Assembly: GCF_041860085.1 (NCBI RefSeq)
Contig: NZ_CP124747.1
Span: 2,542,001-2,606,000, forward strand
Reading direction: 5' to 3'
From: Schlesneria sp. DSM 10557
Lineage (GTDB): Bacteria > Planctomycetota > Planctomycetia > Planctomycetales > Planctomycetaceae
DNA: 64,000 nucleotides
Shown: positions 1 to 64,000 of the stretch, in pieces
Layout: each line of letters begins with the position of its first letter
Position numbering within the stretch: the first letter of the stretch is position 1
The notes under the pieces: model-generated
Told to the model about the DNA's origin: nothing
The model's input: only the letters and a program-made list of their open reading frames with translations
Databases searched by the model: none
Program-made: the position numbers and the translations under genes

Positions 1-1576
1 GGCTGGTTCGCTGCGGATAGAGGGCTTGAGAAATCTTGTACTCACCGGCTCCGGCCGAGATGCTCGCACCAACCCTGCCACGCGAGAACAGGTTTTTGAA
101 TGGGCTTTGGGCCGCATTCGTCACGGCAATTTTTCCCGAGTAAAGCCATGGCGGCACCAGAACACCATTACTTCCCCCCGCTGCCGCCGCCTGCAGTTCA
201 AAATCCCCGTCCAGATCATTCAGCGATCGTAAAATGGCCGACGGAACGGCTTGCTTCTGTCGCTCAAGACTGGCAGTGATTGCCCCCACGCGAGCATCGT
301 ATGCGCGCCACTGCGGAATCGACTCGGTCGGCGGCAGAAGCGGTACCATGGCCCGCACCTTCTGCTTTTGCTCAGATCCTGGGAAGGCATATCGACTGCT
401 GTCAAAAATCCCGTAAAGCGCGTAATAGTCCTGAATCGAGATCGGGTCGAATTTGTGATCGTGACAACGGGCACAGCCGAGGGTCAAACCAAGCACCGTC
501 TGGCCCAGATTATCGATTGTGTCCTGAATCGTCAGATGATGGTAGTTTTCCGAATCAAACCCGAATCGACGGGAAACAGCGAGATAGCCCGTTGCCGTGA
601 CCCTGTCCGAATAACGATCGGCAGATCCCTTCACCGCCAGAATATCCCCGGCAATCTGTTCCCGCAGGAACTCGTCGTAGGGCTTGTCTGCATTGAAAGA
701 GCTGACCACATAATTACGGTACCGCCAGGCATCCGTGACAGGATAGTCCGCCGTTTCTCCCGCCGTATCGGCATAACGGACCACATCCAGCCAGTGACGT
801 CCCCAACGCTCGCCGTAGGCAGGTGAGTCCAGCAGTCGATCAACCACCGTTTCCAGAGCCGTGGGAGACTCATCCTTTTCAAATGCGTCGATCTCCTCGG
901 GTGTCGGGGGAAGCCCGGTCAGGTCGTAGGTGATGCGACGGATGAGTGACAATCGGGAGGCGGGTTTTGCAGGTACGACGCCCACCGCTTCCTGACGTGC
1001 GCGGATGAAGCGGTCGAGATCCGAACGGACCCACCCCTCATCCTGAACGGCAGGAGGAACCGGCGCTTCGACGGGCTGAAATGCCCAGTGCTGAACCGAC
1101 TCAAATCTGGCGGACCCAGCGGGCCAGACAGCGCCATTGCTCACCCAACTGACGAAATCGGCAATCTGATCAGGACGAAGCCGCTTCTCTTTATCGGGAG
1201 GCATCGCAGAAACACCCTCGTGCCGCTGGATCGCCTGGATCAGCAAGCTTGCCTCGGGTTGCCCCGGAATAACGGCCGGTCCCGACTCGCCCCCTCGAAG
1301 CAGTGACTCACGAGAATCGACCCGTAACGTCCCCCCGGATTTCAACTCGCCATGACAGTCAAAACAGACGGTCAGCAAGACAGGGCGAATCTTGGCTTCA
1401 AAATGATCTTCTGCCTGATCGGCCAGAACGGGAACCTGCCGCCCGAAGTAGATCGCAAATACGGTCACGAACATGACGACGTGCGAGATGTCCGACCGTA
1501 CCCGCCCGTTCACACCAGGACCACCGTCAACTCCACCAGTACGTCTTAGACGGCTGACAACAAAACTCAACTTCAT
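1..1576 (-). CDS. PSCyt1/DUF1549 domain protein, N-terminal part (cut by left window edge)
   Basis: The frame is open from an ATG at 1576 to the window edge (525 codons, no stop). Residues 34-52 are a hydrophobic export segment. CFDCH (residues 71-75) is a heme-type CxxCH in the PSCyt1 domain, followed by the DUF1549 landmarks GERWGRHWLD and CARCHDHKFD, the latter a second CxxCH. These proteins are typical of planctomycetes, are probably exported, and usually have a C-terminal DUF1553 domain and a DUF1501 partner downstream, both outside this window. Their biochemical role is not established; a link to polysaccharide or sulfated-glycan use is often suggested from context. A longer signal-like leader of about 50 residues precedes the domain, so a later start is possible. 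Apparent ORFs on the other strand here are shadows. Confidence 0.9.
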   Translation of the reverse strand, partial: MKLSFVVSRLRRTGGVDGGPGVNGRVRSDISHVVMFVTVFAIYFGRQVPVLADQAEDHFEAKIRPVLLTVCFDCHGELKSGGTLRVDSRESLLRGGESGPAVIPGQPEASLLIQAIQRHEGVSAMPPDKEKRLRPDQIADFVSWVSNGAVWPAGSARFESVQHWAFQPVEAPVPPAVQDEGWVRSDLDRFIRARQEAVGVVPAKPASRLSLIRRITYDLTGLPPTPEEIDAFEKDESPTALETVVDRLLDSPAYGERWGRHWLDVVRYADTAGETADYPVTDAWRYRNYVVSSFNADKPYDEFLREQIAGDILAVKGSADRYSDRVTATGYLAVSRRFGFDSENYHHLTIQDTIDNLGQTVLGLTLGCARCHDHKFDPISIQDYYALYGIFDSSRYAFPGSEQKQKVRAMVPLLPPTESIPQWRAYDARVGAITASLERQKQAVPSAILRSLNDLDGDFELQAAAAGGSNGVLVPPWLYSGKIAVTNAAQSPFKNLFSRGRVGASISAGAGEYKISQALYPQRTS

Positions 1577-2136
1577 CTGTTCGTCTCGCTCAGTTCGCCC
1601 CGGACGGAAAGCATCAATGTCGGCAGCGACGTTAACTGCAGTTCGTCCCCTGCCCCTTCCCGGAACGAGTCCCATTCCAGGCACACATCAACACTCATGA
1701 GTATAACTCAAAGCCCTCCGGCTGGTAACCGCATGCGCTGCCCGAAAGACAACTCTTCTCCGATGAGCAGCATTTGTGGGGGGGGTAGCAGCATTTATGG
1801 TGGTAAGCGCACGGTGAAGTGCATCTTGAGCCGTGCTTCGGTCTGAGTGAGTTTTGTGACCCATCCAGAGTGGAGATGTCGCAGGTTGGTTTACAGGAAG
1901 CAACACGGGGAAAGCTGCCGCCCGAGCGCAGTTCTTCCTAAAAGTAGCCCTGTCGCTCCGAGCGCGTGATTTTTTCCCAATCGGCGCTCAGTTTTCCGCT
2001 TTTCACCGCTTTTTGATTTAGTCGCGTGTTGAATCCTCGGCTGCGTGGTTCAATCCATTGCCAATCCTCATATCTGCAGTCGACGTTACTCCATTTCGCT
2101 CAGATTGAGCGATTCCCTTTCGATTCCAATCCATTT
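1577..2136. other. Gene-free stretch with an IS66 end remnant
   Basis: I see no convincing gene between the PSCyt1 start and the IS1182 remnant. The only recognisable content is a fragment of an IS66 left end at about 1803-1900, listed separately. Confidence 0.6.
1803..1900 (+). mobile_element. IS66 left-end remnant
   Basis: About 95 bp match the left end of the intact IS66 at 19815: the terminal repeat GTAAGCGCACGGTGAAGT, then the sequence leading to the start of tnpA. Identity is high but with scattered substitutions (for example at the position of the GAGATGGCGAG stretch). The match stops near 1900, so no transposase remains. It marks a third, mostly deleted copy of the same IS. Confidence 0.8.
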
Positions 2137-2990
2137 TCAGGTCACTAATCCCAAGTTGATGAGTCGGAGAAGATTGAATGTGATCGCATACCACTCGACC
2201 ACCGTTTGGACTTTCTCCAACCCACGGACTCGGAACTGGGTGAGTCCTCGATTACGAAACTCGGCATTCACATATTCCGCGATCGATGGCCGTTGCTTAT
2301 ATCGCTGCTGGGCGGCTTCAGTTGCCATTCGTTGACGAAACGCAAAGCATTCATCGGTGTCGCATTTCTTTCTGGCAAACGGATCATTTCCTCGCTTCTT
2401 CATGGCCTTCTCACCATGCACGGGAGCGTGAACCTGGCTGCCTGCATTCTCCGTTTTCGTGATCTGATCATGGGTTACAAAACCATTGTCGACCAAGTAG
2501 TTCTGAGGAGCCTTACCATAGTTCGCGATGATTTGTGATTGCATGGGGAACATCTCCTGGCCATCGTTCCCTTTCTTTGTCACGTCTACTCCCACGATGA
2601 TACGTGAAGCTCCGTCTGTGGCGACCTGTACGTTATATGCGGGCCGAAATCCTCCATCTCCCATTTTCATTTTGCGAGCATCGGGATCGGTCGTGCTGCA
2701 ACGCGCTTCTTTAGGAGTCTCGACCTTGCCTCGGCGTCGCTGGTCTTGCTCCTTCTGCAGTTCGGCCACCTGTTTCAGTGCTTCTTCGGCCCGGGCCAAC
2801 TTGTCTCGGACGGCTCGTTCTTTCGCCGAGCTGGAACCTCGCGAAGTATCGTCGGAAACTTCGTTCTCCTCGAGAGCAGCGAGGTGAGCCTTCGCTTCCG
2901 CAATACGCTTTTCGATGGTCGGTTTGCGATGAAACGAACTGGAACCGGCACTGGCTCTCACTCGAACACCGTCTTGGGCCACGGTGTCCA
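2137..2990 (-). pseudogene. IS1182-family transposase, 5'-truncated
   Basis: This minus-strand frame encodes the C-terminal DDE part of an IS1182-type transposase. Visible landmarks are DPDARKMKMGDGGFRPAYNV, the catalytic-core region YLVDNGFVTH, and the conserved C-terminal RPSIAEYVNAEFRNRG. It ends at a stop at 2137. Reading upstream, the frame crosses into the inverted repeat of the IS5-type element at about 2991. The first roughly 20 codons of the open frame therefore belong to that IS, and the N-terminal DUF772 half of the transposase is missing. A lysine/glutamate-rich coiled-coil stretch precedes the DDE part. Non-functional. Confidence 0.85.
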
Positions 2991-3073
2991 GAGGCAGTTT
3001 CAAAACCTTTTTATTGCAATAACGACTCTGGCAGGCAATTTGCATACCGATAAGGGAGAAAGGAGTCCCTTAC

Positions 3074-3912
3074 ATGCGAATTACCCTGTCCATGTGGCCC
3101 CAGCGACGGCGGCCGAATACGACAGGGTCCAGGACGGTCCCAAAGTCTTTTCTCGATGATGCCCAGTGGAATTCAATCAAGGATCTGTTTGCGAACCCTC
3201 TTCCATCCCCGCTGGGAGGCCGACCACGAGTCGAGCCTCGACCGTGTCTGGAGGGAATTCTGTGGGTCCTGAAGAGCGGAGGACGATGGCAAGATTTACC
3301 AGAGCGATACCCCTCTCCTGCAACATGCTGGAGAAGGCTCAAGGAGTGGACGGAAAGAGGAATCATGGTGAAAACGTGGGAACGTCTCCTGAAGTCCCTT
3401 GATCGACAGAAGCGGCTGAACTGGTCGCAGGCAATGGGTGATGGCACCTTTTCGCCTGCAAAAAAGGGGGCGCCGAGGTTGGTAAGACCAAGAAAGGCAA
3501 AGGAACGAAACTCATGCTGATGACGGACGGTAACGGCGTCCCCATCTCGGGGTTCACCATTTCTGCACAGGTCGCCGAAGTCAACACGATCGAGACGCTG
3601 GTCGACATTCAAGTTGCTGGCCAGAGACCAGAGAGGCTGCTGTACGATAAGGCGGCCGATGCGGATTGGGTTCGTGACACACTCCAACTGCGAGGTATCG
3701 AGCAAATCACACCCCACCGAAAAGGCCGGAAGAAGCCGTCTCGACAAGACGGGCGAAGCCTGAGGAGATATGCGAGTCGCTGGAAAGTCGAACGCACGAT
3801 CAGCTGGTTAGGCTATCAGAGAAGACTTCTTGTCCGGCATGAATACTACCCGCATCTCTTCGAAGGTTTTTTCCACCTCGCCTGCCTAATGATATGCTTG
3901 AACCGGTTTTGA
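3074..3912 (+). CDS. IS5-family transposase made by -1 ribosomal frameshift (orfA+orfB)
   Basis: OrfA (3074-3520) begins with the IS5 N-terminal helix-turn-helix region (FLDDAQWNSIKDLF, GILWVLKSGGRWQDLPERY) and reaches the first catalytic aspartate in MGDGTF. OrfB (open from upstream, ATG at 3514, stop 3912) continues with MLMTDGNGVPI, the second aspartate region LLYDKAADADW, and the glutamate region RWKVERTISWLGYQRRL. The heptamer A_AAA_AAG at 3460-3466 is in the zero frame of orfA. Slipping back one base there reads straight into orfB with the family sequence GGAEVGKTKKGKGTKLMLM. This is a standard way for IS5/IS427 elements to express the full DDE enzyme. Both frames look intact, so the element may be active. 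Confidence 0.85.
3460..3466 (+). promoter_or_regulatory. -1 frameshift slippery heptamer A_AAA_AAG
   Basis: The heptamer lies in the orfA reading frame (codons GCA AAA AAG), and the -1 frame from 3466 is open through to 3912. It is followed by a run of five Gs and GC-rich sequence that could slow the ribosome. Confidence 0.75.
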
Positions 3913-4168
3913 AACTGCTTCTAGCCTCCACTGCTCGAATGATTTCACACGGGTCAATCCCGAAGGCTCGGCAAAACACCAGGAATTCCGCGACATCGAT
4001 GCGTCGCTCGCCAGATTCGCATTTTGAAATGAATGATTGAGGACGTCCCAATCGCGCCGCAGCTTCAATTTGCGTAAGCCCCGCGGCAATTCTGGCATTT
4101 TTCAATTCTGCCAAGAACCGAGCGTACGTCGGCGTGTAAAGCGACTTTGGGAGCCTATCCATAACCAT
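3800..4168 (-). pseudogene. XRE-family transcriptional regulator, 3' end replaced by IS sequence
   Basis: This is a small helix-turn-helix regulator that starts at the ATG at 4168 (a second ATG at 4162 is also possible). A classic XRE HTH spans residues 17-65, with GLTQIEAAARLGRPQSFISK as the core. The native reading ends at about residue 82 (EIIRAVEA). After that the frame runs through the inverted repeat of the IS5-type element and stops at 3800, adding about 40 foreign residues. Since such proteins often end shortly after this point, DNA binding may survive. It is divergent from the biosynthetic operon at 4343, with an inverted repeat just upstream of its start, so it is the likely local regulator. 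Confidence 0.75.
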
Positions 4169-4193
4169 GCGCGGATAGTAGAATCCCAAGTTG

Positions 4194-4216
4194 GAATATC
4201 CCGTTTTAGGATATTC
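4194..4216. promoter_or_regulatory. Perfect inverted repeat, candidate XRE operator
   Basis: GAATATCC (4194-4201) and GGATATTC (4209-4216) form an 8-bp perfect inverted repeat with a 7-bp spacer. It lies in the 174-bp intergenic region between the divergent XRE gene and the glycosyltransferase gene, 26 bp from the XRE start. Two half-sites facing each other fit a dimeric HTH protein; the assignment is inference. Confidence 0.5.
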
Positions 4217-4342
4217 GTGAGCGCACTCAGCCACCGACAATGTCGAGATACGCGTTTTTCTGATGGTCGCAGCCGCAGGGACAGATTCACTGCGAATTGA
4301 CTGCGCATCCAAACAACCTGGTGTCAAACGCAGGCTGATCAA

Positions 4343-5404
4343 ATGCAAAACTCTGATCTTATTGACTCTTTTCGGGACACGACCACAGGGAGTCACGTCG
4401 GAATACCTGTGTCGACGCGTGCGGGTAGAAATGGCGCGTCGGAATCTTCCACTGAACGGATGGTTTCGATCTGCGTGGCATGCTGTTCGAACGGAACAAT
4501 TCCACAATCCCTTCCGGTAATCATCAATGCGATCGGCTCAGCGGCATCCGTCAGGGCGGTCATACTTTCTGAAGCTAGGGTGCAACCGGATGAAAGTATC
4601 GAAATCTTGACAGTGCCACATGGAACGAAGTTGTCGAAAATCCGACATCTTTCCGATTCAATTGAGACTGACCTCTTCTGCATCTTTGATCCCGATCTCA
4701 CCGCCAATCAAGAGGCGTGCCGGACGATTTTCCAGCTTGCGATTGAGGCTTTTCGAACAGGTGAAGACGTCCTTTCGTTCGGCATTATTGAGGGAGCGGA
4801 TACCGGAACGCTTCTTGCCAAGGTGGTCGCGATCGACAAATGGTATTCCCACCGAATAATTCGGCGATGCCTGTGGGCATGTGGAATCGGTATCACCATA
4901 CCCGGACAGTTTTTTGTCATCTCTGCCAACCTTCTTGGTAACCTCGATCCGCAAATCGACTCTTACCTTGATGATCTCGTCATTGGATGGCTCGCTTGGA
5001 AGAAGGACGTTCGGGTCCAGCGTGTGGCAGTTGTCGTTGGACAAGAGCATCCGAGGAGTTGCTGGGCGAGTCTTCTCACGCAGCGAATTCGGTGGATGCG
5101 AGGGATCGCTTCACTTTTCGGTTGCCTCTCCAACAGCCCCGCCGCGATTGGCCTCCTGGTAGCTCATTGGATCGCCTACCACGGAATTCCGATCGCCGGA
5201 TTGGTTGGAACCGTCTGCTTAGCAGAGATCAACTTCGTTGCTGGTATTTGCGCGTTAGTCATCCTGGGGGCAGTCGTCTCCTTCTGCTCCGGTCGTTCAT
5301 TCCGGTCCGCTGCCGCGTTTCTGACTGTGTTCCCGGTGATTCATCTGTTTGCCACGGTGATGTGGTGGATTCCATTGAGCCGTACGACGCTGACGAGGAG
5401 ATGA
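4343..5404 (+). CDS. Family-2-like membrane glycosyltransferase
   Basis: 353 residues if the ATG at 4343 is used. The N-terminal 40 residues look unstructured and an ATG at 4460 is an alternative. The nucleotide-sugar fold begins around VSICVACC. A DxD-type motif, DPD (residues 117-119), a LDD acidic motif (209-211) and QRIRW (247-251, the Q-x-x-RW signature) match processive or membrane-bound GT2 enzymes such as hyaluronan or cellulose synthase relatives. Three hydrophobic segments follow (about 265-345), placing the catalytic domain at the cytoplasmic face of the membrane. The stop overlaps the start of the next gene (ATGA), so the two are translationally coupled. It probably adds a sugar to, or builds a lipid-linked glycan for, the product of this operon; the acceptor is unknown. 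Confidence 0.75.
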   Translation: MQNSDLIDSFRDTTTGSHVGIPVSTRAGRNGASESSTERMVSICVACCSNGTIPQSLPVIINAIGSAASVRAVILSEARVQPDESIEILTVPHGTKLSKIRHLSDSIETDLFCIFDPDLTANQEACRTIFQLAIEAFRTGEDVLSFGIIEGADTGTLLAKVVAIDKWYSHRIIRRCLWACGIGITIPGQFFVISANLLGNLDPQIDSYLDDLVIGWLAWKKDVRVQRVAVVVGQEHPRSCWASLLTQRIRWMRGIASLFGCLSNSPAAIGLLVAHWIAYHGIPIAGLVGTVCLAEINFVAGICALVILGAVVSFCSGRSFRSAAAFLTVFPVIHLFATVMWWIPLSRTTLTRR

Positions 5405-6687
5405 CTGTGAAGACGGAATCACTGGCCAAAGCATATGTTTTGACACACGGTGTGCATTTCACACCGTCCGCGTTGCGTTTTGCGTCTCAAGTCAATGCGA
5501 AGCAGCAAAACGCCGTCTACAACCTTCCCGCGGCGGAAAAATCCAGAACTCATAAACACGACGAGACAATCACTTCACCCGCGTCTCGAAGTGAACAGCG
5601 ATTCAATCGACCGCAGGAGCTGTTTTTTACCGGAGATGACAAATACACCGTCTGTACATCAGCAGTAGCTCCCGTACCCGGCCGCGAGTGCGCCGTTGTT
5701 GACCTCTGCGATGACAGGTTGACTCTCGTGACTCCCTCGATTCCGGATATCGGCCGAAGGTTGAATCGGATCGAATTCGTCACGCGACCAAGCTACTACG
5801 ATAAACTCACTGCTACGGGCAGGTCGGTTCAGCGATGGGTCAGTGCGTGCGGCTACGACGAAATGAATATTTGGCCCTGGCACGATTGTGCGATCAGTCG
5901 AACGTGCAGCTTCTGCGGGATCAACGCCGTCGAAAAAAAGGCTGGGCGGAATCTGGATCTGATCCATGCAGTTGATATGCGGCGAGAAATTGATGTCGAC
6001 AGCTACTGGCTGACGGTCCGCGACGAGGTAGTGTCCGAAATCCTCCAGGCAGTCGATCTCGCAATTGATGATGACTGTTATCAGGACGAGATCCACCTCA
6101 TCCTCATTTCGGGGAACCTTGCCGACAATCAGTTGGATGCTCAAGCAAGGATCTATGCAGACTTGGCGAACGCAATTACCCGCCGACATCCAGCCCGCTT
6201 CGCTGAGGGGGCTGTTGCAGTGACTGCTCCACCTTCAGATCTCGGACTACTGCGAGTCATGCGTGAGAATGGAATCGAAGTCGGAGTTTTCAATCTCGAA
6301 GCCTTTTCGCCAAGTGCCTTCGAAAGCCACTGTCCCGGCAAGTGTCGGATCGGGAGGGATCGTTATCTGAAAACCCTTGAAGCGGGAGTTGATGTCTTCG
6401 GCTGGGGAAAAAGCTGGTGCAACTTCGTGCTGGGTTTGGAGTCTCCCACAGATTTGCTCGCTGGTTGCGAGTATCTGGCATCAAGAGGTGTGACCCCTGG
6501 TGCAAATGTGCTGCATCGTGACCACGGTGCCAGTTTGCGGCTCGATCCGCCGACGCCGGAAACAGTCGTCGATTTCTATCGGCAACTCGCGAATATCTGC
6601 CGCCGACACGAGCACCGTCCCTACTACTGTCAACTAGCCCTGCGAACGAGTCTCGCCAACGAAGCTTTTGCCGGTCGGTTGGATTGA
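5401..6687 (+). CDS. Radical SAM enzyme with atypical Cx5CxxC cluster motif
   Basis: 428 residues from the ATG at 5401, which overlaps the stop of the glycosyltransferase. The frame is open much further upstream, but that is antisense-like readthrough inside the previous gene. C163, C169 and C172 in CAISRTCSFC form a Cx5CxxC motif instead of the usual Cx3CxxC. A known family with that spacing is HmdB of [Fe]-hydrogenase cofactor synthesis, which is biotin-synthase-like. After the motif come barrel-like segments, including LILISGNLADNQLDAQAR and GVDVFGWGKSWCNFVLGLES. The N-terminal 160 residues are a family-specific extension. It should bind a 4Fe-4S cluster and cleave S-adenosylmethionine. 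The substrate is unknown; neighbours suggest it modifies a methylated, ligated small molecule. Family placement beyond radical SAM is inference. Confidence 0.75.
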   Translation: MTVKTESLAKAYVLTHGVHFTPSALRFASQVNAKQQNAVYNLPAAEKSRTHKHDETITSPASRSEQRFNRPQELFFTGDDKYTVCTSAVAPVPGRECAVVDLCDDRLTLVTPSIPDIGRRLNRIEFVTRPSYYDKLTATGRSVQRWVSACGYDEMNIWPWHDCAISRTCSFCGINAVEKKAGRNLDLIHAVDMRREIDVDSYWLTVRDEVVSEILQAVDLAIDDDCYQDEIHLILISGNLADNQLDAQARIYADLANAITRRHPARFAEGAVAVTAPPSDLGLLRVMRENGIEVGVFNLEAFSPSAFESHCPGKCRIGRDRYLKTLEAGVDVFGWGKSWCNFVLGLESPTDLLAGCEYLASRGVTPGANVLHRDHGASLRLDPPTPETVVDFYRQLANICRRHEHRPYYCQLALRTSLANEAFAGRLD

Positions 6688-6726
6688 GTTTCCCGCTCTG
6701 AATCAATCTTTATCGTTAGAAACGTC

Positions 6727-7815
6727 ATGCCCGATCGCCCCATAACCGGCCACGATGCTCAACTCTACATCAATCACGTTCAAGATCACGATCTTCAAAG
6801 AGATACGCAGTGGTTACTTGACGTAGGACGGTTCCCTGTCGGTTGCCGTGTGCTTGACATTGGTTGTGGTACGGGAGCCCTCGTTTCAGCACTGGTAACC
6901 GACGAAAACTTTGCCCGCTCAGTTATCGGGGTCGAATTGTCGCAACCGCTAGCCGACTTTGCCGCCAAAAAAGTCGTCGGCACGAATGGTTCCGTCTTCC
7001 ACGACGACTTCCTTTCGTGGACACCGCCGTACGGCTGGCAACCTGATACGTTGGTGATGTCCTATTTCTTGCACCATTGCGACAATCCCCAAGAACACCT
7101 CGAACGCGCGGCATCCATACTTCCTCACGGCGGTCGACTCTACGTCGTCGATCGGATCGCCATTGATCAGCCGTCGCTTGATACATTCCCTCGTTTCTGG
7201 GATGAGCGTTACCGTGCGGCACACGAGTGGTCAGAAGCAATGCCTCAACTCATGACGTTCGATGAACTTGTCGAGTCAGCCAATAGATCAGGCTTTGAAT
7301 TCGTTCGCAAACAGACATGTCCGCACGACAAGCGTATCGGAGCCGAGCGGTTTCCAAAGACGTTCCTGGAGTTTTGGCGATGCGAATCGGAGCGACACTT
7401 TCCAGCCGTGATGGTCGTCTCGCCGAATCATCGTGGCGTTGTCGATGAGATCGTGCAGTGTCTGGACAAAGCCGAACTGCGAGTCTCGCGGTTTCAATCT
7501 GTGATTTATTCCGACGAACTGATTCGCACGATTTATCGACACTGTCCGTGGCGAGAGGCGTTGATCCGGTTTGTTGGCGAAGTTTGTCGGGATCGGCGCG
7601 CGACCGCACTGTGGATATCAGGCGATCCGACCTCACCTGACTTGTTGTATCGACTGGGACAATTCAAGAAGCGCTATCGTGACCGCTGGCACAATATCAA
7701 TGGTCCGACGACCGCAAACGGCGTCAGAGCCATCATTCTTCCATTTCACGTCGCGGAGCCATACGAATCCGAGGCGCTAGCAAGCTTGATCGAAAAGTCG
7801 GGGAGCGGTTGTTGA
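6727..7815 (+). CDS. SAM methyltransferase fused to a nucleoside-diphosphate-kinase-like domain
   Basis: 362 residues; 39 bp after the radical SAM gene. Residues 35-200 are a class I methyltransferase: motif I is VLDIGCGTG (42-50), followed by an acidic residue at E70 and a SYFLHH motif region (112-117). Residues about 226-355 resemble the nucleoside diphosphate kinase fold: AVMVVSPNHRGVVDEIV at its start looks like the NDPK lysine-proline-aspartate strand, and FHVAEPYESEAL (340-351) resembles the catalytic H-G-S-D-x-x-E-S segment, with H341 in the histidine position. The resemblance is by eye and may reflect a non-catalytic domain. The protein is cytoplasmic. The methyltransferase call is firm, the C-terminal call tentative. 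It ends 2 bp before the most likely start of the next gene. Confidence 0.75.
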   Translation: MPDRPITGHDAQLYINHVQDHDLQRDTQWLLDVGRFPVGCRVLDIGCGTGALVSALVTDENFARSVIGVELSQPLADFAAKKVVGTNGSVFHDDFLSWTPPYGWQPDTLVMSYFLHHCDNPQEHLERAASILPHGGRLYVVDRIAIDQPSLDTFPRFWDERYRAAHEWSEAMPQLMTFDELVESANRSGFEFVRKQTCPHDKRIGAERFPKTFLEFWRCESERHFPAVMVVSPNHRGVVDEIVQCLDKAELRVSRFQSVIYSDELIRTIYRHCPWREALIRFVGEVCRDRRATALWISGDPTSPDLLYRLGQFKKRYRDRWHNINGPTTANGVRAIILPFHVAEPYESEALASLIEKSGSGC

Positions 7816-7817
7816 TC

Positions 7818-9191
7818 ATGGATTTCGTCATCGCAGGGGTGTCGTTTCCGTGTGGTGTCAGAGAGCTGGGCGACGTCGCGACTCGGCATGGATTTAATCC
7901 AATTTATGTCGACCATCCACACAACGCTGAATCCATCAAAGACAAATTAGAGCCGTTGCTTCTGGAATCGGCCCTTTCCGAGAATTTGAGACGGCGACAT
8001 GGTGTTTACTTGCCGCTGCTGGAAAGCTGGGTAACTCAAGGGATAGCACTACCGGACGAAGCCAAGCTGCAATTCGATAAACGTGCGGGAATAATCAGCC
8101 GTTCCAAGATTGCGCTGACATTGGCATTGGTTGACGCAAATCTCAGTTTTGTCCCTCGTTTACCAGTTCACAACTTGGATGATGCCATGAACGCCGCTGT
8201 GAAATGCGGCTATCCCGTTGTCTTGAGATCCGACTGCGGATATTCGGGGCGGGGAGTTTCGGTCGTCCATTCACCCGGTGACCTTAGATGTCACTGGAAA
8301 AGCCAAGCTGAAGCCGGAGAGAACCACGACTATGTTGAGATGCGGTCGATATTGGGTTCATTCGAAGACGTGAAAGTGGTGGAACCGTGGCTGAATGGAG
8401 ACGAATGGAGCATCGATTGCATCGTTGGGCCAACAGCGGTCCACTTGATTCGGGTTTGCGAAAAAGTGGTTGCGATTGTTGCAGGCAGACCCGTCACGCT
8501 TGGGTACCGAATCATTGATTCAGAGGATCTATTCGAGGAACTGATGTGGATCGCTCCGCAGTGGTGCCGCGCTTTATACGCGATGGACGCGATCTCATTC
8601 GCGAGTTTCGACGTCCGTCGAAATCAGAACGGAGACCTCGTACCGTTGGACTTTGGAACTCGTCTTGGAGGGGATTGCATACCATATCTTGTCCGAAAGG
8701 CCGAGCACGGCGTGAATATCTATGCCGATGCTTTGGATGCCGCTTTGTCCGGAAGCGGGCGTGCGTTTTCGCGATTGGAGAAAGGTCATGCGATCGTGCA
8801 TGCGTTCGCTCAAGATCCAGGTATCTTTTCAGGCATCTCCGCAATCAACCACGGTGAGATCGTGAGTATGAAACCGCGTGGATTTATTGTCGGTCAGGCA
8901 GAGGGCGCACAGACATTTCGCAAGATTGGCTCGATCTTGACGCATTTCCGTACCTACGACGAATTTCGTTTCGCATGCCTCAATTTAGCGGCGCGGAAGC
9001 GAGAGGACACCAATAGAACGTCTCGCGGCCGGGGTGAGTGGAGTTCACTTGAGTGCAATCACAATCATTCTGTTAGCCGTGATGCGATTACGCAGTCTCG
9101 TGAGCCGTGTGTATGCTTCTATAACGTTGAAATCTCCAAAACGGAGAATCTTTCAACTTCATCCCGACATGACAAGTCGGAACCGGCTTAA
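7818..9191 (+). CDS. ATP-grasp domain ligase
   Basis: 457 residues from the ATG at 7818. An in-frame TTG at 7809 overlaps the previous gene, but the GGGAGCGG ribosome site is better spaced for the ATG. An N-terminal pre-ATP-grasp domain spans residues 1-100. The ATP-grasp core shows the flexible glycine loop DCGYSGRGVSVV (139-150), EPWLNGDEWSIDCIV (189-203) and the metal/phosphate site DFGTRLGGD (278-286), a variant of the usual E-x-N-P-R-x-G-G. The overall pattern is nearest to carbamoyl-phosphate-synthase-like and biotin-carboxylase-like enzymes that join a carboxylate to an amine or other nucleophile. The last roughly 60 residues (after R393) look unlike the rest and end at the IS66 boundary, so the natural C-terminus may have been replaced. 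Last gene of the operon. Confidence 0.75.
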   Translation: MDFVIAGVSFPCGVRELGDVATRHGFNPIYVDHPHNAESIKDKLEPLLLESALSENLRRRHGVYLPLLESWVTQGIALPDEAKLQFDKRAGIISRSKIALTLALVDANLSFVPRLPVHNLDDAMNAAVKCGYPVVLRSDCGYSGRGVSVVHSPGDLRCHWKSQAEAGENHDYVEMRSILGSFEDVKVVEPWLNGDEWSIDCIVGPTAVHLIRVCEKVVAIVAGRPVTLGYRIIDSEDLFEELMWIAPQWCRALYAMDAISFASFDVRRNQNGDLVPLDFGTRLGGDCIPYLVRKAEHGVNIYADALDAALSGSGRAFSRLEKGHAIVHAFAQDPGIFSGISAINHGEIVSMKPRGFIVGQAEGAQTFRKIGSILTHFRTYDEFRFACLNLAARKREDTNRTSRGRGEWSSLECNHNHSVSRDAITQSREPCVCFYNVEISKTENLSTSSRHDKSEPA

Positions 9192-9281
9192 CCGATTTCA
9201 ACCCTTCTTCGCCCATGCGCTGAGTCGGCAGAGCGAAGTAAGCGCACGGTGAAGTAGGCCCCCGTGGATGAGATTGGGGGT

Positions 9282-11028
9282 TCAGTGTTTCTTTCTCTTG
9301 TTGGCTTTTTGCTGTTTGGACCTTTGGCGTTCTTTTTTGCGGATCGTTTCGATCTTCCAGCGGTGCTCGGGATGGGCCTTCAGCCATTGATCGGGGAGCA
9401 GGTCTGTCAGGTCGGGGGATCTGCTCCCGTGCGTAGTCGTTGGGGAGTTCCTCCGGGACTGCTCGCAGCCAGTGCCACGGTTCTACCTCGCAGTACTTGG
9501 CACTGCCGACCAGACTGAGCAGGATCGCAGCGCGATGACCTCCCTGTTCGCCGCCGACGAACAGCATGTTCTTCCGCAGGATGGCGGGGGCTTCATCATC
9601 CGCTCCGCCAGATTATTATCGATCTGCAGTGCACCGTCGTCGGTGTAGCGGCAGGTCGCCTCCCACTGATTCAGTGTGTAGGTGAAGGCCTGTCCGATCG
9701 GACTCTTGGGGAGTACCGGTTTTGCTCTTCGTTCAGCCAGCTGCGGAAGGTCTTGAGAATCCCAACCGCATGCTGCTGGCGTGCGTCACGCAGTGATGCA
9801 CCGCTCAGCCCTGCCGCTTCGAATTCAGACTCCAGTTGATACAACCGTGAGATGTAGCCCAGCCGCTTCGTACGCCCGTCGCGCATCGGTGTGACTGGCC
9901 TCCTGCCAGTACCGGCGGCAATGTGCCATGCAGGCGACTTCTGTCACCTGTTCTTTGGCATAGATCTGGTCGTACCCGCTGAAGGCATCCGCCTGCAGAT
10001 AACCCGAGAAGCCTTCCAGAAACCGGGACGGGTTCCTCCCAGCGCGCGTCAGGCTGAATTCGTAGGCGACATACGGATGAGCGGGATCGCCGATATACGT
10101 CCAGAACTTGCAGTTCTGGCACTGACCTTCGGACAGCATTTTGATGCTCGTGTCATCGGTATGGATCACACCCGATTGTCGCACACGCTGGCACAGCAGG
10201 TCGTACAAGGGGTCAGCAGATCGGCCATCGACGCCACCCAGTCACACAGTGTGCTTCGCCGCAGGAGAAGCCTGTAGCGCGAGAGAATGTCTTCCATCCG
10301 ATACAGCGGAAGGTAGTCTCCATACTTGGACACGATCAGGTTCGCCAGCAGTCCCGGTCCCGGCAGGCCTTTGTCGATCGGTTGCGGTGGCTTGGGAGCC
10401 AGCACCACATGCTCTTCGCAGCCCCGGCAGGCGTAAAGCGCACTCGTTCGTGCCGAATCGCCTTGAGACGGGCGGGGATGAATTCCAGCTGCTCGCTGAC
10501 CTCACGTCCGATCTCGCGCGTAACTCTCCACAGCAGGGACACTGTCGCTCTTGCTCCGTCAGTTCATGGACGATGGTTTCCCGCGGAATCTCAGGCGGGA
10601 TGGGACGTCGGCCATGCCCCTTGGGCTTGGCGGCCCCAGCGACTCGTCCGGGGGCAGCGAACCATCGTCGGTCGAAACCGAATCCTGCTGATCCGCTTCA
10701 GTTCGCGAATCAGTTCCGCCAGTTCTTCGGGTGTGAACAGGGTCAGCTGATTCGGATCGACCCGTTCCTTACGCGGCCCGTAGCGTTCACGAAGCAGGCG
10801 AGCCAGTTGCTCATGCACACGTTCCAGTTTGGCCTGCTGCTGCTCAACCACGTCGTGCAATGACGTGATCACCATTTCTTTCTGCGCGATGACGGCGCGA
10901 TGTCCCACGATCTCGATGTCGCGCTGTAGAAGGACGGCCTCTCTTCGGGCGATGACCGCATCACGTGCGGCGATCATCGCCTTGAGCTGCTCAACGTCAT
11001 CAGGAAGAATGGAGCCATCCGTACTCAT
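9282..11028 (-). pseudogene. tnpC: tnpC of IS66 copy 1, frameshifted
   Basis: The coding sequence aligns along its whole length with the intact 583-residue transposase at 20857-22608. It is broken by several indels: a lost G in the GCTGGGGGCC run (near 10650), a lost C in GCGCCGAGATC (near 10520), a 2-bp gain near 10435, a gained G near 9865, a lost A near 9710 and a lost C near 9420. Substitutions are far fewer (for example Leu to Pro before EELP). It starts with MSTDGSILPDD at 11028. No full-length product is possible from this copy. Confidence 0.9.
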
Positions 11029-11771
11029 GCCCTGTCATACGCCCGAACCCCCAAAAACGTTTCAAGTAATTTGGGATTTTTCTGTATTTTCCCAATCGGG
11101 ATAGGGGTCCGCCTCGCGGCGGAACCCTCCCACACCACCGTGCGTACGGGTCCGTACACGGCGGTTCAGGTTGGTTAAGCGGGTTTGGGTGTTAGTCGAG
11201 GAATTCCTAACGACATGAAGAAGTCGGTGGGGAAGGCGATGTGGAGAGCAGGACTTTACTGATCCGCCACGGGCCGTGACAGCTTCCTGCAGTTTGAGCC
11301 GCAAGATCGCGTGAGACTTGCCCTTTGCGGAGCCTCGGCAAATTTGTTCCCGCCCCGTCGCCATTGTTTCCAAAGAAAGGCCCGCAGCCTTCGATGGACC
11401 CACGAGTCAAGGTCACGCAACACACTGGGTGTTTCGCAAGCACCGAAGTACCCACGCCAGCCCTGCAGATAACGTGACAAGCTTGTCACTAGCTGCTCCA
11501 GACTGACCCCACGTGTCCGACGCGTCAGTTCTCGAATCTTCTCCTTAAATCGCTGGAGGGCCGTCGGCGCGATTCGCCGCTTCGGCTTCCGGTGATTCGT
11601 GAAGCTGAAACCGAGAAACTTTCGTTCCCACGGGCGAGCCACCGCACTTTTGGTCTCGTTGACCTGAGCTTCAGTCGTGTGGTCAGAAAGCGAGTCACAC
11701 TCGCCATCACTCGTTCACCCGCTCGGCGGCTGTTCACATAGATGTTGCAGTCGTCGGCATACCGGGCATAA

Positions 11772-13285
11772 CAGCCTGTTGAAAAACTCCCAAAAGCCAA
11801 TATCCCTGATATACTCAACGGGCCTTGTTGAGAAGATGGTATCTGGAGGATTTGGCGGTGTCGCTGGGGAAGCGTGAATCAGAGAGTCAACGGGAATTCT
11901 GGCTGGAGACGGATCGTCTGGCGACCGGTCCGGGACATGTGTTTTACGACAAACTCAATCGCTTGCTGCGTGAACACGGGTTTGATCTGTTCGTCGAGCA
12001 GTTGTGCCAGCCGCACTACAAGAGTGGTGGCCGCCCTTCGATTCCTCCGTGCGTCTACTTTCGAATGCTGATGATTGGCTATCTGGAAGGGATCGACTCT
12101 CAGCGGGGAATCGCCGGCGGTGCGAAGACTCCTTGGCGCTGCGGCGTTTTCTGGGAATCAGCCTGTCGGAAGAGACTCCTGACCACAGCAGTCTGACTCG
12201 TATCCGTGATCGGTTACCGCTGTCGGTTCACGAGGAAGTCTTTCAGTACATCCTGTTTGTGATCGAGGAACAGGGCCTACTGAAGGCCGGGACGGTCGGA
12301 GTGGACTCAACGTACCGGAAGCCAACGCGGCGATGAAGTCCATTATCCGCAAAGATACGGGGAAGACTGGAAGGAGTACCTGAAGCGGTTGATGAAGGAA
12401 GAGGGCCTGCTGGGAGGGAGATGACGACCCGACGGATGAGGAACTGCGGCGGTTCGACCAGCAGCGAGCGAAACGAGGAAAGAAGAAGGTCTCCAACGCC
12501 GAATGGGCCTCACGTACCGATCCTTCCAGTAAAATTGTGAAGATGAAGGACGGGCGCACTCACACGGGCTACAAGGCCGAGCACGTCATTGATCTGGAGA
12601 GTGAAGTCATCCTGTCCGCGACCGTTTACACGGGAACGGAAGGGGATTCGCAGACATTACTGGCGAGCGTTCTGACGGCTCAAACACACTTGGAACAGAG
12701 CGGAAGTTCCTGAAGATTGAAGAGGTGGTGGCTGACAAGGGGTATCACACGAACGAGCAGTTAGCCGGGGCAGAGGAGATGGACCTGCGGACCTATATCC
12801 CCAAGCCGAAGTCCCGTTACCGCCGTCGCTGGAAAGACAAACCTGTCGAGCAGCATAGGGCGGTGGCAAACAACCGCCGCCGGATGACTCGGGCGAAGGG
12901 AAAGAGCTTGCAGCGTGCTCGCAGCGAGAAGGTGGAGCGAAGTTTTGCCCACGTCTGTCGGACCGGGGGATCTCGAAGGACATGGCTACGAGGCCTGGCC
13001 AAGATCAACAAACGCTATCTGATGGTGGCTGCCACCCGGAATCTGGGAATCTTGATGCTCAAGCTGTTCGGAATGGGCAAACCGAGGACGCTGCACACGG
13101 CCGGGGCCGTATTTCGGCCATTATTCCGGTCTATAGTTCACTCAAAATCGCTCTCTGGAGCCATCATCGGCGACACTTCCCTCTACCGGCTACTTGCATG
13201 GCCTTCTGAGTCTGTCCGCCACATTTTCTCGCAAATACGAAAATCGGATGAAACCTCTGAAATTCACAGATTCTTCAACAGGCTG
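11772..13285 (+). mobile_element. IS with 4-bp target duplication inside the group II intron
   Basis: 1514 bp with terminal repeats starting CAGCCTGTTGAA at both ends (12 of the first bases identical, then diverging). It is flanked by the direct repeat ATAA at 11768-11771 and 13286-13289, so this was a clean insertion. It carries one frameshifted transposase gene on the plus strand. Confidence 0.88.
11825..13265 (+). pseudogene. IS1182/IS5-superfamily DDE transposase, frameshifted
   Basis: Three consecutive frames cover one transposase. The N-terminal DUF772-type region is VFYDKLNRLLREHGFDLFVE and IPPCVYFRMLMIGYLEGID. A second block, RFLGISLSEETPDHSSLTRI, follows, then a DDE core with VGVDST and GYKAEHVIDLESEVI. 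The last block has VVADKGYHTNEQL and the glutamate region ARSEKVERSFAHVC. Shifts fall near 12115, 12320, 12415 and 12715. The 5' end (TTG at 11825) is uncertain. The last frame runs on to the IS boundary without its own stop. Different from the IS1182 remnant at 2137. Non-functional as it stands. Confidence 0.8.
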
Positions 13286-14655
13286 ATAACGGAGACCACG
13301 TCGAATGAGTTCTGGTCGAGATCGTCCAGTACGATGTTCGATAGTAAGGGTGAAAGTGGACCGCCTTGCGGCGTTCCCTCGTCGGTCGGATTGACCAGCC
13401 CATCCTCCGGGACTCCCGCATTGAGAAATGCGCGAATCAGTCGCGATAGCCGGGGATCGTTGACCCGTTTCGCAATGCGTCCCATCAGGATATCGTGGTT
13501 GACTCGATCGAAGAATTTCTCCAAATCGAGGTCGACCACCCAGCGATAACCCTCGGCGATAAAGCCTTGTGCTGCTGTGACGGCTGGTGAGCCGAGCGAC
13601 CGGGTCGGAACCCATAGCTGTGCGGAGAGAATGTCGGCCCCATCGCGGTTGGAGGACTTGAAGAACCGCTTGTTGAATGAAACGGTCCGGGGCTGTCGGA
13701 ATGCCAAGCTTGCGCACCCCGCCGCCCGGCTTGGGAATTTCCACTCGTTTCACCGGTTGTGGTTCATAGTCCCCTTCAACAACCGTTCCCGAATGGCAGG
13801 CCAATGCTGCTTCAAGTGTTCCACGTGTCGTTGACAGTCACCCCGTCAGTTCCCGGTGCTCCCTTGTTGCCTCGAACTCGCTTTTGGCTGCTTCCTCCAG
13901 ATTTCGTCGTTCACAGACTTCCTCCATTAACGCTTCAAACTTTGCTGGGTTTTCAGGTTCCCTCTTCGCCATAGACGGTTCGGACCCTCCTCCTCCTGAG
14001 GCCCTCGGGACTTCATCCCTACTCTCCTCCGGAAAGGCCAAGTACTTCTGGATTTTCGGCCGCATGTCGTCCACGAGATTCAGGCCTTAATGGCCCCTCC
14101 ATTCAACCCCAGTTGGGGACCGTTCGGGCCTTCGCGGTTGTCACGGTTTCACCGAGCACGAGCTGTTTCTCCCCTTTCGAGCGAGTGTCCTGCCCGGCAA
14201 ACCGACGCCGCATACTACGCCCTCTGCTGACTTCTGCCGCTTGATCAGAGAATCTTGCGATCCTCTCAGTCTCGAATTCGGGACAAAACGGCAGATCTCC
14301 TGAGGTAAGTTTCTCCGCTTTCCACGCACAACCGCCGGATTTACGTTTTGCACTCTTGATGGATAAGGACTTCGCTGTCACGTGCCAGCTCGTCCAGTAC
14401 TCACGCCTCACATCCGGTTTCTATACGTCGGCTCGCGTGTTTGCTCCATGCTTCTTTCAGACGCTGCCTCACGGCAATCGACCTTGCACTTCGCTAATCC
14501 TTCACTTCCATCAGGTTGGATAAGGGACTTACACCCTCAAGCTGAGAAACATGCTCGGCACACACGAAAAACGTCCCTCCACGAATCGTCGTGGAGGACG
14601 ACTACCGAAGACATGGGACAGCATTCTGCCAGACAGTCTTACGACCGAACGAAGT

Positions 14656-15048
14656 TCACACTGAAGACCGCGCCGTGGTGTCATTGATTGCGCTCGGCCG
14701 TTCATAGCGAGGGCGTCGCTTCACGCTCCCTAGATCAATCCCCTCCAACAGCAGCAAAAGCTCCTCTGCGCGAATCTCGCAGCGGCGTGAGGTCTGTTCC
14801 TTCCGGTCGGTCGGGAACTCGTAACATCCTTTTTCCAACCGCTTGTAAAACAGGCTCCAGCCATCGCGATCCCACCACAGCAGCTTGATCCGGTCGCGAC
14901 GCTGGTTCCGAAACACAAACAGATGACCGGCAAACGGATCTTCTTCGATCACGCTCTCCACCGGGGCGTGAAGACCGTCAAACCCCTTCCGCATGTCTGT
15001 CGGCACTGTCGCCAGAAACACCCGTGTCGTGCGAGAGATGTTCAGCAT
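14656..15048 (-). CDS. tnpB: TnpB accessory protein of IS66 copy 1
   Basis: 130 residues, essentially identical to TnpB of copy 2 with one visible change (HAPVESV instead of HALVESV). The family motif MRKGFDGLHA and the segment RIKLLWWDRDGWSLFYKRLE are intact. The upstream frame is continuous with tnpA because two Gs are missing from the G run near the junction, so initiation could be altered. It is the only undamaged gene in this IS copy. TnpB is required for IS66 transposition together with TnpA and TnpC; its activity is not well defined. Confidence 0.85.
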   Translation of the reverse strand: MLNISRTTRVFLATVPTDMRKGFDGLHAPVESVIEEDPFAGHLFVFRNQRRDRIKLLWWDRDGWSLFYKRLEKGCYEFPTDRKEQTSRRCEIRAEELLLLLEGIDLGSVKRRPRYERPSAINDTTARSSV

Positions 15049-15454
15049 AATCGCCCCCGCAGACGAAGAGAGTTGTTCCGAGGGGATCTGCCGACAGGCG
15101 GTCAGCACACGAGTCAACACCTCGACACCCGCATCCTCACGTAACCGAACGACGAGACCGCCAGCACAGGCGATCTCAGCATCGCAGGCGGCAGCGAATC
15201 ACCCACCACCTTCATAGCCACCAGCCCCGCCATCCCGGTTCCCTGCGGGCGGGTGACCTGCGGATCATTGGTCCGCCGAACAGTCAACTCCTGATCGAGA
15301 CTCGAGAGCTGACGCCGCCAGTAATGAAACGTCGCCTCCGAAAGCCCGCGACGACGACAATAGCCCCGAATCGACTCCCCGACGAAGACTGACGCTCACA
15401 ATGGGAACGCCAGTACGACTCCTTCTCACGACTCCGTAAACCAACCTGCGACAT
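15042..15454 (-). pseudogene. tnpA: TnpA of IS66 copy 1, frameshifted
   Basis: Matches tnpA of copy 2 (start MSQVG at 15454), but loses frame after HCERQSSSG because of a small deletion where copy 2 has GGGGGAGTCG. It has another shift in the terminal G run, which fuses its end to tnpB. A helix-turn-helix-like accessory protein in the intact copy; broken here. Confidence 0.85.
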
Positions 15455-15534
15455 CTCGCCATCTCCACTCTGAAGGGTAACAAAACCCACTCAGACTAAA
15501 GCATGGCTCAAGATGCACTTCACCGTGCGCTTAC

Positions 15535-15587
15535 GTACCCCGGATCGTTTCAGGAAGGGCCTTTCAGCGTGTCACGGAATTGAAAAC
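15535..15587. other. Junction between IS66 copy 1 and unique DNA
   Basis: Short spacer without a recognisable feature. The sequence after the terminal repeat (GTACCCCG) does not repeat the other flank (AGAGCGAA). Confidence 0.5.
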
Positions 15588-15992
15588 TCAATCTGTGGTT
15601 TCGACGTTCGATTCTTCTGTGTGTCCCTGAGCTTCGAGTCGAAAGTAATTACGAAGAGTTTCGTTGCCAGCACCACCGGCCCAGCCTAAAGCCCTGCGAG
15701 CTTTGATGGCGTTGAACTTCACCGGACCCGGTCGCAACGACAATGTTCGGAGTTCCTTTGGATCCGCCGTAAAATCGATAAACATCCGACTTTGGTATTT
15801 CTCGAATGTCCAATCACTGACGCGCGCGCCCTTAGCTTCGTACAATTCACGTAGATCGTCCCAAGAACGGGGCCATTCACCTTCATGCTCGCGCATGTAC
15901 TCGGTGACCAAATCGAAGCGCGCCCCACTCGGCATAGTAATCGTCAATGTCGGATTCGACATCCCAACATAGAGTAAGAACATGAAAGCCAA
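15588..15992 (-). CDS. Small hypothetical membrane-anchored protein
   Basis: Up to 134 residues, starting at TTG 15992 or ATG 15983. The same frame is open and hydrophobic for about 30 codons further upstream (LYFFLYLFLSQLLSSLLA type sequence) without a good start codon, so the N-terminal membrane segment may have lost its start or use a rare one. The soluble part contains GARFDLVTEYMREHEGEWPR and SWDDLRELYE. This pattern is common in small planctomycete proteins with a single N-terminal helix, similar in layout to pseudopilins. No function can be assigned. It is on the minus strand like the other hypothetical genes between the two IS66 copies. Confidence 0.5.
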   Translation of the reverse strand: MAFMFLLYVGMSNPTLTITMPSGARFDLVTEYMREHEGEWPRSWDDLRELYEAKGARVSDWTFEKYQSRMFIDFTADPKELRTLSLRPGPVKFNAIKARRALGWAGGAGNETLRNYFRLEAQGHTEESNVETTD

Positions 15993-16423
15993 TAACGAAG
16001 ATAACAGTTGTGATAAGAAGAGATATAAGAAGAAATACAGTAACCGAATGTAAACTTGCGTACAAAAAACTTGACTCGCATCTTAAAAGATTGCATCTCA
16101 CTACCGCTCCTCGGTTCACTTCATTCGTTAAACGCCTCCCGGGGATGCTGCCGATCAGATTGACAATCATCTAGGCCGCTGAGGCCTGTGACGACTTCCA
16201 GAGATTTCTCCGACCTAAGTACACACTCCAAGCAAAGCGCCGAAAGTGCGGTCACACACCGTTAGACAATTATGAAACCGCGAATGTCTATCTGAGTTGG
16301 TTTGGCGCATCAGCGTCAGAGGCCAGAGAGAACGAGAATCTTGTGTGTTGTTTTTTGCCATTCACTTACAGGATCAGTTCGAGAAATTGATGACCAGAAT
16401 CGGTCTCGTGACAGCGATTTCGA

Positions 16424-17077
16424 TTAGAAAGGCAACTTAGGCGGTCTCGTTACTCCTTTCCATTCTATTATTGTGACGCCTTCGTCATCAGTGGGAGATG
16501 GGCATGGCACCAGAAGTATTGCGCCACTGTTTACGACCTCAAACCCCTCTTCGTACTTGACTGCTCCGAGCAATACTGTGGTCTGCACGCCGCGTTGTAC
16601 ACCATCGACAGACATTATCTTGAAGTTCTCATCAGAGCTATACATCTTCGCAATCGTGGGCGTTTCGACTGGCGCTAGGCCGTTCTCCAAGCTGTGCGTA
16701 AAGTAGAAGCCGAAAAACTCGCGCCGTTGGTCCCGCTTGCATTTCACCATTGCGAAAAGTGCTTCACCATTGTCACCCCACGGTGAAGCGACGATCTGTT
16801 CGACAACGCCGTCGCCGAGATGCTTCGACACCGAAACCACACTTCGCACTTCTCCCTGATCCCCGGCTTCGGCGCCTTTCACTTGCCCGATGAGTTCTAT
16901 CTGGGCCTTCTCGGTATTCGCGCGGAGGTGGTAGCGGTAGTTTCCAATTCTGACTCGGGGCGAAACGACTGCTTTGACTTTCGCGCTTTTCATCACCGGG
17001 CCAACCCTTGACAGCAGGATGATGCTAGTGGCCGAGAAGATACATCCTCGCACCATTGCTCTCCAAACTTGTCTCAT
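16424..17077 (-). CDS. Hypothetical exported protein
   Basis: 217 residues from the ATG at 17077. The first 30 residues carry a basic start and a hydrophobic stretch (GCIFSATSIILLSRV), consistent with an export signal or anchor. The rest is rich in beta-strand-like segments and has no motif I recognise. It lies in the 4.3-kb island between the inverted IS66 copies. The gene-free stretches beside it are AT-richer than the backbone, which fits recently acquired DNA. Function unknown. Confidence 0.55.
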   Translation of the reverse strand: MRQVWRAMVRGCIFSATSIILLSRVGPVMKSAKVKAVVSPRVRIGNYRYHLRANTEKAQIELIGQVKGAEAGDQGEVRSVVSVSKHLGDGVVEQIVASPWGDNGEALFAMVKCKRDQRREFFGFYFTHSLENGLAPVETPTIAKMYSSDENFKIMSVDGVQRGVQTTVLLGAVKYEEGFEVVNSGAILLVPCPSPTDDEGVTIIEWKGVTRPPKLPF

Positions 17078-18041
17078 TTGAGCCCTCGTTAAGAATTACG
17101 GTCTGTGTTTCCTTATTTCCGTCATTGGTCACTTCTACGCTACCAATGCAGAACACTGGGACCCTAGCATCTCTGGTATCCCCTCATTCAGATCGGTATC
17201 GCTCCTTGGGAGGGGGCGCCCCGGTTGTCGCGTCTTCGCGGCTACCGGGGTGGCGTCAGGCAAGGCTTCCCTGCGGTTCAAACTTTCTGTCGGCATCAAC
17301 GGGTTGCTGTTGACTCTGCTTGTGCTGCCAATCAGCTATGTAGAAGGCTCCCCGGGGATACAGCATATCAGATCGACACGGAAGAAGTCCCCCCCCGCCC
17401 CCAGTGGAACAATCAATCTTGGCGTCACTCGACAGGAATGCATTGCGTTCGGTGCGACCGGCAATCCAAACAGAGAGGTCTATGGCCGTTCAAGAACGCC
17501 TGCCCCTTACGGCGAAGATGCGGTGTCCCCGTGACCGTTCCGTGCACCAGTTCCCCGGGGTTCGATCACCCGGATAGGGACAGAATATCTGATCGGGGCA
17601 GGTTGCTGTCTAGCGGGACAATTGTGAGTTTCAGGGAGCCCTGTTGTGCTTCGCACACAGGTAGCCCGGAGGACCGTGCAACTGGACCGTGCAACCTGTG
17701 CTACTCTGATAAAATATAGGGGACGGGCGTCGAGGTTGGTACGACAGCATTGAGCTGTCTTCAGTGTTCAAGGCGTCTGTTCCACTTTTTCAACAGGCTT
17801 TTAAGGCCGAACTCGAAAAGGAATGGGCCCGGAAATCAGTTCGGCTTTTCGCAAACTCGCACTCACAATTTTACAACAGGATATTTCGAGAAAAGGAAGT
17901 CTTCGAGGCACGCGAAATTTCTGTGACTGGGATGGATCCGCATTTGAACGGCTGCTCGCTGGTTTTGTCGGTACTTAATGCTCGATTTTCCTGGGGTCGC
18001 CACTCCTTACACAAAAAGGCGTTTTTGCAGCGTTGTACTAT
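17078..18041. other. Gene-poor stretch containing repeat copy A
   Basis: No reliable gene found. It contains copy A of a 190-bp repeat (17351-17545) and sequences around it that are GC-richer. ORFs crossing the repeat show no conserved protein pattern between the two repeat copies. Confidence 0.45.
17351..17545. repeat. 190-bp dispersed repeat, copy A
   Basis: Aligns over its whole length with 18631-18825 in the same orientation. Long identical blocks include GCGTCACTCGACAGGAATGC, GGCCGTTCAAGAACG and GTCCCCGTGACC. Identity is roughly 80 percent with small indels. The indels do not keep a reading frame, so it looks like a non-coding repeat, perhaps a small non-autonomous element. Confidence 0.75.
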
Positions 18042-18464
18042 TTATTCCACATTAACGAGTTTCACACTCGCAACTCCATTGTCAAACTTCAAGAGTTCAA
18101 GACTGTATCGTCTTGCTTCGCTTTCAAGGCCGTTTTGATATGCAGTGATTTCAATTGCGGAGATGTCAGGCTTGGCATAGGAGGATACTCCGCTCTTTGA
18201 GGTGTAGGTTGTGAGTAAGTATGCGAATTCTACTGTGTTGTTTGCGTCCACTCGGTGGAATGTTACGTCGATATTTCTTGATTCCGAACTTGTGATTCTA
18301 AGCGTGTCAACCTCTGGGCTCGTGTTCGTGATACGTATCATCCACGCAGATCGTCCTATTCCTCTCTGATCGTTTAGGAGAGTGGTGATCACAACTACAA
18401 TTAACGTCATCACGAGGAATGTAATCGCAAGATGTTTGAATACCCTCTGTATACTCAGTGACAT
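18042..18464 (-). CDS. Hypothetical protein with N-terminal membrane helix
   Basis: 140 residues from the ATG at 18464. A single transmembrane or signal-anchor helix covers residues 9-28 (FKHLAITFLVMTLIVVVI). The remaining roughly 110 residues look like a beta-rich domain on the outer face of the membrane. No known motif. Same strand and same style as the other small genes in this island. Confidence 0.5.
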   Translation of the reverse strand: MSLSIQRVFKHLAITFLVMTLIVVVITTLLNDQRGIGRSAWMIRITNTSPEVDTLRITSSESRNIDVTFHRVDANNTVEFAYLLTTYTSKSGVSSYAKPDISAIEITAYQNGLESEARRYSLELLKFDNGVASVKLVNVE

Positions 18465-18832
18465 TATTTTCTCCCACAGATTTCATCTCCACTCCACCAT
18501 TCTTGAAAAGGTCAAGTTTTTTTCGCTGTCGCAAAGAAATTTAAGCTGATTGTCCAATAGATGCAGATCATTTGCCGTATTGGTGAAGTCTTTGCCCATA
18601 GAATTGTAAAGCCGAACCATTTCATGAAACACCCCTGGGGACACAGCGTATCAGATTGACACGGAAGAAATTCCACCCGAGCCCGCGGTGGGACAATCAA
18701 CCTTTGCGTCACTCGACAGGAATGCATTGCGTGCGGCGAGACCGACAATCCAAACAGAAAGCGCTACGGCCGTTCAAGAACGGCTGCTGCTTACGGCAAC
18801 CATGCGATGTCCCCGTGACCCTTCTGTAATAA
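18465..18832. other. Gene-free stretch containing repeat copy B
   Basis: Holds copy B of the 190-bp repeat and about 165 bp of AT-rich sequence. No gene seen. Confidence 0.45.
18631..18825. repeat. 190-bp dispersed repeat, copy B
   Basis: Second copy of the repeat at 17351-17545, direct orientation, about 1.28 kb apart. It ends at the same GTCCCCGTGACC block. The gene at 18042-18464 sits between the two copies and could be lost by recombination between them. Confidence 0.75.
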
Positions 18833-19312
18833 TCAGTCCGTGATTTCGACGCCCGATTGCCCTGAGCACCAAGATAGCATGAGTTCAATGCTGTCTTGAT
18901 GCTCAACAGTAATTTCGATTACTTGGTCACACGGCCAGAGCGGTGTAAGCAGTACAATCAGCCGATCAGGACTGACTCTTCGGTGAATGATGGAGCTTCT
19001 TTTTATGTATGCATCATTGCCGAATGACATCGAAACCCATGAACCAAGATAGCTCCATATTAGAGATTGAGCTGAAACATCTCGAAATGTCAGCTCACCG
19101 AGCTCGCCTGGCGTCCGGACCTTTAGGCGACTTTCGTCGATCTCGAATTCCGCAGCGATACCACGTAGGGGAGGACGGGGACTTTCGCGCTCATCAACGC
19201 TTTCGACGTCGGCGTCGAATCTCACGTAACACAGTTGATGCATCCGCCTGCTCCAATCCCAGTTCCGGTACCAATTCCACCAGCGTTCTTGCAGAAATGA
19301 TCCTACGTTCAT
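18833..19312 (-). CDS. Hypothetical protein
   Basis: 159 residues from the ATG at 19312, with no signal peptide or membrane segment. The N-terminus is rich in tryptophan and arginine (ERWWNWYRNWDWSRR). The middle contains charged segments such as AEFEIDESRLKVRTPGELGE. I recognise no family. Its stop lies immediately beside repeat copy B. The layout (small soluble protein beside repeats and IS elements) would fit an orphan immunity-type protein, but nothing in the sequence proves this. Confidence 0.45.
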   Translation of the reverse strand: MNVGSFLQERWWNWYRNWDWSRRMHQLCYVRFDADVESVDERESPRPPLRGIAAEFEIDESRLKVRTPGELGELTFRDVSAQSLIWSYLGSWVSMSFGNDAYIKRSSIIHRRVSPDRLIVLLTPLWPCDQVIEITVEHQDSIELMLSWCSGQSGVEITD

Positions 19313-19814
19313 GCTGGGTGTAGCATCGCATCAAGGGGGATGGGCAATAGGGGCAAAGCATATTCTGTTACGAATGCTCATGTTGCGTCCCTGCGAGATC
19401 CACCTGCAGTGTCCCCATGTCCTGACTTCCTGTCCCTAACGTCCCTGGGTGACCCCGTGCACCAATGTGTTTTTGATTGAACCTTTTAATCCGCAGATTG
19501 CGCTGATTTTCGCTGATGTACTTCTTGCCCTCGGAATCTGCCTCGCTCTGCGTCATTGGCGGATAGATCACTGGCTTGAGCATCACAATAAGTTATGCAA
19601 CTGCTGTGTGAATTGGACTTTGCGAAAGACGGACCGTACCTGTCCTTGCCTCATACACTGGGTAGCTGCCGATTGCGATGCCTCCCTCAGCCCATCGTCA
19701 TACTCGCGCCTGCCCAGATATGTAGAACTCCTGTGTGCTTGTCCTGCGCGTGAGAGCGTGTCAGTCGAATTAGACTTGATCATCCAGTTCCTGATACTGC
19801 AGGTAGTGTTCAAT
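19313..19814. other. Gene-free stretch before IS66 copy 2
   Basis: About 500 bp without a convincing gene. It contains a tract near 19489-19515 (TCCGCAGATTGCGCTGATTT type) that resembles another tract near 23214-23245. Both look like short dispersed palindromic sequences. Confidence 0.4.
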
Positions 19815-19894
19815 GTAAGCGCACGGTGAAGTGCATCTTGAGCCATGCTTTAGTCTGAGTGGGTTTTGTTACCCTTCAGAGTGGAGATGGCGAG

Positions 19895-20311
19895 ATGTCG
19901 CAGGTTGGTTCACGGAGTCGTGAGAAGGAGTCGTACTGGCGTTCCCATTGTGAGCGTCAGTCTTCGTCGGGGGAGTCGATTCGGGGCTATTGTCGTCGTC
20001 GCGGGCTTTCGGAGGCGACGTTTCATTACTGGCGGCGTCAGCTCTCGAGTCTCGATCAGGAGTTGACTGTTCGGCGGACCAATGATCCGCAGGTCACCCG
20101 CCCGCAGGGAACCGGGATGGCGGGGCTGGTGGCTATGAAGGTGGTGGGTGATTCGCTGCCGCCTGCGATGCTGGAGATCGCCTGTGCTGGCGGTCTCGTC
20201 GTTCGGTTACGTGAGGATGCGGGTGTCGAGGTGTTGACTCGTGTGCTGACCGCCTGTCGGCAGATCCCCTCGGAACAACTCTCTTCGTCTGCGGGGGGGC
20301 GATTATGCTGA
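19895..20311 (+). CDS. tnpA: IS66 TnpA accessory protein
   Basis: 138 residues from the ATG at 19895, which has a good ribosome site (GTGGAG) in front; a longer frame starts at 19859. The helix-turn-helix-like segment GYCRRRGLSEATFHYWRRQL is typical of the IS66 TnpA (IS3 OrfA-like) family, followed by a C-terminal part with ACAGGLVVRLREDAGVEVLT. Its stop overlaps the tnpB start (ATGCTGA), implying coupled translation. TnpA is needed for transposition together with TnpB and TnpC. Confidence 0.88.
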   Translation: MSQVGSRSREKESYWRSHCERQSSSGESIRGYCRRRGLSEATFHYWRRQLSSLDQELTVRRTNDPQVTRPQGTGMAGLVAMKVVGDSLPPAMLEIACAGGLVVRLREDAGVEVLTRVLTACRQIPSEQLSSSAGGRLC

Positions 20312-20697
20312 ACATCTCTCGCACGACACGGGTGTTTCTGGCGACAGTGCCGACAGACATGCGGAAGGGGTTTGACGGTCTTCACGCCCTGGTGGAGAGC
20401 GTGATCGAAGAAGATCCGTTTGCCGGTCATCTGTTTGTGTTTCGGAACCAGCGTCGCGACCGGATCAAGCTGCTGTGGTGGGATCGCGATGGCTGGAGCC
20501 TGTTTTACAAGCGGTTGGAAAAAGGATGTTACGAGTTCCCGACCGACCGGAAGGAACAGACCTCACGCCGCTGCGAGATTCGCGCAGAGGAGCTTTTGCT
20601 GCTGTTGGAGGGGATTGATCTAGGGAGCGTGAAGCGACGCCCTCGCTATGAACGGCCGAGCGCAATCAATGACACCACGGCGCGGTCTTCAGTGTGA
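20305..20697 (+). CDS. tnpB: IS66 TnpB accessory protein
   Basis: 130 residues, slightly longer than the usual 115 or so. The family signature TDMRKGFDGLHALVESVIEE and RIKLLWWDRDGWSLFYKRLE are present. It overlaps tnpA by 7 bp and is separated from tnpC by 159 bp that contain a terminator-like hairpin. Its molecular role in transposition is not established. Confidence 0.92.
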   Translation: MLNISRTTRVFLATVPTDMRKGFDGLHALVESVIEEDPFAGHLFVFRNQRRDRIKLLWWDRDGWSLFYKRLEKGCYEFPTDRKEQTSRRCEIRAEELLLLLEGIDLGSVKRRPRYERPSAINDTTARSSV

Positions 20698-20755
20698 ACT
20701 TCGTTCGGTCGTAAGACTGTCTGGCAGAATGCTGTCCCATGTCTTCGGTAGTCGT

Positions 20756-20790
20756 CCCTCCACGACGATTCGTGGAGGGACGTTTTTCGT
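20756..20790 (+). terminator. Stem-loop with T run between tnpB and tnpC of IS66
   Basis: CGTCCCTCCACGA and TCGTGGAGGGACG form a 13-bp stem with a very short loop, followed by TTTTT. It looks like an intrinsic terminator that would lower tnpC expression. In copy 1 the group II intron sits directly after the T run. Confidence 0.8.
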
Positions 20791-20856
20791 TGGGAAAATA
20801 CAGAAAAATCCCAAATTACTTGAAACGTTTTTGGGGGTTCGGGCGTATGACAGGGC

Positions 20857-22608
20857 ATGAGTACGGATGGCTCCATTCTTCCTGATGACGTTGAGCAGCT
20901 CAAGGCGATGATCGCCGCACGTGATGCGGTCATCGCCAGAAGAGAGGCCGTCCTTCTACAGCGCGACATCGAGATCGTGGGACATCGCGCCGTCATCGCG
21001 CAGAAAGAAATGGTGATCACGTCATTGCACGACGTGGTTGAGCAGCAGCAGGCCAAACTGGAACGTGTGCATGAGCAACTGGCTCGCCTGCTTCGTGAAC
21101 GCTACGGGCCGCGTAAGGAACGGGTCGATCCGAATCAGCTGACCCTGTTCACACCCGAAGAACTGGCGGAACTGATTCGCGAACTGAAGCGGGATCAGCA
21201 GGATTCGGTTTCGACCGACGATGGTTCGCTGCCCCAGGACGAGTCGCTGGGGGCCGCCAAGCCCAAGGGGCATGGCCGACGTCCCATCCCGCCTGAGATT
21301 CCGCGGGAAACCATCGTCCATGAACTGACGGAGCAAGAGCGACAGTGTCCCTGCTGTGGAGAGTTACGCGCCGAGATCGGACGTGAGGTCAGCGAGCAGC
21401 TGGAATTCATCCCCGCCCGTCTCAAGGCGATTCGGCACGAACGAGTGCGCTACGCCTGCCGGGGCTGCGAAGAGCATGTGGTGCTGGCTCCCAAGCCACC
21501 GCAACCGATCGACAAAGGCCTGCCGGGACCGGGACTGCTGGCGAACCTGATCGTGTCCAAGTATGGAGACTACCTTCCGCTGTATCGGATGGAAGACATT
21601 CTCTCGCGCTACAGGCTTCTCCTGCGGCGAAGCACACTGTGTGACTGGGTGGCGTCGATGGCCGATCTGCTGACCCCCTTGTACGACCTGCTGTGCCAGC
21701 GTGTGCGACAATCGGGTGTGATCCATACCGATGACACGAGCATCAAAATGCTGTCCGAAGGTCAGTGCCAGAACTGCAAGTTCTGGACGTATATCGGCGA
21801 TCCCGCTCATCCGTATGTCGCCTACGAATTCAGCCTGACGCGCGCTGGGAGGAACCCGTCCCGGTTTCTGGAAGGCTTCTCGGGTTATCTGCAGGCGGAT
21901 GCCTTCAGCGGGTACGACCAGATCTATGCCAAAGAACAGGTGACAGAAGTCGCCTGCATGGCACATTGCCGCCGGTACTGGCAGGAGGCCAGTCACACCG
22001 ATGCGCGACGGGCGTACGAAGCGCTGGGCTACATCTCACGGTTGTATCAACTGGAGTCTGAATTCGAAGCGGCAGGGCTGAGCGGTGCATCACTGCGTGA
22101 CGCACGCCAGCAGCATGCGGTTGGGATTCTCAAGACCTTCCGCAGCTGGCTGAACGAAGAGCAAAACCAGGTACTCCCCAAGAGTCCGATCGGACAGGCC
22201 TTCACCTACACACTGAATCAGTGGGAGGCGACCTGCCGCTACACCGACGACGGTGCACTGCAGATCGATAATAATCTGGCGGAGCGGATGATGAAGCCTC
22301 CCGCCATCCTGCGGAAGAACATGCTGTTCGTCGGCGGCGAACAGGGAGGTCATCGCGCTGCGATCCTGCTCAGTCTGGTCGGCAGTGCCAAGTACTGCGA
22401 GGTGGAACCGTGGCACTGGCTGCGAGCGGTCCTGGAGGAACTCCCCCAACGACTTCGCACGGGAGCAGATCCCCCCGACCTGACAGACCTGCTCCCCGAT
22501 CACTGGCTGAAGGCCCATCCCGAGCACCGCTGGAAGATCGAAACGATCCGCAAAAAAGAACGCCAAAGGTCCAAACAGCAAAAAGCCAACAAGAGAAAGA
22601 AACGCTGA
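20857..22608 (+). CDS. tnpC: IS66 transposase TnpC
   Basis: 583 residues, full length. Domains in order: a coiled-coil/leucine-zipper region (residues 15-85), a proline-rich linker, and a zinc-finger-like CPCC (164-167) with CRGC (201-204). The DDE catalytic core of IS66 follows, with D292/D293 in HTDDTSIK, D348 in LQADAFSGYD and E476 in NNLAERMMKP. The C-terminal region FVGGEQGGHRAAILLSLVGS and a basic tail complete it. It catalyses cut and join of the element ends. All motifs are intact, so it could supply transposase in trans to copy 1. Confidence 0.95.
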   Translation: MSTDGSILPDDVEQLKAMIAARDAVIARREAVLLQRDIEIVGHRAVIAQKEMVITSLHDVVEQQQAKLERVHEQLARLLRERYGPRKERVDPNQLTLFTPEELAELIRELKRDQQDSVSTDDGSLPQDESLGAAKPKGHGRRPIPPEIPRETIVHELTEQERQCPCCGELRAEIGREVSEQLEFIPARLKAIRHERVRYACRGCEEHVVLAPKPPQPIDKGLPGPGLLANLIVSKYGDYLPLYRMEDILSRYRLLLRRSTLCDWVASMADLLTPLYDLLCQRVRQSGVIHTDDTSIKMLSEGQCQNCKFWTYIGDPAHPYVAYEFSLTRAGRNPSRFLEGFSGYLQADAFSGYDQIYAKEQVTEVACMAHCRRYWQEASHTDARRAYEALGYISRLYQLESEFEAAGLSGASLRDARQQHAVGILKTFRSWLNEEQNQVLPKSPIGQAFTYTLNQWEATCRYTDDGALQIDNNLAERMMKPPAILRKNMLFVGGEQGGHRAAILLSLVGSAKYCEVEPWHWLRAVLEELPQRLRTGADPPDLTDLLPDHWLKAHPEHRWKIETIRKKERQRSKQQKANKRKKR

Positions 22609-22708
22609 ACCCCCAATCTCATCCACGGGGGCCTACTTCACCGTGCGCTTACGCATTTGCGCGATCGAAACTCTGCCGCCTGTCATTCAGAGCATGAAAC
22701 ATCGAGCT

Positions 22709-22930
22709 TCATATTCGACTCTTGGCGGCGGCAAGCCGCTCTGCGTAGTCAGGCAGAAAGATGTCTGGAAGTTGACTCTCAAGCTGTCCCTGAATTCTCC
22801 AGATGACCCTAAGCTCCGCTTCGTCGCCTTCCAAATTGTTTTTATCGTCCTGCACCGATAACCACTCAAAGAAAATCAATGCTTCGTCGTGTGTTAAGTT
22901 CACTGAAAATTCCCTCAATTTACGCTCCAA
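22709..22930 (-). CDS. Small protein, possible immunity protein
   Basis: 73 residues from the ATG at 22930. The pattern SVNLTHDEALIFFEWLSVQD, then an acidic stretch and IWRIQGQLE..LPDYAERLAAAK, resembles a family of small acidic helical proteins often found directly after polymorphic toxin C-terminal domains. It overlaps the end of the preceding minus-strand ORF by 11 bp, as toxin and immunity genes often do. Immunity function is inference from size, acidity and position. Confidence 0.55.
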   Translation of the reverse strand: MERKLREFSVNLTHDEALIFFEWLSVQDDKNNLEGDEAELRVIWRIQGQLESQLPDIFLPDYAERLAAAKSRI

Positions 22931-23150
22931 GATGAGTTGTTAAAATAATCGCCCAGTAGCCAGAACGCTGTGGGGTTGTTCCCCCCCCTAGCTTCGAAGC
23001 TCCAATGACACCGCCTGCTTCGTTCAGAATTACGTTGACACGTGTTGACGGATCTATCATATGAACGACGGCTTTTGTCCGATACTTTCCCACAATTCTC
23101 TGAACATTTTTACTATTAACATGGCTAGTAATCGCCGGTTGGAAACCCAT
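22920..23150 (-). pseudogene. Possible toxin C-terminal fragment (orphan tip)
   Basis: 76 residues from an ATG at 23150. The same frame extends only about 11 codons further before a stop, so no large carrier protein is attached. The sequence IVGKYRTKAVVHMIDPSTRV, NVILNEAGGVIGASKL and YWAIILTTHLGA has the look of a compact secreted-toxin tip ending at its natural C-terminus, directly followed by the small acidic gene. I do not recognise a specific nuclease family. It could also be an unrelated small protein. Confidence 0.4.
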
Positions 23151-23614
23151 GAAATACTCGGGTCCCTCCGCGCCTCGGTCTCACCGATTTGAATGACTTT
23201 GAGTGAGTTTGGTCCGCAGATTTCGCGGATTTTCGGAGATGAAATCTCTGTTCCTGGAACCTGCACCATCTGCGGATGTTGTCATTGACTTGAGGAGTGG
23301 CGACGGATGCGCGCCACTCAACCCGAAATGCAGAAACTGCAGCGTCCCTGTCGGCAGGCTTCCCGCTTCCCTGCGATGAGCAGCATTTGCCTGTGAAGAG
23401 TCCCCGCTTCCGCTTGCTCGCAGAATAAAGTTCTCTCGCGTTGGCGGACGCAATGGCGACGCAGGGGCGACCCTGGACGTTCCTCTTTTGGACCCGTCTC
23501 GGACCAAGGAACCCCGCCGTCGCCACTCCGGCGTAGCATCCACTTGGACTGTCCGACATGATATTCCGACCAGAACAACGCGCTTACGACCACCATCATC
23601 TCGTGGACCAAGCC
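23151..23614. other. Stretch without a supported gene
   Basis: About 460 bp. Several overlapping ORFs exist on the minus strand, but none shows a protein-like pattern. Contains a short palindromic tract near 23214-23245. Confidence 0.45.
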
Positions 23615-24565
23615 ATGCCCCCTCGTCCCTCCATTGAAGAACGCCTGGCGTGCCTCAGAGAAATTCGCAGCGGTGGTGACCTCACTCAGTTACGCGAAGC
23701 TGCAGTTCGACATCTCCCCGACCGCTGCAACCTGATCGTCGCGGAAGCAGCAAAAATTGTCCGCGAATTCGAGCTCTCCGGGATGGAACCCGATCTGTTG
23801 CGTGCCTGGACACACTTAATCGATGGGCCTGATCCGATGAAGGCTGACAAAGGCTGCTGGGCCAAAACGGCGCTGATCGAAGCCCTCGCCGCACTGAATT
23901 ATGATGACCCGGAGCTCTACCAGGCGGCACTCACCTACCAGCAGATCGAACCCGCCTGGCCCGACGCCATCGATACGGCGGAAAACGTGCGGGCCAGCGC
24001 TGCATTCGCCCTGGCAAGGTCTCTACGCATGAGGACCGTGGACAAACTGATTGCGTTCGTTGATTACCTGCAGGGGTCAACATTCGACCAGGTCAACGCC
24101 GTTCGAGCCATGTCCGACACCGGTAGTGAATCCGCCCTGCCCTTGCTGAGAATGAAGCTGCTATCCCACGGGATCCATTCCGACGTCGCAGGCGCGTGCA
24201 TGACAGGACTTCTCGAAATGGCTCCGACAACGTCCATCCCCCTGGTCGCAGGTTTTTTGAAATCGGAGCGTGAGGAACTTGTCACAGAAGCGGCAGCCGC
24301 ATTGGGAAGTTGTGGGAAACCCGAGGCCATTAAATCGTTGATCCACGCTTGGAATCGTACCGCAGACGACGGTCTGCGGAGATCGCTCGTACTGAGTATC
24401 GGCCTCTCCCGCGACCCGTCCGCCGTTGATTTCCTGATTCAGCAGCTCGAATTGCACCACGATCCGGACCTGATTCTCAACGCCCTGAAACCCAATCTGG
24501 TCTACGAAGAAATTCGCCTCCGGGTGGATGAAGCCAAGCAACGTCGAAAGCGCCCAATCCGATGA
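23615..24565 (+). CDS. HEAT-repeat protein
   Basis: 316 residues from the ATG at 23615 (MPPRPSIEERL); an ATG at 23558 is in frame but the segment between looks non-coding. Tandem helical pairs rich in alanine and leucine run through the protein, for example NVRASAAFALARSLRMRTVD, ESALPLLRMKLLSHG, EELVTEAAAALGSCGKPEAI and LRRSLVLSIGLSRDPSAVDF. These match HEAT/PBS-lyase-type repeats that form protein-binding solenoids. No catalytic motif and no signal peptide, so it is probably a cytoplasmic scaffold. It marks the return to backbone DNA after the IS-rich region. Confidence 0.8.
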   Translation: MPPRPSIEERLACLREIRSGGDLTQLREAAVRHLPDRCNLIVAEAAKIVREFELSGMEPDLLRAWTHLIDGPDPMKADKGCWAKTALIEALAALNYDDPELYQAALTYQQIEPAWPDAIDTAENVRASAAFALARSLRMRTVDKLIAFVDYLQGSTFDQVNAVRAMSDTGSESALPLLRMKLLSHGIHSDVAGACMTGLLEMAPTTSIPLVAGFLKSEREELVTEAAAALGSCGKPEAIKSLIHAWNRTADDGLRRSLVLSIGLSRDPSAVDFLIQQLELHHDPDLILNALKPNLVYEEIRLRVDEAKQRRKRPIR

Positions 24566-24873
24566 ATGACTCGTCAAGCACTCTTGCTAGAATGATTTCT
24601 CCGTGATCTTTCGAGAGTGCTCGACAGCGACAGACTTTCAAGAGGCTCTCCCTGAGTGGTATCGGCGGCTGAAACAGCATGGATAACAGGTTGAAAGCTC
24701 AGCAGCGGGCTGAACAGCCCTACTCGGGAACAGGGGCCGCAGCTTGTCTGTCCCGGTTGACAGCCACAGTCGCTCTCTCGCGGGGATCCAGCGAAGGGCG
24801 ACACAAGGGCTCGAGAGCTGAGTTACGAAGAATACGACTGAGAATAATACGACTGAATAGTGAGGGAACCTGC
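24566..24873. other. Intergenic region with a weak hairpin
   Basis: AGCACTCT (24577-24584) and AGAGTGCT (24614-24621) form an 8-bp inverted repeat just after the HEAT gene, possibly a weak terminator. Otherwise only the promoter region for the next gene. Confidence 0.4.
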
Positions 24874-25860
24874 TTGAACACGGTACGCAAACCGATGCTG
24901 CTCGTCCTGTTGTGCTGCAGCGCAGCGGGGTGTGGGAACGAGCGAAGTAGCCCTCGCCCCGAAACTCCGACGCTGTCCCACGACGAAGTCCCCTCGGAGA
25001 AAGAGGGGGCTGTTAAAGAAGCAGAAGTGACCGGCGCCGTCACTCATGACGAGAACCAGTTGGCGGGGATCCATCGTCTCTTCAAAATTTCCGATCGGAT
25101 TTACTCCGGCAGTCAACCCGAGGGGGAAGCCGCTTTCGCCAGCCTGAAGAAACTGGGAATTCAAACCGTTGTCAGCGTCGATGGAGCGATTCCCCAGACT
25201 GAACTGGCTCACGCGCATGGGTTTCGGTACGTCCACATTCCCATCGGCTACGACGGCGTCCCCCGATCCGCCTGTGACTCGCTGACACGCGTCATGCGGG
25301 AACTGCAAGGGCCCGTGTACATTCACTGCCATCATGGCCGACACCGCGGTCCTGTGGCTGCGGCGGTCGCCTGGGTCGCTTCCGGTGACGCGACAAATCA
25401 GGAGGCCGTTGCGATTCTTGAGCAGGCAGGAACCAGCCGGAACTACTCAGGTCTGTGGCGTGATGTCGAAAATTTCCAGCCCGCCCCTGCCGAGGCCACT
25501 CTGCCGGAACTCGTAGAGACGGCCGAAGTCTCTTCGCTGGTCACATCCATGGTCGAAATTGATCTGCGGTTTGATCGCATCAAGGCCAGCAGGCAACGAG
25601 ACTGGAAGAGCCTGCCGGGTCAGCCCGCAGGGGAAATCGGGGAGGAAGCCGTACTGATTCAGGAAGCGTTTACCGAAACAAACCGGCATCTCAGCCAGGA
25701 CTTCGATGCGTCTTTCGCGGCGTTGCTGAAGGAGTCAGCCACTGCAGCGGGCGATCTGGTCGCTGCCCTGCAATCGGACACCTTTGACAAGGCGGAAGAG
25801 GCCTTTCAGCGGATCGAAAAAGCCTGCATGCAGTGTCACCGCCAGTATCGCGACCACTGA
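24874..25860 (+). CDS. Lipoprotein: tyrosine-phosphatase-like domain fused to cytochrome c'-like domain
   Basis: 328 residues using the TTG at 24874, which follows a good ribosome site (GAGGGA). This start gives a proper lipoprotein signal: basic NTVRKP, hydrophobic MLLVLLCC and a lipobox SAAGC with the lipidated Cys at 20. Residues 66-200 form a dual-specificity/tyrosine phosphatase-like domain (RIYSGSQPE, then the signature HCHHGRHR, Cys152 and Arg158, HCx5R). Residues 215-328 are helical and end with CMQCH (318-322), a heme c motif at the very C-terminus as in cytochrome c'. The protein should sit outside the cytoplasm, anchored to a membrane. A longer frame to 24679 exists but lacks a good start. 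Confidence 0.78.
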   Translation: MNTVRKPMLLVLLCCSAAGCGNERSSPRPETPTLSHDEVPSEKEGAVKEAEVTGAVTHDENQLAGIHRLFKISDRIYSGSQPEGEAAFASLKKLGIQTVVSVDGAIPQTELAHAHGFRYVHIPIGYDGVPRSACDSLTRVMRELQGPVYIHCHHGRHRGPVAAAVAWVASGDATNQEAVAILEQAGTSRNYSGLWRDVENFQPAPAEATLPELVETAEVSSLVTSMVEIDLRFDRIKASRQRDWKSLPGQPAGEIGEEAVLIQEAFTETNRHLSQDFDASFAALLKESATAAGDLVAALQSDTFDKAEEAFQRIEKACMQCHRQYRDH

Positions 25861-25940
25861 AGTTTCAACGCAGGACGACACCGAGTGATGGACGACCAAC
25901 CGAGTATGGAGGTGGCACTGCTCCTGCTGCGGCCAAGCGG

Positions 25941-25976
25941 GCCTTCAGGGGAGACCGGAAGGAGTCCCCTGAAGGC
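25941..25976. terminator. 12-bp stem-loop between convergent genes
   Basis: GCCTTCAGGGGA (25941-25952) and TCCCCTGAAGGC (25965-25976) are perfect complements with a 12-base loop. It lies between two genes that point at each other, where a bidirectional terminator is expected. No strong T run. Confidence 0.65.
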
Positions 25977-25994
25977 TGCTGTTATTGTTCACAT

Positions 25995-27269
25995 TTACGA
26001 TCGCAGGAAGGTCGATTCCTGTGGGGGCCGATAACGGATTTGAAGGTGGGGAGTCTCCAGCCGCTTCTGCCCCGATCCCAGCGAGCGTACCCCTGCTTCG
26101 ACGAGTCCCGTGGTGAGCAGAGTCCGCTCGATCGGTGTGGGTGACTTCCCCGTCATAAACGTCTCTTCCGCTTTCGCCATGAGTGACGCTGAGTAAACAA
26201 CGTTTGGCGTCGGGGGGAGATAGAACAGAGTCGAAAACGGCTGGGGCTCATTCTTCAGACGGGCCGCAAAGGTGAAGTCTCCCACCAGTCCATTCATCAG
26301 CAACATGGTCGCCTTCACACCGTCGGCATATTCGAACCGATAGGCAACGGGATCTTTGACCCACGCGCGGATCTGCTCGGCTGTGGGATACCGATGACTG
26401 AACGTTTCCGGCTGCGCCAGGGTTTGAGTCCTCGTCAGGCAGGCATCGAAAAGTTTGGGATCCCAGCCCCCATTCCCCCAACTCCCGGACTCCATCGCCT
26501 TCCAGAACGCATCACCCCGCAGGGCCTGCATCGCCACGACGCCCGTCTCGCCCCCACGCCGTCGTTCAGCCATACACTGGATCACTTCCAGAGCGTGAAA
26601 GTCGTAGCTGTCGATCCCCCCCATGGCGAGACACATCAGTTCTTCGACGTCTGAGTCAAGCGGAAGATCGACGTCCGGCATCCGCCAGGTGACCGGTAAC
26701 GACGAGCCGGCGCAAAAGGGAACTTTCAGCTCCCGAGCGATCTCGACCATCTCCCTGGCCCATTCCCAGTTCCACGAGAGATGTTTGTCGTTGAAAACGG
26801 GACGGACTTCCCCTTCGGCACGAAACACGTCCGTCGTCTGCTTGAAAAATTCGTAGCGGGGATATTTCGTCTGTTCGTACTCGGATTTCGGATACTTTCC
26901 GTGTTCTCCGATGATTAACACTGCGTCGACGGCCAGTTTGTCGCCGCCGCACCGCAAAGTCTCCGCAATCGTCGGGTAGATTTTGAAACCAAATACGTCC
27001 GCCCGACTCCGGCTGAGATCATTGTCAGGCTTCTGATCGACATACGCAGAGACGACATCCAGTGCCGGACGATGCCACTTCCCATTGATTGGATATCCGT
27101 GCAGAAATCGTTCGGCCATGTGCCACGCATGCGAATGAAATCGCCACTCCGTCGTGATCACGGCCAATCGCTTTCTCGGTCCGGAAGTGGGCTCTGCGGC
27201 GAAGCCGAGGGGGCTTCCCCCCATGAGTCCCAGGCCGAGAGCTCCGAGAAATGAGCGTCGTGAAAGCAT
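25995..27269 (-). CDS. Tat-exported protein of unknown function
   Basis: 424 residues from the ATG at 27269. The start gives a twin-arginine signal, SRRSFLG, followed by a glycine-rich hydrophobic stretch (ALGLGLMGGSPLG) and an A-x-A-type cleavage region. The mature part begins RKRLAVITTEWRFHSHAWHM and includes VDAVLIIGEHGKYP and GGIDSYDFHALEVIQCM. The early Rossmann-like alternation of strands and helices is suggestive of a dehydrogenase-like fold, but I see no clear dinucleotide motif. Tat export implies folding, possibly with a cofactor, before secretion. Common in planctomycetes without assigned function. Confidence 0.75.
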   Translation of the reverse strand: MLSRRSFLGALGLGLMGGSPLGFAAEPTSGPRKRLAVITTEWRFHSHAWHMAERFLHGYPINGKWHRPALDVVSAYVDQKPDNDLSRSRADVFGFKIYPTIAETLRCGGDKLAVDAVLIIGEHGKYPKSEYEQTKYPRYEFFKQTTDVFRAEGEVRPVFNDKHLSWNWEWAREMVEIARELKVPFCAGSSLPVTWRMPDVDLPLDSDVEELMCLAMGGIDSYDFHALEVIQCMAERRRGGETGVVAMQALRGDAFWKAMESGSWGNGGWDPKLFDACLTRTQTLAQPETFSHRYPTAEQIRAWVKDPVAYRFEYADGVKATMLLMNGLVGDFTFAARLKNEPQPFSTLFYLPPTPNVVYSASLMAKAEETFMTGKSPTPIERTLLTTGLVEAGVRSLGSGQKRLETPHLQIRYRPPQESTFLRS

Positions 27270-27641
27270 CAAATCTGTCCTTAGAATAGAGAACCGGGCC
27301 ATCGTGCCGGGAATGCAGTCAATTCTTCGAGCCGTGGAAGTCTTCAACGGTCAGTTCTTTGAAAAGAACGACGTCCCCACCCGAAGGTGGAAAACCTCCC
27401 TGAAGTTCAGTCAGACGCGATGAGCATTCGATTCTCGCTCCGTGTCGCAGTCTGACGAGCGGGCATCACAGATATAACAATACGTTGATGGTTGCAACAT
27501 CCCAGGCCACCCAAACTCGCCTCCTTCGGCTTTTCACTTCAGCACCAGAATCCCCGGTCGCCCGGGCATAGTGCTTGCTTACAGAGATTTCTGTCGCCAA
27601 AACCATTTTCCGGAGAAATCGTGCACACTTTCCGTGCTATT

Positions 27642-27660
27642 TTGCGTACAATCTACGCAA
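27642..27660. promoter_or_regulatory. Perfect inverted repeat TTGCGTA-N5-TACGCAA
   Basis: 7-bp half-sites with a 5-bp spacer, typical of a dimeric HTH regulator operator. It lies 26 bp before a minigene with a good ribosome site and 140 bp before the sigma-54 activator gene. Confidence 0.5.
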
Positions 27661-27686
27661 CAAATGCAGCAAGGAGAAAGCCTGGA

Positions 27687-27731
27687 ATGAAGGCAACTGC
27701 GCGACTGAAATTTAAAGAGAGAAAAAGTTAG
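27687..27731 (+). CDS. 14-residue ORF with strong ribosome site (minigene or gene remnant)
   Basis: ATG at 27687 preceded by AAGGAG at a good distance, coding MKATARLKFKERKS and then a stop. It is too short for a known family. The sequence could be the surviving 5' end of a longer gene, for example a small toxin-antitoxin component whose proteins often begin with a basic amphipathic strand of this kind. That identification is speculative. Confidence 0.3.
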   Translation: MKATARLKFKERKS

Positions 27732-27799
27732 GTCATGGCTCACTATCCCAGCAGAATGTTCGGCAGATGGGCATCACATTCCTTGAGGGTTGGTAAAGC

Positions 27800-28858
27800 A
27801 TGAGCATTGGTGGCAGTGGTAAAAACGGATCGGTGAGCCTGGACGGTATGATCGGCACCGGTCCTGCCATGACTGACGTCTATCGACTGACACGGCAGGT
27901 CGCGAGCACTTCGGCAACGGTTCTTCTCATGGGCCAGACAGGGACCGGAAAGGAATTGATTGCCCGTGCGCTGCATGAGCTAAGTCCCCGAGCTTCCGGA
28001 CCTTTCATTCGGGTCAACTGCGGAGCACTCAGTGAAAGTCTGCTCGAAAGCGAGCTGTTCGGACACGTGAAAGGGGCATTCACGAGCGCCCACGAGAATC
28101 GGACCGGCCGGTTTGAAGCGGCTCACGGGGGGACGATTTTTCTCGATGAAATCAACTCCATGAGCTACACACTGCAGGTCAAACTGCTGCGTGTCCTGCA
28201 GGAGCAGGAGTTTGAACGGGTCGGCGACACCAAGACCATTCGGGTGGATTGTCGCATCGTCGCCGCCACCAACCGGGATCTGCTGGACGAAATCGACGCA
28301 GATCGTTTTCGGGAAGACCTTTACTACCGATTAAACGTCGTCCCGATCTACCTCCCCCCCCTGCGCGACCGCCCGGAGGACATCGAGCCACTGACAACAT
28401 TCTTCGCGAAGAAGTATGCCATCGCCAATGGACGGCCGATTCCCAAAGTCCCGTCGGATGTGATCTCGATGCTTCAGTCCTATTCGTGGCCGGGAAATGT
28501 CCGCGAACTTCAGAATTACATCGAACGGGCAATTGTCCTGTGCACGACCGAAACGCTGACCATGGACCTGTTTCCACCCCACGTTCGCGGGCTCGCCCCC
28601 GTCCGGATCAGTCGTTCCAAGTCAGGCGGCATCCAGAAGATGTGTAGCGAACTCGTGACTCTGGGCCTGATGGAAGCGGGAGAAGAGGCCCAGGATATCC
28701 ATGACCGGATCGTCTCCCTGGTCGAGAAAGAAGTCCTGCTGCAGGTTCTCCGCACGTGCCAGGGAACTCAGACGAAAGCCGCCGTCAAACTGGGGATTAA
28801 CCGCAACACACTCCACAAGAAGATCGAAGACTACAACCTGCAGGGAGAGGCCCGGTAA
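27800..28858 (+). CDS. Sigma-54-dependent transcriptional activator without sensor domain
   Basis: 352 residues. The AAA+ sigma-54 interaction domain begins almost at the N-terminus: Walker A GQTGTGKE (45-52), loop 1 motif GAFTSA (92-97), Walker B GTIFLDEI (111-118) and the [11 protein letters not shown] sensor/arginine-finger region (170-180). A Fis-type helix-turn-helix at the C-terminus has [20 protein letters not shown]. There is no receiver, GAF or other input domain, so activity must be controlled by partners or by expression, as in PspF. The usual GAFTGA that touches sigma-54 reads GAFTSA. The ribosome site GAGGG precedes the ATG at 27800. Targets are unknown. Confidence 0.92.
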
Positions 28859-29382
28859 CTGAGGAGCCTCGTTCCTCCCCGCGAATCTGTGGCCTGAAGC
28901 TCGCCGGTGTCGGACATTTCCCAAGACGATGCATCGTCCCGATGAAATCTTCGGGTCGAATGCCGATCTGTCGAAACTCCCTGCGACGCAGTGGCTTGCC
29001 ATCCCTGGTGCCTTATCTTGGTGCGGAACGGCGTGCTGCCGGACCGAGGAGTGTCACTCGGGGGCCTGCGAACGCTTATGGCTGACGTGATCTCAAGGAG
29101 GTCTTAGCCGACTTCTCCAGTCCCCACACGCCATAACTCCTTCTCCTCCGCTGTTTTAGCCACTCAGGCCTTACTGCACCCCCGGCTCCTCCACCACCTG
29201 TATCGGTTTCTTAAAACCCCTCACCCGTCCATCTATCCATGCTGATGTATCTGCCCTGTCAGCCCGGAATCGTCTACACTGGGGCGGAGACGGATCAACG
29301 GGGTTTGTTACAATTCCTCTCCCTGAGACGCTGGAGCTGGTCGCTGCGAGATCTGGGTGGGGAATCCTTTACGGAGTTGCTG
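28859..29382. other. Intergenic region, nothing recognised
   Basis: About 520 bp before the PSCyt1 gene. ORFs here are short or antisense to the activator gene. No clear promoter or terminator seen by eye. Confidence 0.45.
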
Positions 29383-32300
29383 ATGAGACTGTTCGTCAGA
29401 ATGTTCCTGATGTGGGTGACGTGTCTTGTCTCCCCTTGTATCTCGAGCGGGATGGCCAATGAGACACCCTCCTTCTCGGAAGAGTCATTGGACTTCTTCG
29501 AGAAGGAAGTGCGCCCTCTGCTGGTCAAGCGGTGCTATGAATGTCACTCCTCGGACCAGACCTCTCCCCGAGGAGGTCTGACGCTGGACTCACGAACCGG
29601 AGTGTTGACGGGAGGAGACACCGGTCCCGCCGTCGTCCTCGAGAAGCCGGCGGAAAGCCTGTTTCTTTCCTCCATCAATTACGGGGATCTCTACCAGATG
29701 CCCCCGAAATCAAAACTCCCCGCCGAAGAAATCGAGATTCTCACAAAATGGGTGGAACTGGGACTCCCCTGGCCCCCGGAATCGGCTTCCGGAACGGGCG
29801 TCGCAAAACCCTTCAACATTGTCGAGCGAAAGGCAGCTCACTGGTGCTGGCAACCTGTCACGGCACCACCCTTGCCCGACACCGGCGCATCAAACTGGCC
29901 CCTGACGGATACCGACAGGTTCATCCTTGCCAAGCTTCAGTCGCGCGGGTTGAGCCCTGCTCCCTCTGCCGAAAAACGAACGTTGCTGCGCCGGATCTAC
30001 TTCGACCTGATCGGACTTCCCCCCTCGCCAGAAGAGGTCGAACAGTTTGTTCAGGACAGTCGACCCAACGCACTCGAACTTGTCGTTGATCGCCTGCTGG
30101 ATTCCGCCCACTTTGGCGAGCGCTGGGGACGGCACTGGCTCGATCTTGCCCGGTTTGCGGAAACGCGCGGCCATGAGTTTGAGCCGATCATCCCGAATGC
30201 CTGGCAGTACCGCGACTACGTCATTCGAGCATTCAATGCCGACGTCCCCTATGATCGCTTTCTCACGGAACAAATCGCAGGAGACTTGATCGCCCCCCGC
30301 TGGCGGGCGACCAGTCCCTCTCCCTCAGCAAGCGAACAACCGATCAACGAATCCGTCCTGGGGACCGGGTTCTGGTTTTTGGGGGAAGAGGTCCATTCAC
30401 CCGTCGATATCCGTAAGGACGAAACCGATCGGATCGATAACCGACTGGACGTTCTCACGAAGACGTTCCTGGGCCTGACCGTTGCGTGTGCCCGCTGCCA
30501 CGATCACAAATTCGATGCAATCTCTCAAAAGGACTATTACGCCCTCGCCGGCTTCGCCCTGAGCGGAAGCTATCGACAAGTGCGTGTCGATACAGAGCAA
30601 CAGCATCGACGGATCGCTCAGACTCTGGATGAACGCCGATCCCGCTCGCGTCAGCAGGTCGCACAGGATCTGGTGACACTGACTCGACCGGCCCTCGATC
30701 ATCTCGACCGCTCTCTGCTGGCCGCACTTCGCACAATTGACGCCGGTTTCTCCAGCAAACTGGCCCCGGGAGCAGACCCTGGCAGCTTGCCTGACTTTGA
30801 TCTGGTCAAGCGAACCGCCTCTGAGACGCAACTTGACCCGAGGATTTTGGCAGGCTGGTGCGCCGAACTGATCGTGGCCCGCGATGACGCGCGCCATCCC
30901 CTGCATGGACTCACCACTGCCAACCCGTTGGCAACCACCAGCGGCGCCGGCGATGCGCCCGTCTCGTCAGCCCCTGCCGGTACGACCGCCGGTCCTCACC
31001 CGAATCATGAGCTGATCGTCGACTTCGGCGACCCTGCAATCAAAACCGCCCCTCAGGACGGTGTCTCGTTCGGGCTGAAGCCACAACCACGTGGTCGGTT
31101 GGTGCTCCCCACCGCAGCTCAATCTCATCCCTTCCACATTGATACAGTGGGGGGGTGGAATCGGGATTTGTTCTGGAAAGAGATCCGACTCTCAAACGGA
31201 ACCGAAGTCGATAATGGGACTTTGGGAGCATGGCAGCAGTATGGACGCATGGTACGAACGCCCGAATTTTCGCTGCAGAAGCGAAATCTCTGGTACCTCG
31301 TCCGGGGTTCCGTTCGGGCCTACGCAGCCGTCAACTCGCATCTGATTGTCGTCGGCCCGCTCCACGGTGGTCTCTTGCGGGAATATAAACACGCCGACAA
31401 CGAGTGGCACTGGGTTTCACACGATCTGTCGCTCTACCCCGGCCATCGCATGCATATTGAGTTCTCACCCGCCGATGACGGCCCGCTCACAATCGCGATG
31501 GTGGTGGCAAGCGATGACGCTCCCAAGTTGCCGGAACCTCCCTTTTTTCATCGCGGGGTCCTGACAACAGCCGGTCAGCCTGTGGCTGAACGAGTTGCCG
31601 CCTACGCGGAAGAGTTTCGAGTGGCGGCAAGACTGCTCGCCAAAGAAGCCAGGGGCCCTGAATCCGATTCGGCTTCGACCGACAAAGACGTTGACGCTAG
31701 CCGTTACGCCCCGCTCGCGAACTGGCTGGTAACACACCTCAGCCTCTTCGCCCCTCAAGATTCGTTGTCGCTGGTTCACGTAAGTGATGACTCTACCGCC
31801 GAAGCAGAGCTGGCGAAGAACGTTCGCTGGGAATCCGGCCTGGCGCCCGCCATGCTGGAAGGAAACGGGGTGGACGAATACCTGCTGGTTCGGGGAAATT
31901 CCAGTAACCCGAAAGATCTGGTCCCACGCCGTTTTCTTGAAGCGTTACAACCACACGATCTGCCTGCGTCTCAATCAACATCCCTCTCGGGAAGCGGTCG
32001 ACTGGAACTGGCTCGGGAGATTCTCGACAGCCCGCTGGCAGCGCGGGTCGCTGTGAATCGTATCTGGCACCACCTGTTCGGCAGAGGACTTGTTCCTTCG
32101 GTCGATAATTTCGGAGTGCTGGGACTTCCCCCGACGCACCCTGAACTGCTTGACTATCTCGCCGATCAATTCGTCCGAAACGGCTGGTCGACTAAGGGAA
32201 TGATCCGTTCCCTGATCCTCAGTCGGACGTATCAGATGTCAAGCCGCCCGACGGATGCGGATGCGCTCGACCCCAATAATGAATTGTGGCACCGGATGGC

Positions 32301-32850
32301 CATTCGCCGCCTTCAGGGGGAGGTCATTCGGGACTCGCTGCTGGCCGTGTCCGGTCGGCTCGACCCGACTTTGTACGGACCCAGTGTGCCGATTCATCTG
32401 ACCGAATTCATGCAGGGTCGGGGTCGTCCCGGAATGAGTGGCCCGCTGGACGGTAACGGCCGCCGCAGCATTTATATCTCGGTTCGCCGGAATTTCCTGT
32501 CGCCGATGATGCTCGCATTCGATACGCCATCCCCCTTCTCGACCGTTGGTCGACGAACAGTCTCGAACGTACCTGCACAAGCCTTGATCCTCATGAACGA
32601 TCCGTTCGTGATTGAACAGGCTCACCTCTGGGCCGGACGACTGCTCGCCGAGGAAAGTGCCACGACGCGGCAACGGCTGGATCGACTTTATCAAATGGCG
32701 TTTGCTCGCCTCCCCTCCGAGTCCGAAGCGGCCGAGGCGGCCGCGTTTCTGGAGTCACAGGGTGCGGCTCAACCAGAAAACCAACGGCAGGCGTGGAGCC
32801 ATCTGTGCCATGTGATGTTCAACGTCAAAGAATTTGTCTACATCGATTGA
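29383..32850 (+). CDS. PSCyt1/DUF1549/DUF1553 cytochrome protein
   Basis: 1155 residues from the ATG at 29383, chosen because it has GGAG at the right distance and gives a signal peptide (MRLFVRMFLMWVTCLVS). The frame opens earlier at 29239. PSCyt1 heme motif CYECH is at residues 51-55. DUF1549 follows with GERWGRHWLDLARFAETRGH and CARCHDHKFD (second CxxCH). A long middle region contains a jelly-roll-like segment. DUF1553 is at the C-terminus with NRIWHHLFGRGLVPSVDNFG and RRSIYISVRRNFLSPMMLAF. It is secreted; c-type heme is expected. The DUF1501 gene follows 8 bp downstream, the standard pairing. Physiological role is unproven. Confidence 0.93.
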   Translation: MRLFVRMFLMWVTCLVSPCISSGMANETPSFSEESLDFFEKEVRPLLVKRCYECHSSDQTSPRGGLTLDSRTGVLTGGDTGPAVVLEKPAESLFLSSINYGDLYQMPPKSKLPAEEIEILTKWVELGLPWPPESASGTGVAKPFNIVERKAAHWCWQPVTAPPLPDTGASNWPLTDTDRFILAKLQSRGLSPAPSAEKRTLLRRIYFDLIGLPPSPEEVEQFVQDSRPNALELVVDRLLDSAHFGERWGRHWLDLARFAETRGHEFEPIIPNAWQYRDYVIRAFNADVPYDRFLTEQIAGDLIAPRWRATSPSPSASEQPINESVLGTGFWFLGEEVHSPVDIRKDETDRIDNRLDVLTKTFLGLTVACARCHDHKFDAISQKDYYALAGFALSGSYRQVRVDTEQQHRRIAQTLDERRSRSRQQVAQDLVTLTRPALDHLDRSLLAALRTIDAGFSSKLAPGADPGSLPDFDLVKRTASETQLDPRILAGWCAELIVARDDARHPLHGLTTANPLATTSGAGDAPVSSAPAGTTAGPHPNHELIVDFGDPAIKTAPQDGVSFGLKPQPRGRLVLPTAAQSHPFHIDTVGGWNRDLFWKEIRLSNGTEVDNGTLGAWQQYGRMVRTPEFSLQKRNLWYLVRGSVRAYAAVNSHLIVVGPLHGGLLREYKHADNEWHWVSHDLSLYPGHRMHIEFSPADDGPLTIAMVVASDDAPKLPEPPFFHRGVLTTAGQPVAERVAAYAEEFRVAARLLAKEARGPESDSASTDKDVDASRYAPLANWLVTHLSLFAPQDSLSLVHVSDDSTAEAELAKNVRWESGLAPAMLEGNGVDEYLLVRGNSSNPKDLVPRRFLEALQPHDLPASQSTSLSGSGRLELAREILDSPLAARVAVNRIWHHLFGRGLVPSVDNFGVLGLPPTHPELLDYLADQFVRNGWSTKGMIRSLILSRTYQMSSRPTDADALDPNNELWHRMAIRRLQGEVIRDSLLAVSGRLDPTLYGPSVPIHLTEFMQGRGRPGMSGPLDGNGRRSIYISVRRNFLSPMMLAFDTPSPFSTVGRRTVSNVPAQALILMNDPFVIEQAHLWAGRLLAEESATTRQRLDRLYQMAFARLPSESEAAEAAAFLESQGAAQPENQRQAWSHLCHVMFNVKEFVYID

Positions 32851-32858
32851 GAGGCACC

Positions 32859-34301
32859 ATGTTTCCCTGCCAGCGTTATCTCGCACAACCCGTTTCCCGG
32901 CGCGAGCTGCTATCGCAATCGGCCCACGGCTTCGGCGCAGTCGCTCTGTCGAGCATGCTTGCCCGAAACCAGACGGCTCACGCAGCGACGGCCACCAGCA
33001 ACGGACTGGCCGCTCAGTTGACTCACTATCCGGCCAAAGCGCGGAACGTGATCTTTCTGTATATGGACGGCGGTCCGTCACAGGTCGATACGTTCGATCC
33101 AAAACCGATGCTCGAAAAGTACGATGGACGATCCCCTCATGAAGTGATTGGCAAGGTCGAACCAACCCAGTTCGCCAACGTCGGCAAGATCCTGAAGTCG
33201 GCGTGGAAATTCCGGCAGTACGGCCAGTCGGGAATCCCCATCAGCGACCTGTTTCCGCATATTGCGACGTGCGCCGACGATCTGGCGGTTGTTCGATCGA
33301 TGGTCGCCCCCTTTTCAGAACACACGTTCGCAAACTACTTCCTGCACACGGGACATGGTCAGCAGGGTCGCCCCAGCCACGGCGCATGGATCAGCTACGG
33401 ACTCGGCTCCGAGTGCGACGATCTTCCTGCCTTCGTAATCCTCAATGGAGGGCTGATTCCACCCGGGGGGATGGATTGCTTCGGAAGCGGATTCCTTCCC
33501 GCAGCCTACCAGGGCTCCGTCTTCACCTCAGGTGAAGCACCCGTCGCCAATATCAGACCGAGCGAGCAAACGCGCGGGCTGCAGGCAGACAAACTCGCCC
33601 TGATGAAACGACTGGACGAGGGGCGACTTCAACAGCTCGGCCGTGTTGACGCCCTGGAATCGGCAATCGCCAATTACGAACTCGCCGCCCGTATGCAGAC
33701 GGCGGTGCCCGAACTGATGGACCTGCACGAAGAATCTGCATCGACACACGAAGCCTACGGCCTGAATGACGAGTTTCCCAACACGCGAACCTACGGTCGA
33801 CTCTGCCTGGTCGCGCGACGCCTCGTCGAACGGGGCGTCCGCTTCATCGAGTTAACCTGCCCCGCAGGCAACGGGGACCGATGGGACCAGCATTCCAGCT
33901 TGATCGATGGACACACGAAGAACGCACGTTCGGTCGATAAGCCGATCGCGGCGCTAATCCAGGATCTGAAACAACGGGGTCTGCTCGACGAGACACTCAT
34001 TGTCTGGTGCGGTGAGTTCGGACGCACCCCCTTCGCACAGGGAAGCGACGGACGTGACCATAACCCCTACGGCTTCTCGATCTGGCTGGCGGGAGGAGGA
34101 ATCCAGGGAGGAGTCATCCATGGCGCGACCGATGATTTCGGCTATCGCGCGGTCGAAAACAAGGTCGAGATCCACGACCTGCACGCCACGATGCTGCACC
34201 TGCTGGGCGTCGATCACACGCGGCAAACATTCCGTTTCGGTGGACGAGATATGAGACTCACCGACGTTCACGGCCACATCGTGAAAGAGATCCTGAGCTG
34301 A
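32859..34301 (+). CDS. DUF1501 protein (alkaline-phosphatase/sulfatase-like fold), Tat-type signal
   Basis: 480 residues from the ATG at 32859, 8 bp after the PSCyt1 stop with GAGG as ribosome site. The N-terminus has a twin-arginine-like PVSRRELLSQ followed by a hydrophobic stretch. DUF1501 landmarks are NVIFLYMDGGPSQVDTFDPK, the SDLFPHIATCADDLAVVRSM region, TLIVWCGEFGRTPFAQ and GRDHNPYGFSIWLAGGG, near the C-terminus HATMLHLLGVDH. The family is distantly related to sulfatases and phosphatases. Always paired with PSCyt1 proteins; probably acts with the upstream product outside the cytoplasm. Confidence 0.93.
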   Translation: MFPCQRYLAQPVSRRELLSQSAHGFGAVALSSMLARNQTAHAATATSNGLAAQLTHYPAKARNVIFLYMDGGPSQVDTFDPKPMLEKYDGRSPHEVIGKVEPTQFANVGKILKSAWKFRQYGQSGIPISDLFPHIATCADDLAVVRSMVAPFSEHTFANYFLHTGHGQQGRPSHGAWISYGLGSECDDLPAFVILNGGLIPPGGMDCFGSGFLPAAYQGSVFTSGEAPVANIRPSEQTRGLQADKLALMKRLDEGRLQQLGRVDALESAIANYELAARMQTAVPELMDLHEESASTHEAYGLNDEFPNTRTYGRLCLVARRLVERGVRFIELTCPAGNGDRWDQHSSLIDGHTKNARSVDKPIAALIQDLKQRGLLDETLIVWCGEFGRTPFAQGSDGRDHNPYGFSIWLAGGGIQGGVIHGATDDFGYRAVENKVEIHDLHATMLHLLGVDHTRQTFRFGGRDMRLTDVHGHIVKEILS

Positions 34302-34429
34302 GACACCCCACCCCAGACCGTCAATAATGACGAATCGGGGCGAGGAAAAGAGACACTTGCCCCTCTTCATTATCAGGGAGTTATTAGACAGGGACTGTCC
34401 CTGCCGGATCGGCGAGCCGCCCCCCTCGG
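34302..34429. other. Convergent intergenic region with palindrome
   Basis: CAGGGACTGTCCCTG (34389-34403) is a near-perfect 15-bp palindrome between two converging genes and may act as a small bidirectional terminator. Confidence 0.4.
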
Positions 34430-35404
34430 TCAACCCGTCTCGACCGGCACCTTGGGCGGGGAGGCCGCTGCCCCGCCGAGGCGATCCTCCTCGGTCATCT
34501 CGTTGCGCACCTCTTCCAGAACGGCTTGAATGTCGCCGCAATATTTCTGAAGAGGCAGATCATTCATGTCGAGGCCGAAGGGATCTTCGATCTCCACACC
34601 GATTTCTTCGATTCCAAACAGGATGTAGGAAATCAGCATCGTTGCCGGAACCGTCGCCCAGCCGAAATCCTTGATCAAGGCCAGGGGAAGTGTAAAGCAA
34701 TAGACGATCAGTACTCGCCGCAGGTGAACTGTGTAGGCGAAGGGAAGGGGAGTGGAGCGAATGCGTTCGCAGGCGCCGCAGTAGTCAATCAGCAAGCCGA
34801 TGTTGTAGTCCATGGATTTCATCTGAAACCCATCGATCACTCCCCTGCGTCGAGCTGACATCAGGCGTCTGGTGATCAGGCGCGTAATCGCCAGCGGCAG
34901 ATGTTTCGAGGATTCCACCTGTTTCACATCTGTGGAATCAACTCCCTCCAGCTCAATCCCCAGTCCCGGCTCAGCCCGCAGTCGCTGCATGATGGAATAC
35001 GGAAGTGCGAACGTCCAGGTGATGACTTCACGAGCAAGCCGGGGATCGGCAGTCAGCCACTCGCCCGACTGACGTGCGAGATTTCGGCTCTCATTGACGA
35101 TGCCACCCCAGTTTTTTCTCCCTTCCCAGAACCGGTCGTATGACGAATTCGTGCGGAAGACCAGCACCAACCCCAGGGCCGTTCCCGTCAAGGTGTGCGC
35201 GGTGATGGGGATGACAAACGGGAGAAACGTGTCGGGCATCAGTTCATAAAGAACGGTGATGGTCGTGGCCCAGACAACGCTGGCCAGCACGCGAGAAATA
35301 ATCTCCAGGACCATGGACCCTTCAATGTCACACAGGTGACTGGTCCAGTTGTCGGGATCGTAGGGTTTCTGTGCAGTACGAAAATACGAGAAGAGTCGCT
35401 TCAT
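34430..35404 (-). CDS. Bestrophin-family membrane protein
   Basis: 324 residues. The segment LGLVLVFRTNSSYDRFWEGR is the hallmark of bacterial bestrophin/UPF0187 proteins, followed by WGGIVNESRNLARQ. Hydrophobic helices occur at about 35-75 and 225-265, with the cytoplasmic part between them. KDFGWATVPATMLISYILFG and EIGVEIEDPFGLDMNDLPL form the conserved second membrane region and belt. Bestrophins are pentameric anion or cation channels. Its start codon overlaps the stop of the upstream PQQ-propeller gene (ATGA), so the two are translationally coupled, although a functional link is not obvious. Confidence 0.9.
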   Translation of the reverse strand: MKRLFSYFRTAQKPYDPDNWTSHLCDIEGSMVLEIISRVLASVVWATTITVLYELMPDTFLPFVIPITAHTLTGTALGLVLVFRTNSSYDRFWEGRKNWGGIVNESRNLARQSGEWLTADPRLAREVITWTFALPYSIMQRLRAEPGLGIELEGVDSTDVKQVESSKHLPLAITRLITRRLMSARRRGVIDGFQMKSMDYNIGLLIDYCGACERIRSTPLPFAYTVHLRRVLIVYCFTLPLALIKDFGWATVPATMLISYILFGIEEIGVEIEDPFGLDMNDLPLQKYCGDIQAVLEEVRNEMTEEDRLGGAAASPPKVPVETG

Positions 35405-36690
35405 TTAGCGTCGGCCACCTTTTCAATGCGATAGAGATGCGTTTTGGATCTCAGGATCAGGGACGATTTGACGACGGCTGGTGAGGCCAGAAAGCCATCG
35501 TCCAAGTGGTTGTTTGCGACCAGTTCAAACTCTCGGGCAGCCTTGAAAACAGGAATTGTCCCTTCTTGGGAGAAGCAGTAGATCAGGCCCTCTGCGTAAA
35601 GAGGGGACGACCAGTACTCGCCCCCCATTCGCTTAGTCCAGATTTCCCGGCCCGTTTTCGCATCAAGACAGGAAGCAACACCCGCGTCATTCATCATGAA
35701 GATCAGGTCATCCACCACGATCTGTGATGGGCGTTTCGGGATCGATTTACTCGATCTCCAGAGGATGTTTTCCGTGATGTCCCCCGTTCCTTTCGGGGAA
35801 AGAGCGATCAACGGATTGGGTCCATCTGCCGAATTGATGTAAAGAACCCCTTTCGTAAAGATGGGCCGTCCGGCCGCGTTGACCCCACCGTGCATCACCG
35901 TCCAGACCGGTTCCCCCGTCAGGGGGTCGTAAGCGATCGTCGCCGCAGCGAACGAGCTGACGAGCAACTGACGCCCATCGACCTCGATCAGTACGGGGGT
36001 GGAAAAAGCCTTCTTCCCGTCACCGTCGGTCGTACCGAAATTGACATCGCGGTCGCGCCGCCACACGGTTTCGCCCGTGAATTTGTTCAAAGCCGTGATG
36101 TACTGAAAGTCATAACCGTCGAGGCTCAGATACAGCAGATCGCAATAAACGATGGCCGAAGATCCGGGGCCACGAAAATGATTGCACTCCAGGTCATTCC
36201 GCTTCCAGAGGATCTTTCCGGAACGGGTATCCACGCAGGCTGTCCCGAACGATCCGAAATGCACGTAAACTCGCCCCTCCTCGACGTAGGGAGTCGGCGA
36301 GCCGTAAGTGTTGGTGGGATGCACGTATTGGGGTTTGTCGACTTCGAACAGTTTGACGTCGTGAGTGATCTTTCCCGTCTCGTAATCGACGCAGACGGCC
36401 GAAAGTACCAGAGGCGCGTCCAGTTTCGGCATTTCAGGAGTCAGATTCTGGACTTCGGGCGAGTTAGACACCCAGATCTGGTTCCCCCAGGCGACCGGAG
36501 AAGACCAGGCGCGACCGTCGATCGGCGTCTTCCAGAGAATCGACGGCGATCCCTCTTCAAAGGTGACAGGCAACCCTTTGGCACGGGACGTTCCATCCGC
36601 GTCAGGGCCACGGAACTGGTTCCAGTTCCGATCCTCGGCGTCCCCGACGACACAAGCCAGCAGGGCGAAAGTCAAAACGATCACGCGCAT
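35401..36690 (-). CDS. Secreted PQQ-like beta-propeller protein
   Basis: 429 residues from the ATG at 36690, which gives a clean signal peptide (MRVIVLTFALLACVVGDAE); the open frame continues to 36813. The mature protein starts WNQFRGPDADGTSRAKGLP, the usual start of planctomycete PQQ-like/outer-membrane assembly type propellers. Repeats of the type W-x-x-P-(V/I)-D-G-R-A-W and G-K-I-L-W follow, at least six blades. No dehydrogenase active site recognised, so it is probably a binding or scaffold propeller. Likely periplasmic. It forms a two-gene unit with bestrophin. Confidence 0.88.
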   Translation of the reverse strand: MRVIVLTFALLACVVGDAEDRNWNQFRGPDADGTSRAKGLPVTFEEGSPSILWKTPIDGRAWSSPVAWGNQIWVSNSPEVQNLTPEMPKLDAPLVLSAVCVDYETGKITHDVKLFEVDKPQYVHPTNTYGSPTPYVEEGRVYVHFGSFGTACVDTRSGKILWKRNDLECNHFRGPGSSAIVYCDLLYLSLDGYDFQYITALNKFTGETVWRRDRDVNFGTTDGDGKKAFSTPVLIEVDGRQLLVSSFAAATIAYDPLTGEPVWTVMHGGVNAAGRPIFTKGVLYINSADGPNPLIALSPKGTGDITENILWRSSKSIPKRPSQIVVDDLIFMMNDAGVASCLDAKTGREIWTKRMGGEYWSSPLYAEGLIYCFSQEGTIPVFKAAREFELVANNHLDDGFLASPAVVKSSLILRSKTHLYRIEKVADAK

Positions 36691-37104
36691 AGAGGAATCT
36701 CTCGTTATCGACGGACTTACAGCAGGTTTAACGCCGGCCTGAACCTTGCATAACTTATCGCCGATCAGGGGCTCAGAGAAGCCCACGAGTCCGGTACCGT
36801 TAGGGGCTTCCATCCCCTGAGCTCAAAGCGTCAGTCCACAGGCACGGGCGATCACGGGGGCTATCGCCCCCAATCACCGCGCCGGGGAAAGCTCAACAGG
36901 AAAGAAATCACCTGATGATTTGTAGCGAGGAAAGCGCAGATCACAGCTTTGGCTGCTCATGAATTTTTTGTGCGGTACTGAAACTCGAAATCCGATGCGG
37001 TAAACTGAAGTTCTGGGTTTCGCGATCTGTTTCGGCATGTGTCGAGCGGATGATTGGCGATCCTGTTGCTGTACCTGACAAACTGGCTCGCCCATCGGTT
37101 TGAT
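36691..37104. other. Divergent promoter region between PQQ protein and ppx
   Basis: About 410 bp. Contains a small hairpin GGGGGC-TATC-GCCCCC at 36856-36871 with flanking complementarity (GCGAT...ATCGC). No gene seen. Confidence 0.5.
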
Positions 37105-38685
37105 ATGCGCCCCAACGAAAACACCTCCCATGCGCCGCGCGGCACGACAGTCACCCCTTCGGCGGTGATCGATGTCGGTACGACCTCCATCCGCATGGCC
37201 ATCGCGGAAATCGACGATGAGGGGGGCGTGCGCCATCTCTCCGCCCTGTCGCAGGCGGTCAGCCTCGGGAAAGACACCTTCACCCGGGGATTCCTTGAAA
37301 AAGGGACGATCGAAGAATGCGTCCGGGTCTTGAAAAGCTATCGCCGAGTCCTGGCAGAATACGGGATTGTGGCCACAGACAAGGTTCGAGTTGTCGCAAC
37401 GAGCGCCGTTCGCGAAGCCAGTAATAAACTGGCGTTTCTCGACCGCGTCTACACCGCGACCGGCTTTCAGGTAGTTCCGATCGATGAGGCCGAAGTCAAC
37501 CGGATCACCTATCTGGGGATTCAGCCGCTGCTCAGGCTCGATCCCGAGCTCGCCAACGCCAAGACGGTCGTTACGGAAGTGGGGGGCGGCAGTACCGAGT
37601 TGCTCCAGGTGAAAAACGCGGACGTCCTCTTCGCGCACACGTATCGACTGGGATCGCTGCGGATCCGCCAGACACTGGAAGCCTATCACGCCTCTCAGGG
37701 GACCACCCGCCGCTTGATGGCAACGCAGATCCAGAGAATTCTCGACCAGATTCTGCAGCAGGTCTCTGCCGAATCGACACAAGAGATGGTTGCGCTCGGG
37801 GGCGACATGCGGTTCGCAGCCCGCCAACTGGTACCGGACTGGGTCCCTGACAAGTTGACTCGAATCCCGGTGGATGCCCTTGCAGAGCTCACCAATTCGG
37901 TCCTGCTGCTGAATGAAGATAAGCTCGTTCACAAGTATCACATCACCTTTCCCGAAGCGGGAACCCTGGGCCCTGCCCTGCTGGCCTACACCATGATGGC
38001 CCAGGCCTTTGGACTGAAGCAGGTGATCGTTGCCAGCATCAATCTCCGCGATGGACTGCTGAATGAAATGGCAACTCGCGGGGGCTGGAATGAAGATTTC
38101 AGCAACCAGGTGATCCGCTCAGCTCTGGACCTGGGACGCAAGTTCGAATTCGACGAGCTGCACGCACGACAGGTTGCCAAGCTGTGCGGCATTCTGTTTC
38201 AGGGTCTGCGCGATGAGCACCAGCTTGATCCCCGCTACGAACTGCTGCTGCGGGTCGCGGCGCTGCTGCATGAAGTCGGGCTGTATGTGAATACGGGATC
38301 GTACCACAAGCATTCGATGTACCTGATCCAGCACAGCGAGCTCTTCGGACTGAGTCGATCCGATGTCCAGCTTGTCGCCCTGACAGCACGCTATCATCGC
38401 CGGGCTTCGCCCAAACCAACCCACACTGTCTTCACAACATTGAATCGTGATCAGCGAATCGCCGTCGTCAAGATGGCTGCCATGCTGCGAATTGCCGACG
38501 CATTGGAAGCGTCCCATAACCAGCGGCTGCATGAATTGAAATTTTCCCGAGAAGGGGGACGGCTGATTATCGCCATTCCTCAAATCGAAGACCTCAGCCT
38601 CGAACAACTGGCATTAAAACAATCAGGATCGCTTTTCGAATCGACCTTTGGGATGCCTGTCCAATTGCGAAAAATGCGTCCTTAG
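37105..38685 (+). CDS. ppx: Exopolyphosphatase / guanosine pentaphosphatase family (Ppx/GppA)
   Basis: 526 residues from the ATG at 37105; the frame opens at 37054. The actin-like ATPase fold shows VIDVGTTSIRMAIAEI (phosphate 1 loop), VVATSAVREASNK and EVGGGSTEL (the second loop with the catalytic Glu region). The C-terminal half is an HD-like helical domain (LLHEVGLYVNTGSYHKHSMY), with HE in place of HD. It removes terminal phosphates from polyphosphate and possibly from pppGpp. ppk1 starts 22 bp downstream, so synthesis and breakdown of polyphosphate are encoded together. Upstream and divergent is the PQQ protein gene. Confidence 0.93.
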   Translation: MRPNENTSHAPRGTTVTPSAVIDVGTTSIRMAIAEIDDEGGVRHLSALSQAVSLGKDTFTRGFLEKGTIEECVRVLKSYRRVLAEYGIVATDKVRVVATSAVREASNKLAFLDRVYTATGFQVVPIDEAEVNRITYLGIQPLLRLDPELANAKTVVTEVGGGSTELLQVKNADVLFAHTYRLGSLRIRQTLEAYHASQGTTRRLMATQIQRILDQILQQVSAESTQEMVALGGDMRFAARQLVPDWVPDKLTRIPVDALAELTNSVLLLNEDKLVHKYHITFPEAGTLGPALLAYTMMAQAFGLKQVIVASINLRDGLLNEMATRGGWNEDFSNQVIRSALDLGRKFEFDELHARQVAKLCGILFQGLRDEHQLDPRYELLLRVAALLHEVGLYVNTGSYHKHSMYLIQHSELFGLSRSDVQLVALTARYHRRASPKPTHTVFTTLNRDQRIAVVKMAAMLRIADALEASHNQRLHELKFSREGGRLIIAIPQIEDLSLEQLALKQSGSLFESTFGMPVQLRKMRP

Positions 38686-38707
38686 AATTCAGAGAGATCG
38701 TAGCGGC

Positions 38708-40951
38708 ATGACTGCTGAGCCACGTTTTTTTAACCGCGAATTGAGCTGGCTGGAATTCAATCAGCGAGTGCTCGACGAAGCCAGCGACAAGAGTATTCCC
38801 CTTCTCGAGCGGCTCAAGTTCCTCGCGATCACAGCCTCGAATCTCGACGAATTCACGATGGTTCGAGTCGGCAGCCTCCAGATCCTGCAGGCCGAAGGGG
38901 AAATGCGCCCCGACCCGGTCGGCCTCACCACATCTCAGCAGCTAAAGGCGATTGGCGAGCGGATGCAGGCTTTTCTGACGGAGCAGTATCGGTGTTTTCT
39001 CGAAGACATCGAACCGGCCCTCGCCGCCGCCGGCATGAATCGTCTTCGCGCGGCTCAACTGAACGACCGTCAGTTGCAGCACTTACAGACCTATTTCGAT
39101 CAGGAAGTCTTCCCGATCCTGACACCGTTGGCAATCGTCGCCTCGTCGGAATTGTCTGAAGCAGCACGAATCGAGCTGCACATCGCCAAGCGGAAGGGTA
39201 AGAAGAAGAAAGCCGGCGAGGCGAAATCGACCGATGCCGCCGCAGAGACCACGGGATCCGGTACCGAACCTCCGTCGCTCGAATTCCCTCCGTTGATCAA
39301 CCAGACCATCAGCCTGTGCGTTCGACTGGCTCCGATAGCAGGTGCGACGGAACCCCGCTTTGCCATCCTGCCGTTCGGGCGCAACCGACAACGGTTCGTC
39401 ACGGTCCCCTCGGAAAGCGGCTTCAACTACATCCTGCTGGAAGACGTCATCAGTCTCTTCCTGCCGAAATTCTTCCCCGGCGAGACGATTGAGGAAAGCG
39501 TTGCATTTCGGATTACGCGAAACGCAGATCTCGAACTGCAGGAAGACCAGGCATTCGACCTGCTTTCCAAAATGCAGGAAATCGTCAATGCACGCCGACA
39601 AAGTGCCTGCGTTCGACTGGAACTGGCGGATCACGCCAGCCCACTCGTTCGTAGTTTCCTGCAAACGGCCGTCGATGTCCCCGATCGATGGGTCTTTGCG
39701 GCACCCGGCCCTCTGGATCTGGCCGCCTTCTTCCGCCTGACCGATTCACAAGGCTTTGACAACTTGCGGTATGAGCCCTGGCCGTCCCAGCCGTCGCTCA
39801 AGATTTCGCCTTCAGAAAGCCTGTTCTCGGCAATCTCGCGCCAGGACATCCTGCTTTATCACCCGTACGAAAGTTTTGATTCGGTCGTCCGCCTGGTCGA
39901 GGAAGCCGCCGATGATCCGGACGTTCTGGCCATTAAACAGACGCTTTACCGGACAAGCGCCAAAAGCCCGATCGTCGCCGCGCTGAAGCGGGCCGCGCAG
40001 AAAGGGAAGTACGTCACTGCCGTCGTCGAACTGAAGGCACGGTTCGACGAACAGCGTAATATCGAGTGGGCGCGGGATCTCGAACGAGCCGACGTGCAGG
40101 TTGTCTATGGCGTCAAAGGCCTGAAAACGCACGCCAAGATCTGCCTGATTGTCCGACGCGAACCGCAGGGAATCCAGCGCTACGTCCACTTTGGTACGGG
40201 CAACTACAACGAAATCACCTCAAGAATCTATAGCGATGTCAGCCTGATGAGCTGTCACGAGGATCTGGGGGCCGATGCGACCGCCTTCTTCAACGCCATC
40301 ACCGGTTATTCGCAGCCGCAGCGTTTCCGACAGATCGAAATGGCTCCGATCGGTCTGCGAGAACGACTGCTCGAAATGATCGAAGCGGAAATCGACCGCA
40401 AGCGGCACAAGCAAAAGGCACTCATCATCGCCAAGATGAATGCGCTCGTCGACGAGACGATGATCGAAGCATTGTATGCCGCGTCGCAGGCGGGTGTTCG
40501 GATTCGACTGAATATCCGCGGCGTCTGTTGTCTGCGTCCGGGGGTTCCCGGACTGTCAGAAAACATCACGGTCACTGGTGTGATCGATCGCTTCCTGGAA
40601 CACGCGAGAATCCTCTACTTCTATCACGGCGGCGACGAACGATTATTCATTTCCAGCGCCGACTGGATGCCTCGAAATCTCGATCGCCGCGTCGAGTTGC
40701 TGGTTCCCGTGGAGGATAACGCCTGTCGCCGCAACCTGATCACGATCTTGAAAACGACGCTGGCCGACAACGTCAAGGCGCGTCGATTATTACCCAGTGG
40801 TCGCTACGAACCGGTCCGGGCAACCGATTCGAGTGATCCGATTCGAAGTCAGGAAGTGTTGTATCGACGGACGGGTGAAGCCATCGAAGATGCTTCACGG
40901 GCAGCACTGGCCACGTTCGAACCACTGCGGGGGGCGGGTCACAACGATTAG
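38708..40951 (+). CDS. ppk1: Polyphosphate kinase 1
   Basis: 747 residues from the ATG at 38708 (frame opens at 38648). The N-terminal domain begins RFFNRELSWLEFNQRVLDEA. The catalytic PLD-like domains include HPYESFDSVVRLVEEAA and GLKTHAKICLIVRR with H475 at the position of the E. coli autophosphorylated His435, and YVHFGTGNYNE. It makes polyphosphate from ATP at the cytoplasmic membrane. Compared with most PPK1 it has an extra basic, flexible insert at residues 161-195 (KRKGKKKKAG then acidic/Ser-Thr). It directly follows ppx. Confidence 0.96.
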   Translation: MTAEPRFFNRELSWLEFNQRVLDEASDKSIPLLERLKFLAITASNLDEFTMVRVGSLQILQAEGEMRPDPVGLTTSQQLKAIGERMQAFLTEQYRCFLEDIEPALAAAGMNRLRAAQLNDRQLQHLQTYFDQEVFPILTPLAIVASSELSEAARIELHIAKRKGKKKKAGEAKSTDAAAETTGSGTEPPSLEFPPLINQTISLCVRLAPIAGATEPRFAILPFGRNRQRFVTVPSESGFNYILLEDVISLFLPKFFPGETIEESVAFRITRNADLELQEDQAFDLLSKMQEIVNARRQSACVRLELADHASPLVRSFLQTAVDVPDRWVFAAPGPLDLAAFFRLTDSQGFDNLRYEPWPSQPSLKISPSESLFSAISRQDILLYHPYESFDSVVRLVEEAADDPDVLAIKQTLYRTSAKSPIVAALKRAAQKGKYVTAVVELKARFDEQRNIEWARDLERADVQVVYGVKGLKTHAKICLIVRREPQGIQRYVHFGTGNYNEITSRIYSDVSLMSCHEDLGADATAFFNAITGYSQPQRFRQIEMAPIGLRERLLEMIEAEIDRKRHKQKALIIAKMNALVDETMIEALYAASQAGVRIRLNIRGVCCLRPGVPGLSENITVTGVIDRFLEHARILYFYHGGDERLFISSADWMPRNLDRRVELLVPVEDNACRRNLITILKTTLADNVKARRLLPSGRYEPVRATDSSDPIRSQEVLYRRTGEAIEDASRAALATFEPLRGAGHND

Positions 40952-40972
40952 GCCGGTTTGCTTGCCTGCAGA

Positions 40973-42460
40973 TCATTGATCAGAACTCGTCGAATTCGGA
41001 ATCGCTTTTCCATGCGGGTCGACAGAAGGCTGGTCGAGTTCTGTGGCGAGATCTGTCTGTAGCTGGGGACACAGAAAGTGCTCGACCTGTTCGGCCGTGG
41101 CATGAAAATGGTCGCCAGGCAGCTCGAAATGACGCGCCATGTACGCTTCCCACAGACGGTGCGAGCGGACAAGGCTTTGGGCCAGATCCCGCCCCTTATC
41201 CGTCAGATGATTGACAGAGGCATCTGCGGTAATGAAGCCCTTTCGCTGCAGATTTCTGCGGGCAAACCATTCGATCCAGGTACCATGCGCCACCGTGACA
41301 AGTGGGATGGGATCCTGTATCACCGCGTGACCGCCGTTCACCTCCCGTGGTGGAATTCCGGCAATTGCGAGGGTCGGGTCAGAAATGGGGGACGGAGAGG
41401 TTTCACCGTGCGTTCGTTCATCGCGCCGAAACAGCGTTCCCAGAATATCTTCACTGGCAATCCGCAGTTGAAGTCGCACTCGGTCGACAAAACGACGGAT
41501 GACGCCGTGACGTGGGCTCGCCAGAATTGCCAGGACGAACAGACCTCCCGCTGCAACAGCCATCATTCCCGAGGTGCTGGCGTCATACACATCAGGGTAC
41601 CCTAACCGGGAAAAGACAATTGAAGGCAACGTTAATGCCCCCACATGTCCCAGGACCGCTGAAAGCGCTGCAATGACCAGACTGAGCACGAGCATCGTGC
41701 TCAGTCGATCGGTCAACAGGCGCGCCGTGGCTGAGGGAACAATCAGCATGGCGATCACCAGGATCGCTCCGACACTTTCGAAAGCCGCCACAAGGGTCGC
41801 GGCCGTCATCGACATCAGGACCAGCTGAATCCAGTCGGCTCGAAGTCCCATCGACACGGCAAGTCCGGGATCAAAGGTGCTCAGCCGAAGTTCTTTGAAG
41901 AACAGGATCACCAGGCCCCCATTGATGGCGAGCATGATTCCATTCATGACCACCGCCCGGGGGATGGGAATGGTACGCGAGATCGGAATCAGAGCGGACG
42001 TTTCCAGACTTCCATACAGGACGCAACCCGGATCGACGTGAGCCGAGTCCGCGAACATGCGGATGAGTAACAGTCCTACAGCGAACATCGTTGTGAAGAC
42101 GACACCCATTGCCGCGCTGCGATCCAGCCGTCCCCACCGCTGAATCACCTCGGTCGTGATGGCGGAGACGACCCCGGATACCGCTGCCCCGAGAAACAGC
42201 ACCAGATGTCGAACACTGGAGGTCGCAGACAACCATCCCTGCTCTTCAAACCAGTGCATGGCCAGATAGGCGAGGACGATCCCCGGCAAAATGGAGTGAC
42301 TGAGAGCATCCCCCAACAGGCTTTGCCGACGCAGCAGCAGCCACGCCCCCGGCAATGCACACGACATCGCAGCCAGAGCCGCAGTGACGACAATCCACGT
42401 ATCGAGTGAGTACCAGTCCGAAAGCAGGTTGAAAAATTCGTTGATCATGATCCAAATCAA
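40973..42460 (-). CDS. Mn/Zn/Fe ABC permease (ABC-3) fused to DtxR/MntR-like domain
   Basis: 495 residues. The first 300 or so are an ABC-3 family permease: LLRRQSLLGDALSHSILPGI, GVVFTTMFAVGLLLI, the VAAFESVGAILVIAMLIVP segment and about eight membrane helices. The C-terminal 150 residues form a DtxR-type metalloregulator half: a winged helix (FARRNLQRKGFITADASVNH, LTDKGRDLAQSLVRSHRLWE) and the metal-binding dimerisation region (HFELPGDHFHATAEQVEHF), rich in His. The permease would move metal ions across the membrane. The attached cytoplasmic domain may sense metal. The ATPase and binding-protein genes are not next to it. An ATG 12 bp later (42448) is an alternative start. Confidence 0.88.
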   Translation of the reverse strand: MIWIMINEFFNLLSDWYSLDTWIVVTAALAAMSCALPGAWLLLRRQSLLGDALSHSILPGIVLAYLAMHWFEEQGWLSATSSVRHLVLFLGAAVSGVVSAITTEVIQRWGRLDRSAAMGVVFTTMFAVGLLLIRMFADSAHVDPGCVLYGSLETSALIPISRTIPIPRAVVMNGIMLAINGGLVILFFKELRLSTFDPGLAVSMGLRADWIQLVLMSMTAATLVAAFESVGAILVIAMLIVPSATARLLTDRLSTMLVLSLVIAALSAVLGHVGALTLPSIVFSRLGYPDVYDASTSGMMAVAAGGLFVLAILASPRHGVIRRFVDRVRLQLRIASEDILGTLFRRDERTHGETSPSPISDPTLAIAGIPPREVNGGHAVIQDPIPLVTVAHGTWIEWFARRNLQRKGFITADASVNHLTDKGRDLAQSLVRSHRLWEAYMARHFELPGDHFHATAEQVEHFLCPQLQTDLATELDQPSVDPHGKAIPNSTSSDQ

Positions 42461-42560
42461 GGATGCTACGACAGAGAAACCGCGGTCCCCTGCCTCGTGA
42501 CTCTGAGCTCAGGTCCCCTGACCCGCCACCCAATCCGGCCGAAGCGTCCCCGGAAATGCC

Positions 42561-43487
42561 TTATTCTTTTACTTTCTTCTGTTTTCCCACCGACTTGAAA
42601 TCGGGAATCAATTCAATTGTCACTTTGGTCCCCACGGGTGGAATTCTTTCCGTGTAGGCTTCAAACATCAGATCATCGTTCGTCGCGCTACTGTTTACCG
42701 ACAGATCCAGCGTCGCCGTGGCAAAGTTGGCGACGCAGATCAGATCCCCTGCTTCCGCCTGATAGAACTTCTCACCCGTTTTTTCGTCCGTCACGAAATA
42801 GCTTCCGGCGAAGACCCATTTTGCATCCATCTGTCGTACCTGGGTCAGTTTGAAGAACGAGCGAATCGCCTTCTGAAACGCAGGGTCTTTCGAAATCTTC
42901 AACGCCGCATCCCGTTGTTCCTCAGACATGGTGCCATACCACAGAAGCTCGCCATTTCGCGGATCCCACTTCAGTTCGCTGTCGGCGGGAAGCTTGAAAT
43001 CTTTGGGGGGTGAATCGAGCTTCTCGACAAAGTAACGCCGCGTGGCGTGGCGAACCCAGGACTGGGCCGGCTCGCGATGAACTTTTCCGTCTTCATCATT
43101 CCAGGTCAGAAAGACGTCGATTACCGGCCCCGAGGCAGGTTGGTAGTCCGGTTCCCAGCGGACGGGCGACCCCGCCTGTGCCCCCAGTGCCAACAACCCG
43201 GCATGAACGTACTGAGCCTGCGTCTCTACGGCGAGGATGGATTCATGCTCTTTACTTCGTTTGAGACAACACAGTAACTCAAGCAACCCCTCGCGAAGTA
43301 CCACTTCAGACTTGAGCAGCAGTCGTTTCCCTTTTGCATCGAGCAGCACCGTTCCCTGCTTGTTCAACGGCTTAAAGTCAGCCGTTGCCTGATCAACGGC
43401 ATTGGCTGGGGGATCGGCTGCCAGCAAACTGGCAGGCAGCAGACTGACGGCCAGTAATGCAATCAAAAAGGGATGTGATTGAGACAT
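42561..43487 (-). CDS. Secreted YdjY-domain protein
   Basis: 308 residues with a clear signal peptide (MSQSHPFLIALLAVSLLPASLLAA). The YdjY-type domain shows LLKSEVVLREGLLELLCCLK, KEHESILAVETQAQYVHAGLL and ALGAQAGSPVRW, seen in many planctomycetes. The C-terminal region has WVFAGSYFVTDEKTG and GDLICVANF. Its activity is not known. It lies 100 bp upstream of the metal permease gene on the same strand, so co-transcription is possible. Confidence 0.85.
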   Translation of the reverse strand: MSQSHPFLIALLAVSLLPASLLAADPPANAVDQATADFKPLNKQGTVLLDAKGKRLLLKSEVVLREGLLELLCCLKRSKEHESILAVETQAQYVHAGLLALGAQAGSPVRWEPDYQPASGPVIDVFLTWNDEDGKVHREPAQSWVRHATRRYFVEKLDSPPKDFKLPADSELKWDPRNGELLWYGTMSEEQRDAALKISKDPAFQKAIRSFFKLTQVRQMDAKWVFAGSYFVTDEKTGEKFYQAEAGDLICVANFATATLDLSVNSSATNDDLMFEAYTERIPPVGTKVTIELIPDFKSVGKQKKVKE

Positions 43488-43723
43488 CTGGGATTCTCCG
43501 TGAAGTGACGCAACCTCTCGATGAGGTTCTGAAAGTCACATTAACACAAAGCCGTTCCCCGTGGCATGGCGAACAGGGTGACTTTCATTCGAATCATGCC
43601 CTGAGCCAAACGGCAACTCCTCGCTTGGATTTCCTCGGTGGCGGCCGATTCCACTCGACGATTAGAATCTTCGTTCCTCAAATGTCTGTCGGAATCACGG
43701 TCATCTCCTGAAGGAATTGATTG

Positions 43724-46700
43724 ATGACGCGACCGGTGCAGCTTGCGAAACGTTTCCATCTCTTCGCATTTTTCTGCCTGCTCGTCATCAGCGCTCCATC
43801 GTGGGCAGAGAGTGACAAGCCCGCCGACGGCGTCGAATTCAACCGAGAGATACGGCCTCTTCTCTCTGACCGCTGCTTTGCCTGTCACGGCCCGGACGAG
43901 GCGAAACGCGCCGCAGACCTTCGTTTAGACGACCGAACCGCGGCGATCGCGAAACGGGATCACTCACCCGCCATCGTTCCCTTTCAGGCCCGCTTGAGTG
44001 AGTTGATCCGCCGAGTCGAGTCGAACGACGAATCGACAAGAATGCCACCCCCGTCCTTCGGCCCGAAACTCTCCCCTGACGAAGTGGCACTGCTGAAGCG
44101 ATGGATCGAAGAAGGAGCGGACTATCAACCGCACTGGTCGTTCGTCTTGCCCCGGCGTTCACTTCCCCGCAAGGATCTCCACTCCGAGAACGTGCGAAGT
44201 CCGATCGACGCGTTTGTTCAGGAAAAGCTCGATCGAGAAGGACTGAATCCCACCCCCGAAGCGGACCGAGCGACCCTGATTCGGCGACTCAGTTTCGATT
44301 TAGTCGGACTCCCCCCGACCCCCGGCGAAGTCGCCTCATTCCTGGCCGACTCCTCTCCCGATGCCTGCGAGAGACTGGTGGACCGCTTGCTGGCGTCCCC
44401 TCGCTACGGCGAACGGATGGCCACTAACTGGCTCGACGCTGCACGCTATGCCGACACCAATGGCTACCAGACGGACGGTCCGAGATTCATGTGGCGCTGG
44501 CGTGACTGGGTCATCAACGCCTTCAATCAAAACCTGCCGTTTGATCAGTTTACGCTCGATCAACTGGCTGGCGATCTGCTCGAAGCCCGAGTCTCGTCAA
44601 GCCCCCCACCCGAAGTCACAGCGAGCGTTAAAGCTGAAGACGACCTCGAGCGTCAGCCCTCTCTCATTGCAAATGACCGCCTGATCGCGACGGGGTTCAA
44701 TCGGAATCACCGTGGAAATGCCGAAGGGGGAATCATCCCGGAAGAGTTTCGGATCGAATACGTCGTCGACCGTGTCGAGACAACTTCGACAGTCTGGCTG
44801 GGACTGACAATCGGCTGCGCCCGCTGCCACGATCACAAATACGATCCGATCTCACAGCGTGAGTTCTATCAGCTCCTCGCGTATTTCAATCAGGTGCCGG
44901 AGCCCGGAAAATACATCCGCAACGGCAATTCCATGCCTTACCTCCCTGCCCCGACGGCTGACCAGCTACGTCATCTGGCACTGCTTGAGCAGGAACGGAC
45001 CGCAGCCGATGCCGCATGGCAGGCACTCGCGACGTCGGTACTTACCGGAATGCGGTCCATGGTGGACTCAATCCGGGGTGACTCCGTCCCGGTCGAATGG
45101 CCGTACACTCCAGGACTCGACTCTCACCTTTCCTTTGATGGCGGGACAGGAATCCAGGGAGCGGTCAACCAGGTCAGTTCACAGAGCCGTCTGGCGAGAG
45201 ACCTGCAGATCCCCCCGGCCGAACTCGATTCGCCGCAGGAACGGGTTGGACAGTGGCACGACGGCGAACCGACTTACGAATCGGGACCTCTGGGTCAGGC
45301 TGCGACCTTCGATGGATGCCGCTGGATCGACGCCGGGATCGCAGGGTATCTGGGCGAGGAAGAATCGTTTGTCATTTCCTGCTGGGTCAAGCCGCGAGCG
45401 GACCATGCCATGACAATTCTTGCCCGCATGGATCACGAGAACTCGTCACATGGCTATGAGCTGCGGCGCGAAGCGAATGGTCGGTTACAGGTCCTGCTGT
45501 CGGGTCGAATCCTCGATGACCTCATCCGCGTCGAAACCGAAGAGACGTTGCCCCAAGACGAATGGACCCACCTGCTGGTCACCTACGACGGATCCAGCGC
45601 GGCGCGCGGTGTGGCGGTTCGGATGAATGGCGAACCGGGACCATTGAAAGTCCTGGTCGATCTGCTGAGCAACCCCATTCGTGCCAAAGTTCCGCTGCGC
45701 GTGGGGGGCGGTGGGAGTGCGGCCTCCTTTGTCGGATCAATCGACGAACTGCGGTTCTATCGAGGCCGCATCACGTCGCAGGTTGCCCGATCTCTGGCTT
45801 CCGGCGAATCCATCTCTGCCATCGCCACGCGGACGCTGGAGACACTCGGTCCGAACGAACTGGAAAAATTGCGGGAATACTATCTGGCGAAATACGCTCC
45901 CGAAGTCCAACGACAAGCGCGCCAGCGTCTGCTCGACGCACGGACCCGATATGCCGAATTCCTGGCAACAGTCCCCACCACCATGGTGATGGAGGACGCC
46001 CCAAACCGCCGCGAGACTCGACTGCTGAAGCGAGGTGAATACGACAAGCCGGGTGAAGTTGTCGAATCAGCGCTCCCTGCCATCCTTTCGAACCTCACGG
46101 CACAGGACAGCAGCCCCGTCTCAACACCTCCCAATCGTCTTGACCTCGCCACCTGGCTGGTTTCACCAGAAAATCCGCTCACGGCACGCGTGACGGTGAA
46201 CCGCCTGTGGCAGTCTCTATTCGGCATCGGTCTGGTGAAAACATCGGAAGACTTCGGGATTCAGGGGGAAGCTCCCAGCCACCCTGAGTTACTCGACTGG
46301 TTGGCGATCGAGTTCTCGGGCCCCGTCGCCAGCGATGCGCGCAGCAGGTTCGCGGCGCGAAGTCCGGATGACGCCTCGTACCCTGGTTCGAAACATTCTC
46401 CATTGGCGTGGGACCTGAAGAAGTCCTTGCGAACGATCATTACTTCGACCACCTATCGGCAAGCTGCCACCGTGTCGCCGGATCTTTTGCAGCGAGATCC
46501 GGAAAATCGATTGCTGGCACGAGGCCCACGCGTGCGACTTCCGGCGGAGATGGTGCGCGACGCCGCGCTGTCCGCCAGTGGGCTGCTTGCCGAACGGCTG
46601 GGCGGTCCCAGTGTCAAACCCTATCAGCCAGCAGGTCTGTGGGAAGAACTGAGTGCGGAAGCGGTTCCGGGACCGTACTCGGTTTATGTTCAGGACCATG

Positions 46701-47170
46701 GTACGGATCTGTACCGCCGCAGCATCTACACCTATCGCAAGCGCACGGCGCCCCCTCCGGCAATGACCGTGTTTGACTCTTCGACACGCGAAGCCTGTCG
46801 TGTGAGCCTTCCCCGCACCAATACCCCCATTCAGGCACTCAACCTGATGAACGATGTCACTTATGTGGAAGCGGCACGCGTTCTCGCTGAACAGGCCATC
46901 GCCGGTGGAGGAACTTCCCCCCAATCCCGAATCGACTGGGCGTTTCGCCGGATCTTGTCCCGCTCTCCCGGCGACCGCGAGCTGAACATTCTGACCGAGG
47001 GATTCGAGCGGAGAAGAACGACCTTCGAAGCATTCCCGGAAGAGGTCGAGAAGCTCATTTCCCTCGGGGAGACTCCCCCACAGACCTCGATTCCGCCAGT
47101 GGAACTGGCTGCCTATACCGCAACGATCAGTGTCATTTTCAACCTGGACGAGTTCGTCGTAAAACCGTGA
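43724..47170 (+). CDS. PSCyt1/DUF1549/LamG/DUF1553 cytochrome protein
   Basis: 1148 residues from the ATG at 43724 (a TTG one codon earlier is in frame; GAAGGAA ribosome site). Signal peptide at 11-28 (FHLFAFFCLLVISAPSWA). PSCyt1 CFACH is at 51-55. DUF1549 follows with ERMATNWLDAARYADTNGYQ and CARCHDHKYD (second CxxCH). An inserted LamG/concanavalin-like domain (about residues 465-700, with FVISCWVKPRADHAMTILAR) may bind a glycan. The C-terminal DUF1553 has NRLWQSLFGIGLVKTSEDFG and RRSIYTYRKRTAPPPAM. Exported. A DUF1501 gene follows 36 bp downstream. The LamG insert separates it from the similar protein at 29383. Confidence 0.93.
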   Translation: MTRPVQLAKRFHLFAFFCLLVISAPSWAESDKPADGVEFNREIRPLLSDRCFACHGPDEAKRAADLRLDDRTAAIAKRDHSPAIVPFQARLSELIRRVESNDESTRMPPPSFGPKLSPDEVALLKRWIEEGADYQPHWSFVLPRRSLPRKDLHSENVRSPIDAFVQEKLDREGLNPTPEADRATLIRRLSFDLVGLPPTPGEVASFLADSSPDACERLVDRLLASPRYGERMATNWLDAARYADTNGYQTDGPRFMWRWRDWVINAFNQNLPFDQFTLDQLAGDLLEARVSSSPPPEVTASVKAEDDLERQPSLIANDRLIATGFNRNHRGNAEGGIIPEEFRIEYVVDRVETTSTVWLGLTIGCARCHDHKYDPISQREFYQLLAYFNQVPEPGKYIRNGNSMPYLPAPTADQLRHLALLEQERTAADAAWQALATSVLTGMRSMVDSIRGDSVPVEWPYTPGLDSHLSFDGGTGIQGAVNQVSSQSRLARDLQIPPAELDSPQERVGQWHDGEPTYESGPLGQAATFDGCRWIDAGIAGYLGEEESFVISCWVKPRADHAMTILARMDHENSSHGYELRREANGRLQVLLSGRILDDLIRVETEETLPQDEWTHLLVTYDGSSAARGVAVRMNGEPGPLKVLVDLLSNPIRAKVPLRVGGGGSAASFVGSIDELRFYRGRITSQVARSLASGESISAIATRTLETLGPNELEKLREYYLAKYAPEVQRQARQRLLDARTRYAEFLATVPTTMVMEDAPNRRETRLLKRGEYDKPGEVVESALPAILSNLTAQDSSPVSTPPNRLDLATWLVSPENPLTARVTVNRLWQSLFGIGLVKTSEDFGIQGEAPSHPELLDWLAIEFSGPVASDARSRFAARSPDDASYPGSKHSPLAWDLKKSLRTIITSTTYRQAATVSPDLLQRDPENRLLARGPRVRLPAEMVRDAALSASGLLAERLGGPSVKPYQPAGLWEELSAEAVPGPYSVYVQDHGTDLYRRSIYTYRKRTAPPPAMTVFDSSTREACRVSLPRTNTPIQALNLMNDVTYVEAARVLAEQAIAGGGTSPQSRIDWAFRRILSRSPGDRELNILTEGFERRRTTFEAFPEEVEKLISLGETPPQTSIPPVELAAYTATISVIFNLDEFVVKP

Positions 47171-47206
47171 TTTTCACGACGGGCAGGCGTTCCCGCGAGA
47201 TATGCG

Positions 47207-48703
47207 ATGTCCTACTCACCTGGCGGTTCCCCTTTGGCCCCTGATCATCCTTGTGCGGTCGGCGATTACCTGTCTCGACGGAGCTTGCTCACCGGAGTGG
47301 GGTCTTCGCTGGGACTCGCCGCACTCCGCTCCCTGTCGGCTGAGGACCATTCTGAGAAAACCGCAAGTGACCGTACGACCTCGGTACCTCATACCAAACG
47401 GCCACACGCGGTACCGCGTGCAAAGCGCGTCATCTTTCTGTTCCAGTCGGGTGGCCCGTCGCAACTCGAGTTGTTTGACCCGAAACCAGAACTGAAAGCC
47501 CGGCAAGGAGAGGATCTGCCCGAGTCCATCCGCAGAGGACAGCGTCTGACCAACATGACGGCGGGACAGAGCCGGTTTCCGGTCGTTCCTTCGAGATTTC
47601 AGTTCTCGCGGCACGGCGAGTCGGGGGCAACTCTCAGCGAACTAATGCCGCATCTGGGACGAGTGGCGGACGACATCTGTTTCATCAAGTCGATGTCGAC
47701 CGAAGCGATCAACCATGATCCGGCGGTCACGTTTCTGACGACCGGAGCCCAGCTTGCAGGACGCCCGAGCCTCGGGTCATGGCTGTCGTATGGCCTGGGT
47801 TCGGAAAACCAGGACCTGCCCGCGTTTGTGGTCATGCTGTCTCGCGGAACCGGCAGGCCCAATGACCAGCCACTCTATGATCGGTTGTGGGGTTCCGGCT
47901 TCCTCCCCTCACAACACCAGGGAGTCAAACTGCGAAGCGGGAACGAACCAGTCCTTTACCTCGCTAACCCTGCAGGAATTGATCCCCCAGTGCGGCGAGG
48001 AATGCTCGACGATCAGGCGGCCCTCAATCGAATCCAGCTGGATCGGCTGGGTGACCCCGAGATTGAAGCGAGAATTGCCCAATATGAGCTGGCGTTTCGC
48101 ATGCAGACATCGGTCCCCGATCTGGCGAATGTCTCGGACGAGTCCGATCATACCTTTGAGTTGTATGGACCGAATTCCCGCAAGCCGGGAACCTTCGCGG
48201 CAAACTGCCTGCTCGCGCGAAGGTTAGCGGAACGAGGGGTCCGATTCATCCAGTTGTTTCATATGGGCTGGGATCAGCACACTAACCTGCCCTCTCAGAT
48301 TCCCCAGCAGGCACACGATATCGATCAACCGTGTGCAGCCCTGATTCGCGATCTGAAACAGCGAGGATTACTCGACGACACGTTGATTGTCTGGAGCGGT
48401 GAATTCGGACGGACCGTTTACTGTCAGGGAAACCTGACCGCCGAAACTTATGGCCGCGACCACCACCCTCGTTGCTTCACCATGTGGATGGCAGGCGGAG
48501 GGGTGCGCGGCGGACTGACGTACGGCGAAACGGACGAATACAGCTACAACGTCACGAAAGACCCCGTCCACGTCCACGACCTGAACGCCACGATTCTCCA
48601 CTGCCTGGGCATCGACCATCATCAGTTGACGTTCAAATTCCAGGGTCGCCACTTCCGCCTGACGGACGTCCATGGAGAATTGATTCGGCCGGTGCTGGCC
48701 TGA
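47207..48703 (+). CDS. DUF1501 protein with Tat signal
   Basis: 498 residues from the ATG at 47207. Twin-arginine signal LSRRSLLTG then a hydrophobic stretch. DUF1501 signatures are VIFLFQSGGPSQLELFDPK, LSELMPHLGRVADDICFIKS, TLIVWSGEFGRTVYCQG and GRDHHPRCFTMWMAGGG, near the C-terminus NATILHCLGIDH. Related to the protein at 32859 and forming the second such pair in this window. Its partner is the upstream PSCyt1/LamG protein. Role outside the cytoplasm is likely, reaction unknown. Confidence 0.93.
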   Translation: MSYSPGGSPLAPDHPCAVGDYLSRRSLLTGVGSSLGLAALRSLSAEDHSEKTASDRTTSVPHTKRPHAVPRAKRVIFLFQSGGPSQLELFDPKPELKARQGEDLPESIRRGQRLTNMTAGQSRFPVVPSRFQFSRHGESGATLSELMPHLGRVADDICFIKSMSTEAINHDPAVTFLTTGAQLAGRPSLGSWLSYGLGSENQDLPAFVVMLSRGTGRPNDQPLYDRLWGSGFLPSQHQGVKLRSGNEPVLYLANPAGIDPPVRRGMLDDQAALNRIQLDRLGDPEIEARIAQYELAFRMQTSVPDLANVSDESDHTFELYGPNSRKPGTFAANCLLARRLAERGVRFIQLFHMGWDQHTNLPSQIPQQAHDIDQPCAALIRDLKQRGLLDDTLIVWSGEFGRTVYCQGNLTAETYGRDHHPRCFTMWMAGGGVRGGLTYGETDEYSYNVTKDPVHVHDLNATILHCLGIDHHQLTFKFQGRHFRLTDVHGELIRPVLA

Positions 48704-48890
48704 AGTTCGCGAGTCCATCCTCCGGATCGCCCCTCTTCACGCGGAAAAACAGTTCAGGTTGAAAACACCATCCACCCCAGTCGAAGGGGTCGTCGGAGAT
48801 CCGTCGCTCGCGGAGAGAACATTTGTTCACAATCGTTAGAACTGCTTCCTCCAGGTCCACATCGCCGCTGCCTTCTGGAAAATCCGTCAA
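48633..48890 (-). CDS. Possible small hypothetical gene antisense to the DUF1501 3' end
   Basis: 85 codons from the ATG at 48890. The segment NKCSLRERRISDDPFDWGGW and FQPELFFRVKRGDPEDGL looks protein-like rather than random, with sensible codon choice. The last 24 codons overlap the converging DUF1501 gene, so the natural end may be earlier or the gene may be a decayed remnant. No family recognised. Confidence 0.3.
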   Translation of the reverse strand: MTDFPEGSGDVDLEEAVLTIVNKCSLRERRISDDPFDWGGWCFQPELFFRVKRGDPEDGLANFRPAPAESILHGRPSGGSGDPGI

Positions 48891-49154
48891 AGTTGAAATC
48901 CGAACGGATGGGATTTCCGTTTCGACGTTCGGCTGAATTGTTGTGATCGGTTGGGTACTGTGGAAGAATTGGATACTGTATTAGAATTCCACTGTGTATT
49001 GCGAAATTGAATGATCTGCTTCGATGATGGGCAAACCTGCCTGGGCGAGCAGGCCGTTTCGAGGTTTGACCGCAATGTTCGCCCGGGGGTGTCAGTTCGC
49101 GTACCACAGTCCGTTTTTTCAAATTTTGTATTTCTACTTCGGGGAATAACGAGT
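48704..49154. other. Intergenic region (about 450 bp)
   Basis: Apart from the possible minus-strand gene at 48633-48890, it contains an AT-rich stretch (48930-49000, with TTGGATACTGTATTAG) that could be the promoter of the zinc-ribbon gene. Confidence 0.4.
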
Positions 49155-49586
49155 ATGCCCGCTTGGCCAGGCGGCCCATGTCCGCAATGTGGCGAAGATA
49201 TGCCACCGAATGTCATTCACTGTCGAACGTGTCGTCAGCTCCTCAATCTGGAACTGGAGAAAGAGAGCGTTGAGATTCCCACGTTCTTCCCACTTCAGGA
49301 GGTCGAAAGCGTGGTTGAGATCACCCCCGTCGGGCTGTTCATCGAGTGCACGAGTTGTCACCAGGAATTGAAGATCAATCGGAAGTACCTGGGACAACGA
49401 GTGCAATGCAAGTTCTGTTCGGCCGACTTTTCCCTGGATCCAGCCAGTAAGGCGGTGATCGAAGCCGATTCCTACGCACAGTGTCCCCACTGTCAGGAGT
49501 CGCTCCGCTTCGCTCATAAGTACGTCGGGTCCAAAGTCGCCTGCCGCTTCTGCCACGGTAAAGTTCATATCCTTGGTCCTGAATAG
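49155..49586 (+). CDS. Triple zinc-ribbon protein
   Basis: 143 residues from the ATG at 49155 (frame opens at 49011). Three repeated zinc-binding modules are visible as pairs of CxxC knuckles: CPQC with CRTC, CTSC with CKFC, and CPHC with CRFC. The second and third modules are clear duplicates, each with a (K/H)KY(L/V)G(Q/S)(R/K)V segment between the knuckles (INRKYLGQRVQCKFC and AHKYVGSKVACRFC). No catalytic domain; probably a small protein- or nucleic-acid-binding factor in the cytoplasm. Function not known. Confidence 0.8.
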   Translation: MPAWPGGPCPQCGEDMPPNVIHCRTCRQLLNLELEKESVEIPTFFPLQEVESVVEITPVGLFIECTSCHQELKINRKYLGQRVQCKFCSADFSLDPASKAVIEADSYAQCPHCQESLRFAHKYVGSKVACRFCHGKVHILGPE

Positions 49587-50176
49587 AACTTGAGGACGTG
49601 AACAAGCTTGAGTCTGACGACGGCCGCATCCACGTTCGCGGACGCGCCTCGTTCGCGCTGATGTAGCGGGCAGGCTCGCGAAAATCAGTTCACAGTTGCA
49701 ACGATCAAAAACACTCTCTTTCCCCGGCCGGGGACAAGATCGCGGGTCACTTTCGTCCGTAGATGATTCTCCGGTCGCAGCCCGAACTCCGCAATCATTC
49801 TCCCATCAGAGCCCACAAGGCCCGATCATCACCGGGCGTGTCTCCTACCCTCTGCTGCAGGCAAATCTGTGCAGAGGGTAACAATCGTCACCCTCTGGAC
49901 TGCACGATCGTGCAAGTTTCTTGCATTTGCTTTTTTAAAAAGCAATAATCATTCAGCATCTCTGCATCACATCCAATTTTCCGGCGACGAAGGTTCTCGA
50001 CTGATCAGTTCGAGAATCGCTCGTGAACAGACGCACTGGGACTTTTCAGACGTGGCGACATCTCGCCAATGCGTTTGCTCTTATTGACATTGCGTATCGT
50101 CTTAACCAAGTATTCCGACGTTCTACCCCCTTTATTGGTTTCGTCATCTTCTAACTTGTTTTAAGGAGTGCGTTCT
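49587..50176. other. Long leader region upstream of DUF1559 gene
   Basis: About 590 bp without a gene. It contains alternative hairpins and palindromes between 49847 and 49945, listed separately. Confidence 0.6.
49847..49945 (+). promoter_or_regulatory. Mutually exclusive hairpins and palindromes in DUF1559 leader
   Basis: ACCCTCTGC (49847-49855), GCAGAGGGT (49871-49879) and ACCCTCTG (49890-49897) can pair as 1:2 or 2:3 but not both. A perfect 14-bp palindrome TGCACGATCGTGCA (49901-49914) and a 9-bp inverted repeat TTGCTTTTT/AAAAAGCAA (49927-49945) follow. The arrangement resembles an attenuator or a set of protein sites. Function is inference. Confidence 0.5.
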
Positions 50177-51235
50177 ATGGTCATTCGACCCAAAGACCTG
50201 CGTAAACGTGGTTTTACGCTTATTGAATTGCTGGTGGTGATCGCCATCATCGCGGTGCTGATCGCCCTTTTACTCCCCGCCGTGCAGCAGGCACGTGAAG
50301 CAGCGCGCCGCACCCAGTGCAAGAACAATCTCAAACAGCTGGGTTTAGGTTTCCACAACTACGAAAGCACATATGGGACTTTCCCTTACGGCTATCGGTA
50401 CAACCTGGATGTCGCAACTATGCGCATCGGGTACTCTTCCTGTTTCGTCTCGTTATTGCCCTATATTGACCAAGCCCCTCTCTACAATTCGATGTTCCAG
50501 AACAGCCCAGGATTTAACGAGGCGAGCGGATCTCCGTACAACTATCCGGCCGCAGAAGTGACTGCAAATCTCAATGCAATTCGGACACCATTGCCCGCTA
50601 TGCTTTGTCCATCCAGTCCGGTGCAGAAAATTGATAACTACTCTCTGCCGGCTGGTGCGGCGGGCAATCCGACCGCTTTAAGCTTCACGGCCGCAAGAGG
50701 TGACTATTCAATTCCCACTGGCGTTCTTAGCGGACCATTTGCCAACATTGCGTATGCGGGCAATCCGGGAGGGAACCGTGAGGGTGCTCTTCCACCTGCC
50801 GGAGCGGTAGTGAACGGATCGGCCGTACTCCAATCAATTGGGAGTGGCGATGGCAAGATCCAAAACATCACCGATGGAACATCAAATACGTTTCTCTTGG
50901 TTGAACGCACGGGTGGAGCGACAGTTTACCGCAAGTATCAACCGCACCCCGATGACGTACCACTCGGTCCCTCCAACGGCGGCGCATGGGGCGACGCCTT
51001 GATCGGCGAACATTGGATCAACGGTGCGTTATTCGATGGAAATGCAACCTCCGGAGGACCATGCGCGATCAACTGCACAAACTCACGAGGCGGTGGTTTC
51101 CACTCCTACCATATCGGCGGAGTCCAAGGGCTGATGGCAGATGGATCAGTCAGGTTTGTGAATGAGAACATTGCCGCAAGTACACTAGCTGCCTTAATCA
51201 CTCGAAAGAAGGGTGAAATTGTTGGGGAATTCTAA
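50177..51235 (+). CDS. DUF1559 prepilin-like protein 1
   Basis: 352 residues from the ATG at 50177, which has GGAG at the right distance; a GTG at 50168 is in frame. A type IV prepilin/pseudopilin N-terminus is obvious: basic leader KDLRKRG, cleavage before [16 protein letters not shown], Glu at +5 of the mature protein, then [19 protein letters not shown]. The DUF1559 domain ends FHSYHIGGVQGLMADGSVRF and IVGEF. Planctomycetes encode dozens of these. They are processed by prepilin peptidase and probably sit at the cell surface; their job is unclear. A small lipoprotein gene follows. Confidence 0.95.
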   Translation: MVIRPKDLRKRGFTLIELLVVIAIIAVLIALLLPAVQQAREAARRTQCKNNLKQLGLGFHNYESTYGTFPYGYRYNLDVATMRIGYSSCFVSLLPYIDQAPLYNSMFQNSPGFNEASGSPYNYPAAEVTANLNAIRTPLPAMLCPSSPVQKIDNYSLPAGAAGNPTALSFTAARGDYSIPTGVLSGPFANIAYAGNPGGNREGALPPAGAVVNGSAVLQSIGSGDGKIQNITDGTSNTFLLVERTGGATVYRKYQPHPDDVPLGPSNGGAWGDALIGEHWINGALFDGNATSGGPCAINCTNSRGGGFHSYHIGGVQGLMADGSVRFVNENIAASTLAALITRKKGEIVGEF

Positions 51236-51395
51236 TTCCCATTGCATGCTCTCCGCAAACCGTATGTCAATCGTCCCTTGTGAAATCACTGATCGACCGG
51301 CAGGGTTTATTTTCGCATCTTTGCCGAACAGCCTGCGACGAGCGAGCCAATTGCCCTATCGGATCGATCATCTCTTATTCATCGTGGTACTGCTC

Positions 51396-51842
51396 ATGTC
51401 TGTGGTTTCTCGTCGCAATGTCATTTTCGCTTCGATTACGCTGCTTTTCGGATGCCGTGGCAATCGGGTTCCTTACAGAAAACCGACCTCTAAAGTCACT
51501 GGAAGGCTAGTCATCGACGGCGATGAACCTGGATCACAGGTAAAAATTGACTGTGTGCCGATTTCAGAAGTAGATACCGATCCCGCGCACTTTTCGGTGT
51601 CCTCCACCATGACCCAACCCGATGGCTCTTTCGAGATCTCCACCTACCAGTCGGGAGATGGAGTTCCTGATGGCGACTACGTACTCACCATCACGTGGGG
51701 AACATTAAACCTCATGTCTCGGAGTTACGGGGGTCCAGATAAGCTGAAAGGGCGGTACAGTGATCCGAAAAAATCCGAAATCAAGTTTACCGTTGAGGGA
51801 TCTCCGGTTGATTTGGGAGATATTGAATTGACCACAAAGTGA
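51396..51842 (+). CDS. Small lipoprotein with transthyretin-like domain, DUF1559 partner 1
   Basis: 148 residues from the ATG at 51396 (frame opens at 51213, overlapping the DUF1559 gene). Signal MSVVSRRNVIFASITLLFGC with a lipobox-like LLFGC. The mature part is a carboxypeptidase-regulatory/transthyretin-like beta sandwich: KVTGRLVIDG, QPDGSFEISTYQSGDGVPDG and DYVLTITW. DKLKGRYSDPKKSEI is shared with the second copy at 53518. Membrane-anchored outside the cytoplasm, and likely to work with the DUF1559 protein encoded just upstream. Confidence 0.85.
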   Translation: MSVVSRRNVIFASITLLFGCRGNRVPYRKPTSKVTGRLVIDGDEPGSQVKIDCVPISEVDTDPAHFSVSSTMTQPDGSFEISTYQSGDGVPDGDYVLTITWGTLNLMSRSYGGPDKLKGRYSDPKKSEIKFTVEGSPVDLGDIELTTK

Positions 51843-51898
51843 AGAACCCCTTCGGCTCCGTTTCCGGAGACCGAGCGTGTGAATTTGCAATCCCAGGT

Positions 51899-51932
51899 AA
51901 CAGCTTCAACTTCGCGTTGAAGCTGTTTTTTT
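51899..51932 (+). terminator. Intrinsic terminator after the first DUF1559-lipoprotein pair
   Basis: AACAGCTTCAAC (51899-51910) and GTTGAAGCTGTT (51916-51927) form a perfect 12-bp stem with a 5-base TTCGC loop, followed directly by a run of seven Ts. Confidence 0.92.
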
Positions 51933-52108
51933 CTACAACCCGATATCTTGGGGGTGGTCGAGGTTGTACAGGCTCTTTCACTCATCTACGATGCGACAAC
52001 ATCTTTCGCGCATTCTTTCAACTGTCATTCATCAAATCTTATTCTAGACCTGCTAGAACCATATTATTGCCGTTCTCTGGATTGCCATCTCTTTACTGAG
52101 GGATCTTG

Positions 52109-53167
52109 ATGTCTATACAGCCTCGACGTAAGCATCAGCGCGGATTTACTTTGATCGAATTGCTGGTTGTCATTGCCATCATTGCGGTCTTAATTGCCTT
52201 ACTTTTACCAGCCGTTCAACAGGCACGGGAGGCGGCTCGACGAACACAGTGCAAAAACAACCTCAAACAAATTGGCCTGGCCATGGCCAATTATGAGAGC
52301 ACTTACGGACGGTTTCCAATTCCTGTGTTTTTGTCCCTGATGAACTCAACGGGTTACAGTGGCGCTCTTAGCTCCACCGTCTGGTCATTGGCCGTGCTGC
52401 CTTACATGGATCATGCCGCGACCTTTAATCTCTACAACCAGAACTACAGTGCCTTTGATCCTGTCAATGTTACCGCCGGTCAGACGGTCATCACAGGATA
52501 CTTGTGCCCTTCCACACCTCGATCAAGCACCAAGATCTCTTATGAGAATCCCTACGTGGTCGGAACATTTTCAACCGCTCCGTGGAACCTCACGAGTGCC
52601 GGGGCGATTGACTACATCAGCACCATTCAGGTCCAGCGACAGTTCGTCGATATCGTCTACAACACGACAGGTTCGGTCACACTGGATGGCTGGGCCGTGG
52701 GCGGAAATGCGGTCGCGGGGAACGTCCTCAACATCCCCACCGGGGGCCGAATCTCTGACATCACGGATGGAACATCCAACACGATGATGGTCGGTGAACT
52801 TTGCGGACGGAACACTCTGTACCGAGGGGCCCGCCAGGTGGTTCCGACCTCAGATCCGGAATCGGGTTGGCAAGCTTCATTCGGCGCGGGGGCGTGGGTC
52901 GATCCGTTCAATGGACAGTGGAAGCTCTCGGGGCGGAATTATGATGGTTCCGGCGATCGGGGACTCTGTACGATCAATTGCTCGAATGCTCACTTTCGCA
53001 GTGGCAGCCCTACCGAATATTCCGCGGGACTTTACTCCTGGCACACGGGAGGAGCCCAGATCCTACTCTGCGATGGGTCAGTCCGTTTCCTGAGCCAGAA
53101 CATCAGCGGCATTACGATGGTCGGGCTGGTCTCCGCCCGAGGTGGCGAGATCATCGGCGAGTTCTAA
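52109..53167 (+). CDS. DUF1559 prepilin-like protein 2
   Basis: 352 residues from the ATG at 52109 with AGGG in front; a TTG codon before it is in frame. The prepilin N-terminus [20 protein letters not shown], and the following [20 protein letters not shown], are identical to the first copy. The middle diverges, and the C-terminus is [20 protein letters not shown] and IIGEF. Same size as copy 1. Preceded by the terminator of the first pair, so it has its own promoter in the 176 bp after it. A related lipoprotein gene lies downstream. Confidence 0.95.
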
Positions 53168-53517
53168 TTGTGGAACAGAAAATCTCCGCATGAGTGCAGG
53201 ACTGATTTGTTACACAGATTTGCAACGCGGCGCGTCAGGAGTCTCCCCACATTCAGTTCTTCAACCACGGTCCCCTGGCGTTCTTGAACGCGATGGAGTG
53301 CCCTCTCCAGGGCCATCATCAACTGGGATAGAACGTTTCAGAGACAACGCATGAGAAAGTGGAAACTCCCGGTGAGTTCACTGAGTACTCCCACACAGGC
53401 AGAGGCTCCCCACATGTAAGGTGTCGGGAGCCTCTGGAATTAACGGACTCGCTTTGTCAGCAGTCCGCCCTATGACGACTTGTCACTCTTTGAGTACGAT
53501 TTGCCTCGGAAACTGGA
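53168..53517. other. Intergenic region with a 10-bp stem-loop
   Basis: AGAGGCTCCC (53401-53410) and GGGAGCCTCT (53426-53435) form a perfect stem with a 15-base loop, but no T run follows. Otherwise no feature seen. Confidence 0.6.
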
Positions 53518-53958
53518 ATGCACACACGGAAATTTGAAATCTATTTGTGGATGGTTCTGGGAGGACTGATTTCCGGCTGCGCGCCTGCTCAGCAAGGGGG
53601 GCCTCGAATCGAAACCACCCCGGTGACGGGTATCGTGGAAGTCGACGGTGAACCTGCGGAAAATCTCCTTGTCGAATGCCATCCCCTGCCCGGCACAGAA
53701 ACGATCAAGTACCCCTTGACCGCCTTAACAGACGCGGAGGGACGTTTCTCGATGTCGATGTATCAGGCCGGAGACGGGCTGCCCGAAGGGACCTACAATC
53801 TCGCATTCGTCTGGGAAGAAATGGGGATCCCGCCCAAAGACAGGCTGAAAGGGGCCTACGCCGACCCCAAAAAATCCAAACACCAGCTGACGGTAGTGTC
53901 CGGTGAGTCAAATGACATTGGGTTGATTGAGCTATCGACGAAAGGAGCGAAGCCCTAG
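53518..53958 (+). CDS. Small lipoprotein with transthyretin-like domain, DUF1559 partner 2
   Basis: 146 residues. Signal peptide with lipobox LISGC (Cys at 21) after MHTRKFEIYLWMVLGG. Beta-sandwich segments are TPVTGIVEVDGEPAENLLVE, TDAEGRFSMSMYQAGDGLPE and GTYNLAFVWE. DRLKGAYADPKKSKHQL and IGLIELSTK match the first copy (51396) in order and spacing. It is a lipid-anchored surface or periplasmic protein and the second half of a duplicated cassette. Confidence 0.88.
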   Translation: MHTRKFEIYLWMVLGGLISGCAPAQQGGPRIETTPVTGIVEVDGEPAENLLVECHPLPGTETIKYPLTALTDAEGRFSMSMYQAGDGLPEGTYNLAFVWEEMGIPPKDRLKGAYADPKKSKHQLTVVSGESNDIGLIELSTKGAKP

Positions 53959-54101
53959 ACCTTCACTCGCATTGCATACCCCCACTGCTCGGCCTGTTGC
54001 CTCGTCTTCTGAAATCACGGGCTGACATTGAAAGTCTTGCTACACACTGTTTCAATCATTCTTCCTGTCCCAGTTGAATCACTTCAGAACAAAGAGACGC
54101 T

Positions 54102-55415
54102 ATGAAATTTGTTCGACCGAACTGCTTGACTTGCCTGATGCTGGTTTTTGCCAGCACGGCATTCGCCCAGTCGTCCCCTGCTCCGGTCGCATCACCGCTT
54201 CAGGATTACCTGAACCTGCCAGACAAGACCTTCGCCTGGAAGCTCAATGAAAAGATTGAGAATCCGCTGGGCAAGATCTACGACGTCGAACTCGCGTCGC
54301 AGGCCTGGATGGATATGACCTGGAAGCACGTGATGATGGTCTACGAGCCAGCCGACCTGAAACACAAGGACCATGTGCTGCTCTTCATTACCGGCGGGGG
54401 CAATCTGAACAAGCCCAGCGATGGTGACCGCATGATGGGCCTGCTGATCGCGAAACTTTGCGGGGCACGGGTCGCCATGGTCCATCAGGTCCCCAATCAA
54501 CCCCTGCTGGGTGGCCGCAAGGAAGATGATCTGATCACAGACACCTTCCTCTTCCACCTCGCCACAGGTGATAAACGCTGGCCGCTCCTGTTCCCGATGG
54601 TCAAAAGTGCCATCCGAGCCATGGACTGTGTCGAACAGCTTGCAGAAAAAGAGTGGAACGCGCCCGTCAAGGGGTTTGTCGTCACGGGAGCGTCGAAACG
54701 AGGATGGACCACGTGGTTGACCGGAGCATCCGACAAACGGGTCGTCGGCATTGCCCCCATCGTGATCGATACGCTGAACTTCCCCAAGCAAATGGACTAC
54801 CAGATCGAAACCTGGGGACGCTACAGCGAGCAGATCGAAGATTACGAACGGAAGGGACTGATCAAGCATCTGCAGGAAGACAGTGACTTCCCGCTGTGGC
54901 GCTGGGTCGATCCCTGGTTCTACCGCGACCATCTGACTCTGCCGAAATTGATTATTAACGGTACCAATGACCGTTACTGGACGGTCGACGCTCTGAACGT
55001 CTATTGGAATGACCTGTCAGGCGACAAGTACATTCGTTACGTCCCCAATGCAGGACATAGTTTGCAGGGGGGCCGCGAAGGGGCCTTCGCCACTCTGGGG
55101 GTATTCTTCCAGCACGTGATCGAAGGAAAGGCGTTACCCGCCATCGACTGGAAGCACGAAACCATCGGCGACGCTCTCCAGTTGACCATCAAGTCAAACC
55201 AGAAGCCCACCGCCGTGCGGCTGTGGACGGCATCCTCAGCCACCAAAGACTTCCGAGAGTCGAAGTGGGAAGCCAAGCTGATTAAGGACACCAACGGCGA
55301 CTATATCGCCACGCTGCCGAAACCAGCGGACGGACACGTGGCTCTCTACGGTGAGGTTCAATTCCACGCCTATGGACAAGACTACACGCTGACAACACAA
55401 ATTCGCCGCGAGTAG
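54102..55415 (+). CDS. PhoPQ-activated pathogenicity-related (PqaA-type) secreted protein
   Basis: 437 residues. Signal peptide MKFVRPNCLTCLMLVFASTAFA. The family signature VTGASKRGWTTWLTGASDKR followed by GIAPIVIDTLNF identifies the PqaA group, an alpha/beta-hydrolase-like fold with the serine nucleophile in GASKRG. A C-terminal His of the triad is likely in NAGHSLQG. Substrate unknown. Despite the name, the family is widespread in non-pathogenic planctomycetes. It has its own promoter region (143 bp after the lipoprotein gene). Confidence 0.92.
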   Translation: MKFVRPNCLTCLMLVFASTAFAQSSPAPVASPLQDYLNLPDKTFAWKLNEKIENPLGKIYDVELASQAWMDMTWKHVMMVYEPADLKHKDHVLLFITGGGNLNKPSDGDRMMGLLIAKLCGARVAMVHQVPNQPLLGGRKEDDLITDTFLFHLATGDKRWPLLFPMVKSAIRAMDCVEQLAEKEWNAPVKGFVVTGASKRGWTTWLTGASDKRVVGIAPIVIDTLNFPKQMDYQIETWGRYSEQIEDYERKGLIKHLQEDSDFPLWRWVDPWFYRDHLTLPKLIINGTNDRYWTVDALNVYWNDLSGDKYIRYVPNAGHSLQGGREGAFATLGVFFQHVIEGKALPAIDWKHETIGDALQLTIKSNQKPTAVRLWTASSATKDFRESKWEAKLIKDTNGDYIATLPKPADGHVALYGEVQFHAYGQDYTLTTQIRRE

Positions 55416-55630
55416 TTTCCGCGGACAACGTCCCTCCGAATTGAGTCCCCATCGGGGTCTGGTATTCTTACTTTCAGACTCGGCACTCCAGCCCCCCATT
55501 CGCCGTGTGGGCCGAGTGCCGATTCCGAAAGTGGAACGCCCGACCCCGATTTTTCTTTTACCCTTCTTTGTTATGCTGTCGATGCGGGGCTTTGTAAAAC
55601 ACGAACTCGATTTTGAACTTCAAGAAGATC
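55416..55630. other. Intergenic region
   Basis: About 215 bp with a T-rich stretch near 55549-55573. No distinct feature. Confidence 0.35.
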
Positions 55631-57091
55631 ATGACGAAGACCACACCCTGGACTCACCTTCCTCCCTTGGCGGGAATCTGTTCTTTCGCCGATGCTCAGC
55701 GATCAGGACTCTCCGTTGATGAGTGTGTCACGTGGATGAAGCGGCACCACTACCTGCTGGTCCGGCTTCATCAGATCTTCACCGCACGGATCACGGCAGA
55801 ACCGGTCTACGAACTGAAAACGGCGTTCAGTCTGCACGCCTATTTGTGTGCCGAGCACGCCACCGCAATTCGGCAGCGGGTCAGCGAACTGCGTGAACCC
55901 CCGCTGGGTCTGGAGGTCATTCCCCATCCCGCACTTGAACTGCTCTGCGACGAGGTACTCGCCGCCCCCACGCATACGGAATTAGTGCTGGGAATCTACG
56001 ATGTGATTGTTCCCGCACTGCTGGAATCCCTGCAGCAGTATATTTCGACCACGAACCCTCTTTCCGATTCTCCTTCCGTCCGGATCGCCCGTTTCTGCAT
56101 CCTGGAAATGGAGGATCTCCTCACGTTCGGTCGCCAGGCGGTGAATTGCCTGGTCGATGCAGAATCGGCTCAAAAGCGTGAATCATGGCGATCGCTGCTC
56201 ATGGACTGCCTGGCACATGCCGGTGGTGTGTCTGGTCGCGACGCCTGTGTTTTGAAATCAAAAACGGACGTGACTGCGGCCGCGGAAGACGGCGACGAGG
56301 TCCAGCCCCTGGTTCCCCAGTTTTCTGCCGTCCCCTATGAATACGATCCCGTTCCGAAACGGGATGCGCGATTCCAGGACTCCTTTAATGGAGGGGTCAA
56401 TCCGGAAGCATTCCTCTACGACGAGCGTTTTTCGGCCCGGGACAAATCCCTGATGATGTTCTACAAGCGTCTGAGGGAAATTGATGTTCCTGAAATGATG
56501 GCCAGTATTCTGGTCCAGACGCCGGGCAAGCCCTGGAAGTATTATCGTGATATGACTCGCCAGCTCTGGGACGAGGCACGCCACGCGATGCTGGGGGAAG
56601 TTGGCTTTGTGCACCTGGGGATTGACTGGTCGCAAATTCCGATCAACTTCACCTGGTCGCGAAACCTGAATACGCAGCTCAAGCCCTGGGAACGCCACGC
56701 CGTCCTGTTCTTCATCGAGCAGGGACTGATGCCCCGTACGGGCAAACGCTACGAATGGGAAGTGGGACTGGCTTCAGGCGTTCCGCTGGCGGGACTGTTC
56801 CAGGACTTCGACTGGGCCGACGAAGTCCTGCATGCCCAGATCGGGCGTGAGTGGTATGTCAAAGAGTTTGGTAACCTGAACGAGGCCATGTCGTATGGGG
56901 ACCGTTGCTGGTCTCAGGTTCTGAGTCACTGGCGCAACTATCTCGAGGAAGGCCTGACACAGCACCGAAACTGGTGGCCAGACATCTATCGCGCTGCGTG
57001 CGAACACTGGGGCGTCACCCCCGATCCTGAAGCACTCGCCTTCAACACCACCTACGAAACGACGCGCGCTGACCTGCAGGAGATCCACTGA
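55631..57091 (+). CDS. Ferritin-like di-iron protein of unknown function
   Basis: 486 residues from the ATG at 55631 (a TTG at 55613 is in frame). The C-terminal half shows the order E, ExxH, E, ExxH expected for a ferritin-like di-iron bundle: the Glu in IDVPEMMASIL, EARH in LWDEARHAMLGE, the Glu in HAVLFFIEQGLM and EVLH in ADEVLHAQIGREW. The N-terminal half is helical and has further EHA and EMEDL motifs that may be a degenerate second bundle. No signal peptide; cytoplasmic. Such proteins act as oxidases, oxygenases or hydroxylases. No substrate is suggested by the neighbours. Family name not recognised, so the di-iron call rests on the motif pattern. Confidence 0.6.
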   Translation: MTKTTPWTHLPPLAGICSFADAQRSGLSVDECVTWMKRHHYLLVRLHQIFTARITAEPVYELKTAFSLHAYLCAEHATAIRQRVSELREPPLGLEVIPHPALELLCDEVLAAPTHTELVLGIYDVIVPALLESLQQYISTTNPLSDSPSVRIARFCILEMEDLLTFGRQAVNCLVDAESAQKRESWRSLLMDCLAHAGGVSGRDACVLKSKTDVTAAAEDGDEVQPLVPQFSAVPYEYDPVPKRDARFQDSFNGGVNPEAFLYDERFSARDKSLMMFYKRLREIDVPEMMASILVQTPGKPWKYYRDMTRQLWDEARHAMLGEVGFVHLGIDWSQIPINFTWSRNLNTQLKPWERHAVLFFIEQGLMPRTGKRYEWEVGLASGVPLAGLFQDFDWADEVLHAQIGREWYVKEFGNLNEAMSYGDRCWSQVLSHWRNYLEEGLTQHRNWWPDIYRAACEHWGVTPDPEALAFNTTYETTRADLQEIH

Positions 57092-57990
57092 CGATCCCAT
57101 GTCGAGAGGAAGTGATTCATCCAGACTTGCCGTTCACTCAACAGCGGGCCCCCGCTCTGTCGGGGTCAGGAACGGCAGGCATGAGATACGCCGCATGAGT
57201 GAGCACCGAAGGGAGAGCGCTCATTTGCTCTACTCAAGAAGTGGCATCAGTGGTCAGATGTCGGACTGCATCGCATTCTCCCCCACACCGCAGGTCTACA
57301 TGTCTGCCCATCGGTCGTCAGTTATGAATGCGGTGAGCCGAAAGAATCCAACAGATCTGAAGGTTCTAATGGATGCCCCTCGGCGGTGCTCTTTTTGTGC
57401 GGATCTGCCTTCTGGCTGAGCAATCTATGATGAGCTTCGTGAAATTGAATCTCTTTCAAAACTCATTTTCTGCATGACATTCGCCTGGAATCCATTTTAT
57501 TTGCGAGCCGTCACATTGCGGCACGCCCCTTGCTTTCATATCTCTTCGTCAACAAGACTTTGACTTCGACTGCTGCAAGGATGCAGATATTGAACATGTT
57601 TCGCAGTCGGTTCCACCAAGGGTAAGTCGGCTGGAAGTGTAGCCGGAACTGGTCTGATGGCCAGAGCCGGGCGAGCGCCTATGCTTTCAGCCGACTCCTC
57701 TTTTTGGAAACGACTGCGAAACTTTTTTGACAGGACAATCCATCGCCATTTGCTGATGTGGATTACCTGGAAGTCTCTCGCCCTCTGCGTTACGCCCCCC
57801 GGGCATCCGTCAACAACTTCGGCTCACGTGCGGGGACCAGCAACGAACGACAAATTCTGGCTCACGCACCTAGGCCTCGAACCGATCAGCGGGAGAAAAT
57901 GTCCCCTTCGATCGCCGTCCCTTCCGCCATGAAATGACAAAGCGAGCGAGCGTTTCGTCTCTGCATTCGTGTCAGCTTTACAACCATCGC
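57092..57990. other. 900-bp region without protein genes
   Basis: No convincing coding sequence. The notable content is the structured element at 57598-57728 described separately. Confidence 0.6.
57598..57728 (+). ncRNA. Candidate structured small RNA ending in a terminator
   Basis: GTTTCGCAGTCGGTTCC (57598-57614) pairs with GGAAACGACTGCGAAAC (57706-57722): 12 perfect bp, one mismatch, 4 more bp, then TTTTTT (57723-57728). Nested inside, AGTCGGCTGGAAG (57625-57637) pairs with CTTTCAGCCGACT (57684-57696), 13 bp with one G-U. A small inner stem CTGG/CCAG may form. A TTGACT box at 57560 with a 17-bp spacer to GCAGAT could be a promoter starting near 57595. I recognise no known RNA family. It could also be just a very long terminator. 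Confidence 0.5.
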
Positions 57991-60807
57991 TCACCAGACA
58001 TAGTGCACGGCGATTCGGGCAGAACCGTTCTTCAATTGAACGGGAATCAACAGTTCCTGCTGCTCACCCGATTTACGGACAAGCGGTTGAACGGTCTGCG
58101 AATCTTCGACCTCGATCTTCCAAACCCCTTCGACCTGATAGAGACCGGTTCGTTCTGTAGTAATCGACTTCCCCGAGGCTGCTCGAAACCAGAGACGTGA
58201 GGGTTGATCCACCCGGTCCGGCGCATTTTCAAATACCAGGCTTCTCTTCAGCGAGGGATACTGCCCTTCTCTGGCCACAGGTAGCGGCGTGTCGCTGATG
58301 GTCAGTCCATTCCACGAATAGCGAAACGTAGGTCGCTTGGAATCGTCCAGACGGTATCCAAGAAACTTGAACCCCCGATCGCGGGCGAGTGTCGCGGGAA
58401 ATTCCTGATCGAGCGCATCGAGAATAGCGAGTGGACTCTGCTGCGGCAGGAAGAGGACGTCGTCTCCCAAGGGGTCGGCAAACCCCTGCCCTCGCCCGGT
58501 CCAATGTTTGGAAGCGTCGATGAACGCCCCATGCCAGATCACCGCCAGACGCATTTCATTGGCGTCGAACGCGAGGTTGACTCCTTCGGGGTATCCGACA
58601 CCGATCCCTCGGCTGCCCGCTCCTTCGATGAAGTTTCGGTATAGAATCGGCTCGTTGGTCGGCTTCAGTTCAATGGGTTCCCGGACAAGTCCTGCGGGGA
58701 CTGCGGCCTTCTCGGCATCGGACAGATAGAGCCAGACGGCCTGCACCTGAAGATTGACGTCGGCATTGAGGACATTCCGGACGGTCGTCTGTCCGAACGG
58801 CCACGGAGCGGGCATGCGTGTTCCACGTCGATAGGCCTGGGGATCCAGTACGTATCTGTAGAACCATTCCGGTCGCAATCGTTTATGCATCGAGGTCAGA
58901 TTTATGGCGCGGACGCCCGTCGAAGGATGCGGACCGAAGTCGTGACACTTGATGCAGGACAGAGATTGCCCCCCCACCATCAATCGCCCGTGTGCCTTCA
59001 CGCGATATTCCGGCTCAGGAAAGTCGGCCGGTGGCAACGGATCAGGCTGCTGGTCAAGTTTGAGGAACTGGTTCACCAGGGGTTCCACATTCGCTGCTCC
59101 GTAGCGAGGCATGCGGGTGACCAGGTATTCCTTGCGATCATTGCTGCTGTGATGAAGGATCTGCCGCAGCCAGTCTGCCCGCAATTTGTCACCGACTCCC
59201 GTCAGCGTGGGAGGAAGGCGACCTTCGTCTCCCATTTCCCGCTGCCGCGACTCGAACGCCCCGTCGCGTTCGGCTTCGGCACCCCCCAGGCCATTGCGCT
59301 GATGGCAGGCGTAACAGTTCAAAGTCGTCAGCGTACGATGTACGCCTTCCGCGAGCGTTTCCTCGAACGGAACCTTCAGTGCCAGATGCAGGGCCGCTCG
59401 CTGGGCCGCATTCAGCCCGTACCGGGGATGGTTGCCGGAAACGTGTTCGGCAAGACAGCCTGAATCAGGTCGTACCTCAACCAGTGGCTTAGTTTTGAGT
59501 GATGACGCGATTCGTTGACCATCCACATTCATGACATGACACGAAGCACATCCCATGCTGGCAAAAAGCTCTTTTCCTTTGGCGACCAGTTCAGGAACAA
59601 TCACGAACGATGGCTGTTCGTCGGTGGGAGGTTTTGGTTTGGCATCGAGCGACAGCAAACCGCTGAGGGGTTGCTGGGGCAATCCAGGCCCCTTGATCTG
59701 CACTTCCAGCGTCGCTTCGCCTCCCCCCTGGAAATACTCGACAACCACCTGATGCTGGCCAGCTCCCAGGACTTTTCGACCCTGCACCGTCTGATGGGGA
59801 TGTATGCCGTCACAGTCCAGGACGACGTCGTGATCGATGACGAGCCTGCTGCCATCATCCGATCCCAGCCAGAACTGGTATTCACCTTCTTTTTGAACGT
59901 TAAGAATTGCGGTGAATTGGATGGCGTAGTCGTTGGCACGCCCGGAGACTGACAAATCAAAACCAAAGCACTCACCATCCCCCACCGGTTTCAACTCACG
60001 GAAGTCGGGTAGTTTCTCCCAGCTTCCGTGAAACAACAGATACTTCGACGTCGGGCTCAGGTTTCTATCCTGGACGAAGTAATGAGCCAGACTCGCTGCT
60101 TCTTCGTCGTTCAATCCCAGCGAAGGCATTCTTCCCGAAGGGCGGGACTTGAGTGGATCCTTAAGGAACGACATCAGACCGGATGTCGTGTACTTCTTTT
60201 CCAGATCAGGCAGGGGTACCGACGTTGCAAGCGAACGCAGATCCGTTCCGCGGGCGTCGTGGCACGCCAGGCAACCGGATGTTCGAAAAAGGTGGGCTCC
60301 CTTTCTGGCGGCTGCGGGATTGGGATTGGTCAGCGTCAAACCGCCGGTCGAGGCGAGAAAATGGGTGAGTGCCTCTGCATTCTCGGCCCGCTTTGATTCG
60401 GACAGTCCCTCCATCAAGTCAGGCATCGTCGTGCCAGGTTTCGTCGTGTGAGGACTCATCAGATAGGCCTGCAACCACTCGGGCTTGACTCGAGCCCCAA
60501 TTGTGTCGAGGACCGGTGCCTGCTTCGATGCCAGTCGGGTGCGAGTCTCTTCGTCAACGGTATGACAGGCGACGCAGTTGAGTTCACTTAACAGCACCCG
60601 GCCACCCGTTTCAGGGCTCAGTTGGATCGGTTCGCTGTCGTCGTCGTCCTCCTCATCCTCAGGATCCACTTTCGGTGGGTGAGCCGGCGGTGCATAGAAA
60701 CGTTCAAACCCCGGCAGCCGAGGGGGGACGAGTTCCGCAGCGAAGAGGTGACTTTCCCGAACTCCAACAAGCACAAGGACGACACAGCACGCCGAACGCA
60801 CAAACAT
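57991..60807 (-). CDS. Exported five-heme cytochrome c with PA14 domain
   Basis: 938 residues from the ATG at 60807, which begins a signal peptide (MFVRSACCVVLVLVGV). Five CxxCH motifs are at 78-82, 179-183, 420-424, 498-502 and 618-622. An acidic low-complexity stretch (PEDEEDDDDSEP) lies at 49-60. Between hemes 2 and 3, residues 275-375 form a PA14-like domain (GEYQFWLGSDDGSRLVIDHD, VVVEYFQGGGEATLEVQIKG). The C-terminal 300 residues have no CxxCH and resemble domains seen after such cytochromes in planctomycetes. It probably binds a carbohydrate and passes electrons. Downstream of an ABC-2 permease gene on the same strand. Confidence 0.9.
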   Translation of the reverse strand: MFVRSACCVVLVLVGVRESHLFAAELVPPRLPGFERFYAPPAHPPKVDPEDEEDDDDSEPIQLSPETGGRVLLSELNCVACHTVDEETRTRLASKQAPVLDTIGARVKPEWLQAYLMSPHTTKPGTTMPDLMEGLSESKRAENAEALTHFLASTGGLTLTNPNPAAARKGAHLFRTSGCLACHDARGTDLRSLATSVPLPDLEKKYTTSGLMSFLKDPLKSRPSGRMPSLGLNDEEAASLAHYFVQDRNLSPTSKYLLFHGSWEKLPDFRELKPVGDGECFGFDLSVSGRANDYAIQFTAILNVQKEGEYQFWLGSDDGSRLVIDHDVVLDCDGIHPHQTVQGRKVLGAGQHQVVVEYFQGGGEATLEVQIKGPGLPQQPLSGLLSLDAKPKPPTDEQPSFVIVPELVAKGKELFASMGCASCHVMNVDGQRIASSLKTKPLVEVRPDSGCLAEHVSGNHPRYGLNAAQRAALHLALKVPFEETLAEGVHRTLTTLNCYACHQRNGLGGAEAERDGAFESRQREMGDEGRLPPTLTGVGDKLRADWLRQILHHSSNDRKEYLVTRMPRYGAANVEPLVNQFLKLDQQPDPLPPADFPEPEYRVKAHGRLMVGGQSLSCIKCHDFGPHPSTGVRAINLTSMHKRLRPEWFYRYVLDPQAYRRGTRMPAPWPFGQTTVRNVLNADVNLQVQAVWLYLSDAEKAAVPAGLVREPIELKPTNEPILYRNFIEGAGSRGIGVGYPEGVNLAFDANEMRLAVIWHGAFIDASKHWTGRGQGFADPLGDDVLFLPQQSPLAILDALDQEFPATLARDRGFKFLGYRLDDSKRPTFRYSWNGLTISDTPLPVAREGQYPSLKRSLVFENAPDRVDQPSRLWFRAASGKSITTERTGLYQVEGVWKIEVEDSQTVQPLVRKSGEQQELLIPVQLKNGSARIAVHYVW

Positions 60808-60945
60808 CTCGCAGACTCCCTGTCGAGTTCTGGAAAACGGTCCCGTCTCTAGATTCGTGTTCTGATCTTCAGTCCCTGCAGCGTCGCACAGTCTCCACGT
60901 GGCCCACAAAAATACCAAGGCGACCTGATCGAGAACTTTTCAAGA

Positions 60946-62751
60946 TCATCCCTTCGGCATTTCCGTTCGACCAAGTGCAGAGTCGTACTCACTGATGGCT
61001 GGAACGAGCATGGCAAGTGTGGTGAAGCCGTAAGCCGCGACGACGAACAGGCAGACACCCAACGTCTGACCGAGCAGGAAGCTGGTGATCGCATAAAACG
61101 TACAGAACGGCAAGATTCCAGCCGCCAGCGTGAGGGCCGGAGATGGGTTGCGGTGCGTGAGCGACGCCCAGAGCCCCAGGCTTCCCCCCAGGATAAAGAC
61201 CAGAAAGCTGGGAAGCTGCAGGCCGAACGAAGCGCGGGCCTGAAGGATCAGGATCATACAGATGAAGATCCCGACAAACAGGAAGAACATGGTTCCAAGA
61301 CTGCTGGCAATCGCCGTCCGGGATACGGTGTAACTCAACCCCGAATGCAGCCCCAGCATGGCGGCAAACGTCACCAGCGACAGGAAACCGAGCGCAATGT
61401 AGATGAAGTTCTCGAGTGTCAGTTGGCCCTGTCCGAGATACCAGATCATGAACAATAGCGGAATCAGGATCAATTCTTTGCTGTTATACAGAACCCCACC
61501 AAGCTTTCCGAAAATGAACTCTTTTGCACTGATATCCGTCGCGAGCAGCAGTTCCAGTGTCCCGGTGTCTCGTTCACTGGTGAGCGCTGTCACTCCTTGA
61601 GCATTGATCAGCAGCATCGAAAGGAGACTCAGCGAGACGAAAGCCGCTCCAACCGGAGAAATCATTCCCAGTACCAGCGGCGAATTCGGCGGAGCTGTCA
61701 GTACCGAATAAAGAGCCGCAGCGGCGATCACCACATAGGCCAGCTTGATGACGATCACTTTGCGTCCATACGCTTTGGTCATCATCTCTCGCCAGATGAC
61801 CGGACTGTTCCAGACCGGACGGGGTGGACGAACAACGCCTCGGTCATTCTCGTCGAGCGTGGCCATATCGCCCAGGGTGCGGGACGGATTCCAGACGCGA
61901 ACTCGAACGATCGTAAACAGAATAATCAGCACCGCCACCAGCAGTAGCAGACCCGATGAAATGAGCGCCACCGCCGAATACGAGAAGCGGCCGGCACTGT
62001 TCAAAGGATCCAGCACGCGCGCCATCGCACGAAACGGGTTGAGCGAACCGATGATGATGCCGACATCGGACAGACTGCCTGTCACCGTCAACACCCCTTC
62101 AACCACCCCCAGAAAAAAAACGATTCCGATGAGGGTGATCGCCAGGGTCTGAAAGGTTTTCTCGCGCCAGAAAGCCACCAGTGAACCCCAGCTTCCCGCC
62201 ACAAGCCCTGAAGCGGCGGAGATGGCGACGGCACACGCAACCTGCTGCAGCGAGACCCCTCCCAGCATTTGGACGAGGGTAAAAACGGGGATCGACGCGG
62301 TCAGAAGAACTCCGGGCAAAAGCAGGCTGGAACAGAGCTTTCCCAGTACCAGTTCGCGGTCGCGCAAGTCCGTCATCAGCAGGAGCAGCATCGTCCTGCG
62401 GTCTTTCTCCTGCGCCACGTTCCCGGCCGCGAAGAGTGCTGCAAAGAAGATCATGATGGCGAGCTGCACCATTGTCAGCACCTGAAAGACCAGTTGCCCA
62501 TAGCGAGCGATGTCTCCCAGATTTCGCACTTGCTGCCAGCCGAACGTTGTCTGCGCCGCGGTGTACATCAGCACGAAGAATGCGGCGACATATCCCGACC
62601 GGATCAGAAAGTGCGACAACTGGCGGGGAACCGTCAGTGCCTCACGCGAAAACAAGGGGCCAGCGAGCACAGGATCAGCCTCAGATGTATTGGATAAAGG
62701 CGACGAATCGGGGCCATTTCGCGTCCACTTCCGTCGCTGAGATAGATGCAA
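60946..62751 (-). CDS. ABC-2 type transporter permease
   Basis: 601 residues, possibly from a later start because the first 30 residues are hydrophilic. Two sets of about six membrane helices are visible (for example YGQLVFQVLTMVQLAIMIFF and LGFLSLVTFAAMLGLHSGLS). After the second helix of each half comes the ABC-2 signature NVAQEKDRRTMLLLLMTDLR and SERDTGTLELLLATDISAKE. The protein is thus two permease halves in one chain. The ATPase partner is not in this window. The gene precedes the five-heme cytochrome by 138 bp on the same strand. Substrate unknown. Confidence 0.88.
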   Translation of the reverse strand: MHLSQRRKWTRNGPDSSPLSNTSEADPVLAGPLFSREALTVPRQLSHFLIRSGYVAAFFVLMYTAAQTTFGWQQVRNLGDIARYGQLVFQVLTMVQLAIMIFFAALFAAGNVAQEKDRRTMLLLLMTDLRDRELVLGKLCSSLLLPGVLLTASIPVFTLVQMLGGVSLQQVACAVAISAASGLVAGSWGSLVAFWREKTFQTLAITLIGIVFFLGVVEGVLTVTGSLSDVGIIIGSLNPFRAMARVLDPLNSAGRFSYSAVALISSGLLLLVAVLIILFTIVRVRVWNPSRTLGDMATLDENDRGVVRPPRPVWNSPVIWREMMTKAYGRKVIVIKLAYVVIAAAALYSVLTAPPNSPLVLGMISPVGAAFVSLSLLSMLLINAQGVTALTSERDTGTLELLLATDISAKEFIFGKLGGVLYNSKELILIPLLFMIWYLGQGQLTLENFIYIALGFLSLVTFAAMLGLHSGLSYTVSRTAIASSLGTMFFLFVGIFICMILILQARASFGLQLPSFLVFILGGSLGLWASLTHRNPSPALTLAAGILPFCTFYAITSFLLGQTLGVCLFVVAAYGFTTLAMLVPAISEYDSALGRTEMPKG

Positions 62752-62914
62752 TTACGTCGTGCGTATCATACGAACGAAATTCGCTTTCTTCGAGTTAAGC
62801 GACGAACGCTGTGCGAAATTCCCGAAACTCTTGTGTCCCCGAACTTTCGGTACGGATGATTGTGCCGGGCCCATACTCGGCAGCACTCAAGCGGCGCAGC
62901 CAGTCACAGAGACA

Positions 62915-64000
62915 TCAGCTTTCATCGGCGGCGTCTTCCGTGGGGGCCGGGGCGGCAGCGGAATCGTCCTTCATGAGTTCTCTCAGCAGCGTCGTGGCGT
63001 AGACGCCGCTGGGAAGAGTGAACTTCAATTGAATCCCCTCACTGACCTGGGCCGTCTCCAATTCCGCAGGCCGTGCAACGAATGAACGGCGAGCCCCCGA
63101 AAGCAATTGACTGTACTTCTGGAACAGATCGAGGGTCAGCCCCGATTCCGCCAGCAGTTTGGTTTCCCGCTCCAGGGTGACTCCGTGGGGACTCAACATC
63201 TTCACCCCGAACATGGGCCCCGTCACCGTGACCTCGCCGGCATCAAGACGTGCCTGCTCTTGAGTGACATCTTCCGAGACGAATTTGCCCCCCGACTGAG
63301 TCACCTCAAGGATATCCCCCTCCAGCACCGTGTGCAGCAAACCCTCCTGCAGTCGCTGAGACAGCGCCTGGTTGAACAAGTCGGACTGAACGGCTGAAAG
63401 AGCGAGTCGCAACAGAAACTTCCGTTTGGAATACGGAATCTCTTGCGGTTTTTTGACTCCCGTCAGCAGATCCAGCCCCAGTTTCAGCGTTTCCCCATCG
63501 TGACCGAACCGCTGATCTCCGTAATAGTTCGGGAAGCCAAACTGGCTCAGTCGTTGCACAACTGACTCCGCGACTGCCAGCGCGTTTTCGGCGGCATTGC
63601 GGATGACAATGGTGAAGCGGTTGCCGCGCAGGTGGCCCGTTTTCAGTTTGTTGACGTGAGGAGTGGCCTGAAGCACAGTGATTTGATCCGAATTCAGGTC
63701 CCCCACCCGTTCCTGACAACTGATGGGAACCGAAACGTACTGTCTTGCGACTGCACGCCGGTCCTTAATCCCCGCGAAGCCGATGTCGTTCGGTGAAACC
63801 GCAAGCGTGCCTGCGAGTCGCCGAATCAACTGATCATGCGGAATATCCCGCTTCTGAAGCCATAGAAACAGATGCTGCCCTTCACCACCCGGTTCGTAAG
63901 CGGGAATCTCTTCAACCACAAAATCTTCAGGCTCGACTTTGATTTCGCCCCCGATTCCCGGCAGGTCGGCGGTGAAATAAGGAAGATTGTTGCTGGCTTT
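62915..64000 (-). CDS. truD: tRNA pseudouridine(13) synthase TruD, 5' end beyond right edge
   Basis: At least 361 residues; the frame is open to the window edge and starts with ASNNLPYFTADLPGIGGEIK. The catalytic region GFAGIKDRRAVARQ holds the active Asp. NKLKTGHLRGNRFTIVIRN and GFPNYYGDQRFGHDGETLKL are further TruD signatures. TruD converts U13 of some tRNAs to pseudouridine in the cytoplasm. Only a few N-terminal residues should be missing, judged by family length. The last 10 residues are an Ala/Asp-rich tail. Confidence 0.95.
   Translation of the reverse strand, partial: KASNNLPYFTADLPGIGGEIKVEPEDFVVEEIPAYEPGGEGQHLFLWLQKRDIPHDQLIRRLAGTLAVSPNDIGFAGIKDRRAVARQYVSVPISCQERVGDLNSDQITVLQATPHVNKLKTGHLRGNRFTIVIRNAAENALAVAESVVQRLSQFGFPNYYGDQRFGHDGETLKLGLDLLTGVKKPQEIPYSKRKFLLRLALSAVQSDLFNQALSQRLQEGLLHTVLEGDILEVTQSGGKFVSEDVTQEQARLDAGEVTVTGPMFGVKMLSPHGVTLERETKLLAESGLTLDLFQKYSQLLSGARRSFVARPAELETAQVSEGIQLKFTLPSGVYATTLLRELMKDDSAAAPAPTEDAADES

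What the first reader, a model, noticed from the sequence alone, without database searches (positions are those of the whole stretch)
4168..9191. Orphan operon of glycosyltransferase, Cx5CxxC radical SAM, methyltransferase-NDPK and ATP-grasp enzymes
Four enzyme genes of unrelated classes are packed with an ATGA overlap, a 39-bp gap and a 2-bp gap. They sit beside a divergent XRE regulator with a perfect inverted repeat and are flanked by IS elements. Membrane GT2, radical SAM, methyltransferase and ATP-grasp together are the toolkit of a small-molecule or cofactor pathway, but no known cluster with this set comes to mind. Seen: gene order, motifs, spacing. Inference: one shared product.
Basis: partly seen in the sequence, partly recalled or inferred. 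Interest (0 to 1): 0.82.

Follow-up and report, generated by a model that had tools for sequence, protein, structure and literature searches.

The report
Unstudied paired glycosyltransferase–radical enzyme genes
Four neighbouring enzyme genes, two of which turn up as a pair in very different bacteria, probably build a sugar-containing small molecule that matches no described pathway I could find.

Summary
The four packed genes are real and as described, and they belong together. A two-pattern scan of the species-genome collection with the radical SAM protein alone gave 13 loci, in about five phyla by their names. All 13 carry a homologue of the membrane GT2, beside the radical SAM gene in 12 of 13. 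An NDPK-like domain, fused or free, occurs in 8 of 13 and the ATP-grasp enzyme in 5 of 13. Only Salegentibacter lacus has all four, reordered. GT2 and radical SAM tree distances correlate (r = 0.78; 0 of 5000 permutations). The locus is rare: among 397 sampled genomes of its class and 392 of its phylum only its own matches.

No characterised pathway matched; the literature searches were few and open-access only. Best reading: a horizontally moving biosynthetic module with a constant GT2 + Cx5CxxC radical SAM core. The NDPK-like domain (no Pfam match), methyltransferase and ATP-grasp ligase are add-ons. It would make a glycosylated, radical-modified metabolite. The unit is well supported; chemistry and product are inferred, partly from sugar-activating and carbamoyl-transfer genes in relatives.

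The parts
3800..4168 (-). divergent XRE-family regulator (HTH_3/HTH_31); its 3' end runs into the IS5-side sequence
   Evidence: Pfam HTH_31 43.4 bits, HTH_3 38 bits (scanned from 4198); frame and start; no homologue in L002-L014 at E <= 1e-3
4194..4216 (.). perfect inverted repeat GAATATCC-N7-GGATATTC, possible operator
   Evidence: 45 of 2000 shuffles as good
4343..5404 (+). membrane-bound family 2 glycosyltransferase, core gene 1
   Evidence: PF13641 24.5 bits, below its 27-bit cut-off; DxD, LDD, QxxRW and hydrophobic C-terminus; invariant residues in 13 aligned members
5401..6687 (+). Cx5CxxC radical SAM protein, core gene 2
   Evidence: NCBIfam NF045502 variant_rSAM 154.8 bits, cut-off 125; C163, C169, C172 invariant in 87 aligned members; model pLDDT 93.4
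6727..7374 (+). class I SAM methyltransferase domain (about residues 1-216)
7375..7815 (+). NDPK-like domain with an invariant histidine (His341)
   Evidence: no Pfam match; profile alignment to Ndk P = 1.2e-4, 0 of 100 column shuffles reach the score; invariant P, Y, W, K, R, H, E in 9 members
7818..9191 (+). ATP-grasp ligase; about 57 C-terminal residues without counterpart in aligned relatives
   Evidence: PF02786 25.2 bits, cut-off 19.8; alignments
3074..3912 (+). upstream IS5-family transposase in two overlapping frames
   Evidence: first frame NF033580 89.1 bits, cut-off 110; frames
9238..11095 (.). start of the downstream IS66-like element (family recalled), broken; part of it again at 14564-15534
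   Evidence: 99% identical to 20790-22652, inverted

Best explanation
A horizontally moving biosynthetic module with a two-gene core. Shown by sequence: a membrane GT2 and a Cx5CxxC radical SAM protein occur together across phyla with correlated trees, and the other genes vary as add-ons. Inferred: the GT2 transfers a sugar from an NDP-sugar to a membrane-associated acceptor; the radical SAM enzyme abstracts hydrogen from the glycosylated intermediate or its precursor and rearranges, dehydrates or couples it; the NDPK-like domain moves a phosphate through its invariant histidine to or from a sugar-phosphate or nucleotide intermediate; the fused methyltransferase caps the product; the ATP-grasp enzyme activates a carboxylate as acyl phosphate and joins it to an amine, probably with an amino acid. 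The XRE protein is a likely local repressor. The product would be a small glycosylated metabolite, dispensable and used in particular niches.
For: GT2 homologue in 13 of 13 loci chosen by radical SAM alone. Tree distances correlate, r = 0.78 over 13 loci and 0.71 over 11 without two near-duplicates, 0 of 5000 permutations each. ATP-grasp against radical SAM r = 0.88 over 6 loci, 3 of 720 permutations. All four in L002, reordered. Shared contig lengths for three of the families. Active-site motifs present and conserved. Sugar genes in relatives: HldE-like, GHMP kinase-nucleotidyltransferase and GT9 in L012, SDR epimerase/dehydratase and carbamoyltransferase in L007, with homologues in other loci. 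Patchy, IS-flanked distribution.
Against: No substrate or product is known. The GT2 could equally build a surface glycan. 5 of 13 loci lack any detected NDPK-like domain and 8 of 13 lack the ATP-grasp enzyme, so these cannot be essential to the shared core step, unless they lie beyond the contig ends in the short loci. The GT2 of L002 groups elsewhere in its tree. In L008 the GT2 homology is split by an intervening reading frame. Pfam scores of the window's GT2 fall below the cut-off.
Confidence: 0.45

Rival explanations
1. The set decorates a cell-surface glycan or glycolipid: the GT2 adds a sugar to a lipid carrier and the other enzymes modify it (radical deoxygenation or sulfur insertion, methylation, amino-acid amide).
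For: GT2 C-terminal hydrophobic segments; best solved relatives of the GT2 profile are cellulose and chitin synthases, E 0.003-0.014; HldE-like, GT9 and other sugar genes in some relatives.
Against: No polymerase or flippase family appeared among the 30 genes of relatives scanned with Pfam, a partial scan; the set is very patchy (only the own genome among 397 sampled of its class), unlike a core envelope function.
Confidence: 0.25
2. The set makes a modified nucleotide or nucleoside that acts in defence, as viperins make ddhNTPs (recalled); the NDPK-like domain or the dTMP-kinase-like proteins of relatives would phosphorylate it.
For: NDPK-like domain; dTMP-kinase-like gene in L012 with homologues in L005, L010 and L013 (which pooled them with the HldE-like genes); two loci (L004, L008) sit beside a shared block with helicase, PIN, AAA_2 and small radical SAM genes, whose L004 members match defence models MkoA (230 bits), PDC-M37B (98.8 bits) and, weakly, pVip (27.8 bits); the window methyltransferase matches the mad2 model over residues 25-144 (57.1 bits).
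Against: No defence model matches the radical SAM, GT2 or ATP-grasp at E <= 0.001; the mad2 and orphan-methyltransferase matches cover only the common methyltransferase part, and helicase and AAA models are broad. A membrane GT2 and sugar-activating genes fit poorly.
Confidence: 0.12
3. The radical SAM enzyme works as NitD of the Nit1C (cyanide assimilation) cluster and the set serves nitrogen or nitrile metabolism.
For: Same NCBIfam domain family NF045502 as the MSMEG_0568-like proteins and a weak TIGR04043 match.
Against: TIGR04043 57.2 bits against a cut-off of 303.7. Nit1C is described as nitrilase NitC, SAM-superfamily NitD, acetyltransferase NitE, AIR-synthase-type NitF and oxidoreductase NitH (PMC11049912, passages); none of these partners appeared among the relatives' genes that I scanned, but not every gene was scanned.
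Confidence: 0.04
4. Four unrelated genes thrown together among IS elements.
For: Dense IS environment.
Against: Joint occurrence in 13 of 13 loci for the core and correlated trees and shared contig lengths for the rest; tight spacing.
Confidence: 0.02

Closest known systems
NCBIfam NF045502 variant radical SAM / NitD of Nit1C (TIGR04043)
   Same: Family match over the NF045502 cut-off (154.8 vs 125 bits)
   Different: TIGR04043 far below its cut-off; gene partners differ
HcgA (HmdB) of FeGP cofactor synthesis
   Same: Cx5Cx2C motif, described as unique to HcgA in PMC10100467 (passages); HydE, PylB and BioB, to which that paper likens HcgA, appear among the fold matches
   Different: No HcgA/HmdB-type model appears among NCBIfam matches at E <= 1; gene partners differ
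Lipoyl synthase LipA/LIAS
   Different: NosL (16.4) and HydG (16.0) are close behind, and plain Foldseek ranks ThiH first; the N-terminal Cx4Cx5C of LipA (recalled) is not seen
Nucleoside diphosphate kinase (PF00334)
   Same: Same order of helices and strands in the model (order of Ndk recalled), remote profile similarity, histidine at the corresponding place (my own reading)
   Different: Lacks the KPD and HxSD motifs by which the 12 Ndk sequences were picked; no Pfam match; fused to a methyltransferase or free at about 220 aa
ATP-grasp ligases of the CPSase/biotin carboxylase/L-amino-acid ligase superfamily
   Same: PF02786 over the cut-off; YSGRG loop
   Different: Only partial, weak matches to solved members

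Membership tests
NF045502 variant radical SAM | score over curated cut-off | tested here: met
   154.8 vs 125 bits
NF045502 variant radical SAM | three cluster-binding cysteines conserved | tested here: met
   C163, C169, C172 invariant in 87 rows
Nit1C NitD (TIGR04043) | score over curated cut-off | tested here: not met
   57.2 vs 303.7 bits
HcgA/HmdB | Cx5Cx2C motif | tested here: met
   residues 163-172; motif per PMC10100467
HcgA/HmdB | family profile match | tested here: inconclusive
   not among matches at E <= 1; presence of such a model in the library was not checked
Lipoyl synthase | N-terminal Cx4Cx5C auxiliary-cluster motif (recalled) | tested here: not met
   read off the window protein as aligned
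Canonical NDPK (PF00334) | Pfam match | tested here: not met
   none at E <= 1 for the window protein or any of 9 domain members
Canonical NDPK (PF00334) | catalytic histidine at the conserved place | tested here: inconclusive
   histidine invariant in 9 of 9; hhalign aligns only the part before it, so its equivalence is my reading
Canonical NDPK (PF00334) | NDPK fold by structure search | tested here: inconclusive
   the methyltransferase domain filled the list; residues after about 220 hardly tested
Glycosyltransferase family 2 | Pfam cut-off | tested here: not met
   window 24.5 vs 27 bits; its homologue in L002 passes, 36.8 vs 27 for PF13632
Glycosyltransferase family 2 | DxD, ED-type and QxxRW motifs | tested here: met
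ATP-grasp | Pfam cut-off | tested here: met
   PF02786 25.2 vs 19.8 bits
Any characterised biosynthetic cluster | same gene set in a described pathway | tested here: inconclusive
   no paper held the term sets; two papers seen only as listing; the library lacks most subscription journals
All candidate families | enzyme activity | not testable with these tools
   needs biochemistry

The most novel reading that the evidence does not exclude
GT2 + Cx5CxxC radical SAM is the defining pair of an undescribed, widely mobile class of biosynthetic loci in about five phyla, doing radical chemistry on a membrane-tethered glycoside. It would be served by a new, NDPK-derived phosphotransferase family and give a new class of bioactive glyco-metabolites.
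Probability: 0.27. Interest if true: 0.82.

Novelty: new variant of a known kind. Interest (0 to 1): 0.62.

Why it matters
A membrane glycosyltransferase and a non-canonical radical SAM enzyme that stay paired in distant bacteria point to an unknown type of sugar chemistry. The window holds a compact version (four genes, about 5 kb), small enough to express whole. The NDPK-like domain has no Pfam match and carries a testable invariant histidine. The core occurs in lineages as different as planctomycetes, Bacteroidota, Proteobacteria and Firmicutes (names), so a product would be relevant well beyond this genome.

Tried and rejected
Plasmids: 459 records match the radical SAM, all under 60% identity, 1 covering 80% of the query; the 20 rows shown are about 24-26% identical, many named MSMEG_0568-family. 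No plasmid match for the methyltransferase-NDPK (E <= 1e-15), the L007 radical SAM (E <= 1e-30), the L012 GT2 (E <= 1e-10) or the L007 NDPK-like protein (E <= 1e-5). IMG/VR: 32 pattern matches, no relative. Phage collection: one record, fetched as L050; of the cassette families only the radical SAM matches there and its genes look bacterial, so dropped. L036 and L037 are distant radical SAM contexts; L036 shows no GT2 (best E 0.30) and L037 was not searched. tRNA genes in the window: none. The Cx5Cx2C literature search gave four papers, of which I read passages of one; the Nit1C search gave 20, 8 listed, of which I read passages of one. Solved-structure sequence searches with the radical SAM and the NDPK-like domain gave no row below E 0.02. 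Families absent from the Foldseek and VIA-align lists are not thereby excluded. 'Chance packing' was rejected.

Full report
OBSERVATION. The genes and spacing are as reported: GT2 4343-5404, radical SAM 5401-6687 with an ATGA overlap, methyltransferase with extra C-terminal domain 6727-7815 after 39 bp, ATP-grasp 7818-9191 after 2 bp. Catalytic motifs are present. The divergent XRE gene starts at 4168 and a perfect 8+8 inverted repeat lies at 4194-4216; 45 of 2000 shuffles of the intergenic stretch do as well, so it is only suggestive. IS5- and IS1182-family matches lie upstream (below the curated cut-offs) and an IS66-like element begins at 9238. The cassette is 53.1% G+C, the window 56.2%. 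Protein searches of the own genome find one copy each of the radical SAM and the GT2; the NF045502 family has one further match there, below its cut-off (23.1 bits).

THE NDPK-LIKE DOMAIN. Pfam does not see it. Profile-profile comparison with 12 real Ndk sequences (own genome and 11 relatives) gives P = 3e-4 for the fused form alone. In one search, 1 of 30 column shuffles came to P = 0.0025 and none lower, the reversed profile gave 0.086, unrelated profiles of this set gave 0.038-0.21 against Ndk, and the small untrimmed alignment A4 gave only 0.0086. With the free-standing relatives trimmed and added P = 1.2e-4, score 31.8, while the best of 100 shuffles scores 17.2. Only about 72 columns align, so this is remote similarity; that the invariant histidine sits at the Ndk catalytic place is my own reading. 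The domain recurs fused to the methyltransferase in the window, L002 and L006, and free (about 220 aa) in L003, L004, L007, L008, L011 and L014. Its fold was not tested by structure search, because the methyltransferase filled the list.

CO-OCCURRENCE. The scan of genome contigs by two radical SAM peptide patterns gave 53 pattern matches, of which 15 encoded relatives, in 13 loci: Salegentibacter, a Bacteroidales MAG, a Planctomycetaceae MAG, Undibacterium, Thiosymbion, Burkholderia sp., Zoogloea, Cupriavidus, Acetobacter, Evansella, a Lachnospiraceae MAG, Anaerotignum and a Synergistales bacterium. Two fixed patterns miss relatives, so 13 is a lower bound; the count of five phyla is from my knowledge of these names. 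A GT2 homologue is present in 13 of 13: next to the radical SAM in 12, and one gene further on in L002; in L008 it is in two pieces around an intervening frame. NDPK-like domain 8 of 13, ATP-grasp 5 of 13, methyltransferase fusion 2 of 13, all four 1 of 13 (L002). Some loci are cut by contig ends (for example L009, L010, L014), and L007/L008/L011 and L012/L013 are close relatives, so independent counts are lower. Tree distances of GT2 and radical SAM correlate at r = 0.78 (13 rows, window included; 0 of 5000 permutations) and 0.71 without two near-duplicates (11 rows); the GT2 of L002 groups differently. The GT2 of L008 is left out there.

METAGENOME PROTEINS. Comparing the longest-contig lengths in the lists lengths (own genome included) occur for all three families. 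Of 19 methyltransferase lengths of 10 kb or more, 15 recur with the radical SAM and 16 with ATP-grasp; 2 recur with neither. Of 23 ATP-grasp lengths of 10 kb or more, 18 recur with the radical SAM, 16 with the methyltransferase, 3 with neither. This is a proxy: equal length is taken as the same contig, only the 120 listed of 247 radical SAM hits could be used (119 lengths), and two generic methyltransferase hits and two rows without a contig were left out. Below 10 kb the share falls (20 of 30 at 5 kb, 24 of 39 at 3.5 kb, methyltransferase with radical SAM), as expected for short contigs but also open to real absence.

RARITY AND MOVEMENT. Among 397 sampled genomes of the class (E <= 1e-30) and 392 of the phylum (E <= 1e-25), samples that overlap, only the own genome matches the radical SAM. 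With the IS environment and the wide, thin spread, horizontal transfer is the simplest reading. No XRE homologue is found in L002-L014, so regulation would be local.

WHAT THE VARIANTS SAY. In L012 the core sits with a HldE-like kinase/adenylyltransferase, a GHMP kinase-nucleotidyltransferase, a dTMP-kinase-like protein, a GT9, a SufS-like aminotransferase-class-V protein, a metallo-beta-lactamase-fold protein and a PP-loop protein; several of these recur in L005, L009, L010 or L013. L007 has an SDR epimerase/dehydratase and a NodU-type carbamoyltransferase; SDR homologues occur in L005, L008, L011 and L014, carbamoyltransferase homologues in L005 and L011. So many of the add-ons are sugar-activating, sugar-modifying or carbamoyl-transferring. 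This is the main ground for inferring a glycosylated product. Exact roles (such as UDP-xylose synthesis by the SDR) are guesses: the curated equivalog models are all below cut-off. Against a purely sugar-based reading: two loci lie beside a block with defence-type helicase and AAA matches, and L004, L006 and L012 hold neighbours with no Pfam match.

LITERATURE. No paper was found for MSMEG_0568 with radical SAM, for the gene combination or for NF045502. I read passages of PMC10100467 (Cx5Cx2C in HcgA) and PMC11049912 (Nit1C); PMC7794033 and PMC8868522 were seen only in a listing. The library omits most subscription journals, so absence from print is not shown.

VERDICT. Function is inferred. 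Ranked: glycosylated small metabolite 0.45, surface glycan decoration 0.25, nucleotide-based defence 0.12.

Noticed in passing
window 9238-11095 and 14564-15534 versus 19815-22652: One IS66-like element (family recalled) lies uninterrupted at about 19815-22652; a 99% identical inverted copy is split in two by about 3.5 kb of other sequence.
   Followed up: partly
window 11207-11818 and 13190-13804 (minus strand): Frames that look like group II intron reverse transcriptase/maturase fragments (recalled, not searched), inside the split IS66-like copy or next to its edge.
   Followed up: no
window 3074-3912: IS5-family transposase in two overlapping frames; either programmed frameshifting or a broken copy.
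   Followed up: no
window 4975-6684: The radical SAM frame stays open far upstream through the GT2 gene (570 codons); a close relative (P0002, 566 aa) was perhaps given too early a start for the same reason.
   Followed up: partly
L008 2406-4968: In the Zoogloea locus the GT2 homology is in two pieces around an intervening frame that looks like a transposase (recalled).
   Followed up: partly
L004 27-7949 and L008 6248-16110: A shared five-gene block (AAA_11/AAA_12 helicase, PIN_4 protein, unknown, AAA_2, small Fer4_12 radical SAM) lies beside the GT2-radical SAM pair in both loci in different orientation; its L004 members match the defence models MkoA (230 bits), PDC-M37B (98.8 bits) and weakly pVip.
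   Followed up: partly
L050 (MT835476.1): A record filed as a bacteriophage carries a variant radical SAM gene among genes that look bacterial (sugar-kinase-like, ABC transporter, TetR-like; recalled).
   Followed up: partly
L004 11261-12493, L006 7597-8493, L012 4363-5031 and 7171-9018: Proteins near the core with no Pfam match at the thresholds used; possible further pathway genes.
   Followed up: no
L002 14811-15536 and 16502-17629: A DUF4145 protein and a WYL/WCX-domain regulator lie downstream of the four-gene set of Salegentibacter lacus.
   Followed up: no
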